From positions 4,894,001 through 4,958,000 of the forward strand of contig NZ_CP139781.1 of NCBI RefSeq assembly GCF_019679435.2: DNA of 64,000 nucleotides, given 5' to 3'. The notes beneath the pieces are model-generated. The model saw only the letters and a list, made by a program, of their open reading frames with translations. It did no database searches and was not told the DNA's origin. Position 1 is the first letter of the stretch. The number at the start of each line of letters is the position of its first letter. Positions 1 through 64,000 of this stretch are shown piece by piece. Both the position numbers and the translations under genes were made by a program. This stretch comes from Actomonas aquatica. GTDB lineage: Bacteria > Verrucomicrobiota > Verrucomicrobiia > Opitutales > Opitutaceae.

Positions 1-1324
1 TCAGATTCGCCAGCAGCGCGAGCGGACTCAGCCAGCCGAAAAACGCCACGCCCGCCAACATGCCCATCAGGCTCGCCGCCCACGCTAACGCCACGCTGGT
101 GAGGGTCTGGTCCAACCCGGCTCGCCAACGGCGGTGGTTGCGGGTGAGGTCACTCTCCGGCAAGGCCCGCCATGGCCGGAAGTGTTGTTTGAGTCGCTCG
201 GCCATCGGCAGGCCGTAGAGCAGCAGGGCCAACACGATGCCGTAGCTCATCTGGAAACCGGCCGAAAACAGCTCCAGCGGATCGACCAACAAGACCAGCA
301 GTGCCGAAGCCGTGATGCCGGCCAAGGGATTGCCCGGGGCCCGCGTCGCCCGCGCGAGTTGCACGCACACCACCATCAACCACGCGCGCATCGCCGATGG
401 CGGGCGCCCGATCAGATCGACGTAAAATCCCAGCAGCAGGGCGCTCAGCAACACCGCCGGGAGGCGCGGCACGCGCAGCAGTCGCAGCGTCGACGTGACC
501 CCCAATGCGATCACCGCAAAGTGCAGTCCGCTGATGGCGAACAGGTGCAAGGTGCCGCTGCGCATGAATAGGTCCTTCGCCTCGTCGCCGATCCCGTGGC
601 GCTGGCCCAACACCATCGCGGTGAGCGCGCCAGCCAGGTCGGGGTGCGCCTCCAACCCCACGACCAAGCGCGCACACAGAGCGTTCAACGTGGCTTCCCG
701 CCAACGCGCGTAGGCGCTGGTGGGCGGTTCGACTTCGATCAGGCGTCCGCGCCCGAGGCGAAAGTTGAGTCCGCGGTCAGTCAGGTAGGCCAAAAAGCCG
801 TCGGCGTCTTCGGCCGGTGGATGCCGCGGCAACGGTTCCAGCTGACCGCGAACCGTGATTGTGCTGCCGCGGCTCGTCGACGGCGCCGCCTCTGCAGCGC
901 AGCGTGCGCTCACGAAGAGCGACTGGCCGACTAGGTCGACGAGATGGGGCGGGGCGGCCGTCACGCGACCGATCAGGCTCACACGTTCCCCGCGAGCGGC
1001 TCCGCCTTGAAAGGTGCGCTCAACCTGCAGAACGAGCTCGGCTTCGCGCGGTGGCAGTCGATTCCAGTCGGACAGGCGGGCGCGGTGGTTTTCGTGATGC
1101 AGCGCGCCGGCCGCCGCGAGGGCCAGCCCCATCGCCGCCAGCGCCGCAGAGCCGTGGCGCCGCTGCAGGCCCACCGCGACTCCGATCGCGATCAGCGCGA
1201 CGGCGGCGATTCCGCCTACAGGCAGCGCGGTCGGGCTGGCATGAGCGGCGCCGATCCCGAGCGCCATAGGCAGCACCAGCCAGAGCAAGGGGGCGCGATG
1301 GCCCATCGGACGGTCGAGCTGCAT
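1..1324 (-). CDS. comEC: ComEC/Rec2-type DNA-uptake channel (C-terminus beyond window)
   Basis: Reading the minus strand from an ATG at 1324 gives an open frame of about 441 codons that runs off the left edge. It starts with a hydrophobic N-terminus (residues about 10-60), then a soluble domain, then several membrane segments. The motif SGTLHLFAISGLHFAVIA at about residue 257 is the hallmark of the ComEC competence domain, and SPLALLANL near the edge also fits. The family forms the inner-membrane channel that passes single-stranded DNA during natural transformation. The C-terminal metallo-beta-lactamase-like domain, if present, lies outside the window. It is divergent from rarA with about 70 bases between the start codons. 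Confidence 0.88.
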   Translation of the reverse strand, partial: MQLDRPMGHRAPLLWLVLPMALGIGAAHASPTALPVGGIAAVALIAIGVAVGLQRRHGSAALAAMGLALAAAGALHHENHRARLSDWNRLPPREAELVLQVERTFQGGAARGERVSLIGRVTAAPPHLVDLVGQSLFVSARCAAEAAPSTSRGSTITVRGQLEPLPRHPPAEDADGFLAYLTDRGLNFRLGRGRLIEVEPPTSAYARWREATLNALCARLVVGLEAHPDLAGALTAMVLGQRHGIGDEAKDLFMRSGTLHLFAISGLHFAVIALGVTSTLRLLRVPRLPAVLLSALLLGFYVDLIGRPPSAMRAWLMVVCVQLARATRAPGNPLAGITASALLVLLVDPLELFSAGFQMSYGIVLALLLYGLPMAERLKQHFRPWRALPESDLTRNHRRWRAGLDQTLTSVALAWAASLMGMLAGVAFFGWLSPLALLANL

Positions 1325-1397
1325 CGCTCCTGTAACGTTTGTTTGAAAGCGATTCTTTCATTCCGGGGCACCTTTGTTTCATTTTGATCCTTCGACC

Positions 1398-2774
1398 ATG
1401 CTGCCACCCGACCAATCTGACCTCTTTGGCGATCCGACCGCCGGCTCCACCGCCGGGCAGGGCGGAGGCGCGGGGGCGGTGGGTAAACCCGGCGCCCACC
1501 AGCCGCTGGCCGCCCGCATGCGTCCGCGGGCGCTGGCCGATATCGTGGGTCAGGAACACCTCACGCGCGCGGGCAGCCTGTTGCCGCAACTCATCTCAAC
1601 CGACCGCTTTGGCAGCCTGCTGTTTTATGGACCGCCGGGCTGCGGCAAAACCAGTTTCGCCGAGGTGATTGCGCGCGAAACCAAGAGCCGCTTTGTGCGG
1701 ATCAACGCCGTCATGTCCAACGTGGCCGAGTTGCGCGAGATCCTCTCCATCGCCCGCAAGATGCCGGAGGCGCGCACGCTGCTCTTCATCGACGAGCTGC
1801 ACCGTTTTAACAAATCGCAACAGGACCTGCTCTTGCCCGACGTGGAGGAGGGCAACGTGCGGCTCATCGGCGCGACCACGCACAACCCCGGGTTTTATGT
1901 GAACCCGCCGCTGCTCTCGCGCTCGCACCTTTTCCGGCTCGAACCGCTCTCGACGGAGGCCGTGGCATCGGTGCTCAAGCGCGCCCTCGCCGACGACGAA
2001 CGTGGTCTCGGCGAACGCGGCCTGAGTGCCAGCGGTGACGTGTTGGCCGACCTCGCCGTGCTCTGTGACGGCGACCTGCGCCGGGCACTCAATGCGCTCG
2101 AAGTCATCGCGCTCTCGCTCGACGGCAAAACCACGATCGAAGCGAGCGAGTTGGAGTCGTTCGCACGCGAGCGGCGCATTCGCTACGACGCCAACGAAGA
2201 CGAGCACTACGATACGATTTCGGCCTTCATCAAAAGTTGCCGCGGCGGTGATCCCGATGCCGCGATGTATTGGTTGGCCAAAATGCTGGAAGGCGGTGAA
2301 GACCCGCGCTTCATCGCGCGGCGCCTCGTGATATTGGCCAGCGAAGACATCGGTTTGGCCGACCCCTTCGCGCTGCCGCTGGCGGTGGCGGCGCATCACG
2401 CCTGCGACTTTGTGGGCCTGCCCGAAGCCGAACTCACGCTCGCGCACGCCACCCTGCACATCGCCTGTGCGCCGAAAAGTAACTCGGCCACGATGGCTCT
2501 GGCCGCCGCCAAACAGGCGATCAAGTCAGCGACTGTGCAGCCCGTGCCGATGCACCTGCGCGACAAAGGCGGCAAAGCCAGCAAGCGCGCCGGCCACGGC
2601 AAAGGTTACCTCTACTCGCACGATTTCCCGGAAGGCATCTCCGGCCAGACCTACCTGAGCCAACCGACGAAGCTCTACGACCCGTCGCCCAACGGCCTCG
2701 AAGCCCGCGTCGCCGACCGTCTCGCCCGCTGGGAAACCCTCCGCGCCGAACGCCGCGCCGAACGCGGGGAGTGA
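1398..2774 (+). CDS. rarA: Replication-associated recombination protein A, AAA ATPase
   Basis: 458 residues from the ATG at 1398; an upstream TTG at 1374 is in frame but less likely. The Walker A motif GPPGCGKT is at residues 78-85 and Walker B LLFIDELHRF at about 125-134, followed by the sensor segment LIGATTHNP and the C-terminal lid and tetramerisation region ending in TYLSQPTKLYDPSPNG. This is the RarA/MgsA family, clamp-loader-like ATPases that act at stalled replication forks. Length and domain order are normal. The stop codon overlaps or abuts the next gene, so the two are probably co-transcribed. Confidence 0.95.
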   Translation: MLPPDQSDLFGDPTAGSTAGQGGGAGAVGKPGAHQPLAARMRPRALADIVGQEHLTRAGSLLPQLISTDRFGSLLFYGPPGCGKTSFAEVIARETKSRFVRINAVMSNVAELREILSIARKMPEARTLLFIDELHRFNKSQQDLLLPDVEEGNVRLIGATTHNPGFYVNPPLLSRSHLFRLEPLSTEAVASVLKRALADDERGLGERGLSASGDVLADLAVLCDGDLRRALNALEVIALSLDGKTTIEASELESFARERRIRYDANEDEHYDTISAFIKSCRGGDPDAAMYWLAKMLEGGEDPRFIARRLVILASEDIGLADPFALPLAVAAHHACDFVGLPEAELTLAHATLHIACAPKSNSATMALAAAKQAIKSATVQPVPMHLRDKGGKASKRAGHGKGYLYSHDFPEGISGQTYLSQPTKLYDPSPNGLEARVADRLARWETLRAERRAERGE

Positions 2775-2776
2775 GT

Positions 2777-3205
2777 ATGCTGGAGAAGCGTGTTTTAACC
2801 CACTGGCTGAATAACGGAGTGGAGGTGGTGGAGCCCCCGTCGGCGGATTTGGTCGTCCGCAGCCTGGAAGCTGCCGGCCTGCGAGTGGGACGCGATTACA
2901 TCGATTTTTTGGCCACGGTGGGAGGTATGGTGGACCACGAGTGGCGGCTCGATCAATGGGCGGTCTGGCGCTTGGAGCGTGTGATCGCGGAAAACGTGGA
3001 TCGAACGGCGGGAGACGTCTTCTTTGCCGATTGGTGCCTCAGTTCGCATTTCCATTTCCTCCGACAAGAGACCGCCGCGACATCCTCCGTATGGGTGGAG
3101 GGCTATGAGTCGCGGGGTCCGCGACGTGTCGCAGAATCGCTCACGGATTTCTTTGAACGCTACCTCGATCGCGACCAGCGCATCGGAGTTTATTTCGACG
3201 ATTGA
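2777..3205 (+). CDS. SMI1/KNR4 (SUKH)-like protein
   Basis: 142 residues from the ATG at 2777, preceded by GGGGAG at suitable spacing; a GTG at 2771 overlapping the rarA stop is the alternative. Features such as YIDFLATVGGM, W-rich middle residues and a C-terminal LTDFFERYL segment resemble the SUKH fold. SUKH members are often immunity proteins to secreted or contact-dependent toxins, but many are orphans of unknown role. No toxin gene is adjacent here. The tight coupling to rarA is the only context. The assignment rests on sequence style, not on a catalytic motif. Confidence 0.6.
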   Translation: MLEKRVLTHWLNNGVEVVEPPSADLVVRSLEAAGLRVGRDYIDFLATVGGMVDHEWRLDQWAVWRLERVIAENVDRTAGDVFFADWCLSSHFHFLRQETAATSSVWVEGYESRGPRRVAESLTDFFERYLDRDQRIGVYFDD

Positions 3206-3255
3206 GCGCGAGGAATTGGACGCCGAGGCAACACTAGCGCGATCGGGAGTCCCAT

Positions 3256-3280
3256 TGTAGGCTGCGACCTTGGTCGCGCT
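3256..3280. repeat. Single TGTAG-hairpin module
   Basis: TGTAG at 3256-3260 is followed by the hairpin GCGACC-TT-GGTCGC at 3264-3277. It has the same layout (TGTAG, then a short perfect stem with a 2-nt loop) as the modules of the large arrays further right. It sits between the convergent ends of the SUKH-like gene and the MFS gene. Confidence 0.6.
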
Positions 3281-3309
3281 GCGTTGCCTCTCGGCCGAGT
3301 ATGAGGACC

Positions 3310-4626
3310 TCACGCGCTCACTTCCGGCAGGCGGTGGCCGAGGAGCATGCCGGTGAGGGCGCAGATAGCGAAGACGGCGAGGGCGAGGGGGAGCGACAGG
3401 AGCGAGAGCGCGCCGGTGATCGTGCCGGCCACTAGCAGCAGGACGCCGATGACACTGTTGCTCACGGCGACATAATCGGTGCGTTGGTCGCCTTCGGCCA
3501 TGTCGACGAGGTAGGTCTTGCGGCCAAGGCGCACGCCGCTGTGGGCGATGCCGAGGGCAAAGAAAAGAGCGGGATAGACAACCTGCGCGACCACGGCGGA
3601 GAGCTCGATGAAGGTGAGCCCGATGGTGATCGCCAGCAGCGTGGCGGTCACGCCCATGGCGGTGCGCAGCACGGTGCGGCTCGAGCGGTCGGCGAGGCGA
3701 CCCCAGATCGGCGCCGAGACCATGGAGGCAAATCCATCGACGATGATGAAGACGCCCAACCACCACCCGCCGCCACCGAGTTCGCCGTGGGCGAGCGAAA
3801 CCACAAAGGGCGCCGACAGGCCGGAGCCGATGGCGAGCGCGCGCACGGTCACGAAATCGCGGAAGGGGCGGTCGTCGACCAGCAGGCGCAGGCGCTGGCG
3901 CGCATGAGTCCAGGCGTTGCCGCCGCCCGAGGTTTCACCGGGAAATTCGGCAATGGTGCTGTAGATGATGCTGGCGATCAGCCAGAGCGCGGCGGCGACG
4001 AGCAGCCAGAGGGTGTAGAGGTGCAGGGAGCCGTCGGCACCGCCGGTGAGGAGCAGCATGGCACCGGCGCCCATGGCCATGACGCCGCTGAGGGAGGACT
4101 TCCAACCGGAGAGCTGACCGCGGCGCGTCTTGGGAATGGTTTTGCCGAGCACGTCCTTGGACGCGATGGAGCAGAGGCCGCGGGCGAGGCTGAAGAGGGC
4201 GACGAGTCCCACGATGGCGAGGCCGGCGATCGTGCCTTCGAGGGTCCAAGCGACGAGGGCGTAACCGGCGACGGCGACGGCTTGGAGCGCGGAGCCGACC
4301 ACCCAGACCCATTTGCGCACGGCGAGCTGGCGCAGGTAGCCGGCGATGAAAAGTTGGGGCAGGAGCGAGCCGGCTTCGCGCAGCGGCACGATGAGAGCGA
4401 GAAAGAGACCCGGCGCGCCCATGGCCTGCAGCAGCCAGGCGAGGGTGGTTTTGGGGTTGGCGAGGCGGTCGCCGAGACCGGTGAAGGTCTGCGCGCCGAG
4501 TTGGCGCAGGAAGTTGCCCGGGACCTCGCGGCAGGCGTCGTCGGAGATCGCTTTGCAGACGCGCGCGTCCTCCTCGTTGGTCAGCGAGCGGTAGAGGTGG
4601 TCGGTCCAATCGGCATGCCGCGGCAT
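3310..4626 (-). CDS. MFS transporter
   Basis: 438 residues from the ATG at 4626 (start of MPRHADWTDHLYRSLTNEED); the frame stays open upstream but that part is Arg/Pro-rich and not plausible. A short cytoplasmic N-terminal segment of about 50 residues is followed by about a dozen hydrophobic segments typical of the major facilitator superfamily, with RLADRSSRTVLR as the loop between two central helices. The substrate cannot be told from sequence. It is divergent from the small secreted-protein gene at 4717 and convergent with the SUKH-like gene. Confidence 0.82.
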   Translation of the reverse strand: MPRHADWTDHLYRSLTNEEDARVCKAISDDACREVPGNFLRQLGAQTFTGLGDRLANPKTTLAWLLQAMGAPGLFLALIVPLREAGSLLPQLFIAGYLRQLAVRKWVWVVGSALQAVAVAGYALVAWTLEGTIAGLAIVGLVALFSLARGLCSIASKDVLGKTIPKTRRGQLSGWKSSLSGVMAMGAGAMLLLTGGADGSLHLYTLWLLVAAALWLIASIIYSTIAEFPGETSGGGNAWTHARQRLRLLVDDRPFRDFVTVRALAIGSGLSAPFVVSLAHGELGGGGWWLGVFIIVDGFASMVSAPIWGRLADRSSRTVLRTAMGVTATLLAITIGLTFIELSAVVAQVVYPALFFALGIAHSGVRLGRKTYLVDMAEGDQRTDYVAVSNSVIGVLLLVAGTITGALSLLSLPLALAVFAICALTGMLLGHRLPEVSA

Positions 4627-4716
4627 GCGTAAAAACAGAGTGATTGTGATGGTGGCCTCAAGCCTGCGGGGTGGGTCGACTTGCGTGCGGGGACGAAGCG
4701 CGTGTAGCGTGGCGCC

Positions 4717-5118
4717 ATGAAACGCTGGCCGCTGCTTTTGCTCCTGTCCCTGCTCGCGATCACTGGCGCCTGGGCGCAGCCCATGACGGAAGAGGAGGAG
4801 CCGCAGGTGACCGGCATCGAGGCGAGCCGCAGCAACGGCGGTTTCCTTGGCCTCAACATCGAAGGCAACGCGCTGGTGCTGCGTTTTTACGACGAGGAGA
4901 AAACCGAGATCAAACCGGACGCCGCGCGGGCGACGGCACGGTGGAGTAATCCGCAAAAGGCGGGCCAGCAGCGCGCGGTATTGGCCCCTTCAGGTAATGT
5001 GTTGCGCACACCGGCGGTGGTGCGTCCGCCGCATGTGTTCATCGTCTACCTGTCCCTCTTCACGGCGGACGGCGAAGTGATCGAGAGTCACGCGTTCAAC
5101 ATCCGTAATCTGGAATAG
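4717..5118 (+). CDS. Small secreted protein of unknown function
   Basis: 133 residues. An N-terminal signal peptide (MKRWPLLLLLSLLAITGAWAQ) is visible, with cleavage likely after Ala-Trp-Ala. The mature part of about 110 residues is rich in short beta-type segments, ends in SHAFNIRNLE, and has no cysteine pairs or recognisable catalytic motif. It is probably a periplasmic beta-sandwich protein. It stands alone, divergent from the MFS gene, and is followed by a long palindromic repeat. Confidence 0.7.
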   Translation: MKRWPLLLLLSLLAITGAWAQPMTEEEEPQVTGIEASRSNGGFLGLNIEGNALVLRFYDEEKTEIKPDAARATARWSNPQKAGQQRAVLAPSGNVLRTPAVVRPPHVFIVYLSLFTADGEVIESHAFNIRNLE

Positions 5119-5127
5119 GCAGGGTTC

Positions 5128-5268
5128 TTTTCGGCCACAAAAAGGCACGAAAAGGCACCAAAATCAGGATAAGAGTCCGGAGGCAGGAATCCCTGGGATG
5201 AGCACGGCCGATGAAGGAGGTCGCCGCCGTTTTTTGTGATTTTTTGTGCCTTTTGGTGGCCCCAAAAA
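5128..5268. repeat. Long imperfect palindrome, CCACAAAAAGGCAC type
   Basis: The left arm at 5128-5165 contains GGCCACAAAAAGGCACGAAA and the right arm at 5230-5268 is its approximate reverse complement (GTGCCTTTTGGTGGCCCC). About 65 bases separate them. The A/T-rich arms stand out from the GC-rich surroundings. The element lies between the convergent ends of the small secreted-protein gene and the transglutaminase gene. It shares its build, though not its exact sequence, with the palindromes at 7.4 and 56.8 kb. Confidence 0.7.
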
Positions 5269-5299
5269 CTGCGGATTCATGCGGGCTGGACGGCCCACC

Positions 5300-6202
5300 T
5301 CAGTCGCTCAGGCGGCGCATGTCGACGGCGGCGGTGAGGCGTTCGGTGTGGGTGCCTTTGAAGACGCCGCGCGTGGGGGTGCAGTCGTGGTAGTCCCGCC
5401 CCGCGGCGACCTGCACGTGGCGTTCGCCGGCGACGCAGTCGTTGGTCGGGTCGAGCGCCCACCAGTGTCCGCCCGGCAGGCAGACTTCCACCCAAGCGTG
5501 ACTCTCGGCGGCACCGATGAGCGGACGGCGTTTGGAGGGCGTTTTGGCGGCGGCCTCCGTCTGGCCGGCATCGCGCTGGGCATCGGTTTCAATGTAACCG
5601 ACGAGGTAGCGGGCGGGGATCTCGGCCGAGCGCAGCACGGCGATCATGGCCTGGGCGAAGTCCTGGCAGACCCCTTTCTTCTGGGTGAGCACCTCATCGA
5701 CGGTGGTGTCGATGCGGGTGGAGCCGGTCACGTAGCGGAGGTTGGTGTAAATCCAGTGGTTGAGCGCGAGGATGGACGGACCGATGTCGTTGCCCGGACG
5801 GAAGAAGCGATTGGCGAGTTTGTTGACCGCGGCGCTGAACTGGATGGCGGGCGACGGGTTGAGAAACTCAAAGAAGCGCAACGGCTCGGCGCGGTAGAGC
5901 TGGCGGGCTTCCGACACGCTCAGCTCGAGGGCGACCTCGGGCGGGGGCGCGGCGTGGGTTTCGACCTCGGCGTAGCTGTCGAGCACCAGCTCGGTGTGCC
6001 GATGCACCAGCGAGAAGGTCTGCACGTGGTTGCCAAAATAGTCGGTGTAGGCGTGGAGATTGCAGGACGGATCACTCTCCAAGCGGTGGCTGAGCAGGGT
6101 CTGGCGGGCGTTCGTCATGGGCCGCAGCCGCACCTCCATAAAAGACTCCGACGCCGCGCCGGCGTAGCGGTAGTGGGTGCGATGGTGGATGCGGAACTGC
6201 AT
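5300..6202 (-). CDS. Transglutaminase-like protein with bacterial N-terminal domain
   Basis: 300 residues from the ATG at 6202. The N-terminus begins with the beta-strand MQFRIHHRTHYRYAG typical of the bacterial transglutaminase-like N-terminal region. The C-terminal half holds the papain-like triad: Cys179 in GVCQDFAQ, His in SHAWVEV and Asp in DPTND. The C-terminus GRDYHDCTPTRGVFKG is common in this family. Members are cytoplasmic cysteine peptidase or transglutaminase homologues, often beside alpha-E or circularly permuted ATP-grasp genes, which are absent here. A paralogue lies at 50935-51813. It is divergent from ribH. Confidence 0.88.
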   Translation of the reverse strand: MQFRIHHRTHYRYAGAASESFMEVRLRPMTNARQTLLSHRLESDPSCNLHAYTDYFGNHVQTFSLVHRHTELVLDSYAEVETHAAPPPEVALELSVSEARQLYRAEPLRFFEFLNPSPAIQFSAAVNKLANRFFRPGNDIGPSILALNHWIYTNLRYVTGSTRIDTTVDEVLTQKKGVCQDFAQAMIAVLRSAEIPARYLVGYIETDAQRDAGQTEAAAKTPSKRRPLIGAAESHAWVEVCLPGGHWWALDPTNDCVAGERHVQVAAGRDYHDCTPTRGVFKGTHTERLTAAVDMRRLSD

Positions 6203-6412
6203 GGTGCGAACGGCCCATCAGGACGATTCGCAGTGCGGCTGCCAAGTCTGGAGCGCGGGGGATGCGGGTGGGGCGACCGGGGCCGGAACCGGTTCCGGGC
6301 GCCTGCGCTTTCGGGTTGCGGATTGTGGCGAGAGGGGCGTCGGTAGTGCGGTGTTGGACTGACGTCAGGTTTGGCAACCGTCCTCACGTCCGCCACAGTC
6401 CTCCTTTCAACC

Positions 6413-6886
6413 ATGAGTTTAGATTCTCCCAGTGCCTTGCAGATCGATGGTGCGCCCTTCCGGGTGGGCATCGTCGCGGCACGCTTTAACCAGCGTTACG
6501 TCGAGGGGCTGATGAACAGTGCCTCCACGGTGCTCCGCGATGCCGGGGTGACCGAGGCCAACCTCGCCGTGGTGCGGGTGCCGGGCAGCGGTGAGCTCCC
6601 CACCGGCGCCCAGCTGCTGCTGCGCAAATACCGTTTTGATGTCATCATCGCCCTCGGCGTAGTGATCAAGGGCGGCACCCTCCATGACCAACTGGTTGCC
6701 GAGGCCGCTCAGCAGGGCCTGCTGCGGGTGAGCCTCGATACTGGCACGCCCATCATTGCCGGCGTGGTGACGGCCAACGACGACGCTCAGGCTGAGCTGC
6801 GTTGTCTCGGTGAAATCAATCGCGGCGCCGAGTTCGCCCGCGGGGCGCTCGAGATGGCCGCCCTCAAAAAATCCCTTTCCAAATGA
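6413..6886 (+). CDS. ribH: 6,7-dimethyl-8-ribityllumazine synthase
   Basis: 157 residues from the ATG at 6413. It has the usual motifs: FRVGIVAARFNQ at the start, VPGSGELPTGAQ and IALGVVIKGGTLHDQLVAEAA with the catalytic His91, and FARGALEMAAL near the C-terminus. The enzyme condenses 3,4-dihydroxybutanone phosphate with the pyrimidinedione in the penultimate step of riboflavin synthesis. The stop codon overlaps the nusB start (ATGA), a classic arrangement. No FMN riboswitch core was seen in the 210 bases upstream. Confidence 0.96.
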   Translation: MSLDSPSALQIDGAPFRVGIVAARFNQRYVEGLMNSASTVLRDAGVTEANLAVVRVPGSGELPTGAQLLLRKYRFDVIIALGVVIKGGTLHDQLVAEAAQQGLLRVSLDTGTPIIAGVVTANDDAQAELRCLGEINRGAEFARGALEMAALKKSLSK

Positions 6887-7335
6887 GCAAAGCCCTTTTC
6901 GCCCAGCGCCGTGACGGCCGTGTTGCCGCCATGCAATTTCTTTACTCGTGGAGCCTCAATGCGCCGCAAAATCTGGCGGAGGACCTGCGGATGTTTTTCG
7001 AAAATCTCGAGACGACCGACAAGCCGCGCGAGCACTACGCCTTTGGCGAGGAGCTCATCAATGGCGCCATTCAGCAAGTCGCCGAAGTGGATGCCCGCAT
7101 CAAGCAGCTCGCGCACAATTGGGAGTTTGAGCGCATCGCGCGCATCGATTTGGCCATCCTGCGCATGGCCATTTACGAGATGCTCTTCCGCAAGGACATC
7201 CCGCCGATCGTGACGATCAACGAGGCCATCGATCTTTCGAAGCAGTTCTCCACCGCCGATTCCAAGCGCTTCATCAACGGCATCCTCGATCGCCTGAAGG
7301 ACCAGCTCGGTCGCGACGCCCGCAAGGCGGAGTGA
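6883..7335 (+). CDS. nusB: Transcription antitermination protein NusB
   Basis: 150 residues. The N-terminus has RRDGRVAAMQFLYSW, and the C-terminal half carries FERIARIDLAILRMAIYEML and PPIVTINEAIDLSKQFSTADSKRFINGILD broken by short gaps, all characteristic of NusB. It binds boxA RNA with NusE (S10) in antitermination of rRNA operons. It overlaps ribH by four bases and is probably translationally coupled to it. Confidence 0.96.
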   Translation: MSKALFAQRRDGRVAAMQFLYSWSLNAPQNLAEDLRMFFENLETTDKPREHYAFGEELINGAIQQVAEVDARIKQLAHNWEFERIARIDLAILRMAIYEMLFRKDIPPIVTINEAIDLSKQFSTADSKRFINGILDRLKDQLGRDARKAE

Positions 7336-7355
7336 CGGGCGAGGGGGCTTTCTCT

Positions 7356-7476
7356 TAACCACGAATGGACACGAATGGCTTCGCCTACCGGCTACGCACC
7401 GGAACGGTCGGGTGCCCGGGGTTCCCGCTTTCGGCGAAACGGTAGTGTAGCCTATTCGTGTCCATTCGTGGTTTAA
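7356..7476. repeat. Long imperfect palindrome, CCACGAATGGACACGAAT type
   Basis: CCACGAATGGACACGAAT at 7359-7376 is repeated as its exact reverse complement at 7454-7471. The inner flanks GGCTTCGCCTACCG and CGGTAGTGTAGCC also pair, so the whole element of about 120 bases can fold on itself. It fills most of the gap between nusB and ftsY. A close relative lies at 56816-56924. Confidence 0.85.
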
Positions 7477-7488
7477 AACCAACGCATC

Positions 7489-8412
7489 ATGTTCGGACTG
7501 TTTAAGAAGTTTAAGGACGGTTTCTCCAAAACCGTCGCGGCCATTTCCAATACGACGCGCGGCCTCTTCGGCGGTCGCAAGATCGACGCCTCCTCCCTGG
7601 AGGAGCTGGAGGAAGCGCTCTACACCGCAGACTTCGGCGTCGAGACGACCGAGGAGATTCTCAAGGAGATCAAGCGCGCCTTCCGCAAGGACCCGGAGCT
7701 GAAGGGGCAGGCCGCGGCCGAGATCGGTGCGGCCGTGCTGGAGCGCGCGCTGGCTGGCAGTGAAGGCAAACTGGAGGCGGGTCCGGCAGACAAGCCGCTG
7801 GTGGTTGCGCTCATCGGCGTGAACGGCTCCGGCAAAACCACGACGTCCGCAAAACTTGGATACATGCTCAAGAATGACGGCCAGCAAGTGATGCTGGCGG
7901 CCTGCGACACCTTCCGCGCCGCGGCGGTGGAGCAGCTCAAGTCCTGGGCGACGCGCCTCGATTTGCCGATCGTGGCGAGTCACACCGGCGCTGATGCAGC
8001 GGCGGTGGCCTACGACGCCTGGGCGGCGGCGAAGTCGCGGGGCTGCCAGACCTTGCTGGTCGATACCGCCGGTCGTCTGCACACCAAGAGCAACCTCATG
8101 GAGGAGCTGGCGAAGATCCGCCGGGTGCTGCAGAAGCATGACCCGGAGGCGCCGCAGCACGCGTGGCTGGTGGTGGACGGTTCGCTGGGCACCAACTCCA
8201 TCGAGCAGGCCAAAGTGTTTCACGAAAAGTTCGGCCTCACCGGTCTTATCGTGACCAAGCTCGATGGCACCTCGCGCGGTGGCGCGATCGTGGGCATCTG
8301 GCGCGAGATGAAGCTGCCGATCTACTTCCTCGGTCTGGGCGAGCAGCCCGACGACCTGCAGCCCTTCAACGCCCGCAACTACGCCCGGGCGGTGTTTGGC
8401 TTGGAGGCTTAA
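7489..8412 (+). CDS. ftsY: Signal recognition particle receptor FtsY
   Basis: 307 residues. The NG domain is complete: a helical N domain, then G1 GVNGSGKTT at residues 110-118, ACDTFRAAAVEQL, DTAGRLHTKSNLM and the G4 TKLDGTSRGGA. It ends with the typical GLGEQPDDLQPFNARNYARAVFG. There is little acidic A-domain, as in many short FtsY proteins. It docks SRP-ribosome complexes at the inner membrane for co-translational insertion. Its stop codon lies only four bases from the convergent kinase gene. Confidence 0.96.
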   Translation: MFGLFKKFKDGFSKTVAAISNTTRGLFGGRKIDASSLEELEEALYTADFGVETTEEILKEIKRAFRKDPELKGQAAAEIGAAVLERALAGSEGKLEAGPADKPLVVALIGVNGSGKTTTSAKLGYMLKNDGQQVMLAACDTFRAAAVEQLKSWATRLDLPIVASHTGADAAAVAYDAWAAAKSRGCQTLLVDTAGRLHTKSNLMEELAKIRRVLQKHDPEAPQHAWLVVDGSLGTNSIEQAKVFHEKFGLTGLIVTKLDGTSRGGAIVGIWREMKLPIYFLGLGEQPDDLQPFNARNYARAVFGLEA

Positions 8413-8416
8413 GGTC

Positions 8417-11400
8417 TCACGCGGGGGTCGCCGACAACTCGTCGGCGATGGCGCGGGCGACTTCGGCCAGCGGGGCGGGTTTGCGGAGCACGCGGCGCAC
8501 CTTCACGGCCTGCAGTTGGTCGTGGAGTTCGCTCTCGAGGTGACCGGTGTAGATGATGACCGGCAGCTCGGGACGGACGGCAAGCATGCGTTTGGCGAGG
8601 TCGCGACCGCTCAGCTCGGGCATCGAGAGGTCTGAGAGCACGAGGGCAAAATCATCGGGGCCCTGTTCAAAACGTTTCCAGGCTTCGACTGGATCGGTGA
8701 AGGTTTCGACGCGGTAGCCGATGCGGGAGAGCAGAGCCTCGAAGTTGAGGGTGATCATCGGTTCATCGTCGACCACGAGCAGACGCTCGCCGTGTCCCGG
8801 CGCGATTTCGGGGTTGGTTACGGTCGGGGTGCGGGACGCCGGGGCTGCGGCGATCGGCAGGTGGACCTCCACCGTGGTGCCCTGACCGGGCGCGCTGCGC
8901 AGGGTGATCGCGCCGTCGTGGTTTTCGACGACGGTGTGCACGACGGCCATGCCGAGGCCGGTGCCCTGCCCGGGCGGCTTGGTGGTGAAGAAGGGATCAA
9001 AGATGCGCTGCAAGGTGGCTTCATCCATGCCGCATCCGGTATCGGATATGCGGATACGTGCGTAGGCACCGGGAGCGAGTGCCGCGAGCGCGGGGGGCAG
9101 CGGGGCGGTGAGGGGAACTTCTTCCAACTGCAGGACGACGTCGCCGCCATGGGCGGGCAGGGCCTGCCAGGCGTTGGAGCAGAGGTTGACCAGCAGTTGG
9201 TGAAGTTGCGCGGCGTCGGCGAAGACCGGCAGCGGTCCGTCGGGCAGCTTCAGAGCGCAGCGGGTGGAGGATGGGGCACTGGCTTTGGCGAGGCGGTAAA
9301 CCTCGCGGGCGATGTCATCGAGCAGGAGGGATTCGCGGCGTGGTTCGTTTTCGTTGCTGAAGGTCAGCACGTGTTGCACGAGTTCGCGGGCGCGGTCGCT
9401 GGACTGGTTGATTTGCGCGACCTGGACGTGCGCGTCGGAGTCTCGCGGCAGGGCGTAAGCAACCCGATCGATGGAGCCTTGGATGGTGGTGAGGATGTTG
9501 TTGATGTCGTGGGCGATGCCGCCGGCCAGGGTGCCGAGGGACTCGAGTTTGCGGGCCTGCACCGAGCGGGCCTCCACCTCTTTCTGCCGGCGTTCCTCGG
9601 CCTTGCGGTCGCTCACGTCGCGCATGATGCCGAAGCCGCCCACGAGGCGATCGTCCTGGCGAATAAATCCGGCGCAGGTTTCTACCTCGATCTCGCGGCC
9701 GTCCTTGGTGCGCAGCTGGTATTCGAAGGTGACGGAGCGTTCCGGGTTGAGGCGGCGTTGGATGTAGAGGCGGGTGCGGCGGGCGGCGGTCTCGTCGATG
9801 ATGTCGTAGATGCGCATCTGCATCGCCTCCTCGCGGGTGTAGCCGGTGAGTCGTTCGCCGGCGGCGTTGAAGGAGGTGAAACGGCCGCTGAAATCGACCG
9901 TGAAGATAAAGTCGTTGGTCTGATCGATGACTTCTTTGAAGCGGGCCTGCAGCAGGTCGCGTTGCTCGGTGCTTTGGTCGATCTCGAGGCGTTGGGCAGC
10001 CACCCGGCGGCGCAACAGACCCACCCAGGTCATGCCGGCGCCCAGTCCGGCGGCCATGAGCAGAATGATGGCGAGGGTGCGGCTGGTGGTCCACCACGTG
10101 GGGGTGTTGAGCAACACCACATCGGGCGGGGTGCGCAGACGGAGATTAAAATCGTGGGGACGGTTGAACTCGTCGAATTCCGTTTCGTAGAGACCGGAGA
10201 TGCGCAGTTGGCTCCCGGGACGCAGATCGAGCAGACCACTGGCGTCCACTTCGGCACGGGAGGCTTCCCACGTGGCTTCCATCACGCTACCGCCGCGGGC
10301 GAGGCTGAGGGTGACGCCTTGGCGGTGGGGCACGGCGCTGATGAGTTCGGCTTCCACCTCGACCATGGCACCGTCGGGCAGAGCGTCGCCATCGCGGCTC
10401 GCCAGGACGGCGGCGAAGGGCGCGGCCACGGGCGGTTCTTCGTGACCGATCACGCGGTATTGGGTCTCACGCAGCACAAAACGATTGCCGAGGCGGCCGG
10501 GCAGACCGACGAGTTCGACGACGTCGCCGGGCTGCAATGCGGGTTCGGTGAGGCGACTGAGGGCGCGCAGGCTGTCGTGGCCGTCGGTGATCCAGAGGGC
10601 GCGTCCCGGCAGATGCAGGGTCACGGTGCCGCGGGTCTTGGCGAGGTGGTCGGCCTGGCCTTGGCCGCGGTAACCTTGCAACGAGGTGAGGGAGGATTCG
10701 GGAGCGTCGAAGAGGTCCTCCCGCGCAGGTTCGACGACTTCGACATTTTGCGGCGTCGGCACCAGCAGGTTCACCGTTTCGAGGAACGGCTCGCCGCTGG
10801 TGACAGCGACGCACACCCCGTCCAGACGCAGGAACGCTCCGGGTGCGACCGAGGGCGGGAGGGGCGCGTCGACTCGAGCGGTGAACTCGCCGCCCGGGGT
10901 TGTGAGGTGGAGGAGGGTGTGGTCTTCGAGCGGGTTCAGTTGATGCAGGTAACCCTGGAGGCTCACCCATTGACTGTCTTCGACGCCGGTGAGGGCTTGT
11001 TCGAGGGTGACGTCCCGCGGCGAGAGGACTGGTCGCACGCCTTCGAAGGCGAAGGACGTGGCCACCACTTGCGGGGCAAATGCGCCCGGAGCGGCGTGTC
11101 CCACCACCGTGATAGCCTGACCCGATTGCAGTCCGGGTAGCCGGGATCGGTCCTGGATGGCTTCGGCGCTGAGCTGCACGCGCACGCTACCCGACGCATC
11201 GAGGAGGTAGAAATAGCGGTGGTCGGGATCGGGGTAGGTGATGGTGCCCTTGAGGGTGACGGGCAGGTTTTGGCGGATGGCTTCCGTGGTGAGTTGCAGA
11301 ACCTGCCGCGCCACGCGGAGCTTGTGCGAGGGTTGCACGGCAGCGGTTTGGGTCGGGTCCAAGGTCCGGAAAACCGCGTTTGTGATTGGGTGGTCAGTGA

Positions 11401-12394
11401 AGCGGGCGTGCCACCGGCCGACCAACGCGACGGCTTCACCACTGCGGGCGCGGCGGGCTTGAGAGGTGTGGACGGTGATCTGACCGGTATTGTCGTGGAG
11501 GATCAGTTGGCCGTCGCGGTTGTGGTGGAGGACCATGGCCTGCAGGCGCAGCCACGCGCCGTCTTCGAGATGGGCCAGGTCGGCGATGGCGGTGGGAGGC
11601 AGTTGCCAGGGAGAGGCGAGGTCGGGGGCGTCCGTCAGCACGTGATGGATGCTGGGAATCCACAGGGCATAATCCTCGCGCGTCTCGTCGGGTTGCTCGG
11701 TCGGCACCCACACCCCACGCAGTCGCACAAAATGGCCGGTGAGGTCCGGCACCGGGTCGCCCGCGACGCGGAGGACGCGACCCGTCACGGTGCGGTCGGC
11801 GACCACCAGTTCGAGTTGGAGGTGGTTGGGCTCCGGGATGGATTGGCGGTCGACGTAAGCGTCCACCTCGATGAAACGGCGAATGAGTGCGGGATCATCG
11901 GGCCATTCACTGCCCAGCCGCCCGGCGGGACGCAGGGCTCCCTCCCGGATGACTTCGATCTGAGTGTCGCCGGCACCGAGGCCGAGGGCCGGAATCTGGG
12001 TGCCGGTGAGGCGCACGATCTGCCCGGAGTGCAGCGGCAGCGGCTGGGTGGTGGTGTTAAAAAAGACGCCTCGATTTTCGATTTCGCACCACAACAGTGA
12101 CCAGCTTGGATCGTAGAGCAGGACGGTGAGAGTGAGGTCAATACGGTGTGGCAGCTCGCGTAGTTTGGAGTCGCTGAGAACGGCCCAAAGCGCGTCGGGG
12201 GTGGCGAGCAGAGGTGGTGCTGCCGTCGGCGCGGGGGTTGCGGCCGGCGAGGAGGTGGTGGGTTGGGCGGCGAGCGGGAGGGCCCCGCAAAGCAGGCCCA
12301 TGCACACGCGGAGGAGGGAAGCATAGCGGAACCTCCACGTCCGCTGGTAAGGCAAACGCGGCGACGAGGCAGAAAAAAGTCGCGTGGCAGGCAT
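8417..12394 (-). CDS. Hybrid sensor histidine kinase with tandem beta-barrel-like periplasmic repeats
   Basis: 1325 residues. A signal-type hydrophobic segment near residues 25-45 is followed by about 720 residues of periplasmic sequence built from about seven similar units (pattern: V-x-L-x-G-x-V ... D-x-x-G-x-I-x-V ... L-x-x-G-x-x-V-x-L-x-G), which look like OB-type folds. A transmembrane helix at about 768-790 leads to a coiled segment, a PAS domain (about 815-935), a HisKA domain with LAGGIAHDINNIL (His962), an HATPase with DTGCGM and GTGLGMAVV, and a C-terminal receiver with VVDDEP and Asp1255 in LSDLSMPELSG. It is an orphan two-component protein; no separate regulator is adjacent. A partner and a signal cannot be named. 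Confidence 0.9.
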   Translation of the reverse strand: MPATRLFSASSPRLPYQRTWRFRYASLLRVCMGLLCGALPLAAQPTTSSPAATPAPTAAPPLLATPDALWAVLSDSKLRELPHRIDLTLTVLLYDPSWSLLWCEIENRGVFFNTTTQPLPLHSGQIVRLTGTQIPALGLGAGDTQIEVIREGALRPAGRLGSEWPDDPALIRRFIEVDAYVDRQSIPEPNHLQLELVVADRTVTGRVLRVAGDPVPDLTGHFVRLRGVWVPTEQPDETREDYALWIPSIHHVLTDAPDLASPWQLPPTAIADLAHLEDGAWLRLQAMVLHHNRDGQLILHDNTGQITVHTSQARRARSGEAVALVGRWHARFTDHPITNAVFRTLDPTQTAAVQPSHKLRVARQVLQLTTEAIRQNLPVTLKGTITYPDPDHRYFYLLDASGSVRVQLSAEAIQDRSRLPGLQSGQAITVVGHAAPGAFAPQVVATSFAFEGVRPVLSPRDVTLEQALTGVEDSQWVSLQGYLHQLNPLEDHTLLHLTTPGGEFTARVDAPLPPSVAPGAFLRLDGVCVAVTSGEPFLETVNLLVPTPQNVEVVEPAREDLFDAPESSLTSLQGYRGQGQADHLAKTRGTVTLHLPGRALWITDGHDSLRALSRLTEPALQPGDVVELVGLPGRLGNRFVLRETQYRVIGHEEPPVAAPFAAVLASRDGDALPDGAMVEVEAELISAVPHRQGVTLSLARGGSVMEATWEASRAEVDASGLLDLRPGSQLRISGLYETEFDEFNRPHDFNLRLRTPPDVVLLNTPTWWTTSRTLAIILLMAAGLGAGMTWVGLLRRRVAAQRLEIDQSTEQRDLLQARFKEVIDQTNDFIFTVDFSGRFTSFNAAGERLTGYTREEAMQMRIYDIIDETAARRTRLYIQRRLNPERSVTFEYQLRTKDGREIEVETCAGFIRQDDRLVGGFGIMRDVSDRKAEERRQKEVEARSVQARKLESLGTLAGGIAHDINNILTTIQGSIDRVAYALPRDSDAHVQVAQINQSSDRARELVQHVLTFSNENEPRRESLLLDDIAREVYRLAKASAPSSTRCALKLPDGPLPVFADAAQLHQLLVNLCSNAWQALPAHGGDVVLQLEEVPLTAPLPPALAALAPGAYARIRISDTGCGMDEATLQRIFDPFFTTKPPGQGTGLGMAVVHTVVENHDGAITLRSAPGQGTTVEVHLPIAAAPASRTPTVTNPEIAPGHGERLLVVDDEPMITLNFEALLSRIGYRVETFTDPVEAWKRFEQGPDDFALVLSDLSMPELSGRDLAKRMLAVRPELPVIIYTGHLESELHDQLQAVKVRRVLRKPAPLAEVARAIADELSATPA

Positions 12395-12705
12395 CAGGTC
12401 CGAACCTCATCCCGGGAGGAGCGAGGGCAGGGGATCAGCCTGTATAATGATTTGCATTGAGGCAAACCGCCGCCCGTCCGCTCTTCTACGTAGGGGCCCC
12501 TGGATAGGTTTACGTAGAGAGCCTGGCGGAGTGGGAAAACGACCGGATTGAAGTCAATTTTAGGCACAGCATGACACATGCGGGAAAGCCTCAGCCAAGG
12601 GGACAAACCCCGATCCGGTCGGCATGGCTTTGGCGCCGGCGAGCGCCGCGCGGGAAGGGGCCGAGGCGTCCCGCGCAGCGATTTTCAAGCCGAAGGTGGC
12701 GCCGA
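12395..12705. other. 311-base intergenic region between kinase and zinc-type receptor
   Basis: No gene is supported here. The left part (12437-12460) is locally A/T-rich and contains TATAATG and its surroundings, a possible promoter for the kinase gene, but no convincing -35 box at proper spacing was found. The right part is GC-rich and contains an 8-base inverted repeat (GCGCGGGA at 12648-12655 and TCCCGCGC at 12669-12676) just downstream of the receptor stop, without a T-run. Confidence 0.35.
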
Positions 12706-14865
12706 CTAGAAGCTGGCGCGCAGGCTCAGGCTCAGGTTGCGGCCGGGCAGGGGCACGACTTCTTTCAGGAACGAGGTGTGCACGCGGGCTTCTTCGTCGG
12801 TGAGATTGGAGCCGCGCAGCAGGAGATCCCAGGTGACCGCGGAGGTGACCCAACGGTAGCCGCCGTAGAGGCCCACGAGCGTGTAGGCGTCGGTGGTGGT
12901 TTCACCGGGGGCGGTGCGGTCCTGTTCGAACACGTGGCTGACGTCGGCCCCGGCGCGCCATTGGTGGAGCGACCAATCGAGGCCGGCGCGCAGGCGGGTC
13001 GGCGTGGTGCGCGGCAGATCGGTGCGGTCGCTGGTGTTGCGGGCGCGCACGAAGTCGCCCGAGAGGCTCAGATCGAGATGGCCGTGTTGGTCCTCGTGCA
13101 GGTGGATGGTGGTGGTGAATTCGGCGCCGTGGAAATCGGCGTCGCGCTGCACAAACGCATACACGGGCAACCCGTCCGCTTCCGCCCCGGTGGGGTTCTC
13201 GTAGATGTAACCGTCGAAGTGGTTGAGGAAGACGGTGAGCTCGGACGAGAACAGTTCGCCGCGATGACGGAGGGAGAGGTCCAGGCCGTGCGAGATCTCG
13301 TGGCCGAGATTGGCGTCACCGAGCTCGTAGGCGTTGGTGCCGATATGCGGACCATCGGCGTAGAGTTCCTGGGCCGAGGGCGTGCGCTCGGTGTGGGCGA
13401 GAGACGCGGCGACCGTCCAAGATTCGTTGAGCTTTTGCACCCAGCCGAGTGAGCCGCTCACGGCGTCCTCGGATGCCCGGCGACCGCTGCCATCCTCGAC
13501 ATCGATGCCGGTGTGATCCCAACGGGCACCGAACTGCCAGAGCGTGGGGCCGGCTTCGACCTCCTCGAAGGCGAAGAGGGCAAATTCGCGCGTGCGGTAG
13601 GCGGGCAGGAAGGCCTCGGCCCCGACGGCATCAAACTCACTTTCGCCAAACTTGGCGCCGACTGCCCCCTGCAGGCCGCCCCAAGGTTGGTGCAGGGCGT
13701 CGAGGCGCAGGTCGTAGCCCCGATTGGTGAAGGTCGTGCCGATCTCATCGCCCTCGAGCTCGCGGTGTTCGTAGTCGGCGTGGACGGCGCGGAAACGCAG
13801 GGCGCGCAAGGCGGCGAAGGGGTCGCGCAACTCGCCCTCAAGTTCGAAGCGACGCTGGCTTAGGTCGACCGAGACCAGTTCCTCGCCGTGCTCGTGCTCG
13901 TCGTGGTCCTCGTCGTCGTGATCCTCTTCCTCATGGTCTTCGTCCTCGTGGTGTTCGTGGCTGTGAGCACCGGGCGGGATGCCGTAGAGGGTGTCGAAGC
14001 CGCTGTAAGCAAAGCCGAGGTAACCCCGGTCGCCGACCCAGGACAGGCCCAGGGCGCCGCCGGTGGAGTCGACGTAGGAGTTGGGCACATGCCCGTAGGC
14101 TTCGGCCTCCTCCTCCTCATCGTGGTCATCGTGATCCTCCTCATCGTGGTCCTCGTCGTCGTGATCATGTTCAGCCTCTTCCTCGGCGCGCAGGCGGGCG
14201 CTCTCGGCGTAACCGGGAATTTCCACGTCGCCGCTGCGGCGGTCAAAGGCGTCGACGTGCCAAGCAAGGGCGCCGGAGCTGCCTTCGATGACGAGGCCGA
14301 AGGCGCGCTCGTCGTTGCCGGTGGCGTAGCGGCCCTCGGTGCGGCCGTGGATGCCGGGCTCAGGGGCGGTGGTGTGTATCCGGTGAGTCACGACGTTGAC
14401 TGCGCCGCCGATGGCGGAGCCGCCCTGCAGGAGCGCGGCGGGACCGCGGGTGACTTCGACGCGCTCAATGAGCAGCGGGTCGAGTGACACGGCGTGGTCG
14501 GGACTGATGACGGAGGCGTCGATGGTATCGGTGCCGTTTTGCAGCACGGCGACGCGCGGGCCGCCGAGAGCGCGGATGACGGGGCGGCTCGAACCGGGAC
14601 CGAAGTAGGTCGAGCTCACGCCGGGCTGGTTGGCCAGCAATTCGCCGAGGGTGGCGGCTTGGTCGCGGCGCACGGTCTCGTCGCCGATGACGGTGGTGGG
14701 TTGGGCGATCTCGCTTTGCGAGCGCGCGTAAGGGTGCGTCGAGACGACAAAGTCGCCGAGGTGCACGGTATGGTTATCAGCGGCCGCGGAGGGCGGCAGC
14801 GTGGTTTGGGCAAACGCGCAGGAAGCGAGGGCGCTGCCCAGCAAGAGACGAAAGGAAAGGGACAT
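12706..14865 (-). CDS. TonB-dependent receptor with His/Asp/Glu-rich loops, zinc-type
   Basis: 719 residues from the ATG at 14865 (MSLSFRLLLGSALASCAFAQ, a signal peptide); the frame continues upstream but without plausible coding. The plug domain shows LGELLANQPGVSSTYFGPG and RGPAALLQGGSAIGGAVNVV, and the C-terminus ends in LSLRASF with terminal Phe, as in outer-membrane barrels. Two long loops are runs of His, Asp and Glu (for example EHDHDDEDHDEEDHDDHDEE and HSHEHHEDEDHEEEDHD). This resembles ZnuD-type zinc receptors. The metal is inferred from the loops. The next gene upstream encodes a small His-containing membrane protein that may act with it. Confidence 0.85.
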   Translation of the reverse strand: MSLSFRLLLGSALASCAFAQTTLPPSAAADNHTVHLGDFVVSTHPYARSQSEIAQPTTVIGDETVRRDQAATLGELLANQPGVSSTYFGPGSSRPVIRALGGPRVAVLQNGTDTIDASVISPDHAVSLDPLLIERVEVTRGPAALLQGGSAIGGAVNVVTHRIHTTAPEPGIHGRTEGRYATGNDERAFGLVIEGSSGALAWHVDAFDRRSGDVEIPGYAESARLRAEEEAEHDHDDEDHDEEDHDDHDEEEEAEAYGHVPNSYVDSTGGALGLSWVGDRGYLGFAYSGFDTLYGIPPGAHSHEHHEDEDHEEEDHDDEDHDEHEHGEELVSVDLSQRRFELEGELRDPFAALRALRFRAVHADYEHRELEGDEIGTTFTNRGYDLRLDALHQPWGGLQGAVGAKFGESEFDAVGAEAFLPAYRTREFALFAFEEVEAGPTLWQFGARWDHTGIDVEDGSGRRASEDAVSGSLGWVQKLNESWTVAASLAHTERTPSAQELYADGPHIGTNAYELGDANLGHEISHGLDLSLRHRGELFSSELTVFLNHFDGYIYENPTGAEADGLPVYAFVQRDADFHGAEFTTTIHLHEDQHGHLDLSLSGDFVRARNTSDRTDLPRTTPTRLRAGLDWSLHQWRAGADVSHVFEQDRTAPGETTTDAYTLVGLYGGYRWVTSAVTWDLLLRGSNLTDEEARVHTSFLKEVVPLPGRNLSLSLRASF

Positions 14866-15004
14866 GATACGGATGTGAGAGAGGGGCCGAGCGGGCGCAC
14901 GGAGGCACGGAGGGCGCGGCGGGTTGCGGTTCAAAACGGCGCACGCACAGCGCGCGCGCCGGTAGGGCAACGGGGTAGGCAGGCGGCGCGGTGGCCGCCG
15001 GTTC

Positions 15005-15322
15005 TCACATCTGCGGAGGGGCGCGTCCCGGTGGGAGCGACCAGGTGGGCGTCGGCTGGGCGACGCGCGTCACGGGCGTGATCGAGCCGAGCGCCAGCAA
15101 GGCGACCGGCGCAAACAGCACGACCGTCAGCGCCGGGGTCACACCGCCGGCGAAGAGATCCACCGCGCAACTGTGCTCGGGGGAATGGGCATCATCGTGC
15201 ACCACGACGTGCAGCTCCGGCGCGACCGTCAGCACGCCCAAGGCAAACACCGTCCACGCCAGCAGGACCGCGAGGACGCGGCGGCGAGGTTGGGCTTTGC
15301 GGTAATGGGCGGAGATGAACAT
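15005..15322 (-). CDS. Small membrane protein with His/Asp/Cys cluster, next to zinc-type receptor
   Basis: 105 residues from the ATG at 15322. There is a basic N-terminus, a hydrophobic helix (VLAVLLAWTVFALGVLTVA), then HVVVHDDAHSPEHSC, a compact possible metal-binding cluster, then a second hydrophobic segment. It lies upstream of the His-rich TonB receptor on the same strand, 139 bases apart. Small proteins of this kind are often found beside metal receptors; a zinc-related role is inference. The in-frame extension to 15445 is unlikely because it would run into the region upstream of the divergent peptidase gene. Confidence 0.65.
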   Translation of the reverse strand: MFISAHYRKAQPRRRVLAVLLAWTVFALGVLTVAPELHVVVHDDAHSPEHSCAVDLFAGGVTPALTVVLFAPVALLALGSITPVTRVAQPTPTWSLPPGRAPPQM

Positions 15323-15498
15323 CGCGGACAGACGGCTTACTAGCGGGCATGGTATAGAACGCGTCAAGTCACCGGAGGCGGGAATTTGCGATGTTCGCCC
15401 ATCGGCGGCGAACGCTGCGTGGACGAACCGGTTTTGAAATTTCAAATCGGGTGCACTGGAGCGTTGCGGCGCGAGCGTTAAGGGGCAGCGATGGGGCC

Positions 15499-17571
15499 AT
15501 GAATACGTTATCCCGGTGGCGCCGTTTGGCGTCGGTTTGTTTGGTCTCTTTGGGGGCCACGGTGGCTTCGGCCGATGATGGCATGTGGTTGCTCAACGCG
15601 CCGCCGACGGCGCAGCTGCAGGAACGCTACGGCTTCACGCCCACGGCGGACTGGCTGGAGCACCTGCAGAAATCCTCGGTGCGTTTTAACAACGGCGGTT
15701 CCGGCTCCTTCGTGTCGGCCGACGGTCTGGTCATCACCAACCACCACGTGGCGTCGGATGTCCTGCACAAGTTGAGCTCCGCGGATCACGACCTGTTGGA
15801 GGACGGTTTCATCGCCCGCACCCGTGACGCCGAGCTGCCCTGTCTCGATCTCGAGCTCAACGTGCTCATGTCGATCGAGGATGTGACCGACCGCGTGAAC
15901 GCCGCCGTGGGCGCCGACCTCGATCCCGCCGCCGCCAGTGCCGCGCGTCGTGCCGTGCTCGCGGAGATCGAACAGGAGTCGCTGGCCGAGACGGGGCTAC
16001 GCAGTGACGTCGAGTCGCTGTATCAGGGAGCTCAATACCACCTCTATCGATACAAGCGCTACACCGACGTGCGCCTGGTCTTCGCGCCAGAGAGTGCGGC
16101 GGGCGCATTTGGCGGTGACCCGGACAACTTTGGTTACCCGCGCTACTGCCTCGATGTGACCTTCTTTCGGGTTTACGAGAACGATCAGCCGGCGGCGATC
16201 GAGCATCACCTGACCTGGAACAGTGCCGGCACGCAGGAAGGCGACCTGGTGTTTGTGACCGGCCACCCCGGCTCGACCGATCGTCTCATCACGATGGCGG
16301 AGATGGATTTCTCCCGCGATGTGTCGGTGCCGCAGGTGCTGTGGTGGATCAAAAGCCGCGAGGTGCTGCTCAACGCCTACAGCAAAACCAGCGGCGAAGC
16401 GGCGCGCCAGGCCAAGGACGAGCTGCTTTACATGCAGAACGGTCGCAAAGTTTACGACGGTGAGATTTCCGGCCTCCTGGATCCGGCATTGAAGGCCATG
16501 AAGCAGGCCGAGGAAGAGCGTCTGCGCGCCTACTCGGCGGCGCATCCGGAGCTCGGCGCCGAGGGCGCTTGGGCCGAGATAGAAGCGGCCCAAGCCGAGC
16601 TCACGGATCTCTATGCCCGCCACCGCTTGGTGGAGCGTTGGAACTTCAACTCGAGCCTGTTTGAAAAGGCGCGCGAGCTCTACCGCGCTCCGACCGAGCG
16701 GGCCAAACCGAACGGCGAGCGTCTGCCGGATTACCGCGAGTCCTCGAAGGCGCAGTTTGAGTTGTCGCTGTTTTCCGAGGAGCCGATCTACCCGGAGTTT
16801 GAGTTGATCAAGGTGAAGCACCACCTCGAGTTCATGGCCATGGCGTTGGGCTCGAACGATCCCGCCGTGGTGATCGCCCTCGGCGGCAAAGCTCCGGCGG
16901 AGCGCGCAGCCGAACTCGTCATGGGCACGAAGGTCGGCGACGTTGCTTATCGTCGGGAGTTGTATGCATTGGATGCCGCCGCGATGGAGACGGTCGAGGA
17001 TCCGATGATCGCGCTCGTGCGCGCGCTCGATGCGAGCTCGCGGGCGATGCAGGAACAGGTGGATGCGATCGACGAAACCAAGTCGCAGGCCCACGCCCGC
17101 ATCGCCAAGGTGCGTTACGCGCTCGACGGCGACAGCGTCTCGCCGGACGCCACCTTCTCGCTGCGCCTCGGCGTCGGCACGGTCAAAGGCGTGCAGGAAG
17201 ACGGCGCGTGGATCGAACCCTACACCAAGATCGGCGGCACCTACGCGCGGGCGGATTTGCACGAGCAAGTGTTCCCCTTCGGCCTGCCGGAAAGCTGGCT
17301 CGAAGCGCGTGACGAGGTGGCGGCGGATACGCCGTATAACTTCATCAGCACGGTCTATTCGATCGGCGGCAACTCCGGCAGTCCGGTGCTGAATCGTGAC
17401 GGTGAATTCGTGGGCATCCTCTTCGACGGCAACATCCACTCGCTGGTCTGGGCTTACGCCTACACCGACACGCTGGCGCGCTCGGTGAACGTCGATGTGC
17501 GTGGCATCCTGGAGGCCTTGGATTCGATCTACGACGCTCAGGAACTGCTCGCGGAAATCAACGCGAAGTAA
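15499..17571 (+). CDS. S46 family dipeptidyl-peptidase (DPP7/DPP11-like)
   Basis: 690 residues from the ATG at 15499, with a signal peptide ending near ASA-DDGMW. The mature start DDGMWLLN is typical for family S46. A chymotrypsin-like His lies in VITNHHVASD (residues 82-83) and the nucleophile is Ser626 in IGGNSGSPVLN. The segment GILFDGN has Gly at the position that is Arg in acidic-specific DPP11, which points to DPP7-like specificity for hydrophobic or aliphatic P1 residues. These periplasmic enzymes remove dipeptides from peptides and fit growth on protein. It is divergent from the small membrane protein gene. Confidence 0.92.
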   Translation: MNTLSRWRRLASVCLVSLGATVASADDGMWLLNAPPTAQLQERYGFTPTADWLEHLQKSSVRFNNGGSGSFVSADGLVITNHHVASDVLHKLSSADHDLLEDGFIARTRDAELPCLDLELNVLMSIEDVTDRVNAAVGADLDPAAASAARRAVLAEIEQESLAETGLRSDVESLYQGAQYHLYRYKRYTDVRLVFAPESAAGAFGGDPDNFGYPRYCLDVTFFRVYENDQPAAIEHHLTWNSAGTQEGDLVFVTGHPGSTDRLITMAEMDFSRDVSVPQVLWWIKSREVLLNAYSKTSGEAARQAKDELLYMQNGRKVYDGEISGLLDPALKAMKQAEEERLRAYSAAHPELGAEGAWAEIEAAQAELTDLYARHRLVERWNFNSSLFEKARELYRAPTERAKPNGERLPDYRESSKAQFELSLFSEEPIYPEFELIKVKHHLEFMAMALGSNDPAVVIALGGKAPAERAAELVMGTKVGDVAYRRELYALDAAAMETVEDPMIALVRALDASSRAMQEQVDAIDETKSQAHARIAKVRYALDGDSVSPDATFSLRLGVGTVKGVQEDGAWIEPYTKIGGTYARADLHEQVFPFGLPESWLEARDEVAADTPYNFISTVYSIGGNSGSPVLNRDGEFVGILFDGNIHSLVWAYAYTDTLARSVNVDVRGILEALDSIYDAQELLAEINAK

Positions 17572-17588
17572 GGGGCGGGCGTTACTGC

Positions 17589-18131
17589 TGTAGCCGGGCT
17601 CGGTGAGCCCGGGCCGGGGTCAACGACCCCGGCTACAGCGGCCAAGATCTGTAGGGCCGTCGCTTGCGACGTGCCGCTGGCAGAGAGGCAGGAGGGAGCG
17701 GCCGAGACGGCCGCTGCTACACTCGGACAGGAGTTGTAGCCGCGGGCGTGTCGCCCGCCTTGCGGTGAGACGGTGGTTGGGGTGCCGAGGCTGGAAGCCT
17801 CGGCCACGGGTTGCTGGTTCGGTGGGTAGTGGGCGCGGCATCTTGCCGCGGCGGCAGTGGGGGAGGCGGCGTGCTGGATGGGGCGGAGAGGCAATGGGCG
17901 GCGTGCCGCAAGCGGCAACCCTACGATGGATGCGCTAAAGGGGGGGCCGTTGTTGTAGCCGGGCTCGGTTAGCCCGGACCGGGGTCAACGACCCCGGCTA
18001 AAGCGGGCCTGGCCTGCTCTGTAGGGCCGTCGCTTGCGACGTGCCGCCGGCGGAGAGGCAACGAGGAGCGGCCGAGACGGCCGCTGCTACACTCGGACGG
18101 ACGTTGTAGCCGCGGGCGTGTCGCCCGCGTT
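17589..18131. repeat. Hairpin-module array 1 (11 modules, order A-B-C-D-E-F-G-A-B-C-D)
   Basis: A 540-base array of short hairpins with 2-3-nt loops and variable linkers. Modules: A, double hairpin GGGCTC-GGT-GAGCCC plus GGGGTC-AAC-GACCCC (17589-17637, again 17954-18002); B, CGTCGC-TT-GCGACG (17650, 18020); C, GCGGCCG-AGA-CGGCCGC (17695, 18065); D, GCGGGCG-TGT-CGCCCGC (17735, 18104); E, GCCGAGGCT-GGA-AGCCTCGGC (17781); F, CGCGGCA-TCT-TGCCGCG (17829); G, TGCCGC-AA-GCGGCA (17899). A, B and D begin with TGTAG; A and C end with CTACA. The A-to-A period is 365 bases. It fills the gap between the S46 gene and the next gene, which holds nothing else recognisable. Confidence 0.9.
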
Positions 18132-18258
18132 TCAGGGGGACGGGGGCGATGGGGGCGTGGCTTTGGACGGGTTCGCGAATGCGCTGGTCGCAGGTTGGTG
18201 CCGCGATAGGCCGCAGATAGTCGGTTGACCAGTGGACACCGTGCCGGAAAATGCATGC

Positions 18259-18849
18259 ATGGGACCGGGGCTTGTCCTGATTTTCTGGGGTGTTATTTTT
18301 TCCGTGATCGCGGCGGTTTGGGTGGCGTTGGTGGTGGCGGCGATCTGGGGCTGGAAGCGCAATATTGTTTGGCTCAAATGGGGGGCGACGGTCGCCGCCG
18401 GCCTGTTTGCGGTGGCAGCGGTCGCAATCGTGGGATTTTTCGCGTTCGGCGTGTATTGGTTTTCCCGTCCGACGGAGGTGTTTCACGAAGCGTTCCGAGA
18501 ATACCCGTCGCCTGAGGTATCGGACTTGGAAAGCCGCCAGTTTTTTTTCGCCGACAACGGAGAGGTGCGGATGCGTTTCATTACGACTCGGCTGGAGTAT
18601 GAACGGCTTGTGCCGGGGGACCTTCGACCGAGTTCGGCTGAGGAGGTGCGTCGTCGAATGGGCATCCGATCAGAAGGCGATCCGGAGTGGTGGACGTTTC
18701 AGTTCAATCCGTCGTGGCAGTATGCCCTGCGGGAAACGGAACGGGATGCGAATCGAGCCGGTAAGCGGGGCTTTTTTTGGGAGCTTGAAGTGTTCGCATA
18801 CGATCCGAGTGCGAGCGTGGCATATTATTTCTTCAGCGGAATTGACTAG
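18259..18849 (+). CDS. Membrane protein of unknown function
   Basis: 196 residues from the ATG at 18259; a GTG at 18232 is an in-frame alternative. Two hydrophobic helices (about residues 3-27 and 40-62) are followed by a soluble domain of about 130 residues with several Trp and Phe residues and aromatic-rich ends (SVAYYFFSGID). No family was recognised. Local base composition is less GC-rich than its neighbours. It is flanked on both sides by hairpin arrays, so it is an island between repeats. Confidence 0.6.
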   Translation: MGPGLVLIFWGVIFSVIAAVWVALVVAAIWGWKRNIVWLKWGATVAAGLFAVAAVAIVGFFAFGVYWFSRPTEVFHEAFREYPSPEVSDLESRQFFFADNGEVRMRFITTRLEYERLVPGDLRPSSAEEVRRRMGIRSEGDPEWWTFQFNPSWQYALRETERDANRAGKRGFFWELEVFAYDPSASVAYYFFSGID

Positions 18850-19024
18850 CTGATCGGTTCGCTGCCGGCATCCGGCTTGGTGGTCTTCGCTCCGGGGCTC
18901 AACGTTGTTGATTTGCGATCCCCTCCAGGTGGCAGGTGTCGGCCAGGAAGGCGGGAAAAGGCGGTGCGGTTCAGGATGCAAAATGGGGTCTTGGCCTGGG
19001 TAGCAGAGGGAAGTTCACGGCCAG

Positions 19025-19075
19025 TTTTACTCCTCAAGCGGAGTAATGCTGAAATACTCCTGATGTGGAGTAGTG
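19025..19075. repeat. Pair of TACTCC hairpins
   Basis: Two tandem hairpins share the same stem with different loops: TACTCC-TCAAGC-GGAGTA at 19028-19045 and TACTCC-TGATGT-GGAGTA at 19055-19072. The loops are six bases, unlike the 2-3-base loops of the neighbouring array. They lie in otherwise featureless intergenic sequence (18850-19140) after the membrane protein gene. Confidence 0.75.
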
Positions 19076-19145
19076 AGGGTGACCGTCTTCCCGAGTTCGC
19101 CCTCCGAACGGGTCGCGCGCGCTGCGGTTGGGGCGGTGGTGGGGG

Positions 19146-19679
19146 GCCGAGGCTGGAAGCCTCGGCCACGGTCTTTCGGTGCGCGATCGGTTGTGGGCGC
19201 GGCATCTTGCCGCGGCGGCGTGCTGGATGGGGCGGAGAGGCAATGGACGGTGTGCCGCAAGCGGCAGCCCTACACTGGAGGCGTTTAAGGGCGGCCGTTG
19301 TTGTAGCCGGGCTCGGTGAGCCCGGACCGGGGTCAACGACCCCGGCTACAGCGGGCAAGATCTTTAGGGCCGTCGCTTGCGACGTGCCGCCGGCGGAGTG
19401 GCAAGGAGGAGCGGCCGAGACGGCCGCTGCTACACTCGGACAGGAGTTGTAGCCGCGGGCGTGTCGCCCGCGTTGCGGTGGGACGGTGGTGGGGTGCCGA
19501 GGCTGGAAGCCTCGGCCACGGTGTTGCCGGTGCGGTCGGTTGTGGGCGCGGCATCTTGCCGCGGCGGGGTTGAGGGGGGGCGTGCCGCAAGCGTCAGCCC
19601 TACGATGGATGCGCTAAAGGGGCCCGTTGTTGTAGCCGGGCTCGGTGAGCCCGGGCCGGGGTCGACGACCCCGGCTACA
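19146..19679. repeat. Hairpin-module array 2 (11 modules, order E-F-G-A-B-C-D-E-F-G-A)
   Basis: Uses the same module families as array 1: E (19146, 19493), F (19193, 19541), G (19249, 19579), A (19302-19350, 19631-19679), B (19363), C (19408) and D (19447). The order is the same cycle as in array 1 but entered at E. Linkers between modules are also largely shared (for example GCTGGATGGGGCGGAGAGGC between F and G). The last G copy has a mismatch in its right arm. The array sits between the convergent ends of the membrane-protein gene and the tricorn-like gene. Confidence 0.9.
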
Positions 19680-19723
19680 GTTCCGAGGTGAGTGGCGATG
19701 CGATTTGCGATGTCATCGATCAT

Positions 19724-19754
19724 AAAAAAGGCGCCGCGGGTAGCGGCGCCTTTT
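19724..19754 (-). terminator. Strong intrinsic terminator of the tricorn-like gene
   Basis: Perfect stem AAAAGGCGCCGC (19726-19737) and GCGGCGCCTTTT (19743-19754) with a five-base loop. On the minus strand the stem is followed by TTTTTT, so it terminates the gene ending at 19774. The flanking A and T runs allow it to work in both directions. Confidence 0.88.
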
Positions 19755-19773
19755 GCGTAACGGGAGCGTGGGA

Positions 19774-22700
19774 TCAGAGGCTCTTGTCCGGGTGAGGAGG
19801 TGGCGGGGGCAGGCCGGTTTCGACTTGTTCGAGTTCGGCGAGCACCTCTTCGATGCCGCGGTCGAGCTGCTGGTCTTCGCCGTGGAATTCCTTCCACGGG
19901 TCGTTGTCCACCACGATGTCGGGATCGACGCCGTGACCTTCGATGACCCACTTGGAACCGTCCAAGGCATACGGGCCGCTTTCGGGTTTGTGGAGCGAGC
20001 CGCCGTCGATGAACGGCAGGGAACCCCAGATGCCGACGACGCCGCCCCAAGAGCGTTTGCCAATGAGTTTGCCGAGGCCGGCGGCGCGGAAGCGGTGGTT
20101 CACAATGTCACCGTCGGAGGCGGAGAACTCGTCCATGAGCATGACCTTGGGGCCGTAGATGGCGCCTCCTGGATCGGCTCGCGGGGTGCCGCCGCGGCGC
20201 AGTTCGATCATGGCGATTTCGCGGCTGAGGCGTTCGATGATCATGGGCGAGACGTTGCCGCCGCCGTTACCGCGCACGTCGATGATGAGCGCGTCCTTGT
20301 TGAGCTGCGGGTAGAAGCGGCGCACGAAGGCGTTGAGACCGGGGGGGCCCATGTCGGGGATGTGCAGGTAACCGACGCGGCCGTCGGTGCGCTCGGTGAC
20401 GTAGTCGATGTTGTTCTCCACCCATTGCTCGTAGTAGAGGTCGGCCTCGTCGCCGATGGGGACGATGGTGACATCGCGGGCGCCTTCGGTGGTGGGCGTG
20501 CCGTTGACGGTGAGCTTCACCTGCGCGCCGACTTTGCCGATGAGGGCCTCGAAGAGGTTGTTCATCTCGGCGACGGGACGGCCGTCGATGGCGAGGATGT
20601 AGTCACCTTCGCTGACGTTGACGCCGAGCTCGGTGAGGGGGGAGCGGGTGTTGGAGTGCCAGTTGGCACCCGGCAGGATGTGATCGATGCGGTAGGCGCG
20701 GCTGGCTTCGTCGCGGGAAACCTGGGCACCGAGCAGGCCGGTCTGGATGCGCGGGGCGTTGTTGCGATCGCCGCCGCCGACGTAGGCGTGGCCGATGTGG
20801 AGCTCACCGATCATCTCACCGATGAGGTAGGTGAGGTCGTTGCGGGTGGCGACCGACGGCACGAGCGCGCCGTATTTGTCGTGCATGGCCTGCCAGTCGA
20901 CGCCGTGCATGTTGGCGTCGTAGAAGAAGTCGCGCATCTGGCGCCAGCTCTCGTCGAAGATCTGGGCCCACTCGGCGCGGGGATCGACGACCATCTTTAG
21001 GCCGGAGAGGCTGATCTTGTTCTCGGGCTTGAGCTCGATCTTGCCCTTGGCGGGGAGGTCGATGAGCGAGAAGGAACCGTGGCCGGCGACGACCAACATC
21101 TTCTTGTGGTCGGCCGTGATCTCGAAGCCGTTGTAGGCGCCGAGCACAGTCTCTTCGCGGTCCTCGAGGCTGTAGCGCACGATGACGGGCTGACGGCCGC
21201 TGTCGCCGCCGAAACCTTCACCGCCGTGGCCGCCGGTGACGGCACTGCCGGGCTCGCGGTAGTAGTAGACGTTGCCGTCGACGAGGTAGAGGCTGCGGTA
21301 GTTGGAGGGCTCGATGGGGAGCGCGATGACCCGGTCGTAGAGACCGTCGGTGTCGACCTTGACGGTGATGGCGGGCTCGGCGTCTTCGTCGTCGGCCTTC
21401 TTCTCGTCGTCGGATTTTTCGTCAGCGTCGGACTTGGCGTCGTCGGCCGGTTTGTCTTCGGCGATCTTCACCTCGTCGCTGCGCGGGGCGAAGGGCGACT
21501 CGGTGTCCTTGGCGAGGGCGACCATGTAAACGCGCTCCATGTCCATGTAGGCGTAGTTCCACTCGACGTCGGAGTAGATGGGATTGAAGTCGCGGGCGGA
21601 GGCAAAGAGCAGCCATTTGCCGTCGTCGGAGAAGGCGGGGCTGTTGGCGTTGAACCATTCGTCGGTTGCGGCGATCTCGGTGCCGTCGGTGACGTTGGTG
21701 AGCATGACGCGGGTGGAGCCGGCGGCGACGTTGCGCACCCAGGCGACCCAGTTGGAGTCGGGCGCCCACGTGTAGCTGTAGATGGGCGACTCGGGGTTGG
21801 TGGCGAGGTCGGTGACGGTCTTGGACTCGACGTCGACCATGCGCAGGCGTTGGTCGCGGTCGGCCCAGAGGAGCTTCTTGGAGTCGGGTGACCAATCGAT
21901 GCCGAAGGCGTAGGACGTGGCGTCGTCGGTCAGCTGGGTGGCCTCGCCGCTGCCGTCCTGGGCGCGCAGGTAGAGTTCGAACTCGCCGGTGGCGTCGGAC
22001 AGGTAAGCGACCCACTTGCCGTCGGGCGACCAGGTGGCGGAACGCTCATGGACGCCGGGGGTGTTGGAGAGGTTGCGGGTCGGACCGTGTTGGGCGGGGA
22101 CGGTGAAGACCTCGCCGCGGGCGACGACGGTGACGCGGGCGCCGTCGGGGGACGGGCTCACGCTCTCGACGTAGTTCTCGACCGAGCGGTAGGACGGACG
22201 GGTGTCGGTGCGGTCGTCGATGACGGTGATCGGCACGACGGCGGCGGTCTGGGTGGCGAGATCGAAGCGCCAGATCTGGCCGGCGTTTTCGAAGACGACG
22301 GCGTCGGGTCCGAGGGAGGGGAACTTCACGTCGAAGTCGGTGAAGTGGGTGAGCTGCTTGATCTCCTTGGTGGTGAGGTCGACCGAGAAGAGGTTGGCGC
22401 GCGGGGTGCGTTCGGAGACGAAGTAGACGTGGTTGTCGGAGGCCCACATCGGGAAGATGTCCTGGGCGGGATCGTTGGTGAGGTTCTCGAGCTCGCCGCT
22501 TTTGAGGTCGAGGATCCAGACGTCGTCGGCCATGCCGCCGCGGTAGTGTTTCCAGGTGCGGAATTCGCGGAAGATGCGGTTGTAGGCGATCTTGGAATCG
22601 TCGGGCGAGAAGGTGAGGAAACCGCCGCGGGGCACGGGCAGGCGTTCCGGCACGTCGCCGTCGAGGCCGACGGTGTAGAGTTGGCCGTTGAAGGAGTTGT

Positions 22701-23157
22701 ATTCGATGGCGCGGGAGCGGAAGGCGATCTCGGGCGCGGTGTTGCGCCAGGCCATGACGATGTTGTTGGGGCCCATGCGATCGGCGAGGTCGTCGCGGCC
22801 GAGGGTGGCGCTGGTGGTGAGGCGCTGGGGTTCACCGCCGGTGGCCGGCATCACGTAGACCTCGGTGTTGCCATCGTATTGGCCGGTGAAGGCGAGCTGG
22901 GCGCCATCGGCCGAGAAGCGCGGGAAGACCGCGTAGCCGGGGGTGTTGGTGAGGCGACGGGCGGTGCCGCCGGCGACGTCGACCGTGTAGAGCTGGCCGG
23001 CGTAGGAGAAAACGATCTGCTCACCGTTGGTGGTGGGGAAGCGCAGCAGACGCGTGGAGGAGGAGGACGACTCTCCGGCCGCGAAGACCGAAGCCGACAG
23101 AAGAATGGCGAGGAGCGACGTTAGGTAATAACGGCTCCGCCCAAGTAGTGTGTGCAT
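19774..23157 (-). CDS. Tricorn-like periplasmic S41 protease
   Basis: 1127 residues from the ATG at 23157; a TTG at 23169 is less likely. A signal peptide (LLAILLSASVFAAG) is followed by beta-propeller repeats of the PD40 type (for example LTNTPGYAVFPRFSADG, SATWSPDGKWVAYLSD), a low-complexity Asp/Glu/Lys linker (about residues 570-600), a C1-type helical region, a PDZ domain with GDYILAIDGRPV and a C-terminal S41 catalytic domain. The putative nucleophile is Ser1014 in FSASDGD. Tricorn homologues degrade oligopeptides; the signal peptide places this one in the periplasm. A strong terminator follows. Confidence 0.92.
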   Translation of the reverse strand: MHTLLGRSRYYLTSLLAILLSASVFAAGESSSSSTRLLRFPTTNGEQIVFSYAGQLYTVDVAGGTARRLTNTPGYAVFPRFSADGAQLAFTGQYDGNTEVYVMPATGGEPQRLTTSATLGRDDLADRMGPNNIVMAWRNTAPEIAFRSRAIEYNSFNGQLYTVGLDGDVPERLPVPRGGFLTFSPDDSKIAYNRIFREFRTWKHYRGGMADDVWILDLKSGELENLTNDPAQDIFPMWASDNHVYFVSERTPRANLFSVDLTTKEIKQLTHFTDFDVKFPSLGPDAVVFENAGQIWRFDLATQTAAVVPITVIDDRTDTRPSYRSVENYVESVSPSPDGARVTVVARGEVFTVPAQHGPTRNLSNTPGVHERSATWSPDGKWVAYLSDATGEFELYLRAQDGSGEATQLTDDATSYAFGIDWSPDSKKLLWADRDQRLRMVDVESKTVTDLATNPESPIYSYTWAPDSNWVAWVRNVAAGSTRVMLTNVTDGTEIAATDEWFNANSPAFSDDGKWLLFASARDFNPIYSDVEWNYAYMDMERVYMVALAKDTESPFAPRSDEVKIAEDKPADDAKSDADEKSDDEKKADDEDAEPAITVKVDTDGLYDRVIALPIEPSNYRSLYLVDGNVYYYREPGSAVTGGHGGEGFGGDSGRQPVIVRYSLEDREETVLGAYNGFEITADHKKMLVVAGHGSFSLIDLPAKGKIELKPENKISLSGLKMVVDPRAEWAQIFDESWRQMRDFFYDANMHGVDWQAMHDKYGALVPSVATRNDLTYLIGEMIGELHIGHAYVGGGDRNNAPRIQTGLLGAQVSRDEASRAYRIDHILPGANWHSNTRSPLTELGVNVSEGDYILAIDGRPVAEMNNLFEALIGKVGAQVKLTVNGTPTTEGARDVTIVPIGDEADLYYEQWVENNIDYVTERTDGRVGYLHIPDMGPPGLNAFVRRFYPQLNKDALIIDVRGNGGGNVSPMIIERLSREIAMIELRRGGTPRADPGGAIYGPKVMLMDEFSASDGDIVNHRFRAAGLGKLIGKRSWGGVVGIWGSLPFIDGGSLHKPESGPYALDGSKWVIEGHGVDPDIVVDNDPWKEFHGEDQQLDRGIEEVLAELEQVETGLPPPPPHPDKSL

Positions 23158-23411
23158 TTTGCCACGCAAAGCGGTCGGGCCGTGGCTGACAAATGAGAAT
23201 CCGCGGGCGGTCGCATTTCGGTGGTCATTGCCAAAGACCGGGCGGTGCAGGTGCCGCCAGAGGCAAGTCTGAGGCGATAAATTGGGGGCATGGGCCTATG
23301 AGAGAGCCTGCACACCGATCAGTATGATAAACAAAATGTGAAATTGCCCGAGGGTCGCAGGAAAATGGCGCGGTGGGATCAGGGACTGCGCTTGTTTGGT
23401 CGATCTATAGA

Positions 23412-24914
23412 ATGATGCGATTTTTTCCGGACCCGCTACGTTGGGGGGCGCGCGCCTACTTGGTGGGAGGCGCGTTATTTGGCTGTCTGTTTCCGTTGGG
23501 AGCGATGGTGGTGCTCAGCTGGCAGGCGGGGGAGGGGGTTGTTTGGGGGCGGGCGTGGCAGGAACAGGCCAGCAATCCCTTGCTTTGGATTATCGACACG
23601 GCGCCGCTGTTCTTGGGCGTTTTTGCCTATGAAGTGGGGCGTCGCCAGGAAGCGATCGAAGCCATCAATACCTCGCTGCAGGAGCAGGTGAATCAGCAGA
23701 CGCATGATCTGGTGCAGGCCAATACGTCGCTGCGGCTGGAGGTGCGGGCGAAACGGGAGCGCGAGGAGGAGTTGGTGTTGGCCACGCGGCAGGCCGAGGC
23801 GGGCACGCGGGCGCGCGATCGTTTTATTTCGAGTATCAGTCATGAGTTGCGCACTCCGATGAACGGGGTGGTGGGCATGGCGGAGGAGCTCGCGCGGTCG
23901 CCGCTCAACGAGGAGCAGCAGCGCGCGCTCGAGACGCTGCAATACTCGGCGCGTCACATGATCGGTCTGCTCGACGATGTGTTGGAGTTGGCCAAAGCGA
24001 CGGCGCGGGAGGTGGTGCTCGACAACACCGAGTTCACTTTGGCTCCGATTCTCGATCTGGTCGAAAAATCCACTCAGGCGGACTGCGCGGCCAAAGGCGT
24101 CAAACTTGTGGTGCAGCGTCCGGCATCGGCGGTGCCGCCGCTCATGGGCGACCCGCTGCGACTCGGACAGATCCTGCTCAATCTGGTTAACTGGGCAGTG
24201 GCTTTCGCGGAAGGGCCGGTCGTCACCCTGAACGTCACGGCCGAGCCCGGCAAAGACGACGCGCTCGATGTGCGCTTTGAGATCGAGAACCCGCAGACTC
24301 AACCACTCACGCGCGATCGCACCTGGCAGGACAAGGATGCGCGGGAACACGAGGGCACCGACAGCATCAGCCTCAACGTCGCGCGCATGTTACTCAAGTT
24401 GCACGGTCGCACCCTCGAGCACGAACGGCCGGGGCGCGGCAGTGGCCGGTTGCGGTTCACGCTGCCGTTTGAGTTAGGGCGACCGGTGGTTGCTGCGCCT
24501 CCGACGCCAGTCGAAGCACCGCCGCAGGGGCGGGTGCTGGTGGTGGAAGACAATCTGGTGAATCGCAAGGTGGCGGTGGCGGTGCTCAAACGCATGGGCC
24601 TGGAGTATGACATCGCGGGGGATGGCGAAGAGGCCTTGGCCAAGCTGGCGGCGGGCGACTTTCAGCTCGTGCTGATGGACATCCAGATGCCGAAGATGGA
24701 CGGCATCGAAGCGACCCGACAGATCCGGGCGTCGGCCGAACCGCGGATACGCGATATCTCAATCGTGGCGGTGACCGCGTCGGTGCTGAAGTCCGACGTG
24801 CACATCTGTGCGCAAGCCGGCATGGATGACTTTTTGGCCAAGCCCTACAAAAACGCCGACCTGATCGATAAGGTCAGGCAGTGGCTGGCGCATCCGCGCT
24901 CGGCGGCGGCTTGA
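23412..24914 (+). CDS. Hybrid histidine kinase with degenerate ATP-binding domain
   Basis: 500 residues from the ATG at 23412; a GTG at 23373 is in frame. Two membrane helices (about 14-36 and 55-76) lead to a coiled segment and an intact HisKA domain (His144 in ISSISHELRTPMNG). The following domain is HATPase-like but lacks its motifs. Where N-box proteins have an Asn before Ala it reads NLVNWAVAF, the DxGxG box is replaced by ENPQTQP, and the GTGLGL box reads GTDSISLNV. The C-terminal receiver is intact (VVEDN, Asp423 in LMDIQMPKMDG, and the KPY lysine). It is probably unable to bind ATP normally and may act as phosphatase or phosphotransfer scaffold. No partner gene is adjacent. Confidence 0.85.
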   Translation: MMRFFPDPLRWGARAYLVGGALFGCLFPLGAMVVLSWQAGEGVVWGRAWQEQASNPLLWIIDTAPLFLGVFAYEVGRRQEAIEAINTSLQEQVNQQTHDLVQANTSLRLEVRAKREREEELVLATRQAEAGTRARDRFISSISHELRTPMNGVVGMAEELARSPLNEEQQRALETLQYSARHMIGLLDDVLELAKATAREVVLDNTEFTLAPILDLVEKSTQADCAAKGVKLVVQRPASAVPPLMGDPLRLGQILLNLVNWAVAFAEGPVVTLNVTAEPGKDDALDVRFEIENPQTQPLTRDRTWQDKDAREHEGTDSISLNVARMLLKLHGRTLEHERPGRGSGRLRFTLPFELGRPVVAAPPTPVEAPPQGRVLVVEDNLVNRKVAVAVLKRMGLEYDIAGDGEEALAKLAAGDFQLVLMDIQMPKMDGIEATRQIRASAEPRIRDISIVAVTASVLKSDVHICAQAGMDDFLAKPYKNADLIDKVRQWLAHPRSAAA

Positions 24915-25011
24915 GGGCGACGCAGGATCGGCCGATCCCGCGCGGGCCACGCTTTCGCCTCCGGCTCAAGCGCAGCTACTTTATGGCAGCTCGGTTTTTC
25001 GAGACGGCCGT

Positions 25012-26496
25012 CTAGTTGGCGGCTTTGAGCAGGCGGATGTTGAAGAGCCACCACTTGCCGTCGTCGCGGCGTTCCATGCGGGCCATGATCTCCTGGCCGT
25101 CGGCGACGAGGGGGATGACACGGGGATCGACGCTGAACTGCATGGTCATGGCTTTCATCACGCCGGGCACCTCCTCGTGCGCGACGAGCAGGGCGTTGCG
25201 TTCCGTCATGACTTTTTCGATACGTCCGCGCATGGCGTGGCCGCGGCTGGTGTCTTCCTGCGGACCGCAGCCGCAGTCGTCGACCGCGGCGCCCTCTTCG
25301 AGCGGCAGGGTGGCGATGTAGCTGGCGACGCCGGTGGGCTCGGGGCGGAGAATGAGCAGGCGGGCGGGTTGGTCGCTGCGGTTGTCGAGCAAGGTCATGC
25401 GCGGCCGGTCGTGGGGCGCGGCGGACGCCTCGCTCGGCGGCAGGGGCAGGCGGTCGATGGCGTGCATGACGCCCTCGGCGTCGACGCGGCGCAGGGCGTA
25501 GGTGCCGGGCGCTTCGACCCAACCGACCCACTGGCTGCCGTCGCGGGTGACGGCGACGGAGGCGCGGCCGATCGGGCGGGCGTCGGGATCGCTGACCGGA
25601 CCGACGAGGTTCCAGCTGCGGCCGATGTTGTTGGAGCGGGCGGTTTTGACGACTGGCTCGCCGTCGGCGGCAGTGAACCAGGCGGCGGCCACGTGGGCAC
25701 CGCGGCGGGAGAGGGCGGGACCGTTGACCGGGCAGGCATTGATGGTCCAACCGTCGCTGGTGGGCGCGGTGGCCTCGGTCCAGGCGCCGCGACTGTAGCG
25801 GCGGTAGGCGATGTCGCGCACCTCGTCGTCGCTGCGATCGCGGTAGGCGAGGAGCACGGAGCCGTTGGGCAGGACGGTGGTGGCGAGGCTGCAGCAATCG
25901 CAGACGCGATCGTCGATCAGAGTATCCGGTTCATCACTACCGAGCAGGCGGCTGCGCAATTGCATGGGACCGCCGTCGGTGTGGGCGCGACCGTCGAGCC
26001 AGACGGCCAGCCACTTGCCATTGATGAGCGGAGTGATGGTGGCAAATTCGGTGACGTGGCTCTCGATCGAAAGCGGGGCCGGGGGACTCCAGGTTTGGCC
26101 GTGGTTGTCGGAAGTGGCGTAAACGGCGTGGTAGGCGTGCGAGTGAGCGTCGCCGTCACCGCGTTCGAACCAGACGGCGGCGACCTTGCCGCGCAGACCG
26201 GCGGCGACGGACGGCGTGTCGGCGCTGTTGATGAACCAATTGGATCCGCTGGCGACGGTGCCGGGAGCGAGCCAAGCGTCGGCTTCGCGGTCGAAGCGCG
26301 TGATGCGCAGGGCGTGGCCGCCGTCGGTCGTGGGTTCCACCCAGGAGGCGTAGAGCGAACCATCGTAGGCGCTGGCCAGCTGCGGGGCAGTGGAGCCCGG
26401 GGCGGCGTCGAGCTGCAGGGCGTCGAAGCGCACCGGCTGAGCCCACAAAGGCGCGACAAGAAGGAGGGCGAGACGGAGCAGCGGCAGAAGCTTCAT
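25012..26496 (-). CDS. BNR-repeat (sialidase-like) protein fused to CusF-type copper-binding domain
   Basis: 494 residues from the ATG at 26496; an ATG at 26511 is equally placed. After a signal peptide (LLRLALLLVAPLWAQ) comes a propeller region with Asp-box motifs such as TSDNHGQTW and ARSNNIGRSW, and a CDCC cluster at about residue 200. The C-terminal 75 residues match the CusF-type fold: GRIEKV, HEEVPGVMKAMTMQFSV and a final WWLFNIRLLK. In CusF the His and Met residues bind Cu(I) or Ag(I). Sialidase catalytic residues are not evident, so a copper-handling role is more likely than glycosidase. A second CusF-type gene is at 29527. Confidence 0.8.
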   Translation of the reverse strand: MKLLPLLRLALLLVAPLWAQPVRFDALQLDAAPGSTAPQLASAYDGSLYASWVEPTTDGGHALRITRFDREADAWLAPGTVASGSNWFINSADTPSVAAGLRGKVAAVWFERGDGDAHSHAYHAVYATSDNHGQTWSPPAPLSIESHVTEFATITPLINGKWLAVWLDGRAHTDGGPMQLRSRLLGSDEPDTLIDDRVCDCCSLATTVLPNGSVLLAYRDRSDDEVRDIAYRRYSRGAWTEATAPTSDGWTINACPVNGPALSRRGAHVAAAWFTAADGEPVVKTARSNNIGRSWNLVGPVSDPDARPIGRASVAVTRDGSQWVGWVEAPGTYALRRVDAEGVMHAIDRLPLPPSEASAAPHDRPRMTLLDNRSDQPARLLILRPEPTGVASYIATLPLEEGAAVDDCGCGPQEDTSRGHAMRGRIEKVMTERNALLVAHEEVPGVMKAMTMQFSVDPRVIPLVADGQEIMARMERRDDGKWWLFNIRLLKAAN

Positions 26497-26602
26497 GGGT
26501 CGAAGGCGCATATTGAAGTCAGGGTGCGGGCGTTGCCAAGTCTGAGGCGGTGGTGGACGGGTGGCCGGGTGGCGGAGGGGCAGATGGAGAGGGGGAGGAG
26601 AA

Positions 26603-26638
26603 GGAAAACCGCGAAAGACGCGAAGGGCGCGAAGCCAG
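26603..26638. repeat. Single arm of a CGCGAA-type repeat
   Basis: The stretch contains AACCGCGAAAGACGCGAAGG followed by GCGCGAAG. It resembles one arm of the long palindromes seen at 5.1, 7.4 and 56.8 kb but no inverted partner was found nearby. It lies between the divergent BNR-CusF and DUF3160 genes. Confidence 0.4.
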
Positions 26639-26713
26639 CAGGGTGGATAAGATGTCGGTTGTTTATCTTTTTTCGGGATCTAAGTAATTTGGAACTGGAT
26701 CGTTGTGAGAAGT

Positions 26714-29128
26714 ATGCGCCGCGTTTTGAGCTGGGTTTGTTCCTTCGGAGTAGTGGTCAGTGTTGCCCTTGCGGCGGAGGTGCCACCGCAACCCAAACCG
26801 GATCGCGGTCGCGGGCTGATGCCGGTGGAGCGTGAAGCGCTGCAACAGGAGTTTTGGCAGGATCTGCAGGCATGGCGGGAGGCGTTGCCGCCGGAGCAGT
26901 TGGAGGCCTTGCGGCAGCGGCAGCGCACGTCGCCTGATAGTGGGACGGGGGCAGGAGAGTCGGATTACGATTGGAAGGAGCTGGCAGATCGAATCGGGCT
27001 CACGCCGGCCGACGTGGAGCGGCTGCAGCGGGATAAGCTCATGATCGAGGACGTGCAGCTGAAGCAGATCTTTGAGGCCTACACTGAGCCGCAGGGACCG
27101 GTCTTTGTGACGAGCGATGTGCTGCTGAATGCCTTCATGGTGCTTTTCGAGGATTCGATGCGGGAGGTTGAATTGCGCCGAGCCGGACAACTGCGCATCG
27201 CGCTGGAATCGTTGGTCGAGTCGGCGCGAAAGGAGATGGCGAGCGAGCGTAATGCCTACACGGCGGAAGCCTTACGCGGAGGATGGGAACGGGCTCAGCG
27301 GGTGGTGGGACCGGCGGCGTGTTTGCTGGGCACCGATCCGGAGTTTTTCGACGAGGCGGTGCGGGTCGATATCGCGCGGGAGGTGGCGAGGATCAGAGCC
27401 GCCGCAGTCGTTGCGTTGCCCGAGTGGGTGGGGCCGCCGCGGCCGTCGCTGCAGGCGATCGACTACCGGTCGATGCGCCCGGTCGGGCTCTATGCTGGAG
27501 GGGAGTTATTGCAGAATTACTTCCGCGCGGTGCGATGGCTGCAGACGGTGCCGTTGCGGGCGGAGGTGGATGAGGAGCTTACGGCGATCGCGCTGCTGGG
27601 TTACGCGCATGGTCGGCGGGGGCAAGCGGTGTTCGACGACTTTACGGTGTGGTGGGGACGGCAGGATGATCGTGGGTTGGAGGAGGCTAGCCACGAGTTT
27701 CAGAATCTGTTGGATGGGCGTGGACCGTCCGGGGCAGAAGCAGATTGGGACCTGAAGCTGGCGGACCGGCGCCGTTGGCTGTTACGGGAGAGGATGGACA
27801 CCGAGGCGTGGGGGCGGCTGCGCAATACCCTGCAGTTGCCGGATGGCGGAGAAGAGGAACTGGCGGAGTGGGAGTTTCGCGTGCTCTCCGGGTTTCGGCT
27901 GCCGGATGCCTTAGCTTTGCAGGGGGATGGCAAGCCGGGGGCATTCCGGCCGGGTCTGGTGGTGGCTGCGATGTTGGGCTCGGAACTGGCGTGGCGTGAG
28001 TTGGATCGACGTGGTGATGTTGGGCGGGACGATGAGTTTGTCGCCGCGGGCCGGGCCGAGTGGCGACCGGAGGATTTGCGGAAGGCGTATCCGCCGAGCT
28101 TATACGACGATTACCTGGAGGTTTTGGCCGCCTTGGTGGAGCTGGCGGAACCGGACGCCCCGGAGTTCATGCGTGGGGAAGCCTGGGCGGCGAAGTCCAA
28201 CCAGACATTGCTGGCGGGATGGGCGCAGATGCGGCATGCGGCGACGCTGCAGGCCAAGGAGAGCGCGTTGTATTTTGGAATGGTGATGGTGCCGCCCGGG
28301 TTTGTGGAGCCGAACCCGACTTTTCATCATCGCTTCGCCAATCTGGTGGCGCGGGTGTTGAGCGAGTTGGAGAAAGAGAAGGTTTTTGAGCCGTCGGTGG
28401 CGGTGGAGGTGGATCGGCTGCGACAAGCCGCGGATGCGTTCGAAGCGTTGGGACTGCACCGGGAGGGGGCGACGGCGGCGGACTTTGAGGCGTTGTCGGA
28501 GGAGCAACAGCGCGACTATCAGGCCGCTATGCACGCCGGTTCGGAAGAGGTGTTTTTTGGAGTGATGGTGCTGGGGACAGAGGACGATTCACCGGTGGGT
28601 TTTGCCAAAGCGCATGCGGATTATCTGCAGCTCCTGCGGCAAAAGGCCGACGATCTGGAAGCGGGGCGAGTGGCGCCACCCGAGGGCGATGGGGCGTTGG
28701 AGGGCCGCTGGCGGAGCTTGGAGCGTTTGACCCGGCAGCTTGAGGCGATGGTGCACAAACAACTGCGCGGGCAGGCTTGGACACCGGAGGAGGAGCGTCT
28801 GCTCCGCGGCTTTGGCGAAGCGATGGGCGGGGTGATGGGTTACGATGGTAACTCCTGGCTCACGCCGCGTGATGATGCGCCGCGTTGGACGGCGGTGTTG
28901 AATGATCCGGCGTTTGATCGGGTGCTGGCGGTGGGCACCGGCCGACCGCGGCTGATTCATGTGCTGTATCCATGGAATGGGCACGAAGTCCTGTGCCAAG
29001 GCGCGGTGATGTCCTACTACGAATACGCCGCCCGCGAACGCCTCACGGACGGCGAATGGTTGGAGTTGTTGGACTCGAAGTATGCCCCGGCCCTGCCGGA
29101 ATGGGTCGAGCCGATTTTGGTCCGGTAG
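26714..29128 (+). CDS. DUF3160 family secreted protein
   Basis: 804 residues from the ATG at 26714; a GTG at 26705 is an alternative. The signal peptide (VLSWVCSFGVVVSVALAAE) is followed by a long mostly helical protein with the DUF3160 signatures: QIFEAYTEPQGPVFVTSDVLLNAF is seen in shorter pieces near residue 130, and a late segment near residue 730 reads GGVMGYDGNSWLTP. No catalytic motif is known for this family. It is divergent from the BNR-CusF gene and convergent with CusF, with hairpin array 3 downstream. Confidence 0.78.
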   Translation: MRRVLSWVCSFGVVVSVALAAEVPPQPKPDRGRGLMPVEREALQQEFWQDLQAWREALPPEQLEALRQRQRTSPDSGTGAGESDYDWKELADRIGLTPADVERLQRDKLMIEDVQLKQIFEAYTEPQGPVFVTSDVLLNAFMVLFEDSMREVELRRAGQLRIALESLVESARKEMASERNAYTAEALRGGWERAQRVVGPAACLLGTDPEFFDEAVRVDIAREVARIRAAAVVALPEWVGPPRPSLQAIDYRSMRPVGLYAGGELLQNYFRAVRWLQTVPLRAEVDEELTAIALLGYAHGRRGQAVFDDFTVWWGRQDDRGLEEASHEFQNLLDGRGPSGAEADWDLKLADRRRWLLRERMDTEAWGRLRNTLQLPDGGEEELAEWEFRVLSGFRLPDALALQGDGKPGAFRPGLVVAAMLGSELAWRELDRRGDVGRDDEFVAAGRAEWRPEDLRKAYPPSLYDDYLEVLAALVELAEPDAPEFMRGEAWAAKSNQTLLAGWAQMRHAATLQAKESALYFGMVMVPPGFVEPNPTFHHRFANLVARVLSELEKEKVFEPSVAVEVDRLRQAADAFEALGLHREGATAADFEALSEEQQRDYQAAMHAGSEEVFFGVMVLGTEDDSPVGFAKAHADYLQLLRQKADDLEAGRVAPPEGDGALEGRWRSLERLTRQLEAMVHKQLRGQAWTPEEERLLRGFGEAMGGVMGYDGNSWLTPRDDAPRWTAVLNDPAFDRVLAVGTGRPRLIHVLYPWNGHEVLCQGAVMSYYEYAARERLTDGEWLELLDSKYAPALPEWVEPILVR

Positions 29129-29134
29129 GGCGGT

Positions 29135-29510
29135 GCCGACGGGGACGTCGGCGGTGGCGGGCGGGCGGCGGAGAGTCACGGGGAGCGGCCGAGACGGCCG
29201 CTGCTACATTCGGAATTGTAGCCGCGGGCGTGTCGCCTGCGTTTCGTTGGCCCGGTAGAGCGGTGCCGAGGCTGGAAGCCTCGGCCACGGTATCAGGCGT
29301 GGGCGCGGCATCTTGCCGCGGTCGGGGGAGTGCTGGGGCCGACGGGGGCGTCGGCGGAGAGGCACGGGGAGCGGCCGAGACGGCCGCTGCTACATTCGGG
29401 GTTGTAGCCGCGGGCGTGTCGCCCGCGTGTCGTTGGTCCGGTAGGGCGGTGCCGAGGCTGGAAGCCTCGGCCACGGTATCGGGGGTGGGCGCGGCATCTT
29501 GCCGCGGCGT
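29135..29510. repeat. Hairpin-module array 3 (order H-C-D-E-F repeated twice)
   Basis: Two successive composite units, period 203 bases. Module H is GCCGACG-GGGA-CGTCGGC (29135-29152) and GCCGACG-GGGG-CGTCGGC (29338-29355). Modules C (29181, 29368), D (29217, 29401), E (29260, 29448) and F (29299, 29486) match the families in arrays 1 and 2. One D copy has a stem mismatch (CGCCTGC). The array occupies the whole gap between the convergent DUF3160 and CusF-type genes. Confidence 0.9.
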
Positions 29511-29526
29511 CGGCGGTCCCGGCGGT

Positions 29527-29907
29527 CTATTGTTTCGCAACGACGGTGACGTCGTCGAGATACCAAGTGTTGTCTTCGGCGCGGTGCAGGGTGGCGGTGA
29601 TGGTGTCGCCGATCTTTACTTCGTTGAGGACCTTGGGGGCGACGCGCAGGAGCATGGTCATGGCGCCCATCACACCGTGGATTTCTTCGTGCTTCACCAG
29701 CAGGGCCTGGCGATCGGGGACGACGGACTCCACCAAGCCGCGGAGCGGGTGTCCGGCGTCGGCGGGTTTGGTGGCTTCGGTCGGTTCCTCGCAGGTGCAG
29801 GCCATGGTGCATTGGTCGGCACCACAAGCGCAGGCGGCGGTGCTGGTCGCGGGCGCGAGCAGCAGGCCGGTGAGGAGGAACAGGAGGGAGGAGAGGGAGC
29901 GTTTCAT
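29527..29907 (-). CDS. CusF-type copper-binding periplasmic protein
   Basis: 126 residues. The signal peptide (LLFLLTGLLLAPATSTAA) is followed by a Cys-rich stretch (ACACGADQCTMACTCEE) and a CusF-type domain: LRGLVESVV, HEEIHGVMGAMTMLLRV, and TWYLDDVTVV at the end. The His-x(10)-Met-x-Met pattern is the copper-ligand region of the family. It lies 24 bases downstream of the copper-type TonB receptor on the same strand, so they are likely co-transcribed. A periplasmic copper chaperone or buffer role is inferred. Confidence 0.82.
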   Translation of the reverse strand: MKRSLSSLLFLLTGLLLAPATSTAACACGADQCTMACTCEEPTEATKPADAGHPLRGLVESVVPDRQALLVKHEEIHGVMGAMTMLLRVAPKVLNEVKIGDTITATLHRAEDNTWYLDDVTVVAKQ

Positions 29908-29931
29908 GGTTGGGAGAGAAAGCAGGGGGAA

Positions 29932-31998
29932 TTAATAACGGTAGTCGCACTTAAGCCAAGCGAAGCGACCGGGTTCGTTGACGCGGGTGGTTTGGATAAA
30001 TCCGGCCACGGCGGCGCCGGCCCGACTGATGTGTTCGGCGTAGGTGGTGTCGAAGAGGTTGTCGATGCCAGCGGAGAGGCGCAGGGCGGCGGTGGGCGTC
30101 CAAGAGGCGTTGATCGACACGACGTCGAAGGCCGGCGAGCGACCGATGTCCTGGCCGACGATGTTGCCTTGATCGATGGCGACGCGGTTCTGGCGGGCGA
30201 CGCCGCGCCAGAGCAGACCGGTGGACCAGGTGTCACGCTGGTAGGTGAAACCGAGGCGGGCTTCGAGCGGCGGCAGTTGGGCGAGAGGGAGCGCGTCGGT
30301 GTCGTTCTCCCCGCGCACGTAGGCCAGGCTGGTGTCGAGGTGGAGGTTTTCGCCGAAGCGGTAGCCGAGGCCGAGTTCGCCGCCGAAAGTGGTGGCGTCG
30401 ATGTTGCGCGTGATGGTGGCGAGCCGCGTCATGCCCATCATGGCGGTGGGTTTGGCGACGTTGCGCTGGATGAGGATGAAGTCGTCGATGCGCGAGGCGA
30501 AGGTGGAGAGCGATAGGTCGAGGTTGCCGCGACGGTAGAGCCAACCGGCGTCGACTTGGGTGGTCTTCTCGACGGAGGTATTGAAGGCGCTGGTGCTGGT
30601 GGCGCTTTCCGGTGTGACGAGCTCCCAGTAGTCGGGGAAGCGCTGGGTGTGGCCGAGACCGAGGTAAACGGTGGAGCCGGGCGCGAAGTCGTGTTCCAGG
30701 CGGGCGAAGGCGCCAGGCAGGGTGCTTTCGCGCTGGAGGTCGGCGGTGGGATTGGGGGCGGTGCCCATCATGCCAAGACGCACATTGGTGCGCTCGTCGC
30801 GGGCGGTCCAGCGGTCGGCGCGCAGACCGGCGTAGGTCCGGGTGTCACGAGAGAGTGAATACGCACCCTCGGCGAAGACGCCGGTCTGGTGGAAGGTGGC
30901 GTTGGTGGAACGCGGCATGGCCTCGTAGGGCATCATGTCCTGATTCATGGAGTTGCGCACGCGGTGGCGGTTGCTCTGGTGATCGAGGCCCACGTCGAGA
31001 CGCAGCGCCTCTGATGGCGTGAGGGCGACGGCGAGGCGGCCGCCGTAGGTGAGGCGGTCTGGATTGGAGACAGCCTTGCCCGGCATCATCATGGTGGGGG
31101 CGAAGTCGCGCAGGCTGTAGTTGTCCATGACGTGGTCGACGGCGTTGACGTAGGCCTGGGCTTCGACCTCGGCGATGAGGTCGGAGAGGCCGGTGCGGCG
31201 CAGGCGGAGGCCGAGGTTTTCGCGGTCGAACAATACGCCATCCATCATGCGATCGGCGTAGCTGGCTTCGCCGTCGGAGCGGGCGCCGGTGAGCTCCACA
31301 AAGGTTTGGGCATCGGGCGTCCAGGCGAGGGACGCGTGAGTCGACCACCGTTCGTAGGCGGAGTGCACGGTCTGGCCGGAGCCGTCTTCGTAGTCGTCCA
31401 TGGACGACCAGGTGGCGGCGAGGCGACCTTGGAGCGCGGTATTGCCGCCGCGCAGATCGAGGGCGGCATCGGTGCGACCGAAGTCGCCGAGGGTGGCGGT
31501 GGCAAAGGCCGTGGCGCCAGTCTCGTCGCGGCGACCGGAGTCGCGTTCGAAACGCACGGCGCCGGCGGGGCTGACCGGACCGTAGCGGACGGACTGCGGA
31601 CCTTTCACGACGGTGATGCGGTCGAAGGCGGCGGGGAAGATGTAGGCGGTGGGAGGATCCATGCGTTGGCCGCAACCGCCGAGTAGGCCCTCGCCCTCGA
31701 CGAGGATGCCGAGGCGGGAGCCGGCCATGCCGCGGAAGGTGGGATCGCCGTCGGCGCCGCCTTTGCGGATGACGGCGAAACCGGGGATGTTTTTGAGCAC
31801 ATCGGCGCCGTCGTGGGCTGGCACGGGCTGGGCGGGGGCTTTGGGGTCGGTGACGACGGTGAGCGGATCGACGGAGCGGACGGTGGTGACGACGACCGGG
31901 TCGAGTTTGGTGGGCTCGCGGGTGGTGGATTGAGCGGCGAGGATGGAGGAGGAGAGTGCGACGATGGTGGTCGCGAGCAGGGAAAGGGAACGGGACAT
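29932..31998 (-). CDS. TonB-dependent copper receptor (OprC/NosA-like)
   Basis: 688 residues. A signal peptide (MSRSLSLLATTIVALSSSILAAQ, given here in pieces: LLATTIVALSSSILAA) precedes a plug domain with GADVLKNIPGFAVIRKGGAD. The segment GCGQRMDPPTAY holds Cys109 and Met113, a CxxxM pattern like the Cu(I) site of OprC. Met-rich loops (PTMMMPG, QDMMPYEAM, TAMMGM, GMMG) fit copper. The barrel ends in WLKCDYRY with terminal aromatic. It is followed by the CusF-type gene and preceded by a small protein gene typical of such loci. Copper as substrate is a family-based inference supported by these residues. Confidence 0.88.
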   Translation of the reverse strand: MSRSLSLLATTIVALSSSILAAQSTTREPTKLDPVVVTTVRSVDPLTVVTDPKAPAQPVPAHDGADVLKNIPGFAVIRKGGADGDPTFRGMAGSRLGILVEGEGLLGGCGQRMDPPTAYIFPAAFDRITVVKGPQSVRYGPVSPAGAVRFERDSGRRDETGATAFATATLGDFGRTDAALDLRGGNTALQGRLAATWSSMDDYEDGSGQTVHSAYERWSTHASLAWTPDAQTFVELTGARSDGEASYADRMMDGVLFDRENLGLRLRRTGLSDLIAEVEAQAYVNAVDHVMDNYSLRDFAPTMMMPGKAVSNPDRLTYGGRLAVALTPSEALRLDVGLDHQSNRHRVRNSMNQDMMPYEAMPRSTNATFHQTGVFAEGAYSLSRDTRTYAGLRADRWTARDERTNVRLGMMGTAPNPTADLQRESTLPGAFARLEHDFAPGSTVYLGLGHTQRFPDYWELVTPESATSTSAFNTSVEKTTQVDAGWLYRRGNLDLSLSTFASRIDDFILIQRNVAKPTAMMGMTRLATITRNIDATTFGGELGLGYRFGENLHLDTSLAYVRGENDTDALPLAQLPPLEARLGFTYQRDTWSTGLLWRGVARQNRVAIDQGNIVGQDIGRSPAFDVVSINASWTPTAALRLSAGIDNLFDTTYAEHISRAGAAVAGFIQTTRVNEPGRFAWLKCDYRY

Positions 31999-32140
31999 AG
32001 GGAGAGTGGGTTGGAGAAGGTTGCTTCAAGGCGGGCCGACGCGTCCGCGCAGGGAGGCGTGTCGGCAAACTCCGATGGCGCAGCTCGCGGGTGAGCATGC
32101 GCGTGGGAGGTGATAAAAGGTGAGCGGGCGGCGCGGGGCC

Positions 32141-32530
32141 TCAGGCGAGGCGCGGCGGCGGGACCGGTGGCGCGAGCGGACGCGCGGCGGGCAGGGCACA
32201 GTCGCTAAGCGACCACGGTTCGGCGACAGGGGCGGTGATCACCACGGGGGCGGAGCACGCGAGGCCGAGTTGGATTTTTTGGGTGCCGGATTCGGCAGGG
32301 GCCGGTGAGCCGTCGGTGTCGGCGGTTTGTTTGGCGTCCTGCACAAACTCACACACCCCGCACATGCCATCGACGCTGAAGGTCAGGCGGGCGGCGTCGA
32401 CGTAGGACATGGTTTGCGAGTAGCTCGCGAACATTTTGCCCCAGGCGAAGGTTTGCACCAAGTCCCAGTGGCTGCCGGTGGCGAAGAGCCAGGCAACGAG
32501 GGTGAAGGCGAGGGACAAACGGCGGGGCAT
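32141..32530 (-). CDS. Small secreted or membrane protein beside copper receptor
   Basis: 129 residues from the ATG at 32530. The N-terminus has a hydrophobic segment (LAFTLVAWLFATGSHW), then AWGKMFASYSQTMSY, then MCGVCEFVQ with a CxxC. The pattern (hydrophobic start, HWDLVQ-type segment, AWG-M, C-x-x-C) is seen in small proteins that precede copper-type TonB receptors in other Gram-negatives. The C-terminal 50 residues are Pro- and Ala-rich. It lies 142 bases upstream of the receptor. Function is unknown; a copper-related role is inferred from position and Met/Cys content. Confidence 0.65.
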   Translation of the reverse strand: MPRRLSLAFTLVAWLFATGSHWDLVQTFAWGKMFASYSQTMSYVDAARLTFSVDGMCGVCEFVQDAKQTADTDGSPAPAESGTQKIQLGLACSAPVVITAPVAEPWSLSDCALPAARPLAPPVPPPRLA

Positions 32531-32622
32531 GGCGAGGAGAGCAAGACATGCGGGGCGGCTGAGGTGCCGCAAGGCGAAACCGAGACTTGCTTGATCTGGG
32601 TCAAGTGTCCCGGATTTTGGCA

Positions 32623-32862
32623 ATGTCGCACGAATTGCCGCCCCTACCTGCCGAACCTCAACCCGGTCGTTACCGTCATTACAAAGGGGGCGAGTATGAA
32701 GTGGTGGGGCTGGCGCGCCACTCTGAGACGCTGGAGCCGCTGGTGGTGTATCGCGCGCTCTACGGTGAGGGCGGGCTGTGGGTGCGCCCGGCGGGGATGT
32801 GGAACGAAACCGTCACGCTGGCCGACGGGCGCAGCGTGGTGCGGTTTGCGCGGGAGGGTTGA
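32623..32862 (+). CDS. DUF1653 family protein
   Basis: 79 residues from the ATG at 32623. The core GRYRHYKGGEYEVVGLARHS and VVYRALYGEGGLWVRP matches the small DUF1653 family of beta-rich cytoplasmic proteins of unknown function. Length is normal for the family. It is divergent from the copper-locus small protein and convergent with the PIN-domain toxin gene. Confidence 0.85.
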   Translation: MSHELPPLPAEPQPGRYRHYKGGEYEVVGLARHSETLEPLVVYRALYGEGGLWVRPAGMWNETVTLADGRSVVRFAREG

Positions 32863-32911
32863 GGGAGGCCGAGCTGGGTGGGAGCCGGCGGGGAGGCCGC
32901 ACCTTGAAGGG

Positions 32912-33289
32912 TCAGGCTTGGATCGTGGGCACGTCGTAGCGCGGGATCCAGGCGTCGCGCGTTGCCAGGACCAGCCCTTCGCACAGCGCTTGGGCGATGA
33001 GCAGGCGGTCAAACGGGTCGGAATGGAGGGGCGGCAACGAGAGCGTGTGCGTGGCGTGGGCCGCGGTGACGGGGAGTTCATCGAAACCGTCGTCAACCAA
33101 GATGGCCGTGAAATCGGACGGGATCCGCAGTTTGCCTTTGGCGACCTTCAACCCGAGTTCCCAAATTGAAGCCGGGCTGAAATAGGCGGTGTTGCCGGGG
33201 TCCTGCAGCAATGGACGCAGCTCCGGGCTCAGTTGCCGGGGATCTTCCAGCCACCAGATCAGGACATGCGAATCGAGCAGCAGTCTCAC
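32912..33289 (-). CDS. PIN-domain toxin of a VapC type
   Basis: 125 residues from a GTG at 33289 that overlaps the antitoxin stop (GTGA). The PIN-fold acidic residues are present: Asp6 in LLLDSHVLIWW, Glu in SIWELGLKVAKGKL, Asp in HSDPFDRLLIAQA and a late Asp in LATRDAWIPRYDV. The DPFDRLLIAQA motif is typical for this subgroup, which cleaves RNA. It is paired with a Phd-type antitoxin rather than a VapB. The length matches complete family members. Confidence 0.9.
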   Translation of the reverse strand: MRLLLDSHVLIWWLEDPRQLSPELRPLLQDPGNTAYFSPASIWELGLKVAKGKLRIPSDFTAILVDDGFDELPVTAAHATHTLSLPPLHSDPFDRLLIAQALCEGLVLATRDAWIPRYDVPTIQA

Positions 33290-33576
33290 GGACGGTCCTC
33301 GGCGGCGTGAGGGGGGAGGCTGGGCTCTACTTGATGGTAGAGGGGAGCGTCAGACATCTGTGCGATGAGATCCTCGTCGGTCTCCCAGCAATCGGGTGAT
33401 GCCCAAATCTGCCCCTTGAGCTGGCCACCTACCCGTGGCTTCCTGGCGACCTGAAAAGGCACGAGTTTGGCCAGCGGTTTTCCGGCCTTGGCCAGAATGA
33501 TCTCCTCTCCGGCGGCGGCTTGATCCACCAAACGCGACAGGTGGGTCTTGGCCGCCTGAATGTTGATGGTTTTCAT
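33286..33576 (-). CDS. Phd/YefM-type antitoxin
   Basis: 96 residues. The N-terminal part INIQAAKTHLSRLVDQAAAG and EEIILAKAGKPLAKLVP is the canonical Phd/YefM DNA-binding fold. The C-terminal part, rich in Asp, Glu and Trp, would wrap the toxin. It overlaps the PIN gene by four bases. A perfect inverted repeat directly upstream is a likely autoregulatory operator. Confidence 0.9.
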   Translation of the reverse strand: MKTINIQAAKTHLSRLVDQAAAGEEIILAKAGKPLAKLVPFQVARKPRVGGQLKGQIWASPDCWETDEDLIAQMSDAPLYHQVEPSLPPHAAEDRP

Positions 33577-33580
33577 ATCA

Positions 33581-33597
33581 ACCAGACCAAGTCTGGT
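33581..33597. promoter_or_regulatory. Probable operator of the toxin-antitoxin pair
   Basis: ACCAGAC-CAA-GTCTGGT is a perfect 7-base inverted repeat with a 3-base spacer, located 5 bases before the antitoxin ATG. Partial repetition of GTCTGGT continues to 33602. Phd/YefM antitoxins repress their own operon by binding such palindromes. Confidence 0.65.
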
Positions 33598-33639
33598 CTG
33601 GTCGGGTTGTCAACGGCGTTGCCGCGGGCTGGGGCCGAT

Positions 33640-35334
33640 CTACGGTTGGTAGAACATGGCCAGGGCGTAGACCATGGAGGCATCCCAGTTGATGGCGTTT
33701 TCGTTGGTGCGGTAGCTGGGCATCTCGTCGAACCAGTCGGTTTCCTTCGGGTTCGGTCCACCCACGAGGTGACCCGGCCAGGGGGCGTCGATGTCGTCGC
33801 CGGCGCTGGGGCGATGATGCGGGTGGAGCGGCGGCTCGTGGCCGTCGCCGGTCACGAAGGAGCGGGCGAAGGGATTGCGACCGTAGAGGTAGGCGACCTG
33901 ATTGAAGGCGGTGTCGCGGTAGATCGCGGCGTCGGTTTCGCGGTGGGCGGCGTCGAGCAGGACGGCGAAGTTGGCGATGGCGCCGTTGACGCCCCAGAAG
34001 TTGTGCGGCGTGGCGCGGCCGTAGGCGTGCTGTTGGCTGCGAACCACGATGGCGTCGGCGGCACGTTGGAGGTCGGCGACGAGGTGGGCGCGGGTGGTGG
34101 GATCGGCGGCGGCGGTGTCGCTGGCGAGCCAGGAAAGCAGACCGAGGTTGCCGGCGTTGCCCCAACCCCAATCGACTTCAAAGATCGGTTCGGCGGAGCT
34201 GAGGATGGCGGCGAGTTCGGCCTGTTCGTCGGCGGTGAGGAAGTCGGTGCCGAAGGCGAGGCTCAGCTCGAGGAGGCCCCATTGGTGATTGCTGGCAGGG
34301 TCGGCGAAATAACCGCCGGTGGAGAACATGGAGGTATCGGGATGTTCAACCGGCATGGCACGGGCGGCGACCCAGGCACGTTGCGCGGCGTCGAGCCAAG
34401 TCTGCGCGTAGGCGGCGTCGAAGGGCGCGTAAACGCGGGCGATCATGCAGCCGAGCGCGGCGAAGGATTCGGTGGCGTAGCGGCTGTTGGGGCTGAAGTA
34501 GCGGGGGGCCGGGTTCTGGTGGGGCAGGACCATGCCGCCGAAGTGCAGGGTGGTGAGCTTGTGGGCGACCTCGCCGTTGGGCATCTGCATTTTGAGCTGC
34601 CAATCGAGGTTGTATTTCAGCTCGGCGAGGTAGTCGGGCAGGGCGCCACCGTGCTCGGGAATCATGGGCAGCTCGAGTTGGCCGAGAGCTGCGGCGTGTT
34701 TTTCCCAGGCGGCGAGCATGACGCCGGAGGTGAAGGCGGAGTTGACGGTGTATTTGCCGTAATCGCCGGCATCGTGCCAACCACCGGTGCCGTCCTGACG
34801 TTCGCCGGCGCGGGCCGGGTCGTTGTAGTCGAGGTAACCGTCTTCGAGGTGGCAGGCCGGGTAGCTGTAGGTGTTGCCGTTCCAGGTGAGCTTCACGGCT
34901 TGGCCGCAGCGTTGGCCATAGAAGCCGGCCATGAGGCATTCGAGGGAATGGTTGAGGCTCTGGTCGCCGATGGTGAAGGCGGGGGAGTCGGGCAGACCCG
35001 GCACGCGCAGGATGTAAGAGCCGGATTGGCGGAAGCCGCTGAAATCGGCGGTGCGGGCCTGCTCGTCGGTCTCGGGGCTGGCGGTGACGGGGCCGAGCGA
35101 ACCGGAGAGGGCGGTCTCCTGAGAGGAGGCATCGATGAGGGCGAAGGATTCGGCGTCGTCGGCGCCGACCACGGTGGCCTGCTTTGGGGAGTCGGGCAGA
35201 TAACCGACGGTGGACAGTCGCACGCCGGGACCGGCGGGGTCGGTGGCCGGCAGAGAACCGGCGGTGGCGGCGGCCGTGGCAGAGGCCAGGAGACGGAGAG
35301 TCCAGCGATGGCGGAGGCGGCGGATTTGGAGCAT
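33640..35334 (-). CDS. Glycoside hydrolase family 9 (endoglucanase-type)
   Basis: 564 residues. A signal peptide is followed by an Ig-like CelD N-terminal domain (VRLSTVGYLPDSPKQATV to DSPAFTIGDQS) and a GH9 catalytic domain. The catalytic base region is GGWHDAGDYGKYTVN, the proton donor lies in RTNENAINWDASMVYALA near the C-terminus, and YGRNPFARSFVTGDG is the usual third block. Such enzymes cut beta-1,4-glucans, in the periplasm or outside. It stands alone between the toxin-antitoxin pair and ppc. Confidence 0.92.
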   Translation of the reverse strand: MLQIRRLRHRWTLRLLASATAAATAGSLPATDPAGPGVRLSTVGYLPDSPKQATVVGADDAESFALIDASSQETALSGSLGPVTASPETDEQARTADFSGFRQSGSYILRVPGLPDSPAFTIGDQSLNHSLECLMAGFYGQRCGQAVKLTWNGNTYSYPACHLEDGYLDYNDPARAGERQDGTGGWHDAGDYGKYTVNSAFTSGVMLAAWEKHAAALGQLELPMIPEHGGALPDYLAELKYNLDWQLKMQMPNGEVAHKLTTLHFGGMVLPHQNPAPRYFSPNSRYATESFAALGCMIARVYAPFDAAYAQTWLDAAQRAWVAARAMPVEHPDTSMFSTGGYFADPASNHQWGLLELSLAFGTDFLTADEQAELAAILSSAEPIFEVDWGWGNAGNLGLLSWLASDTAAADPTTRAHLVADLQRAADAIVVRSQQHAYGRATPHNFWGVNGAIANFAVLLDAAHRETDAAIYRDTAFNQVAYLYGRNPFARSFVTGDGHEPPLHPHHRPSAGDDIDAPWPGHLVGGPNPKETDWFDEMPSYRTNENAINWDASMVYALAMFYQP

Positions 35335-35526
35335 GGCGGAGTCGAGGTTACGGGGAAAAGGGGGAGGGGAAGTGACGATTTATCGATAAACCAGGATAAG
35401 AGGTCAACCTCCACCGCGTGCTGACAATTGATTGCGGTTGAGGTTGCATCGCGGGTTGTGGGGATCACCGGGCAGAATCGGCCGTTCCGGCTGGCATGGG
35501 CGTGTGTCTTGCTCATGGTGCGCGCC

Positions 35527-38283
35527 ATGTCTGCTCGCACCAATCACCCCCTACGCGAAGAAGGCTTCCGGGCTCTCCGGGAGGAGTTGCACCTCTTGAC
35601 CAATGGTTTTGCCGCCGTCCTGCGCCGGATGGGCGAGACGGAACTCGCCGATGTCCTACCCTGGGTCGGCGCCAAGGCCGAGCAGGCGGGCGACTTCAAA
35701 CGCTCCCTCGGGCAGGCGTATTCGATCGCCTTCCAGCTGCTCAACATCGTCGAGGAGCGCACGGCGGCCCGCGTGCGGCGGCGGCGCGAGATCAAGTCGG
35801 GTCCGCAGGCCGAGAAGGGCCTCTGGGCTGACAACCTCGCCCACCTCTGCGACCTCGGACTCAACGAGGACCAGATCCTCGAAGTGCTGCGCGATGTGAC
35901 GGTCGAGCCCGTGCTCACCGCCCACCCGACCGAAGCCAAACGCGCCACCGTGCGTGAGCTGCACAAGGAAATCTACCGTCTGATCAACGCCCACGAGAAC
36001 ACCGACTACACCCCGCGGGAGTTGGCGCGGTTGCGGCACCACATTGAGACGCGCCTCGAGAGCCTGTGGCGCACCGGCGAGATCCAGGTAACCCGACCGA
36101 CCATCGAGGCCGAGTTGGACAACGCGCTGCACTACCTGCGCGACATTTTTCCGGAGGCGGTGAAACGCAGTCACGTGCACCTGCGCGAGGCGTGGAGCAC
36201 GCACGGTTTTGATGCCGACCGGTTGGCGGAAGCGGGCAGCTTTGTGCGATTCGGCACGTGGATCGGCGGCGACCGCGACGGGCATCCGTTTGTGACGGCC
36301 GACGTCACGCGCTCGTCGCTTTCGCAGCTTCGCCACAACGCTCTGCGCGTGCATCGCCGCGGCTTGGAAACCTTGGCCACCGACCTGCCGTTGAGCTCAC
36401 TCTTTCAGGCCCCGCCGGCCCCGCTGGCGTCGATGATCAAACGTATTGAGCGCGAGTTGAAGGCGGCGCCGACGGCCGAGGTCGAAGCGATCCGTGACCG
36501 CGATCGGGAGGAGCCGTGGCGCCGCGCGACTTATCTCATGCGGGAGAAAGTCCTGCAGGCGATGGCGGATCCGGATGCGCCGGGCGCCTACCAGAAGCCG
36601 GCCGAACTCGATGCCGATTTGCAGGTGTTGGCCGAAGCACTCACCGAGATCGGCGCGGCTGCGCTGGCCCGCGATTACATCGAGCCGCTGCGCTGCCAGC
36701 TGCAGGTGTTTGGGTTTCATCTGGCGACGCTCGACGTGCGCCAGAACTCCGCCTTCCACGAGAAGGCGCTGGGGCAATTGCTGGAGGCCGCGGGCGTCGT
36801 CAAAGCCGCCGAGTTTGCGGCGTGGGACCGCCCGCAAAAACGTGCGTTGCTCGATCGCGAACTGGCGTCACCGCGCCCCTTTCTGGCCGATGGGGCGAAG
36901 GTGGGCAGCGAAGCCGAAGCGGTGCTCTCCTGCTACCGGGTGCTGGCGGCGCATGTCGCCCGTCACGGGCGCGACGGACTGGGCGCGCTCATCGTGTCGA
37001 TGACGCGCTGCACCGAGGATCTGCTCACGGTTTACATGCTGGCCCGCGAGGTGGGACTGGCGCAATGGGAGGACGGCCAGCTGCGCTGTCCGCTGCCGGT
37101 GGTGCCGCTCTTCGAAACCATGGGCGACCTCGAAGCCGGACCGGGTATCGTATCCGATTTTCTGGGACACCCGGTTACGCGGCACAGTCTGGGTTTGGAC
37201 GTCGCGGGCGAAACCGCCCCCGCGCGGCCGATCTTCCAGATGATGGTGGGTTACTCCGACTCCAACAAGGACTGCGGCATTTTCGCGAGTCAGTGGGCGT
37301 TGCATCGCGCGCAGCACGAGCTCGCGCAGGTGACGCAGGCGATGGGCGCGAACCCGGTGTTTTTCCACGGTCGCGGTGGCACGGTGGGGCGCGGCGCGGG
37401 ACCGACGCATTGGTTCATGGAAGCGTTGCCGGCGGGCTCGCTGCACGGCTGTTTGCGCATGACCGAGCAGGGTGAAACCATCGCGCAGAAATACGCGCAC
37501 CAAAGCTCGGCGGTTTACAACGTGGAGTTGCTCATGGCCTCGGCGACGGCGACGACGGCGGCGCATCGTTTTGGCGCGGATCGCGACGAATCGCTGTGGC
37601 CGCTGCTCGATCAAGTGGCGGGCCGGAGCCGCGATGCGTATCGTGAGCTGCTGCATGCGCCGGACTTCATCGCGTTTTATCGTGAAGCCACGCCGATCGA
37701 TGCGCTCGAAAATGCGCGCATCGGTTCGCGGCCCTCGCGGCGCACCGGGCAAGCTTCGCTGGATGATCTGCGTGCGATTCCGTGGGTGTTTTCGTGGACG
37801 CAAAGTCGGTTTTATCTGCCGGGGTGGTTTGGCGCCGGCTCGGCGTTGGAGCGACTGCAGGCGGAGGACCCCAAAGGTTTTAAGCAGCTGTGCAAAGCGG
37901 CGCGCGCGATGCCGTTCCTGCGCTACGTGCTGACCAACATCGAAAGCTCGGTGGCGAGCGCGAATGTGGAGATCATGGAAAGCTACGCCGCGCTGGTGAG
38001 TGATGCGGCGGTGCGCGAACGCTTCATGAATGTGATCCGCGGCGAGTATGATCGCACGCGCAACATGATGAAGGAGATCTTCCGCGGCACCTTTGAGGAG
38101 CGCCGACCGCGGCTGGCGTTTACCTTACAGATTCGCGAGGAGGCGTTGGTCCAACTGCACCGTCAGCAAGTGAACCTGCTCAAGGAATGGCGGGCGCTGA
38201 AAGGCCTCGAAGCCGAAGCGCTGCTGCCGGACCTGTTGCTCTCGATCAACGCGATCGCCAGCGGCCTGCGCACGACGGGCTGA
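35527..38283 (+). CDS. ppc: Phosphoenolpyruvate carboxylase
   Basis: 918 residues from the ATG at 35527; an ATG at 35515 is also possible. Catalytic motifs are all present: VLTAHPTEAKR (His133), GGDRDGHPFVT, FHGRGGTVGRGAGPTH, QSRFYLPGWFGAGSAL, and the C-terminus LLLSINAIASGLRTTG with the terminal Gly involved in regulation and catalysis (usually NTG). The enzyme forms oxaloacetate from PEP and bicarbonate to refill the TCA cycle. Length is standard. It is divergent from the GH9 gene and convergent with modB. Confidence 0.97.
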   Translation: MSARTNHPLREEGFRALREELHLLTNGFAAVLRRMGETELADVLPWVGAKAEQAGDFKRSLGQAYSIAFQLLNIVEERTAARVRRRREIKSGPQAEKGLWADNLAHLCDLGLNEDQILEVLRDVTVEPVLTAHPTEAKRATVRELHKEIYRLINAHENTDYTPRELARLRHHIETRLESLWRTGEIQVTRPTIEAELDNALHYLRDIFPEAVKRSHVHLREAWSTHGFDADRLAEAGSFVRFGTWIGGDRDGHPFVTADVTRSSLSQLRHNALRVHRRGLETLATDLPLSSLFQAPPAPLASMIKRIERELKAAPTAEVEAIRDRDREEPWRRATYLMREKVLQAMADPDAPGAYQKPAELDADLQVLAEALTEIGAAALARDYIEPLRCQLQVFGFHLATLDVRQNSAFHEKALGQLLEAAGVVKAAEFAAWDRPQKRALLDRELASPRPFLADGAKVGSEAEAVLSCYRVLAAHVARHGRDGLGALIVSMTRCTEDLLTVYMLAREVGLAQWEDGQLRCPLPVVPLFETMGDLEAGPGIVSDFLGHPVTRHSLGLDVAGETAPARPIFQMMVGYSDSNKDCGIFASQWALHRAQHELAQVTQAMGANPVFFHGRGGTVGRGAGPTHWFMEALPAGSLHGCLRMTEQGETIAQKYAHQSSAVYNVELLMASATATTAAHRFGADRDESLWPLLDQVAGRSRDAYRELLHAPDFIAFYREATPIDALENARIGSRPSRRTGQASLDDLRAIPWVFSWTQSRFYLPGWFGAGSALERLQAEDPKGFKQLCKAARAMPFLRYVLTNIESSVASANVEIMESYAALVSDAAVRERFMNVIRGEYDRTRNMMKEIFRGTFEERRPRLAFTLQIREEALVQLHRQQVNLLKEWRALKGLEAEALLPDLLLSINAIASGLRTTG

Positions 38284-38307
38284 GGGTGGAGGATTTTCTT
38301 TTTACAG

Positions 38308-38336
38308 GAGGTAAGGTAGCAAAGAAAGCAAAGGTC
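38308..38336. repeat. Single arm of a GGAGGTAAGG-type repeat
   Basis: GGAGGTAAGGTAGCAAAGAA and the following AGCAAAGG form a purine-rich stretch that looks like one arm of a long palindromic repeat. No inverted partner is nearby. It is directly followed by a hairpin module at 38354. Confidence 0.35.
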
Positions 38337-38353
38337 CCGGCGGGCCACTTCTC

Positions 38354-38402
38354 TGTAGCCAGTCTCGTTGAGGCCGGGCCGGGGTTAATGACCCCGACTA
38401 CA
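38354..38402. repeat. Solitary A-type double-hairpin module
   Basis: Starts with TGTAGCC and ends with CTACA, 49 bases, the same length and frame as the A modules in the arrays. The stems are diverged: GCCGGGCCGGGG is retained but the first stem is imperfect and the second reads GGGGT-TAATG-ACCCC. It lies between the convergent ends of ppc and modB. Confidence 0.75.
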
Positions 38403-38433
38403 ACATTGAACGATTTTCGCCGCGCGAACGCCT

Positions 38434-39135
38434 TCAGTAGGTTCGGCGTCGTTGCAGAACGGATACGATGACCAGGAGGACGAAGGAGAGGACGAGCAGC
38501 GTCGCGGCGAAGGCGTGGGCGGACGGGTAGTCGAGCTTTTGCACTTCGTCGTAGAGGGCGATGCTGGCCACGCGGGTTTCGCCGGCGATGGAGCCGCCGA
38601 TCATGAGCACGACGCCAAATTCGCCGAGCGTGTGCGCGAAGCCCAGCGTGAGTCCCGCACCGATGCCGCGGCGGGCGAGGGGCAGGTGCACCCGCCACCA
38701 GGTGCGCCAGGCGGTCGCGCCGCTGGCCCGACTGGCGTCGAGCAACTCCGTGGGCACCGCGCGCAGGGCGGCTTGAAAAGGCTGCACCGCGAAGGGCAGC
38801 GAATACACCACCGAGGCCAGCACGAGGCCTTCGAAGGTGAAGGAGAGCGGCTCGCCGGTGAGTGCGACCCACCAACTGCCGGGCGGGTGTTGGGGCGAAA
38901 ACGCGACCAATAGGTAGAAGCCGATTACGGTCGGTGGCAGCACGATGGGCAGCGTGACCAGCGCTTCGAAGATCGGCACCAGGCGGTTGCGGGTGGAGTT
39001 GAGCCAATGCGCCAAGGGCAGGCCGAGCAGAGCGAGGAAACCGGTCGTGACTGCGGCGAGTTTGAGCGTGAGACCGAGCGCCTGCCAGAGTGGCGGCGAC
39101 AGCCAAAGGGTGCTCAACACGGCGGTGGATTCCAT
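38434..39135 (-). CDS. modB: Molybdate ABC transporter permease
   Basis: 233 residues from the ATG at 39135 (a GTG at 39138 adds one residue). Five or so membrane helices and the ABC permease loop DASRASGATAWRTWWRVHLPLA are present, as are LPIVLPPTVIGFYLL and LGEFGVVLMIGGSIAGETR, which are diagnostic for ModB. It follows modA by 27 bases. No modC ATPase gene is present on either side, so the ATPase must be encoded elsewhere. Confidence 0.93.
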   Translation of the reverse strand: MESTAVLSTLWLSPPLWQALGLTLKLAAVTTGFLALLGLPLAHWLNSTRNRLVPIFEALVTLPIVLPPTVIGFYLLVAFSPQHPPGSWWVALTGEPLSFTFEGLVLASVVYSLPFAVQPFQAALRAVPTELLDASRASGATAWRTWWRVHLPLARRGIGAGLTLGFAHTLGEFGVVLMIGGSIAGETRVASIALYDEVQKLDYPSAHAFAATLLVLSFVLLVIVSVLQRRRTY

Positions 39136-39162
39136 CACACGCTCAGTGAGCGGGTTTTGTGC

Positions 39163-39966
39163 CTAGTCGTCGATGCCGGGATTGGTTGCCGGTGGCGCGG
39201 GCGGAGGGGCGTAGCCGTGTTGCTGCAGCAAAGTCTGAGCGGGTGGGCTGAGTAGCCAGTCGAGAAACACTTGCGCATCCTCGCGGGACGAGGCGCGGTG
39301 CAGGATAACGGCAGTGTGATTCAGTGCTTCGGTTTCGACGGTGAGCACCAAGCAATCGGCGGGGGAGTCGACGGCGTTGCCAACGAGTAGAGAGAGCGCG
39401 ACGAAACCGTAGTCGGCGTTGCCGCTGGCGACGAAGTGCAGAGTTTGCGCGACGTTTTCGCCGGTGACGAGGCGGGGCTGTAGCGCATCCCAGAGCTCGG
39501 CCTCGCGCAGGAGTTGACGAGCGGCGCGGCCGAAGGGGGCGGTGTCGGGTTGGGCGATGGCGATGCGACGCACGGCGGGGTCGAGCAGGGCTTGTGTCCA
39601 GTCGGCGGGAGCGCCGTGAGGGGTGGGCCAGAGCACCAGTTGGCCGGTGGCAAAGGGGATCACGCTGTCGGCGGTGGCGTCGCCGCTGGCGACGAGCGTG
39701 GCCGGGTGGTCGGGGTCGGCCGCGAGGAAGACATCGAAGGGCGCACCGTGGCGAATCTGGGCGACGAGGTTGCCGGTGGCGCCGAAGGAGGCGCGCAGAT
39801 CGAGCTCGGGGTGGGCGGCCTCAAAGGCGGCTTCGAGCGGCGCCATGACGCGAGTCATGTTGGCGGCGGCGGCGACGCGGAGGGGGCGGGGACTGGCGGC
39901 CAGAGTGCTGAGCGCGAGCAGGCCAAGCAACCCGCTGCCAACGATCACACGGCGGACCCGACTCAT
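39163..39966 (-). CDS. modA: Molybdate-binding periplasmic protein
   Basis: 267 residues. A signal peptide (VGSGLLGLLALSTLAASP) is followed by LRVAAAANMTRVMAPL, SFGATGNLVAQIRHGAPFDVFLAAD and PFATGQLVLWP, standard ModA motifs; the Ser, Asn and Thr residues in these bind the oxyanion. The C-terminus ends in a Pro-rich tail (PPPAPPATNPGIDD). Its start codon overlaps the stop of the upstream PhoD-like gene (ATGA), indicating co-transcription. Confidence 0.94.
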   Translation of the reverse strand: MSRVRRVIVGSGLLGLLALSTLAASPRPLRVAAAANMTRVMAPLEAAFEAAHPELDLRASFGATGNLVAQIRHGAPFDVFLAADPDHPATLVASGDATADSVIPFATGQLVLWPTPHGAPADWTQALLDPAVRRIAIAQPDTAPFGRAARQLLREAELWDALQPRLVTGENVAQTLHFVASGNADYGFVALSLLVGNAVDSPADCLVLTVETEALNHTAVILHRASSREDAQVFLDWLLSPPAQTLLQQHGYAPPPAPPATNPGIDD

Positions 39967-41285
39967 GGCAGGGAGGGGACGCGGAAGGTGACCGCGGTGC
40001 GCAGCTTCTCGCGGCTGTGTTGGTTCATGCCAATGAAGGTGGCGGTGATCGACAGGCGCTCATCTGCGATGTCGATGAGCCCAAAAAACTCTTCGGTGGG
40101 GTCGGGCTCGATGGGGCCTTGGGTCCAGTCGCCGGAGGTGGGTGAGGTGGGGCGCAGGTCGATGTCGCCGACTTGAAACTCCGGCAGCACGAAGGGGGTG
40201 CTGCCGCCGGATTGGGCGGCGAGGGCGCCGGCGTTGGCGCTCACCCAGATGACGCGGTCGATTGCGTTGGCAATGAGCCAGTCCTTGAGGGCGGCTTTTT
40301 CGGCGGGGAAATTGGCCCAGGATTCGACTGCCGGGTCTTCGGCGTTGGCGGCGTCGGCATGCCACGGGACCGATGATAACACGAGCGTGAGGGCGTGGGT
40401 TTGTTGGGCGGCGGCGAGCTCACGACGTAGCCAATCGTTTTGCCAGAGACCGAGCATGGTGCGGGTCGCGGGGTCGCCGGTCGACTCGCGGGCCGAGCGG
40501 GTATCGAGCACCAGCACGCGCACCCGACCGATGGAGAAGGCCTGCGCGACGGGACGCTCGTTGAGTGGGGTATCGCCGAAGAGCGCGCTGCTGTCGGCCG
40601 GGAAGGGATGGTGGGGCGTGAGTTGGCGGAAAGCGTTTTGGGCTGAACGACCGGAGGTGGCGCCGCGCTCGCCGTAGTCGAAACGATCCCACGTGTAGAC
40701 CAGCGGCACACGACGCACGAGTTCGGCGCGGGCGAAGGAGTCGAGCGAGGCGAGGTAGGCCTTGGTAAAGTGGGCGGGGTCGTCGGCCTGTGGGGTGGCG
40801 TTGTGCAGGTTGCCCAGCTGCACGAAGAAGAGCGGTTTTTGGTAACCGATCTCAGCGAGTCCTCCGGCCTCGGAATCAGCCTCGGAGCCGCCGGCGACGG
40901 CGAAACGGAAGGACGTGGGTTGGCCTTCGAGCGGGAAGGTGCGCAGCTCGCCGATGCGTTCGTATTCGCGTTGGTTACCGGCCCGCACGCGGTAGTAATA
41001 AAGCGTGTCGGGCTCGAGGTTATACAGCTTGTAGCGAGTGAGCAGGGGGATGTCCTGCGGGCGCCGCGGCTGTTCCGGCACGGAGGTGAAGCGCGTGAAG
41101 TCGCGCACCTTGCTGATCTCGAGACTGGTGAGGCGCGACTCGAAGAGCACGAGGTTCACCTCGGCCGAGTAGGGAGTGATCGCTCCGCTCCACGGACCAC
41201 GGGCGACGAGTTGGGCGAAGCTCGGGGTGGCGCTCAGCAGGCACAGGCCCACGAAGGCGAGGAGTGGCAGCATGCGGCGGCGCAT
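39963..41285 (-). CDS. PhoD-like phosphatase family protein
   Basis: 440 residues from the ATG at 41285; the frame upstream is open but basic and unlikely. The signal peptide (LLAFVGLCLLSATPSFAQ) precedes an N-terminal fibronectin-like domain (ARGPWSGAITPYSAEVNL to YYYRVRAG), as in alkaline phosphatase D proteins. The metallophosphatase-like part is recognisable (FFVQLGNLHN, YTWDRFDYG, VLDTRSARES, LVLSSVPWH) but several metal ligands look altered: where PhoD has a GD..Y pair it has LGNLHN, and the usual GDRH near the end reads VSANAG. Catalysis is therefore doubtful. It overlaps modA by four bases. Confidence 0.75.
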   Translation of the reverse strand: MRRRMLPLLAFVGLCLLSATPSFAQLVARGPWSGAITPYSAEVNLVLFESRLTSLEISKVRDFTRFTSVPEQPRRPQDIPLLTRYKLYNLEPDTLYYYRVRAGNQREYERIGELRTFPLEGQPTSFRFAVAGGSEADSEAGGLAEIGYQKPLFFVQLGNLHNATPQADDPAHFTKAYLASLDSFARAELVRRVPLVYTWDRFDYGERGATSGRSAQNAFRQLTPHHPFPADSSALFGDTPLNERPVAQAFSIGRVRVLVLDTRSARESTGDPATRTMLGLWQNDWLRRELAAAQQTHALTLVLSSVPWHADAANAEDPAVESWANFPAEKAALKDWLIANAIDRVIWVSANAGALAAQSGGSTPFVLPEFQVGDIDLRPTSPTSGDWTQGPIEPDPTEEFFGLIDIADERLSITATFIGMNQHSREKLRTAVTFRVPSLP

Positions 41286-41397
41286 GGTGGAGGCGGGACG
41301 GCGAATCGAGTCGAGGAAGGGAAAGGGCTCGCGCGACGACGCTATGGTGTGGTGGCACCGGCGGTCGCGCGAGCGGAGTGGTGGGCGTGAAACCGGC

Positions 41398-41748
41398 TTA
41401 GAACGGCGGTTCCTCGTCCATGTTCCCGGCATCCATCTCGGGCTCGCGCAGGGGAGGACCGTCGTCGGGACCGGATGCGCTGGCGCCGCCGGACTCGATT
41501 TTCCAAGCGTTGAGATTCACGTAGTAGTTTTCCTTCCACTCGCGGCCGCGGATGTCGAAGGACACTTTGATTTCGTCGCCGACCTTGAGCGGATCGAGGA
41601 GGTTGGTCTTGTCCTTGACGGTCTCGAACTTGATGTCCTGCGGGAAGCGACCGTCGGGGACCGTCAGCACAAACTCCCGCTTGTTGAAGCCGCTGCCAAA
41701 GGTCTGCTCGTCGAAGATTTTTTTAATGGTTCCGGAGATTTCGAACAT
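41398..41748 (-). CDS. DUF3127 family protein
   Basis: 116 residues from the ATG at 41748. The core FEISGTIKKIFDEQTFGSGF and KREFVLTV, DGRFPQDIKFE, WKENYYVNLNAWKIE matches DUF3127, an OB-like single-strand-binding type fold mostly seen in Bacteroidota and Verrucomicrobiota. The C-terminal tail is acidic and disordered (EPEMDAGNMDEEPPF), resembling the acidic tip of SSB proteins. The function is not known. Confidence 0.85.
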   Translation of the reverse strand: MFEISGTIKKIFDEQTFGSGFNKREFVLTVPDGRFPQDIKFETVKDKTNLLDPLKVGDEIKVSFDIRGREWKENYYVNLNAWKIESGGASASGPDDGPPLREPEMDAGNMDEEPPF

Positions 41749-41825
41749 GAGGCCCACAACGTGAAAGCGGGGCGGGCGCTCGGCCAGAACGCATTTGGCG
41801 TTTTTTTGGCTTTCCCGGATACGCC

Positions 41826-43004
41826 CTATGGAACGCGCTGTTCGCGGGCCTGCTCGGTGAGTTGGTCCACGATCAGGTGGCCGGCGATCGCTACGACCAC
41901 GACGTAGAGCACGACAAACAGCGTCTTGCGCAGCTGGCTTTCGTCGGCCCGCGGGGAGGACACCTTGCTACTATGATGGCGCACCCAACGGCGGACACCG
42001 CGACGTCGTCGCCGACGCGGCGGAGTCGTCCCAGCGGCGGTCGAGTCCGGTCTCTCTGCGGTCGAGGACGATGATTCGGCGGTCGAGGTGGAGGCGCCTT
42101 CGGGCTCAGGATAGGGGAGCAGCAGCGGCGCCCCGTCGTAGGTGGTGTGGATCAACGCGGGGCCGTCGGTCGGCGCGGCGATCTGTTGCAGAATCCAGGA
42201 ATCGAGGGAAGCGGGGTGGTGGGTCCCGGGGGCGGCGATGGGCGGAGCCCACGTGATCATGTTGACCACCCGGGCAATTTGGGCGGTGAGCGGACCGAGG
42301 CGGGGGCCCAGTCCGAGGATCGCCAGAACCTGGCCGTCCGTATGATGGCCGAGTGACATGCGCAAGGGGGCCACCAGATCGTCGAGGATGGTGGAGGGGA
42401 ATTCCGTCCAATCAAAATCCTCGTTGAACATCAGGTCGAAGGCCGAGCTGCGAAAGTGGAGATCGAGGTCGCGCTGGACCAAGTCGATGAGCCGGTTGAT
42501 GCCCGTGGGCACCTCCTCGAGATGCACGCGGCCGTCGGGGCAGAGTTTCACCAGTTGCGAATCGTCGAGTCCCAGCGCCCATAACCAGATCGGGCGGCCA
42601 GCGTCCATCGCCTGTTGCCGGAGGGAGATGGCGGTGGCGAGCCAAAGCGGGGACGCGTGGGCGGCTCCGGCCCGCATGGCGTCAACGTCGGCGGACGGAG
42701 CGACACAGTTGAGCCACTCGCCGAACCCGGTGAGACGAGCAGAGGCCACGCTCATCGTGGTGGAAGAGGTGCGGCGCAAGTCACTGAGCGTCAGGCGATC
42801 GCGCCCGGTATCGACCAGGAGCGGACAGTCGGCGGGCACGGTCGTCGGCGCCGGCGCGGACGGGTCACTAACGGGAGGTGGGGCCGGTTCCAGCCGCAGG
42901 GGGCCGCGGCCGAGGGCGGGGTCAATGGCTTCGTCGCTCAGATAGCACCGGGTGGTCGGAGTGTGGAGCCCGAGGGCAAGACGTTGACTGGGTTCGGACG
43001 TCAT
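41826..43004 (-). CDS. C-terminally anchored protein of unknown function
   Basis: 392 residues. About 320 residues of soluble sequence with a Pro-rich patch (RLEPAPPPVSDPSAPAPT) are followed by a Ser/Thr-rich linker, a very basic block (PPRRRRRRGVRRWVRHH) and one membrane helix near the end (TLFVVLYVVVVAIAGHLIV). No known domain was recognised. It is divergent from the giant coiled-coil gene with only 133 bases between the two starts, suggesting a shared control region and possibly a shared role. It heads a run of same-strand genes through modB. Confidence 0.65.
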   Translation of the reverse strand: MTSEPSQRLALGLHTPTTRCYLSDEAIDPALGRGPLRLEPAPPPVSDPSAPAPTTVPADCPLLVDTGRDRLTLSDLRRTSSTTMSVASARLTGFGEWLNCVAPSADVDAMRAGAAHASPLWLATAISLRQQAMDAGRPIWLWALGLDDSQLVKLCPDGRVHLEEVPTGINRLIDLVQRDLDLHFRSSAFDLMFNEDFDWTEFPSTILDDLVAPLRMSLGHHTDGQVLAILGLGPRLGPLTAQIARVVNMITWAPPIAAPGTHHPASLDSWILQQIAAPTDGPALIHTTYDGAPLLLPYPEPEGASTSTAESSSSTAERPDSTAAGTTPPRRRRRRGVRRWVRHHSSKVSSPRADESQLRKTLFVVLYVVVVAIAGHLIVDQLTEQAREQRVP

Positions 43005-43137
43005 TGGAGCGGTGCGGCGTTCACTGCAGGAGGGGGCGGGGGGCGTCGCAAGCGAAATGGCTAGGTAGAATCACGCAATTTGCATTATGAGCTTCGCCTC
43101 CGGTCGTCTAGGGTGAAATAACTACTCCCTCGTTTCG

Positions 43138-46100
43138 ATGCCCCAACGTTCGGTATATCTGCAGCGCCTTTTGAGGACTTCGGTGCAGGAGGTCATAGTG
43201 ACCTTCGACCAGGAGTATGCTCACGCGCGCCTGCTATCGGCAGCGACGTCCGGGGCTTCCCTCGAGACTCCGGCCGCGGGTCTGGCGCTGTTTGATGGAC
43301 GCGAAGCGGAGAGTCCGGATGGCGTTGGCGTGCAGGTTGAGGCCTACCGGCAGAAACATCCGGGAGTCCCGCTCTATGTGATCGGGGAGCGGCGTTTGGA
43401 ACGGCCTCTCATGCAGGCGACGGGTCTGGGGCTGAGGCATTTAATCAGCACGCCGGTGACGTTCAACGAATTGGCGGCGGCGATGGTGCGAGGGTTGAAG
43501 CCGCAGTCCGGCGGCATGCCGGCGCATTGGCTGCGGCGCTCTGAACTCATTCGCTTGTTGGTCGACTACACGCGTAGTCCGGAGCGTTTTTTGGCGGTGC
43601 CGGAGCGTCGTTATCCGGCCGGGGCCGAGGGCGCAACGAAGAGTCTGCCGTCGGCGCCGCCCATGCTGGTGGAGCCGGATGCCGGGTCGAAGGTCGCGAC
43701 AAAAGAGGAAGTTGCGAAGCCGGTGCAACCCGCTGCGGACGCGGGCGAAGACATGGCACCGGCGGCGGTTCCGCCACCTGAGGCCGCGATCGCCGATGGG
43801 TTGGCGCGGCTCGCCCGTCAGGAGAAGGTTGTGGCGGAGGCTGCGGCCACCTTGGCGGAGCGCGAACGCGAGTTGCAAAAAGCGCGGCAGACCTTGGTGG
43901 GCGATCAGGCTGAATGGGACGGCGAAGTGGCCGCTCTGAAGCAGGCTCGGGCGCAGCTGACAGAACAGCAGTCGGGGCACGAACGGCAGGAGGCGGATTT
44001 GGCCGCACGGGCGGCCGCGTTGGTGGAACGCGAGGAAGCGCTGGCTGCGCGTGAGGCGGAATTGGCCGGGCGCGAAGCAGCGCTGCAAAAAGCGGAAGGG
44101 GAGCGGGCGCAGGCCGCGGCGGCGTTGGATACGACGCGCGCCGAAATCGCCGCCAGCCAGGCGGAAGGCGTCGCTCAACGTGAGGGGATGCAGGTGGAGG
44201 CCGCCCAGTTACAAGCCCTGCGGCAGGAGCATCAGACCGCTCAGCAGGGATTGGAAAAACTGCGGACGGCCCTCGATGCGCGGGAGGCGGATTTGGCCGA
44301 ACAAGCGCGAACGCTGGCGGCCGCCCGGGACGCGTTGGGCGAAGCCGAGGCGAACCAGCGGCAGGCGACCGAAGACGTGGCGGAGGAGCGGGCAAAGCTG
44401 ACCCAGCACCGCACCGAGTTGGCCGCGCAGGCGCAGGAGCTGCAAGAGCGTAGTCAGGAAATGGATACGGAAGGGGCGGCCTTGGCCGACCGGGCGGCGA
44501 CCCTGACGGCCGGCGAAATCGAACTCAAACGGGCGGAATCAGCATTGGCCGAAGCGCAAGCGGAGCACACGGCGGCAGTGAGCAAGCTCGCCGCGGCGCG
44601 GGTGGAGCAGGAACGTATTCTGGCGGAACGTGAGGCCGAACTGAAGCGGACGCAGGAGGCGTTGGCCGAAGTGCAGGCCAAACAGGAGGAGGCAGCGAAG
44701 TCGGCGAGTGAAGACCGTGCAGCGGCGGAGCAGCAGTTGGCCGAGCAACGTGAAGCGTTGGACCGGGCGCGGGCGGAGCTCGCGACGAAGGTGGGCGAGG
44801 CCGATGAAGCGCGGGTGGAGCAGGAACGCATTTTGGCGGAGCGTGAGGCCGAACTGAAGCGGACGCAGGAGGCGTTGGTCCTGGCGCAGGCCGAACAGGA
44901 AGAGGCCGCGAAGTTGGCCTGCGAGGACCGTTCAGCAACGGAACATCAGCTGGCTGAGCAGCGCGAAGCACTGAACCGGGCGCAGTTGGAGCACGCGGCT
45001 AAGGTAAGCGAAGCCGATGCAACGCGGGTGGAACAGGAACGAGCTTTAGCCGAGCGTGAGGCGAAGCTGGAGCGCGCGCGGGAAGCGCTGGCTCAAGCGC
45101 AGGCTGAGCAAGAGCAAGCGGCGAAGACGTTGGGCGAGGGTCGTGCGACGTTGGAACATCGCCTCGCCGAACATACGGCAGCCGTGCAGCGGTTGGCGGA
45201 GCAGCGCGAGGCGTTGGTCCAGGAGCGAGCAGCGCATGAAGCCGCGCTGGCCGAAGCCGAGACCGCGCGGGTGGAACAGAAACGAGCTTTGGCCGAGCGT
45301 GAAGCAGATGTGGAGCGAGTGCGGGAGACGTTGGCTCAAGCGCAGGCTGAGCAAGAGCAAGCGGCGAAGACGTTGGGCGAGGATCGTGCGACGTTGGAAC
45401 ATCGCCTCGCCGAACATACGGCAGCCGTGCAGCGGTTGGCGGAGCAGCGCGAGGCGTTGGTCCAGGAGCGAGCAGCGCATGAAGCCGCGCTGGCCGAAGC
45501 CGAGACCGCGCGGGTGGAACAGAAACGAGCTTTGGCCGAGCGTGAAGCAGATGTGGAGCGAGTGCGGGAGACGTTGGCCCAAGCGCAAGCTGAGCAGGAG
45601 CAAGCGGCGAAGACGTTGGGCGAGGATCGCGCGGCGTTGGATCAGCACCTCGCAGAGCACGCGGCAGTAGAGCAGCAACTTGCGGAGCAACGTGAAGCGT
45701 TGTCCCAGGAGCGAGCAGCGCATGAAGCCGCGTTGGCCGAAGCGGAAACCGCGCGGGCGGATCAGGAACGGGCTTTGGCTGAGCGTGAGGCGGAGCTGGA
45801 GCGCGCGCAGGAGACGTTGGCCCAGGCGCAAGCTGAGCAGGAGCAAGCGGCGAAGACGGCGGGCGAGGGTCGTGCGACGTTGGAACAGCACCTCGCCGAG
45901 CACGCGGCAGCCGAGAAGCAACTTGAGGAGCAACGTGAGGCGTTGGTCCATGAGCGAGCCGCGCACGAAGCCGCGTTGACTGAAGCCGAAGCCGCACGGT
46001 CGGAACGGGAACGAGCTTTGGCCGAGCGTGAGGCGGAGCTGGAGCGCGCGCGGGAGACGCTGGCTCAAGCGCAGGCTGAGCAAGAGCAAGCAGCGAAGAC

Positions 46101-48780
46101 GTTGGGCGAGGATCGCGCGGCGTTGGAACATCGCCTTGCCGAGCATACAGCAGCCGAGCAGCGGTTGGCGGAGCAGCGGTTGGCGGAGCAGCGGTTGGCG
46201 GAGCAGCGCGAGGCGTTGGTCCAGGAGCGAGCAGCGCATGAGGCCGCGTTGACTGAAGCCGAAGCCGCACGGTCGGAGCAGGAACGAGTTTTGGCTGAGC
46301 GTGAGGCGGAGCTGAGACGCGCGCAGGAGACGTTGGCCCAGGCGCAAGCTGAGCAAGAGCAAGCGGCGAAGACGTTGGGCGAGGATCGTGCGACGTTGGA
46401 ACATCGCCTTGCCGAACATACGGCAGCCGAGCAGCGGTTGGCGGAGCAGCGCGAGGCGTTAGTCCAGGAGCGAGCAGCGCATGAAGCCGCGTTGGCCGAA
46501 GCGGAACCCGCGCGGGTGGAACAGGAACGAGCTTTGGCCGAGCGTGAAGCAGATCTGGAGCGAGTGCAGGAGACGTTGGCCCAGGCGCAAGCTGAGCAGG
46601 AGGAAAAGGCGAAGACGTTGGGCGAAGACCGAGCGACGTTGGAACAGCACCTCGCCGAGCACGCGACTGCCGAGCAGCGGTTGGCGGAGCAGCGCGAGGC
46701 GTTGGTCCATGATCGAGCCGCGCACGAAGCCACGTTGACTGAAGCCGAAGCCGCACGGTCGGAGCGGGAACAATTTTTGGCCGAGCGTGAAGCAGAGCTG
46801 GAGAGATCCCGGCAAGCGCTGGCTCAGGAGCGGGCTGAGCAGGCGAAGACGGCGAATGAAGATCGTGCGGCCGCCGAGCAGCAGCTTGTCGAGCAACGCG
46901 AAGCATTGGCCCAGGCGCGCGCGGAGCATGATGCGGCGGTGGCCGAAGCCGCGAAGACAAATTCAGAACAGGCGCAAAAGCTGGCGACTCGCGAAGCCGA
47001 GTTGAAGGCGGCGCAGCAGGCGCTCGCTCAGACGCAGGCCGAACAAGCCGCGGCTGCGCAAGCGGAGTCCGACCGCAGCGCCGCGCTGGAACAACGCGAG
47101 GCCGCGCTCGCGACCGAGGTCCATCAACTCGCCGAACAACGTGAGACTTTGGCGAAAGCGCGCGCGGCGCAGGTGGCTGCCAGCGAAAAACTGGCGGAGG
47201 ACCGGGAGGCCTTGATCGCGGCGCGGGCGGAGTTTGCCAGAGTCTCAGCGATCCACCAGGAGGCGGTGCGGACGTTTGCGGCGGATTGTGCGTCGTTGGC
47301 CATGACGCGATCCGACCAGCAACACGCGGCCAAGCAGCTGGCGACCGAGCGCGAGGCGTTCGTTTCGGAGCAGTCAGCCCATGCCTCGGCCGTAGCGGCG
47401 TGGCAGGCCACGCAGGCGACGCGTCGCTCCGAACTCGATCAACGTGAGACCGCACTCCGGGAACGCTCCGAAGCGCTGCGGGCGCTGGAGGTGCAAGTGG
47501 CGGCGCGACAGGCCGAGACGGCAGCCGCGACGAGCGAACAGGATTCGACCCTGGCGGCATTGGAAGCAGACCGGCAGGAGTTGGCCGCGGCCAAGGCGCA
47601 GCACGCGGCGCAAGCCACCGCGTTGGCCGACGAGCGAGCGGCACTCCAACAGATGCAAAAGGCGGCGACCGAGCGGGAGGCCGAGCTGCAGAAACGCACC
47701 GACGCGTTCCGACAGCAGGAATCCGATTTGGCGGCGGCGCGGTCCCGTTTGGACGAAGCGCTCGAGGGGCAGGCGCAGACGCAGGCCCAGCTCACGCAGG
47801 ACCGCGAGGCATTGGCGCAGGCCGAGGCGAAATTGCGGGAACGAAGCGCGTCGGTGAACGCAGCCGCCGAGGGCCAGGAACGGTTGGCGGAACGTGAAGC
47901 CGCCGCCGCAGCGGAACGTTCGGCCGCTCGAGTGGCCCTCGCGGAGCAGCAGGCTGCGGTGGATCAGGCCACCCAAGCGCTGGAGTCGCGCGCGCAGACT
48001 CTGGCCGCCCAACAGGATTCCTTGGCCGAAAAGAGTCGTCAGATCGACGCGCGGGCCGCGGCGCTGCAGACGGCGGAGGCGGCGTTGGCGGAACAACGCG
48101 CGGCCGTGGCGACGCGGGGGGTGGAGTTGGCGAGTCAGGCCGAATCGCTTTCCGGGCGTGAGCAGGAGCTCGCCGAACGTCGCGAAACTTTGGATACGCG
48201 GGATCAGGCCAGCGTCGACGCGACTGCGGCGCTGCACCAGGGAGAGGAAAAACTGCGCCAACGGGAGGCCCGGTTGCAGGAAGCCGAGGCGCGGGTGGCG
48301 GAGCTGGCCCAGCAGGAGGAGCGGGCTGCACGGCAGGAGGAACGTTTGCGCCGCCAGCAGCAGGAGCTGGAGCGGAGGGAGGCGGCGTTGACTGCACGAG
48401 AGGTTGCGTTGCGGGAGCAGGAGGCCGCCGCCGAAGCGGCGCCCGTGCCGTCATCGGCGATCGTGAAAGTGAGCGAGGCCGAGGTGGCCGAACTGCGCCG
48501 GCGCGAGCATGCTCTGGCCGAGCGGGAGCGCCGCCTGCAGGCCCAGGAGCGCGAAGTGAAGCAGATTCAATCGCAACTTACCTTGCAGCAGACGATGTCG
48601 CCGGAAACGGCGGGGGATGCCCAGGCTCGGCAGCTGGCCTTGGCCGAGCAGGCTCGGAAGTTGGAGGAGCGGCGTGCCGGGTTGGCGGAGCGGGAGAAAA
48701 CGCTCAGCCGGATCGAGATCGAATTGGCCAAGGCACGAGTCAAACTCGCCGCGCGCGAGCGGCAGTTGGGAAGTGACTGA
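43138..48780 (+). CDS. Giant coiled-coil protein with receiver-like N-terminus
   Basis: 1880 residues. The first about 130 residues resemble a receiver fold without its phosphorylatable Asp: GVPLYVIGERRLERPLMQ, TGLGLRHLISTPVTFNELAA. The rest (about 215-1880) is almost pure Ala/Glu/Gln/Arg/Leu coiled coil. Two 71-residue units begin at 44596 and 44809, then seven 81-residue units run from about 45010 to 46750 (exact DNA period 243 bases between 45241 and 45484), each with LAEREAELERARETLAQAQA and LAEQREALVQERAAHEAAL. One unit carries two extra LAEQR pentads. There is no signal peptide or membrane helix. It is probably a long cytoplasmic structural or scaffold protein. Confidence 0.88.
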   Translation: MPQRSVYLQRLLRTSVQEVIVTFDQEYAHARLLSAATSGASLETPAAGLALFDGREAESPDGVGVQVEAYRQKHPGVPLYVIGERRLERPLMQATGLGLRHLISTPVTFNELAAAMVRGLKPQSGGMPAHWLRRSELIRLLVDYTRSPERFLAVPERRYPAGAEGATKSLPSAPPMLVEPDAGSKVATKEEVAKPVQPAADAGEDMAPAAVPPPEAAIADGLARLARQEKVVAEAAATLAERERELQKARQTLVGDQAEWDGEVAALKQARAQLTEQQSGHERQEADLAARAAALVEREEALAAREAELAGREAALQKAEGERAQAAAALDTTRAEIAASQAEGVAQREGMQVEAAQLQALRQEHQTAQQGLEKLRTALDAREADLAEQARTLAAARDALGEAEANQRQATEDVAEERAKLTQHRTELAAQAQELQERSQEMDTEGAALADRAATLTAGEIELKRAESALAEAQAEHTAAVSKLAAARVEQERILAEREAELKRTQEALAEVQAKQEEAAKSASEDRAAAEQQLAEQREALDRARAELATKVGEADEARVEQERILAEREAELKRTQEALVLAQAEQEEAAKLACEDRSATEHQLAEQREALNRAQLEHAAKVSEADATRVEQERALAEREAKLERAREALAQAQAEQEQAAKTLGEGRATLEHRLAEHTAAVQRLAEQREALVQERAAHEAALAEAETARVEQKRALAEREADVERVRETLAQAQAEQEQAAKTLGEDRATLEHRLAEHTAAVQRLAEQREALVQERAAHEAALAEAETARVEQKRALAEREADVERVRETLAQAQAEQEQAAKTLGEDRAALDQHLAEHAAVEQQLAEQREALSQERAAHEAALAEAETARADQERALAEREAELERAQETLAQAQAEQEQAAKTAGEGRATLEQHLAEHAAAEKQLEEQREALVHERAAHEAALTEAEAARSERERALAEREAELERARETLAQAQAEQEQAAKTLGEDRAALEHRLAEHTAAEQRLAEQRLAEQRLAEQREALVQERAAHEAALTEAEAARSEQERVLAEREAELRRAQETLAQAQAEQEQAAKTLGEDRATLEHRLAEHTAAEQRLAEQREALVQERAAHEAALAEAEPARVEQERALAEREADLERVQETLAQAQAEQEEKAKTLGEDRATLEQHLAEHATAEQRLAEQREALVHDRAAHEATLTEAEAARSEREQFLAEREAELERSRQALAQERAEQAKTANEDRAAAEQQLVEQREALAQARAEHDAAVAEAAKTNSEQAQKLATREAELKAAQQALAQTQAEQAAAAQAESDRSAALEQREAALATEVHQLAEQRETLAKARAAQVAASEKLAEDREALIAARAEFARVSAIHQEAVRTFAADCASLAMTRSDQQHAAKQLATEREAFVSEQSAHASAVAAWQATQATRRSELDQRETALRERSEALRALEVQVAARQAETAAATSEQDSTLAALEADRQELAAAKAQHAAQATALADERAALQQMQKAATEREAELQKRTDAFRQQESDLAAARSRLDEALEGQAQTQAQLTQDREALAQAEAKLRERSASVNAAAEGQERLAEREAAAAAERSAARVALAEQQAAVDQATQALESRAQTLAAQQDSLAEKSRQIDARAAALQTAEAALAEQRAAVATRGVELASQAESLSGREQELAERRETLDTRDQASVDATAALHQGEEKLRQREARLQEAEARVAELAQQEERAARQEERLRRQQQELERREAALTAREVALREQEAAAEAAPVPSSAIVKVSEAEVAELRRREHALAERERRLQAQEREVKQIQSQLTLQQTMSPETAGDAQARQLALAEQARKLEERRAGLAEREKTLSRIEIELAKARVKLAARERQLGSD
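45010..46750 (+). repeat. In-gene tandem repeats, 243-base period
   Basis: Seven repeats, six of 243 bases and one longer by 30 bases through a local triplication of the LAEQR codons (46158-46205). Two neighbouring copies starting near 45118 and 45361 are almost identical at the DNA level, including silent positions, which indicates recent duplication or homogenisation. Confidence 0.88.
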
Positions 48781-48808
48781 GCCGGAGCGGGCAGGACCGG
48801 ATTCAAGA

Positions 48809-50053
48809 TTATAAGATTGACCCCTTAGGCTCGGGGAGGACGAGGTTGAGGAGGATGCCGGTGAGAGCGCCGAGACCGATGCCGCTGAAGCTGACGCCGC
48901 CGAGATTGAGGGTCATGCCGCCGATGGCGAAGACGAGGATGAGCGCCACCACGATGAGGTTGCGGGGCTGGCTGAGGTCGACCTTGGCATGGATGAGCGT
49001 CTGCATGCCGATGGCCGCAATGGTGCCGAAGAGTAGCAGCAGGATGCCGCCCATGACCGGCACCGGCACAGTGGCAAGCAAGCCACCGAGTTTGCCGCAA
49101 AAGGCGAGCGCCACGGCAAAGAGTGCCGCCCAAGTCATGATGGCCGGATTGAAGGCGCGGGTGACGGTGACCGCTCCCGTGACCTCCGAATAGGTGGTGT
49201 TGGGCGGACCGCCGAAACACCCAGCCAGCATGGTGGCGAGGCCGTCGCCCAGCAGGGTGCGATGCAGGCCGGGTTTCTCCAGGTAGTCGGTCCCGGTGAC
49301 GCGGCTGATGGTGAGCATGTCGCCGATGTGTTCGACCGCCGGCGCCAGCGCGATGGGCAGGATGAAGAGGATGGCTTCGGCGTTAAACTGCGGCCACACG
49401 AAGTCGGGCACGGCGAGCCAAGGCGCGGAGCCGACGGCCTCGAAGCTCACGTGACCGAGCACGAGGGCGGTGGCGTAGCCGGCGGCGATGCCACTGAGGA
49501 TGGCGAGCAGTTTCCAGAGGCCGCGGGCGAGCAGGGTCATCAGGATCGTCACCGTGAGCGAAATGCCCGCGAGCCAGAGCGAAGGGGTGGCGGGCACGAG
49601 TTGAGTGGCGCCGTCGCTGGTGCGGCCCATGGCCATGTTGGCGGCGACGGGGGCGAGCATCAGGCCGATGCTCATGATGACGGGACCCACCACGATGGGC
49701 GGCAGGTAGCGGTGCAGGATGCGCGTGCCGAAGCGTTTGATGGCGAGGCTGAGCACGACGTAGAGCAGACCCGCGGCGATGAGGCCGGACAGCGTGCCGG
49801 GTATGCCCCAAGTTGCGACGCCATGCGAGATGGGCGCGATGAAGGCGAAGGACGACGCCAGGAAAATGGGCGGCACGGCGCGGCGGGTGATGAGCTGAAA
49901 CAGCAGGGTGCCGGCGCCGGCGGTGAACAGGGCGACGTTGGGGTTGAGCCCCGTGAGCAAGGGCACGAGGACGAGGGCGCCAAAGGCGACCATGAGGAAT
50001 TGCAGGCCGATCAGGGCATCGGCGGGGCGGAAGCGGTAGTCCGTCGCACTCAT
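48809..50053 (-). CDS. Nucleobase (uracil/xanthine) cation symporter, NCS2 family
   Basis: 414 residues from the ATG at 50053 (MSATDYRFRPADALIGLQ). The frame stays open 270 codons upstream, but that part is Arg/Thr-rich, overlaps the VOC gene and is rejected. About 12-14 hydrophobic segments and the NCS2 motifs NTTYSEVTGAVTVTRAFNP and PVPVMGGILLLLFG are present. The UraA-type Glu in helix 10 fits TYSEVTG. Substrate is most likely uracil or xanthine, not resolvable here. It is divergent from the VOC gene. Confidence 0.9.
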   Translation of the reverse strand: MSATDYRFRPADALIGLQFLMVAFGALVLVPLLTGLNPNVALFTAGAGTLLFQLITRRAVPPIFLASSFAFIAPISHGVATWGIPGTLSGLIAAGLLYVVLSLAIKRFGTRILHRYLPPIVVGPVIMSIGLMLAPVAANMAMGRTSDGATQLVPATPSLWLAGISLTVTILMTLLARGLWKLLAILSGIAAGYATALVLGHVSFEAVGSAPWLAVPDFVWPQFNAEAILFILPIALAPAVEHIGDMLTISRVTGTDYLEKPGLHRTLLGDGLATMLAGCFGGPPNTTYSEVTGAVTVTRAFNPAIMTWAALFAVALAFCGKLGGLLATVPVPVMGGILLLLFGTIAAIGMQTLIHAKVDLSQPRNLIVVALILVFAIGGMTLNLGGVSFSGIGLGALTGILLNLVLPEPKGSIL

Positions 50054-50248
50054 GGGCAGCGACGCTGGGTGGCGGCTGAGGGAGCGGCAAGCCGAGGGAC
50101 CGTTTCGCCGCAAAAATGGCAAAGGGTGCGCGTTGCGTTTGGCGCGAAACGTTTGGGCCATGACGCGGCCGGGGACGTCCGCGTCCACCTTACCAGCACG
50201 ATGTGTCGCGCATTGCGTTTTGCGTGATTTCGCATCCGTTGGCGGCAA

Positions 50249-50755
50249 ATGACTACAGAGAATGATCGTCCGATCGCGGCCGGGGTAACCGTGGGCCACG
50301 TGCATCTGAAGGTGGCCGACTTGGAGCGGGCCCTCGGCTTTTATTGCGGAGTGCTGGGCTTCCAGTTGATGCAGCGCTACGGCACGCAGGCGGCGTTTGT
50401 GTCGGCCGGGGGTTACCACCATCATATCGGGCTCAACACGTGGGAGAGCGCCCACGGATCCCCGCCGCCGCGCGGCAGCACGGGGCTTTACCACTTGGCG
50501 CTGCTTTATCCGACGCGAGCTGATCTGGCCGATGCGCTGTTGCGTTTGCAACGCGGTGGCGTGGAGCTCGACGGCGCGGCTGATCACGGCGTGAGTGAGG
50601 CGCTTTACCTGCGTGATCCCGATGGCAACGGCGTCGAGCTGTATTGGGATCGTCCGAGAGACGAATGGCCCTTGGACGATGCGGGCCAGCTGGCCATGTA
50701 TACGCGTGCCCTCGATTTGCGCGGTCTGCTGGCCGAGCTGCGGGCGGAGGATTGA
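50249..50755 (+). CDS. VOC family (glyoxalase/extradiol-dioxygenase-like) protein
   Basis: 168 residues. A two-module betaalphabetabetabeta fold begins with VGHVHLKVADLERALGFY and continues with STGLYHLALLYPTR, YLRDPDGNGVELYWDRP. His19-region, His in YHLAL and Glu in VELYW form the usual metal triad; GYHHHIGLNTW lies between. The closest group is the CatE-type catechol 2,3-dioxygenase-like proteins of the cytoplasm. The substrate is unknown. It stands alone and is followed by hairpin array 4. Confidence 0.88.
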   Translation: MTTENDRPIAAGVTVGHVHLKVADLERALGFYCGVLGFQLMQRYGTQAAFVSAGGYHHHIGLNTWESAHGSPPPRGSTGLYHLALLYPTRADLADALLRLQRGGVELDGAADHGVSEALYLRDPDGNGVELYWDRPRDEWPLDDAGQLAMYTRALDLRGLLAELRAED

Positions 50756-50789
50756 GCAGGTCTTTCTGATCTGCGCCGAGAGGCAGGTG

Positions 50790-50910
50790 GGAGCGGCCGA
50801 CACGGCCGCTGCTACATCGGATGGGTTGCCCGCGTTTGGGTTGCGGGGACGCAACCGAGGTCACCGACCTCGGCTACAGCGCGGTGCATTGTTGTAGCCG
50901 GGGGCGTCGA
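50790..50910. repeat. Hairpin-module array 4 (short, mixed)
   Basis: Contains one C module (stem GCGGCCG-ACA-CGGCCGC, ending CTACA, 50790-50816), then two adjacent hairpins GTTGCG-GGGA-CGCAAC and CCGAGGTC-ACC-GACCTCGG ending in CTACA, then TGTAGCC followed by CCGGGG-GCGTCGA-CCCCGG. It lies between the convergent VOC and transglutaminase genes. Confidence 0.8.
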
Positions 50911-50934
50911 CCCCGGACTTGCGTGGGGGCGGAC

Positions 50935-51813
50935 TTAGTTGCTGCCGCCGTTGCTTGTGACGCTGACGTCGACCTCCAGGGTTGAGGTCACGTTGGGGTC
51001 TTCGCTGGCGAAGCCGCCCGCGACGGGCGGCAGGGTTTCCGGGTCGCGGCCGACGGCGACGGCGATGTGTTTGGGGCCGGTGACGACGCCGCCGGTGCTG
51101 TCGAAGCCCTTCCAACCGGCGCCGGGCAGGAAAACTTCTGTCCAGGCGTGGGTGGCGCCCATAGCGGCCGGGATGTCCTCGGTGGAGGCGTAGCCACTCA
51201 CGAAGCGGGCGGGCAGGCCGAGGTAGCGGCAGGCCTCGATCATGAGTGTGGCAAAGTCGCGGCAGGAGCCGGATTGTTTGGCCAAGGTTTTGGCCGGGCG
51301 TTGCACGCCGGGTTCCTCGCGGGCGGCGTAGGTGAAGGTGTCGGCGATGGTGCGGTTGAGGCGATCGAGCAGGGCGTAGGTTTCGACGGTCTGGCCGGTG
51401 GGGGCGAACTGTTTGGCCCATTCGCCGACGACCTTTTGATCGGCGTTGAAGACCGGCGTGAGGTAGGGGGTGAGGTCGATGCGTTCGGCCGGGTCGAGCA
51501 CGAAAGGGTAGTTTACGGCCCGGTCTTCGACGATGAAATCGAGGGGTTTGATGTCGTAGTGTTCCACCTGCACCTCGCTACGGAGGGTGAGGTGATCGGT
51601 GGGCGTGTCCGTGAACGTGACGGAGGCGACCGAGTTGTTATGCACGTCGCGCGACCAGGTGATTTTGGCCGGGGTCGGGTCGATCTCGAGGCTGGAGCTG
51701 GTGATGCGCAGGTCGTGACCCACGCGTGGTCGCAGGAGCAAGCGGTGACCGCCGAGGCGGACAGGGCTCGAGTAGCGGTAGGACGTGGTGTGACGGATGA
51801 CGAGGGGAGTCAT
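50935..51813 (-). CDS. Transglutaminase-like protein (second paralogue)
   Basis: 292 residues from the ATG at 51813 (MTPLVIRHTTSYRYSSPVRL). The N-terminal bacterial transglutaminase domain is followed by the catalytic core: Cys184 in GSCRDFATLMIEA, His in THAWTEVFLPG and Asp in FDSTGG. The C-terminus ends in a Ser/Asn/Gly tail (TSNGGSN). Its sequence is clearly different from the paralogue at 5300-6202, so they are two subfamilies rather than a recent copy. No partner peptidase genes are adjacent. Confidence 0.88.
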   Translation of the reverse strand: MTPLVIRHTTSYRYSSPVRLGGHRLLLRPRVGHDLRITSSSLEIDPTPAKITWSRDVHNNSVASVTFTDTPTDHLTLRSEVQVEHYDIKPLDFIVEDRAVNYPFVLDPAERIDLTPYLTPVFNADQKVVGEWAKQFAPTGQTVETYALLDRLNRTIADTFTYAAREEPGVQRPAKTLAKQSGSCRDFATLMIEACRYLGLPARFVSGYASTEDIPAAMGATHAWTEVFLPGAGWKGFDSTGGVVTGPKHIAVAVGRDPETLPPVAGGFASEDPNVTSTLEVDVSVTSNGGSN

Positions 51814-52168
51814 GGCAAGGAGGTTTGCCCGCACGTAGACACCAGACCGGCAGCGCACGCAAGCGGCGGGGGAAGGTGGGTCGCTTGATTCGCGCCTCAT
51901 CAAGCGTTTCCTTTCGCGGATGCGTTTTAGCGCTGTGTCGCAAGGAGGGCGGGTGATGGGAGACGGCGGTTGAAGTTCTCAACTCGTCAATGGTGGTATC
52001 GACGAGCAGGATGCGGACGCTTCCTGCGACTGGCCCTCGGCACTTAGCGCTGCTTTCCCGAATTTCGGCATGAATCTCGCCATGCTTTTCCCCAAAAAAC
52101 GCCGCGCCAGACCGTCGCTTCCGAACTCTGCAAGGCTCGGTCCCCGCGCTAACGGATCGGGCAAAGAG

Positions 52169-52963
52169 ATGGGATCCGCCTTCGCTAAACCTGCCGCTTT
52201 GAGAAACCATCGAACGCTCATTCTATTTCTACTCGCTTGCCTCTGGCTGGTCTCGGTTGGTCTGCGCGCTGATTCGAGAAGCGAAACCCTGGCAAACCTC
52301 GCCGAAGCGGCGGCTCGAGAACAATACGCCGGCTTACTGGAGGCAGAAGCAATGCGGATGGGCGTGATCGGAAATGGTGCGATTGGTCGTGAGCATTTTC
52401 GGAATGCCGCCAACCACTATCGATCCGCGCTGGCATTTGTGAAGGCCAACGGCTTGGAGGAAGCGCCGGAAGCCGAAATCGCGAAGGTGCTCAGTGCGCT
52501 CTATACCCGTATCGCTTGGTTTTCATTCAAGACCAATATGGACCGTTACCTGGCGATCGACAGCGCGGCGATGGTCGAGAAGGCGCTCGAGTGGGATGCC
52601 GAAAATGCCTTGGCACTCTGGGCTTCCGTGGAAATCAGGATCGGTGCAGAAGGCGCCCATGCCGTCCTGGATTCGGAGTTTGCGATGACAAGGATTCAGC
52701 GGGCGTTGGAAATCAAACCTGCGTTTCCGGAAGCGCTGTTGCTACTAAACAGATTTAACGGGCGGCGGGATGATCGGAATGCCGCGCAGATCGCCTTGGA
52801 TAGGTTCCTGGACTGTTTGGAGGGTTTCTCGCCCGAACTGTCGTTCTATGACACGGCCTATCCGGCCGTCGGTCACATGATATTGATCGCCGAGAACACC
52901 GTGTTGGAACGAAAGAACTACCGCAACGACGACGAACGATTCGCGTTGAGATGGACGAACTGA
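52169..52963 (+). CDS. Secreted helical-repeat (TPR-like) protein of unknown function
   Basis: 264 residues from an ATG at 52169; ATGs at 52070 and 52082 would add up to 33 basic residues. A signal-type segment (LILFLLACLWLVSVGLRA) is followed by alpha-helical repeats: HFRNAANHYRSALAF, ALEWDAENALALWASVEIR and IQRALEIKPAFPEALLLLNRF have TPR spacing. No catalytic residues are evident. It is flanked by unrelated genes, and its composition is less GC-rich than its neighbours. Confidence 0.6.
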   Translation: MGSAFAKPAALRNHRTLILFLLACLWLVSVGLRADSRSETLANLAEAAAREQYAGLLEAEAMRMGVIGNGAIGREHFRNAANHYRSALAFVKANGLEEAPEAEIAKVLSALYTRIAWFSFKTNMDRYLAIDSAAMVEKALEWDAENALALWASVEIRIGAEGAHAVLDSEFAMTRIQRALEIKPAFPEALLLLNRFNGRRDDRNAAQIALDRFLDCLEGFSPELSFYDTAYPAVGHMILIAENTVLERKNYRNDDERFALRWTN

Positions 52964-53150
52964 AGAGGTCTTAGGGAGACGCTTTCCAAACGGGCGGGGC
53001 GGTCGGGGATCACCGCGTTGGCGGGACCGGCGTTGGTGGTGCGACGTGACTGCCCCAGTATTTTAGCAGCGATGAAAACCGAATTGGAGGAGCGGGGTCA
53101 GCGCAGGCAGCGAGTGCTTCAAATTCCTGAACACCATCGCATTTCATCCT

Positions 53151-53303
53151 ATGAACTTACTCCTCGTTGTCCTCTTGCTCCTCCTGCTGTTTGGCGGTGG
53201 TGGTTTTTATGTCGGTGGTCCGGCGATCGGCGGCAGTGGCCTCGGGCTGGTGCTGCTGATCGTGCTCATCATCTATCTGATGGGCGGCTTCAAAACGAAG
53301 TGA
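53151..53303 (+). CDS. DUF3309-like small membrane protein
   Basis: A 50-residue ORF. It reads MNLLLVVLLLLLLFGGG, a Gly-rich turn (GFYVGGPAIGGSGLG) and a second helix (LVLLIVLIIYLMGGF), ending in KTK. The two short helices with a GG-rich hinge and LLFGGGG/YLMGG signature match the DUF3309 family of about 50 residues found in many proteobacteria and Verrucomicrobiota. The function is unknown. Confidence 0.75.
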   Translation: MNLLLVVLLLLLLFGGGGFYVGGPAIGGSGLGLVLLIVLIIYLMGGFKTK

Positions 53304-53328
53304 CTGTGGCGCGCTCACGCGCCCGGGA

Positions 53329-54663
53329 CTAACCGGTGGTCAGGCCGGCCACGATCGCGCCGTCGCGGTTGGGGCCGGGTGGGACACATACCACGGTGAG
53401 GCCGTCGGCGGCGCGAAACCATGAGGCCCGCGAACGTTGGCGAGAGGACGTCTGATGGCGGCGCCACCATTGGCTGACCTGCTGGTGCAGCCTGGCATCG
53501 GGCTGCGGCGCGAGGGGCGCCAGGTGCGCGCTGAGTTCGCGTTGAAAGGTCGCGGTGCCGGTGGGCAGGTCGGCGAGCGGCAGGATGCGCAGGTGACGTG
53601 ACGTGCGGTGCGAGGTTGGCGGTCCCAGATGCAGGGACGCGGCGTTGCGCAGGTGAGGGGCCAGCCAAGCGAGCGCGCGGCGGTCTTGCTCGGTGAAGCT
53701 GCGTTGTTCGCGAATGGTGCAGGCGTTGAGCATCCGACCATCAGCGAGTCGCCAGTCGGAGCCGAGGGCATCGCCCATTTGCAGATGAGGTCGCGCGGCG
53801 CGATACATGGCGCGTTCGCGCCAAGCGGTGGCGCTGAGCACCTCGGAGATGCTGTGCACCTGACCCTGACAGCGATAGATGAGTGGGTGGCTGTCGGCGG
53901 TGCTCATGGTGCTAAGCAGAAATGAATCACCATCGGTTCCGCCGCTGTGGGCGTAGTCGAACTCCTGTTGGCGGGAAGAGGTAAATGCGAGGTGGAGGGC
54001 GCCGGGCACGAGGTCGGCGAGGGAGTGAGTGGTGGCCTGCAACCAACCGTGTTGCACCGCATCTCGGTAGAAACGTGCCACGGCGTCGTTGAGATCGATG
54101 GTGGGACGCGCGGGTCGGGGTGGGGACGCGGGAGCGGGGCGAACGGCGGGCGACCATGCGGTGGCGAGTTCGTCGGCGACGGCGTTGAGGCGGGCGGCGT
54201 CGCGGCAAGGTTGGCCGTCGAGGTGAACCTGCACCTGATGCGGCGGGAGCTGGTGGGCGCGAAAACCGACGGCGTGGCGCACCGCGCCACCGGGGTCGCG
54301 ACCGGCGGTGTTGAGCTCGAGCAGGTTTTTGAGGTGGCAGTGGCCGCGATGGTCGGAGAAGGCGGTGGCGGCACTGCTGCGCTCGGGGTGTTCGAGCAGG
54401 TTGGCCAAGGTGCGGGCGGGGGTGCCGCGACCGCCTTGCACGGTGGCCCAGGTGTCGGAGGTGGCGGCGTGACGCAGGACCAACAGCACGATCGCTTTCA
54501 TGGCGCGGGTCCAGGTGAGCGCGGTGGCGAGGCGCCCGTAGCGATCACCTCGATGGGCGTGCTTGGCGGGGGCGGTGACATCGCAGCGGAAGCGCCACTG
54601 GTCGAGTTCCCAACCGTGGTCGCCGCTGACAAGAAACACTTCAAGGTGGCAGCCGTCCTCCAT
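53329..54663 (-). CDS. Protein of unknown function with LuxR-sensor-like segment but no HTH
   Basis: 444 residues from the ATG at 54663; a GTG at 54723 adds 20 residues. The N-terminal 200 residues match nothing recognised. Residues of about 270-375 (SHPLIYRCQGQVHSISEVLS, MYRAARPHLQMGDALG, RSFTEQDRRALAWLAPHLRNA) resemble the sensory half of LuxR-type regulators. The expected LuxR helix-turn-helix at the C-terminus is absent; instead about 100 Arg/Trp-rich residues follow. It is divergent from the PEP-CTERM gene. It may be an unusual sensor or a regulator with a different output. Confidence 0.6.
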   Translation of the reverse strand: MEDGCHLEVFLVSGDHGWELDQWRFRCDVTAPAKHAHRGDRYGRLATALTWTRAMKAIVLLVLRHAATSDTWATVQGGRGTPARTLANLLEHPERSSAATAFSDHRGHCHLKNLLELNTAGRDPGGAVRHAVGFRAHQLPPHQVQVHLDGQPCRDAARLNAVADELATAWSPAVRPAPASPPRPARPTIDLNDAVARFYRDAVQHGWLQATTHSLADLVPGALHLAFTSSRQQEFDYAHSGGTDGDSFLLSTMSTADSHPLIYRCQGQVHSISEVLSATAWRERAMYRAARPHLQMGDALGSDWRLADGRMLNACTIREQRSFTEQDRRALAWLAPHLRNAASLHLGPPTSHRTSRHLRILPLADLPTGTATFQRELSAHLAPLAPQPDARLHQQVSQWWRRHQTSSRQRSRASWFRAADGLTVVCVPPGPNRDGAIVAGLTTG

Positions 54664-54768
54664 TGGGGCGCGGAGCGTTAAAAGGTCCGGGGACAGCGAC
54701 AAGGGCAAAGCTCCGGAAAACACCGCCGGAAGCGTCGTGCGTGCATCGATGGTAGGGTGAGCACGATC

Positions 54769-55710
54769 ATGTTGAGTCGACTCCTCATCACCTCCGTCAC
54801 CGATTTTCGGGTTGTTCTGCTGACCGGCCTGCTGGCCCTCGCTCCGGTCGGGCTCTCCGCGCAGTTTGCGAGCTCGGTGGAAATCAACAATCGCCTCTCA
54901 GCGGCCGAGGCCTTGGACACCGGCACCGCCGGAGCCTCGGCATCCGTGGATTATGCCAGTGGGGCCATGACCGTGCAGGCGGGTGGCACCGTGACGGCGA
55001 GCTACGGGGTGACGCACACCGAGGCCTATTTCACCAAAAACTCGACGACGGGTTTTGGCACGGACCTGACTGGCTCGACCGCCACGCAGACGGCCTTTAC
55101 CGACACCCTGCGTATCGATCCGGCGAACCCGGCGGAGATCGGCACGGCGGTGCGCGTGCAGGTGGTGCTGGAGATGACCGGCACGGCGGGCTACTCGGGC
55201 ATCGATGGCACCAGCGGCCGTTACACGATCTACAGCAGCTTGAGTATCGGTGAAGTGGATACCGAGGACGACAGCACCTTTGCGGTGACCACGCTCTCGA
55301 ACAATGCCGGCACGACGGTCAACTCCAGCGGTGACATTCAGGCACAGAGTTATCCGGCCTCGCCGACGTCGACCTTTGGTTACCTTTACCTGAATCTCGG
55401 TGAGACCATCACCTTTCGCGGCACGCAAATTCTGACTACGCAGGTCACGCGATCGACGAGCGGGCAACGCGCGGGCGGCGGCGTGACGGCGGATCTGGAT
55501 GGGACGTTTTCGTTTCAGGCGCTGCTGGACGACAGCCTGCAGCTGGACGTGGAGAACTACACTTTCGTGACCGGCTCGGGCACGGACTATTTCAATCTGT
55601 CGGCCGTGCCGGAGCCGTCGACTTACGCGGCACTGGCGGGCCTCGGGTGCCTCGGTTTTGCTTGGTGGCGCCGCCGTCGCGGCGGACTTGCTGCAGGGTC
55701 AAACGACTGA
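54769..55710 (+). CDS. PEP-CTERM sorted secreted protein
   Basis: 313 residues from the ATG at 54769; a GTG at 54757 is possible. There is a signal peptide (VVLLTGLLALAPVGLSAQ), a Thr/Ser/Gly-rich beta-type body and a C-terminal sorting tail: VPEPSTYAALAGLGCLG then a hydrophobic stretch and AWWRRRR. Proteins with this tail are processed by exosortase (not in the window) and exported, often to the extracellular matrix. The body has no recognised domain. Confidence 0.85.
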   Translation: MLSRLLITSVTDFRVVLLTGLLALAPVGLSAQFASSVEINNRLSAAEALDTGTAGASASVDYASGAMTVQAGGTVTASYGVTHTEAYFTKNSTTGFGTDLTGSTATQTAFTDTLRIDPANPAEIGTAVRVQVVLEMTGTAGYSGIDGTSGRYTIYSSLSIGEVDTEDDSTFAVTTLSNNAGTTVNSSGDIQAQSYPASPTSTFGYLYLNLGETITFRGTQILTTQVTRSTSGQRAGGGVTADLDGTFSFQALLDDSLQLDVENYTFVTGSGTDYFNLSAVPEPSTYAALAGLGCLGFAWWRRRRGGLAAGSND

Positions 55711-56793
55711 GGTCGGCGAACGCGGTTGTTTGCGGCGGCGATGAAACCAGATCAGCGCGCCGCTGAGGGTGAGGGCGCCGGGGGCGAGGCCGGCGAGGCA
55801 CCAGAGGATCTTGGAAACGAGTCCGCCGAAGTCGCCGAAGTGGAGTGGCTCAAAGCTGTCGACGACGCGCGCCCAGAGTCCGGCGTTGCGCAGGTCTTTC
55901 TCGTAGTTGATTTCCAATGACGCGGCATCGAGCCAGAGCGTGCTGCCGTAGCGACTGCGCAAGGCCGCGCCGGGTTCGGTCTGGCCGAAGACGTAGAACT
56001 GTTGGTCCTCGGCGGTGGGCAGGTAGACGTAGTTGAAGGCGTAGCCCGGCCACTGGGATTCGGCCAAGGCGGGCAGCTCATCGACGCGATCGAGGCGACC
56101 TTCGTAGGTCGTCCAGACCTCCGCTTCCTCGTGGTCGTGACTCATTTCCTCGATGACGTGGGCGATGTTCCAGTAGGCGCCGGTGAAGCCGAGCAGCAGG
56201 TTGAAAGGCAGTGAGGCGATGCCGACGGCCTTGTGCACGTCGGACGAGAAGAGGCGCCAGCTCTGGCCCCAGCGCAGGCGGAAGACGGTTTTGAAAAACG
56301 CACGATGCAGGTAGAGGCCGGAGAGGCTGAGGAAGATGAAAATGATCGCCAGCAGAGCGGTGAGCACGAGACCCACGTGGTCGGCGAAGAAGGTGTAGTG
56401 CAGGTCGACGAACCAGCCGTAGATCGTGTCGTGTGTGGCGACTGGCGTCGCCGTGCCGAGTGTGCCGGTGGCAGGATCGACCGTCACGATGTGCCAGTCG
56501 TTCGAGTCGGCGTGGGGCGTGAGGTAGGCGACGTCACGGCGTTCGTCGCCGTGGTAGAGCAACCAGCCGCGCACCCAGAAGTCGGGCTGGGCGGTCTCGA
56601 CCGTGGTGATGAGTTGCGAGAGCGGCAGGCGTGGAGCGTCGACCGGCGATTCGCGCAGGACACGGTCGGGTTGCAGGGCGCGGGTGATCTCGTGGTGAAA
56701 CACGAGCACGCTGCCGGTGAGGCCGATGAGGACGAGGCCCAGCCCGGCGAAGAGGCCGAGCCAGGAGTGCAGTTGCCAGAGGCGTTTACGCAT
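55699..56793 (-). CDS. PepSY-associated membrane protein
   Basis: 364 residues from the ATG at 56793; the open frame upstream lies partly in a repeat and is rejected. The first helix RLWQLHSWLGLFAGLGLVLIG (given in part: LHSWLGLFAGLGLVLIG) is typical of PepSY-TM proteins, and three more helices follow at about 145-165, 190-215 and 325-345. Conserved His residues lie in the helices (LHSWLG, HHEIT, DLHYTFF, DVHKAVG), fitting a heme-binding or ferric reductase role. It sits downstream of a siderophore receptor, so it is probably involved in iron release at the inner membrane. Its C-terminus overlaps the end of the PEP-CTERM gene by 12 bases. Confidence 0.86.
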   Translation of the reverse strand: MRKRLWQLHSWLGLFAGLGLVLIGLTGSVLVFHHEITRALQPDRVLRESPVDAPRLPLSQLITTVETAQPDFWVRGWLLYHGDERRDVAYLTPHADSNDWHIVTVDPATGTLGTATPVATHDTIYGWFVDLHYTFFADHVGLVLTALLAIIFIFLSLSGLYLHRAFFKTVFRLRWGQSWRLFSSDVHKAVGIASLPFNLLLGFTGAYWNIAHVIEEMSHDHEEAEVWTTYEGRLDRVDELPALAESQWPGYAFNYVYLPTAEDQQFYVFGQTEPGAALRSRYGSTLWLDAASLEINYEKDLRNAGLWARVVDSFEPLHFGDFGGLVSKILWCLAGLAPGALTLSGALIWFHRRRKQPRSPTSVV

Positions 56794-56815
56794 GGAGCGG
56801 GCAGGACGAGTTTTT

Positions 56816-56924
56816 AACCACGGATGGACACGGATGGGCTTCACTACCGTTCAGCTTCCAATCCCGCCATCCAGCTGCGGTGCGTAGGCGGTAGCCGAAG
56901 CCTTTCGTGTCCATTCGTGGTTTA
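56816..56924. repeat. Long imperfect palindrome, CCACGGATGGACACGGAT type
   Basis: Left arm CCACGGATGGACACGGATGG at 56818-56837 and right arm CCTTTCGTGTCCATTCGTGG at 56901-56920 are near reverse complements; inner parts (GGGCTTCACTACCG and GCGGTAGCCGAAGCC) pair too. It is the sister of the element at 7356-7476. Its right edge supplies the TTA that is the stop codon of the siderophore receptor. Confidence 0.85.
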
Positions 56925-59036
56925 GAACTTGTAGTCGAAGGCGACGGAGAATTGGCGGGGGGCGCCGTAGATGGCGCCGTATTGGACGGTGCGCAGGTAT
57001 TTCTCGTCGGTGACGTTGTCGACGTTGAGCCGGACGGTGGCCTTGCGGTTCAGTTCGTAGGCGGCGAAGGCGTTGACGAGCAGGTAGGAATCCTGACGGG
57101 CGCCGCCGTCTCTGGAGACGTCGGATTGCCAACGGAGGCCGGCGCCGAATTTGAGCTGCGGCAGTGCGGCGAGGCGGGTGTCGGCGCGCAGGCTCACGAT
57201 GGTGCGCGGGATCCATTCGTAGATGTCGTTGCCGTCCGGGCCGGTGAGTTCCATGCGGGTGATGCCGGCGGTGAGGTGAGTGCGCTCGCCAATGCGACCG
57301 GTTGCTTCGAACTCAAAGCCGCGTGAGCGCACGTCCCGCGGTTCGTAGTAGGATTGTTGGGCGACGGGATCGAAGCCGGCTTCGGTGGCGAGGCCTTGTT
57401 GTTCGGCGTCGAAGTAGGCGGCGGTGGTGAGGAGGCGGCGGTTGAGCCACTCGGCTTTGAGGCCGACCTCGAAGTTGACGCCCTTCATCGGGGCGAGAAA
57501 GGCACCGTTGATGTCGCGCTGATCCTGCGCCTGGAAGATGTCGGAGTAGGAGGCGTAGGCCAGGACGTGGTCGGTGAGGTCGTAAGTGAGGCCGGCATAG
57601 GGGCTGACTTTTTCGGTGGTCTCGTTGTCGAGGTTGACGCCGCCGCCGTAGATGGAGGTGCCGTCGCGCTCGAGCTTAATGGCGTTGATGCCGCCGATGG
57701 CTTTCAAGCGGTCGCTGAGAGCGAGGCGGGTGGCGGCGTAGAAGCGCAGGAGGGACTGGTCGCCGTCGCTGCCGACGTAGGTGTCGCCCCAGACGGGCTC
57801 GGGGAAGATGTCACCGGCGTAGGGGAAGGCGGGCAGGGTGGTGTCGGCCGAGCTGACGATGTTGTAGGCGTCGGTATAGGTGTCCTGCTGCGAATAACTG
57901 AGGCCGGCGATGACCTCGTGGCGGCGGTCGAAGGCGTCGAAACGGCCGGTGAGGCTGGCGTCGACGATGTTGGCGCTCGACTCGGAGTCGCTGCGGTAGG
58001 GCCAGCCGACGAGGCCGGTGTAGTCGTTGTTGAGGGCGCCGGTGAAGGTGTAGGCGTAGAAGAGTTTCACGGCCTCGTCGCCGGAGCGGTGGTTGTAGGT
58101 GAGCTTGGCTTCCCAGTCGTCGGAGAAGGCGTGGGCATACTCCACGAAGGCGTTGAGGGCGCTCAGCTCCCAGCGGGTCCAGTCCTGCGACGTGGAGGCG
58201 GAGGGGTCGAATTCGGCCTGGGTGCCATCGGCGAGCAGGAGGGTGAGTGAACCCCACATGGGCGACTGTTGCAGCGACTCGGTGTAGGAGAAGCCGGCGG
58301 TGAGCACGCCGGAGGCGCCGACCTGGCCTTCAACGACGCCATAGACGGTGGTGCGGCGGTCCTGGAGGGCGCGGAGGTAGGAGTCGGTGTCTTCGTGGGC
58401 GACGACGAAACGGGCGGCCCAGGAACCGGAGTCGGTGAGGACCTGGTTGTAGTCGAGGGTGGCGCGCAAGAGATCGTGGGAGCCGGCGCGGAGGCTGAAC
58501 TCGCCGCCGTTGGTATTGGTGGGGCGCTTGCGCACGTAGTTGATGGTGCCGGAAGCGTTGCCCACGCCGGTGAGCAGACCGTTGGCGCCGCGGATGAGTT
58601 CGATGCGGTCGAACAGGTAGGTGTCCTGCTGGCCGACGACCAGGCCCCAGTCGTTGGTCATGCCGAGGCCGTCGACCTGCGTGAGCATGATGTCGAAGCC
58701 GCGGGAACTGTAGGACGTGCGGCTGGTTTCCCATTGGTCGACGGTGATGCCGGTGCCGAGGCGCAGGGCGTCGTGCGTGCCGGTGGTGGCGAAATCGCGC
58801 ATGGCTTCCTGGTCGATCGTGCTGATCGACTGCGGCGTCTCCTTGAGCGTGAGCGGCAGATTGGTCGCGCCTTGGGAGGTGCGGTATTCACGCTTGGCGG
58901 TGACGGTGAGCTCGCTGAGCGAGAGGGTGTCGGCGTCGGGGAGCGTTTGCGCGTGGGCGTTTGCGGCCAAGGCGAGGGCGAGGAGCCCCGCGCCGAAGCG
59001 GAGGAATTGGGACGGAGAAACGGCAGTGATGTTCAT
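56922..59036 (-). CDS. TonB-dependent siderophore receptor
   Basis: 704 residues. A signal peptide (FGAGLLALALAANAHAQ) is followed by a TonB-box region (LSLSELTVTAKREYR), a plug with LPLTLKETPQSISTIDQEAM and VGNASGTINYVRKRPT, and a barrel ending in SVAFDYKF with terminal Phe. The TLKETPQSISTI and YVRKRPT signatures place it with ferric-siderophore receptors (FhuE/FpvA type). The Fur gene lies upstream on the same strand and the PepSY-TM gene downstream, so it is part of an iron operon. Confidence 0.93.
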   Translation of the reverse strand: MNITAVSPSQFLRFGAGLLALALAANAHAQTLPDADTLSLSELTVTAKREYRTSQGATNLPLTLKETPQSISTIDQEAMRDFATTGTHDALRLGTGITVDQWETSRTSYSSRGFDIMLTQVDGLGMTNDWGLVVGQQDTYLFDRIELIRGANGLLTGVGNASGTINYVRKRPTNTNGGEFSLRAGSHDLLRATLDYNQVLTDSGSWAARFVVAHEDTDSYLRALQDRRTTVYGVVEGQVGASGVLTAGFSYTESLQQSPMWGSLTLLLADGTQAEFDPSASTSQDWTRWELSALNAFVEYAHAFSDDWEAKLTYNHRSGDEAVKLFYAYTFTGALNNDYTGLVGWPYRSDSESSANIVDASLTGRFDAFDRRHEVIAGLSYSQQDTYTDAYNIVSSADTTLPAFPYAGDIFPEPVWGDTYVGSDGDQSLLRFYAATRLALSDRLKAIGGINAIKLERDGTSIYGGGVNLDNETTEKVSPYAGLTYDLTDHVLAYASYSDIFQAQDQRDINGAFLAPMKGVNFEVGLKAEWLNRRLLTTAAYFDAEQQGLATEAGFDPVAQQSYYEPRDVRSRGFEFEATGRIGERTHLTAGITRMELTGPDGNDIYEWIPRTIVSLRADTRLAALPQLKFGAGLRWQSDVSRDGGARQDSYLLVNAFAAYELNRKATVRLNVDNVTDEKYLRTVQYGAIYGAPRQFSVAFDYKF

Positions 59037-59150
59037 TGCGGTGTAGTTTCGGAAATCGGACTCAGTGGAAGATAGTGGCGGAAAAGGAGGAGCGGGCGGT
59101 CCGGAGTCAGCGCATCGGAGCCGGCCGCGGTCGGCGGATGGGTGGGGCGA

Positions 59151-59669
59151 CTAGGCCTTGGCGTTGCTGCGGCGGTCGGAGCGGTCGCAGTGGCCGGTGT
59201 CACGCAGCGACTGGCAGTCGGCCTCGATGCGCAGGTCGAGTTTGCGCGGATTGAACCCTGCTTGCCGCACGCCGAACGTTTCGCGCATGGCCAGACAGGG
59301 AGCGTGGAGAGGATGCAGTTCTCCACAGTCGCGGCAGACGACGGTGACGGCGCTGGCGAGCGTCCCGGCGCGTTCCGGGGGCACGACGGCGTAGCAGCGT
59401 TCGTCGTGGGTGCCGCGGCTCTCATGGAGCAGGCCGAAACGACTGAGGTCGCCAAGGGTGCGGTAAATGGAGGCGAGGGAGATGCCGCGATCGACGGCGC
59501 GCACCAGCGGCAGGAGTTGATCGGCGGTGAAAAGGACGTCGCGCACGGCCACGACCTGACAGATGATCGTGCGCACGTGGGTGATGCGCTGACCGGCGCG
59601 CTGCCAGTGTTGGGCGGCCGCGGTGACGAAGGCGTTGTTGGCTGAGGCGACTGGAATGGAGTCGGACAC
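59151..59669 (-). CDS. Fur family metalloregulator with altered metal site
   Basis: 172 residues from a GTG at 59669. The N-terminal winged helix is clear (AGQRITHVRTIICQVVAV, RGISLASIYRTLGDLSRFGLL). Structural zinc cysteines are present as CRDC and in a C-terminal CQSLRDTGHC. The usual HHxHH-type segment just before the first CxxC is missing: it reads AGTLASAVTVVCRDCG. The regulatory metal site is therefore incomplete or built differently. It lies 114 bases upstream of the siderophore receptor and 3 bases after the next gene, so it likely controls this island. Confidence 0.86.
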   Translation of the reverse strand: MSDSIPVASANNAFVTAAAQHWQRAGQRITHVRTIICQVVAVRDVLFTADQLLPLVRAVDRGISLASIYRTLGDLSRFGLLHESRGTHDERCYAVVPPERAGTLASAVTVVCRDCGELHPLHAPCLAMRETFGVRQAGFNPRKLDLRIEADCQSLRDTGHCDRSDRRSNAKA

Positions 59670-59672
59670 GAC

Positions 59673-60095
59673 TTAAGCCGCGGCGGAGGAGGCCACCGGC
59701 GAGGTCGGGGTGGCGGAGCGGAAGCGGAAACGGAGTCCGATCTCGCTGGATTGCGGGTAGGCCCGATCCTCGAAGATGTGGTTCATGGCCCGGCGGCAGC
59801 AGGACTCGAGATCGGCGTCGTCGAGTTGCAGCGGCAGCACCTCGAGGAGGGTTTGGCGTTGATCGTCGGTCGCGGTGATTTCGATGCGTGCTTCGAGCCA
59901 GCGGCGCAACGGGGTGAAGCGCGGCGTGAGATCGGCGGGCGCGGCGGCGAGGAGTTTAAAATAGCAGCTCACGCAGCGGCCGGGATGTGGGTCGGCGGAG
60001 GCGGCGGCACGCAGATCAAGGATCGTGTCGGCCTCGCGGGCGAGGGGAGACGCGATCTCAATAAGCAGGTGGTCAATCTCAGTAATGGGACTCAT
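59673..60095 (-). CDS. Small Cys-containing protein of unknown function in the iron island
   Basis: 140 residues from the ATG at 60095. It has a CVSC motif at about residue 43 and a CC pair at about residue 100 (LESCCRRAMNHIF), with helices in between (LRRWLEARIEI). There is no signal peptide. No family was recognised. Its stop codon lies 3 bases before the fur start, so they are co-transcribed. TGAGAAT-type repeats lie around its start codon, suggesting Fur control. A heme- or metal-binding role is possible but unproven. Confidence 0.6.
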   Translation of the reverse strand: MSPITEIDHLLIEIASPLAREADTILDLRAAASADPHPGRCVSCYFKLLAAAPADLTPRFTPLRRWLEARIEITATDDQRQTLLEVLPLQLDDADLESCCRRAMNHIFEDRAYPQSSEIGLRFRFRSATPTSPVASSAAA

Positions 60096-60160
60096 TCTCA
60101 AGAAGTTGCCGTAGAGGATCGAGAATGAGACGCGGTTTCAAGAAGAAAGATGAGAATGGG
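60091..60160. promoter_or_regulatory. Repeated TGAGAAT half-sites, possible Fur-box-like cluster
   Basis: CTCATTCTCA (60091-60100, overlapping the start codon), GAGAATGAG (60120-60128) and TGAGAATG (60153-60160) form an inverted and direct repeat set upstream of the 140-residue gene and fur. TGAGAAT is the half-site of many Fur-type operators. This is inferred from pattern only. Confidence 0.4.
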
Positions 60161-60287
60161 TCGCAGAATTTGAGTAAGGGCCGGCGGGGCGAAACGATTG
60201 AGGGGTAGAGGGAATGAGGGGCAAACGCGGCGACGGGGATGACCGCGTTGGCGGGGTGGGCGTCGGTGGTCCCTGGGATTGGAGCGC

Positions 60288-60318
60288 AAAAAAGCCGCTG
60301 ACCGGGGTGGTCAGCGGC
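60288..60318 (-). terminator. Intrinsic terminator of the small Cys-protein gene
   Basis: Stem GCCGCTGACC (60294-60303) and GGTCAGCGGC (60309-60318) with loop GGGGT. On the minus strand the stem is followed by TTTTTT. It lies 29 bases after the end of the gene at 60347-60544. Confidence 0.9.
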
Positions 60319-60346
60319 GAAAGGGGGAGGTAGGTAGGCTGAGGGA

Positions 60347-60544
60347 TCAGGCCTGCTCGTATTCTCCGCACCAGTCGGAGGCCTTGGTGGTGGGGAAGCG
60401 GGATTCAAACTTCACATCGTCGTCGACGTTGAACGCGATGGTTTGCGGCGCACGACGACGGCACTCGCCCTCGGTGGCGTCGGTTGTCTTGAAGTGGGAA
60501 CAGGTGGCGCAGGCCTTGGTGGTGGTGGCGGTCGTGGTTTCCAT
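60347..60544 (-). CDS. Small four-Cys protein
   Basis: 65 residues. Four cysteines are spaced as CATC, GECRRRAP and DWCGEYEQ, which suggests a zinc- or iron-binding knuckle; the FPTTKASDWCGEYE end is seen in small conserved proteins of unknown function. A good ribosome-binding site (GAAAGGA) precedes the ATG and a terminator follows, so it is a monocistronic unit. A Fur-box-like sequence lies about 110 bases upstream. Confidence 0.75.
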   Translation of the reverse strand: METTTATTTKACATCSHFKTTDATEGECRRRAPQTIAFNVDDDVKFESRFPTTKASDWCGEYEQA

Positions 60545-60652
60545 ATTAAGATCCTTTCAGGGAGTGAGGTGGTTATTGGCTAACTGGTCTCAATATGCGC
60601 CGAGGCCCCGCGCGGCGCAAGAGGACGGGCACGTCCGGGGCGAATTGGTTTT

Positions 60653-60671
60653 GATAATCAATCGCATTCTC
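60653..60671. promoter_or_regulatory. Fur-box-like sequence
   Basis: GATAATCAATCGCATTCTC agrees with the 19-base Fur consensus GATAATGATAATCATTATC at 13 positions, with both outer ends matching. It is in the intergenic region upstream of the small four-Cys gene, inside the iron island. Inferred, not tested. Confidence 0.5.
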
Positions 60672-60731
60672 AGCTGTGCCGCGACGATGCGACCAACGAC
60701 CCGGAGCGGCGAGGTCATGGCGGGCTCAGCT

Positions 60732-60842
60732 TCAGTGGAGCGACAGGATGAAGGCGGTGGTGATGAGCAGGGCGACGATGGCTGCCACGACGAAGCGCAG
60801 TGTATCCATTTGTTCGCGACGACTGGGGCGGAGGTGGGGCAT
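60732..60842 (-). CDS. 36-residue membrane peptide overlapping the flavodoxin stop
   Basis: An ORF of 36 codons starting at an ATG that overlaps the flavodoxin stop (TGATG). It reads MPHLRPSRREQMDTLRF and then one membrane helix (VVAAIVALLITTAFILSLH). The tight overlap implies translational coupling. It is too short for family assignment; a small membrane partner in iron uptake, like those near TonB/ExbB loci, is a possibility. Confidence 0.45.
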   Translation of the reverse strand: MPHLRPSRREQMDTLRFVVAAIVALLITTAFILSLH

Positions 60843-61303
60843 CACGTTCCGGAGGTTTCGCGTTCGACGGCCAGGCGGGTGAAGAAGCGATCGGCCCAGG
60901 CTGGGAAGGTCTCGTCGAAGTCGAGGTCGGCATCAAAGCGATCGAGCAGACGCGTGGCCCCGAGGGTGGCGAGACGAGCGTCCAGTTGCCGGGCGAAGCC
61001 GTTGAACTCGGTGTAATCCTTGTCCCCGAGACCGAAGACGGCGAAGCGCATGCCGGATAGATCGAGGTTGGCCTCTTCGAGCGCATACCAGAAATCGGCG
61101 GCATCATCGGGCGGCTCGCCGTCACCCCAAGTGGACACGATGAACACGGCGAGTTCGCGGTCGGTGAGATCCTGCGGTGTCAGGTCGCCGAGGTCGTGGA
61201 CATGGGCAGTCCAGCCTTCGTCGGTGGCGCGAGATTGGGTGTCGGTGGCAACGGTTTCGGCGTTGCCGGTCATGGTGGCAAAGTGGATGTGAAGGTCGGG
61301 CAT
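60842..61303 (-). CDS. Flavodoxin-domain protein
   Basis: 153 residues from the ATG at 61303. The FMN-binding loops are clear: HFATMTGNAETVATD (phosphate loop), STWGDGEPPDDAADFW and VFGLGDKDYTEFNGFARQLD. It resembles the FMN domain of sulfite reductase or P450 reductase rather than classical flavodoxin. It lies between the HmuS-like gene (57 bases upstream) and the 36-residue ORF, in an iron/heme operon, and may supply electrons for heme breakdown or ferric reduction. Confidence 0.88.
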   Translation of the reverse strand: MPDLHIHFATMTGNAETVATDTQSRATDEGWTAHVHDLGDLTPQDLTDRELAVFIVSTWGDGEPPDDAADFWYALEEANLDLSGMRFAVFGLGDKDYTEFNGFARQLDARLATLGATRLLDRFDADLDFDETFPAWADRFFTRLAVERETSGT

Positions 61304-61359
61304 GGCGGAGGAGGGAGGAGGGGGAGAGCCGACGGAGATCACCGCGTCAGCGGAACAGG

Positions 61360-62223
61360 TCAGAGGTTGAAGCGTTGGTGTAGGGTGTGATCCCAGGCGG
61401 CGCGGGCGGGGCCTTCGGCGTCGCCGGGCCCGAGGGAGAGGAGGATGGAACCGGTGGCGTCGGCGAGGTGAAGCCAGAGGCCGCGGGTGCTCGCCTCAAG
61501 GTGCGGATGCAGTGCGTTGTGGTGGGCGAGTTGCACGGTGGTGCGACGATCACCGGCCTGCAGCAGGTGCGGGTCGCAGCTCACGGCGGCGGGCACGAAA
61601 ACACGGTGGTGGAAGACGTCGCCGGTGTGCAGGCAAACGGTGACCGGCTGAGGGTCGGCACCGAGCTGTTGGAGGAATTCGCTGATCGCGGCCGGCGAGG
61701 CCTCGAGGGCCCACGCCCGACGCGGCAGGCGCGGGAGTTCGTAGGAGGAAAACGGGGCGGCTGGGAGCTCGGGCAGTTCCGCTGGAGTCCGTTCAGCCAA
61801 GGTGCCGAGCAATAGGGCCCAGGCGATGGCCGGAGCATCGGGCGCGGCGCATACCTGCATAAATTCGGCTCCGTGAGTATTGATAAAGTCGATACGACCC
61901 GGTGATCCGCAGCAGTCGCAGGGGGACAGCTGGGCCCAGACGTTGCTCCAGTTGTGGTAGTGAAAACGCAGGCGGCAATCGGGCCGCTGGAAATCGCCGG
62001 AGATGGTGTCACCCACCGGGAAGGGGCCGAGCGATATGAGTCGGGCGCGGGCGTGCCGGGTTTGGAGGGCGAGCCGGGGTTCTTCGCCCAGGCGTTGAAA
62101 GTGTCGCGGCCAGTCCAGGGTGAGGGGGATGCGACCATCGGCGGTGGTGGCGAAGCAACGGGACAGCCGGGCGGAGGTCGTGGCCGAGGGCGAGGACGGA
62201 TGGGCGGAAAAACGGGAGAACAT
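61360..62223 (-). CDS. HmuS/ChuS-like heme-utilisation protein
   Basis: 287 residues from the ATG at 62223; an upstream start at 62262 is possible. Two halves each resemble the HmuS/ChuX fold: in the first, RLALQTRHARARLISLGPF, FHYHNWSNVWAQ and GRIDFINTHGAEFMQVC; in the second, VTVCLHTGDVFHHRVFVPA, HNALHPHLEA and GLWLHLADATGSILLSLGP. A CDCC cluster in the first half is unusual. HmuS-type proteins bind or degrade heme in the cytoplasm. It lies between the TonB receptor and the flavodoxin gene. Sequence match is by pattern, so moderate certainty. Confidence 0.6.
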   Translation of the reverse strand: MFSRFSAHPSSPSATTSARLSRCFATTADGRIPLTLDWPRHFQRLGEEPRLALQTRHARARLISLGPFPVGDTISGDFQRPDCRLRFHYHNWSNVWAQLSPCDCCGSPGRIDFINTHGAEFMQVCAAPDAPAIAWALLLGTLAERTPAELPELPAAPFSSYELPRLPRRAWALEASPAAISEFLQQLGADPQPVTVCLHTGDVFHHRVFVPAAVSCDPHLLQAGDRRTTVQLAHHNALHPHLEASTRGLWLHLADATGSILLSLGPGDAEGPARAAWDHTLHQRFNL

Positions 62224-62400
62224 GAGTGTGGTTGCGGGCGGTCGAATTGAGGCCGTTAGCATCGCAGATTCGGCGGTGGATTCTCCACTCGCGGCCGGTC
62301 AATTAAGGCCCGCCGAGGGTCCCTGCGGCAGGGATAAGTCCGAGCCGCAGGGAAAGGCCGAGGCGGTTGACGATGGGACCGGCGCAACCGACCACCGGAG

Positions 62401-64000
62401 TCAGAATTCGGCGGTGAAGGTCACGGTGGCGTTGAAGGGTTCGCCCGGGCGGCCGCCGAGAAACTGGGCGAGGTCGTAGTAGGCCTCGTCGGTGACGTTG
62501 TTGAGGTTGAGCTGGACGTTCCAGTGGTCCGGATTGTCGTAGCGCACGATGGCGTCGATCGTGGTGAAGGCGTCGACGTAGGCCTGGGCGATACCGAAGG
62601 AGGTGGAATTGATCGAGCGCCGGCCGGTATGGGTCACCCCACCGCCGAGGGTCACCCGACCGCCCGCAAACTCGGTGGCCAACACATGCTGGGCCCAGAC
62701 CGAGCCAAAGACGCGGGGCAGGCCTTTCTGCAGTCCCGTGACCGTGCCGGTGCCCGGATCCCGGCGGGTGCGGGGATCCTGGTAAGTGGCGTTGGCGTTG
62801 ATCATCCAGCGGTCGGTGAGGTTGACGTTGAGATCAAGCTCGGCGCCGCGGGTTTCCTCGTAGCCGTCGTAGCGGTAGGGATCCACCTCGATGTTGTAGG
62901 TCGGTGAACCAGGGTCGTCGTCGTAGAGTGGGTTGCCGTAGCGGAGGTGGGTCCGCGAGGTGGCGAACAACGCGGTGGAGAAGAGGAGACGGCCGTCGAG
63001 CATCTGGTGGCGCAGGCCGATCTCGAAGTTTTCCGATTCGCTGTCGGGCGGGTTGTTGAGACTAACCGAGCCCGTGACACTGTAGGCCGTGCGCCCTTGT
63101 GCGGCGGTCACGAAGACCGAGGTCTGGGGCCGCACCCGCCAGGACAGGCCGGCGTTGTAGTTGAGCCCTTCGTCGCTGGAGGCGACCGGCAGGGGATCGC
63201 CGGAACGTTGGAGGTTGTTGTCGTAGTCCTGTTTGATGCGGTTGTAACCGACGGCGAAGCGGGCCGTGAGATCGTGGGGCAAGGTGATCACATCCTGCAG
63301 GCCGGCTCCGATCGAGGTCACGTCCTTGGTGTAGTCAGATGATGGATACTGCTCGTAGTCTTCGAATCGACCGGTGGGCCAGTTGGGGGAGCGGATATCG
63401 TAGATGTAGGGGACGGGGTTGGCGGCCGAGCGGGAATTGTCGGCGTCGTAGACGCTCCAGTTCTGCGTCTCGTAGTCTCGCCATTCGAGGTAGGATGTCG
63501 CCAGCAGATCGTGGGTGACCTCGCCGCGGGAGATGCGGTGTTTCAACTCCGCGAAGTATTGCAGAGTGTCTTCCTGAAAATCGACCTTGCGGTATTCCTG
63601 ACGGCGGGCGGCGTAGGGATACAGCACGCCGTTTTCGACGAGGGGGGCGCGGGGAGCGGCGTTGATGCTGCCGTTGCGGTTCCAGTAGACGTAATTGTAG
63701 GCGCCGGTCTGGCGCACGTAGTCGGAGCCGTAGGAACGGAACTGCGCGTATTGGGCGAAGGCGGTGTCGGCGCCGATGGACCAATCATGGCGGACCTTGA
63801 AGCGGAATTCCTCGCCGTCGGTCGGTCGGGCCAGGGGTGAGATGAGGCTCACGTTCCCGAGGTCGAACGGTTGCGTGCCGTCGCCGGGCGCGAGGCTGTC
63901 GATGAGTTGTTGCTGTTGATCGGGCGTGAGCTGCACGCGTCCGCCGCCGGTCGGGCCGTTGGGGATGTCGGCGACCGTGGCCTCCGCGGCCGGCACGCCG
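62401..64000 (-). CDS. TonB-dependent receptor, C-terminal part (start beyond window)
   Basis: An open frame runs from the right edge to the stop at 62401, at least 533 codons. It is a beta-barrel with repeated outer-membrane strand patterns (RHDWSIGADTAFAQYAQFRS, NFEIGLRHQMLDGRLLFSTA, ETRGAELDLNVNLTDRWMI) and ends in NATVTFTAEF with terminal Phe. The signal peptide and plug are outside the window. Downstream genes (HmuS-like, flavodoxin) suggest an iron or heme substrate; the strand motifs resemble siderophore receptors. Confidence 0.9.
   Translation of the reverse strand, partial: GVPAAEATVADIPNGPTGGGRVQLTPDQQQQLIDSLAPGDGTQPFDLGNVSLISPLARPTDGEEFRFKVRHDWSIGADTAFAQYAQFRSYGSDYVRQTGAYNYVYWNRNGSINAAPRAPLVENGVLYPYAARRQEYRKVDFQEDTLQYFAELKHRISRGEVTHDLLATSYLEWRDYETQNWSVYDADNSRSAANPVPYIYDIRSPNWPTGRFEDYEQYPSSDYTKDVTSIGAGLQDVITLPHDLTARFAVGYNRIKQDYDNNLQRSGDPLPVASSDEGLNYNAGLSWRVRPQTSVFVTAAQGRTAYSVTGSVSLNNPPDSESENFEIGLRHQMLDGRLLFSTALFATSRTHLRYGNPLYDDDPGSPTYNIEVDPYRYDGYEETRGAELDLNVNLTDRWMINANATYQDPRTRRDPGTGTVTGLQKGLPRVFGSVWAQHVLATEFAGGRVTLGGGVTHTGRRSINSTSFGIAQAYVDAFTTIDAIVRYDNPDHWNVQLNLNNVTDEAYYDLAQFLGGRPGEPFNATVTFTAEF

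Follow-up and report, generated by a model that had tools for sequence, protein, structure and literature searches.

A hairpin array of Actomonas aquatica as a probable mosaic of four GTAG/GTGG-tagged REP families linked to RAYT transposases

In 2013, Di Nocera et al. (PMC3733652) reported the GTAG REP families GTAG-17, GTAG-19, and GTAG-20 from the verrucomicrobium Opitutus terrae. The accessible part of that paper also describes hybrid dimers in S. maltophilia and mosaic clusters in Neisseria, and it places the REPs of other genomes mostly between unidirectional and convergent ORFs. The spreading of REPs by RAYTs is still called poorly understood in the portion of another study available to us (PMC8266576). 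For the insertion sequences IS608 and ISDra2, a preference for the lagging-strand template is reported in the available text of PMC6006769. In Pseudomonas fluorescens SBW25, every tandem GI-GIII array near 2 Mbp was forward and every one near 4 Mbp was reverse (PMC3116915, available sections), and this remark is the nearest precedent for an orientation of REPs by replication arm that those sections and the other sources provided. The literature searched, which covered few subscription papers, yielded no systematic tally of REP orientations on the two replication arms.

The array analyzed here lies at 17589-19679 (2,091 bases) of the window, a 64,000-nucleotide stretch of the A. aquatica chromosome. 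It contains 20 perfect hairpins with a stem of at least 7 bp and a loop of 2 to 5 nt, against a mean of 0.66 and a maximum of 4 in 200 dinucleotide-preserving shuffles; at a stem of at least 6 bp, 25 hairpins were listed. The array is real and strongly nonrandom. Eight types of stem recur in constant order, namely, 1a (CCGGGCTC), 1b (CCGGGGTC), 2a (CGTCGC), 2b (GCGGCCG), 3 (GCGGGCG), 4 (CGAGGCT), 5 (GCGGCA), and 6 (TGCCGC). Stems are 6 to 10 bp long across the array. Six of the eight types have loops of 3 nt and two have loops of 2 nt; a single degenerate copy was scored with a 5-nt loop. One foot is TGTAG (CTAC on the other strand) in types 1a, 1b, 2a, 2b, 3, and 6, and types 4 and 5 carry GTGG/CCAC instead. 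The modules thus have the build of GTAG REPs, a short palindrome with GTAG or a variant of it on one foot.

The direction of the feet sorts the eight hairpins into pairs that make up four families, F1 (1a with 1b), F2a/F6, F2b/F3, and F4/F5. The feet lie outside in F1 and F2a/F6 and inside in F2b/F3 and, as found in the window, in F4/F5. Such inverted pairs, sometimes in tandem, are a feature of REPs and BIMEs. The pairs also occur alone: F1 at loci L043 and L143, F2a-F6 at L153, L160, and L161, F2b-F3 at L173, L175, and L020, and F5-F4, with the feet outside, at L165. We consider it very likely that the array is a mosaic of four GTAG/GTGG-tagged REP families, in dimers of the BIME or REPIN type, that are moved by their own RAYTs. 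The initial annotation of this DNA had described micro-hairpins arranged in modules and had held that they were not one simple REP family, and the recurring stem types and the four families uphold both statements; the TGTAG/CTACA borders that it described were found in all types except 4 and 5, whose GTGG/CCAC feet it had not noticed.

The families are arranged in a composite unit of about 330 to 370 bp, present in about four copies that start at 17586, 17956, 19299, and 19629. Unit 1 opens with the F1 head-to-head dimer (1a and 1b; 17589-17637, plus strand), bounded by TGTAG...CTACA, which in single-stranded form folds as a single long hairpin or as two adjacent ones. REP 2a follows, with its TGTAGGGC foot on the left (17650-17676, plus strand), and then the F2b/F3 tail-to-tail dimer with its conserved outer tail GAGAGGCA... 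(17679-17767, plus strand; positions 94 to 182 of the composite used as a query below), in which hairpin 17697-17715 is followed by CTACA and hairpin 17742-17758 is preceded by TGTAG. The F4/F5 dimer (17779-17860, plus strand; composite query about 194 to 275) has hairpins at 17784-17804, followed by CCAC, and at 17834-17850, preceded by GTGG. REP 6, the partner of 2a, closes the unit on the minus strand (17904-17924), with its CCCTAC foot on the right. In single-stranded folding, the unit 1 F1 dimer reached -23 kcal/mol (z, -6.0), and three more stretches tested in the same way folded better than their shuffles (z, -3.4 to -5.4).

The other units are on the plus strand. Unit 2 is interrupted by about 1 kb with an ORF of 205 aa (18232-18849, plus strand), which is membrane-like and had no match in a Pfam comparison; its left part (17954-18129) holds the F1 dimer with one degenerate foot, 2a, and F2b/F3, and its right part (19145-19273) holds F4/F5 and 6. 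Unit 3 (19299-19628) consists of F1, 2a with the foot TTAG, F2b/F3, F4/F5, and a degenerate 6, and unit 4 (19631-19679), the last, is the 1a-1b dimer alone. Two more groups were found in the window, both on the plus strand: F2b, F3, and F4/F5 elements, twice, at 29135-29506, and an F2b element with F1-type hairpins at 50793-50913.

The families are dispersed through the genome. Pattern searches gave 57 matches for F1 (at 54 places), 33 for F2a/F6, 119 for F2b, and 51 for F4, and each reversed pattern gave 0. F1 stems vary within this genome around the same GGT loop (CCGGGCTC, CCGGCCTC, and CCGGGGTC). In 60 stretches of the genome, 7 of them picked at REP sites, 58 REP clusters were found, of which 10 were of mixed families and 37 were single hairpins. 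The sequence GAGAGGCA lay within 60 bp of REPs in 13 of its 29 copies in the sample and the window, where such neighborhoods make up 4,210 of 464,000 bases; we take this sequence to be the outer tail of F2b/F3, the alternative being a target site beside F2b. A tandem array near 1.8245 Mb intersperses another palindrome, TGCCGGCTTCAGCCGGCA, with F2b/F3 elements (L295, L297, and L017). At 17589-19679, several RAYT/REP systems are stacked at a single intergenic place, and the array is otherwise ordinary for a REP-rich genome.

A profile search of the genome with PF01797 identified nine Y1 transposase genes, and the RAYT of a relative (L074), used as a query, gave six matches, from which two new places, L139 and L140, were taken up. 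F2b and F3 hairpins lie on either side of the gene for RAYT L007, and F4 and F5 hairpins surround RAYT L008; F2b/F3 and F4/F5 are thereby linked to cognate RAYTs in this genome. No RAYT surrounded by F1 or F2a/F6 was found in this genome by the PF01797 and L074 searches or in the flanks of L139 and L140. Against the NCBIfam model for REP-associated tyrosine transposases (REP_Tyr_transpos, NF047646; curated cut-off, 80 bits), L007 scored 108.2 and L074 scored 99.9, and scores below the cut-off were obtained for L009 (79.5), L003 (68.2), and L008 (47.4). The best solved relative of the L007 protein by sequence was TnpArep 4er8 (E, 1.3e-8). Residues H77 and H79 (HUH) and Y137, in L007 numbering, were invariant in five aligned RAYTs and align with 4er8.

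The remaining transposase loci differ in their surroundings. L009 (near 4.351 Mb), L139 (near 5.237 Mb), and L140 (near 3.198 Mb) lie amid other REP-type repeats, each with its own; the L009 type had 30 pattern matches (1 for the reversed control), and the L139 type had 27. The strongest Y1 transposase match, L001 at 6.053 Mb (107.9 bits), is flanked by one short hairpin per side, with stems TCGTCGC and GCGTCGC, and resembles an IS200-type element, not a REP array. The L003, L005, and L006 loci had unrelated hairpins only, and no perfect hairpin with a stem of at least 7 bp was present at L002 and L004.

RAYTs of the two types were then compared across genomes. L007-type RAYTs had matches in 100, and L008-type RAYTs in 79, of the 236 genomes taken from the class. 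Of the 80 named records kept for the RAYT of this genome, 63 had titles that we read as Verrucomicrobia or Kiritimatiellae, and the rest belonged to other phyla or carried no phylum. The loci examined were 83 distinct ones, the best scoring that the searches returned rather than every match, from which three duplicates and the loci of this genome had been removed beforehand; 13 were lost to contig ends, leaving 70 uncut. A footed hairpin was defined as a perfect hairpin with a GT[AG]G foot and a stem of at least 7 bp within 400 bp of the RAYT. Footed hairpins occurred on both sides of the RAYT at 31 of the 70 loci, on one side at 12, and on neither at 27, compared with 0, 7, and 63, respectively, for the distal ends of the same loci. 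The 27 loci lacking a nearby footed hairpin count against the mosaic reading that we prefer, as do the scores of L008 and L009 below the curated cut-off and the failure of the searches of this genome to find a RAYT amid F1 or F2a/F6.

Stems varied between these genomes, the foot was constant, and the loop was often constant, which bears out the covariation that had been put forward as a check from the window alone and is what RAYT/REP pairs predict. Read from the foot, the loops in the array are TGT (F3), TCC (F4), and TCT (F5). Across genomes, the loop partly went with the RAYT group: among loci having hairpins, it was TGT, TAT, or TGC at 10 of 19 in the L007 group and TCC or TCT at 11 of 16 in the L008 group. 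F1 stems flank RAYTs L064 and L074 in two genomes of the same family, and, as to a possible RAYT for F2a/F6, GTAGGGC-footed hairpins lie beside RAYTs of relatives (for example, L130, L132, and L135).

The hairpins of a dimer differ, so each copy has a readable direction and the genome can record insertion. The F2b strand switches near 0.35 to 0.63 Mb and near 3.65 to 3.83 Mb, and the sign of the GC skew switches near 0.58 and 3.79 Mb. The skew was computed over 20-kb pieces in 67 stretches (20 evenly placed, 33 set more densely near the switches, 13 located at REP or RAYT sites, plus the window). With same-strand matches within 3 kb counted once as a cluster, 65 of 70 F2b clusters agreed with the GC-skew arm (P = 5e-14; orientation taken from 100 listed of the 119 matches), as did 31 of 36 F4 clusters (P = 2e-5). 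These arcs were chosen from the skew after 40 more stretches had been added, at a time when the REP strands were already known; the first arcs, from 20 stretches, had switches near 0.86 and 3.9 to 4.07 Mb and gave 62 of 70 for F2b and 30 of 36 for F4. Local stretches of opposite skew at 0.71 to 0.78, 2.77, and 3.96 to 4.03 Mb were left inside their arcs. F2b thus shows a very strong orientation by arm, and F4 shows a clear one.

Other families gave mixed results, and those with no significant or only a weak trend count against the preferred reading. The L139 family followed the arm in 19 of 22 clusters (P = 0.002), and the L009 family did so in 14 of 20, which was not significant (P = 0.16). 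F1 showed no orientation when all stems were pooled (25 of 43 clusters; P = 0.35); its commonest stem, GGGCTC-like, agreed in 18 of 22 clusters (P = 0.002), CCGGCCTC showed no trend (4 of 10), and CCGGGGTC agreed in 3 of 11. This recount, which omits six rows at three places matched on both strands, replaces an earlier subset of 18 of the 57 F1 matches, in which 12 of 12 clusters agreed and the selection favored the reading. In relative G089, F1a pointed the same way weakly (20 of 28 matches, P = 0.046; 16 of 24 clusters, P = 0.10), as judged from 28 exact matches of 78; with the sign of the nearest stretch instead, 21 of 28 agreed (P = 0.02). Because families share some loci, the orientation tests are not fully independent. 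Near 2.770 Mb (L297), three F2b exceptions in the minus arc lie where the local GC skew likewise has the opposite sign (+0.074), as expected from a local inversion. At about 3.96 to 4.03 Mb, the skew is reversed in two neighboring 20-kb stretches, as with a local inversion or acquired DNA.

By an established rule, the G-rich strand is the leading strand; should this rule apply here, the lagging-strand template would be the strand on which the dimer reads hairpin-CTACA...TGTAG-hairpin. The arm-dependent orientation is compatible with insertion into the lagging strand by RAYTs. We tentatively favor the view that RAYTs insert REP dimers in one constant orientation with respect to the fork, such that the genome would be a record of replication-coupled insertion. 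If this is true, the genome offers evidence from nature, at genome scale, that RAYTs act on the single-stranded lagging-strand template, like IS608. Heterotypic dimers have a direction and homotypic dimers do not, and the lagging-strand question thus becomes a count over complete genomes. That the bias reflects gene direction or base composition rather than replication-coupled insertion seems unlikely to us. Orientation and gene strand are partly confounded in codirectional gaps, which speaks for gene direction, but 16 of the 17 F2b clusters between convergent genes follow the arc, and gene strand therefore does not explain the F2b orientation; moreover, coding strand was only loosely tied to skew in the sampled stretches. 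As to base composition, an element of 85 bp weighs little in a 20-kb skew piece.

The placement of the repeats relative to genes raises a different explanation, in which hairpins are kept for a role in RNA, as two-way terminators or stabilizers of mRNA ends between convergent genes, with mobility secondary or past. The window array is flanked by a peptidase S46 gene (15391-17571, plus strand) and a tricorn-type peptidase gene (19774-23169, minus strand). Of 30 F2b clusters with gene context, 17 lay in convergent gaps, 12 in codirectional gaps, 1 in a divergent gap, and none within a called gene; genes were called with a codon-usage script, and the intergenic test covers F2b alone. Convergent gaps were 30 of 154 gaps of at least 100 bp, giving an enrichment of F2b at P = 7e-6 by count and 0.002 by bases. 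This placement accords with a role at RNA ends, which is possible, yet avoidance of genes and promoters alone could yield the same pattern, and a role in RNA leaves unexplained the linkage to RAYTs, the family-specific feet, and the orientation by arm within convergent gaps. As an account of the array in place of mobility, we judge it improbable.

The composite could also be one mobile element with several hairpins, the new modular element of the initial annotation. Its layout recurs about four times in the window, and partial composites (F2b-F3-F4, some with F5) occur together near 5.03 Mb and at 29.2 to 29.5 kb of the window. As a query, the 371-bp composite gave at least 65 genome matches, a lower bound since 40 of 254 first-look candidates were scored. 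However, these matches were mostly single modules and often stopped at module borders (query about 1 to 55, 94 to 182, and 194 to 275), and the only full-length matches among those listed were two units, both in the window. Because the modules end at their own borders and the full unit is confined to the window, the composite is a local pile-up, and it is the modules that are dispersed. Module pairs also occur alone, and different families surround different RAYTs. The composite as a single mobile unit is thus very improbable and was rejected, since the modules travel separately. A CRISPR or other fixed-repeat array, which the repeated, spaced, and partly palindromic units might call to mind, can be dismissed on anatomy, as it had been in the initial annotation, because there is no fixed repeat with unique spacers and the units differ from one another and are footed hairpins. 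Comparison of 17500-19800 with Rfam at the gathering score gave 0 matches.

For the mosaic of REP families, the anatomy of the units suggests how the pile-up may have arisen. In the window, F2b-F3 and F4-F5 sit between 2a and 6, and an uninterrupted 2a-6 dimer found elsewhere has a right-hand spacer similar to that of the window; at L026:15530-15900, an F3-F2b dimer lies within an F1-type dimer, an arrangement that occurs twice in tandem. The insertion of one dimer into another would be the simplest reading of this nested layout. No empty insertion site was seen, and it is the layout of the elements that points to nesting and to tandem duplication. In the mechanism that we propose, the REPs of each family would be non-autonomous elements; the RAYT of that family, a HUH/Y1 transposase presumed to read the GTAG foot and the hairpin, would cut and join them in single-stranded form. 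RAYTs would have done the inserting, probably into the lagging-strand template at the fork. F2b/F3 and F4/F5 would have landed inside the F2a-F6 dimer beside the F1 dimer, and the 371-bp unit may then have multiplied by tandem duplication at the single intergenic place.

The initial annotation knew of no named element with this build, a statement that no longer stands. The modules are GTAG/GTGG-tagged REP dimers, two of the families surround RAYTs here, and L007 passes the NCBIfam cut-off; the match to named REP/BIME elements is at the level of the class, published families having been compared by description alone. Nor are the modules rare outside the window, to which only the full composite is restricted. 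The array is a further case of GTAG REP/RAYT systems, a class already known.

Compared with those systems, the array most resembles the GTAG REPs of O. terrae as they appear in the accessible part of PMC3733652, where a genome likewise holds several families, HH and TT dimers occur (some 1 to 2 bp apart in O. terrae), and REPtrons are family specific. The foot of O. terrae GTAG-20 is mostly GTGG, as in F4/F5 here; the O. terrae families and F1 to F6 are likened by text description. Unlike in that account, whose accessible part describes no such arrangement, four families are stacked here in a repeated unit. As in E. coli BIMEs, at least as the available portions of PMC6006769 and PMC8266576 present them, there are inverted REP pairs and tandem copies in intergenic positions and a RAYT amid REPs. 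E. coli, however, has one RAYT, whereas here there are four families and several RAYTs, with the families stacked, and the stems are perfect, without the bulge of E. coli REPs. The REPINs of P. fluorescens SBW25 are likewise REP doublets with RAYTs, according to the available sections of PMC3116915; the sequences are different, and the orientation remark there concerns tandem arrays, whereas the orientation here concerns single dimers chromosome-wide. With the IS200/IS605 elements IS608 and ISDra2, the array shares a HUH/Y1 transposase and subterminal hairpins, but its modules are gene-free, and its RAYTs scored below the IS200 equivalog cut-off (36.5 and 21, against 55).
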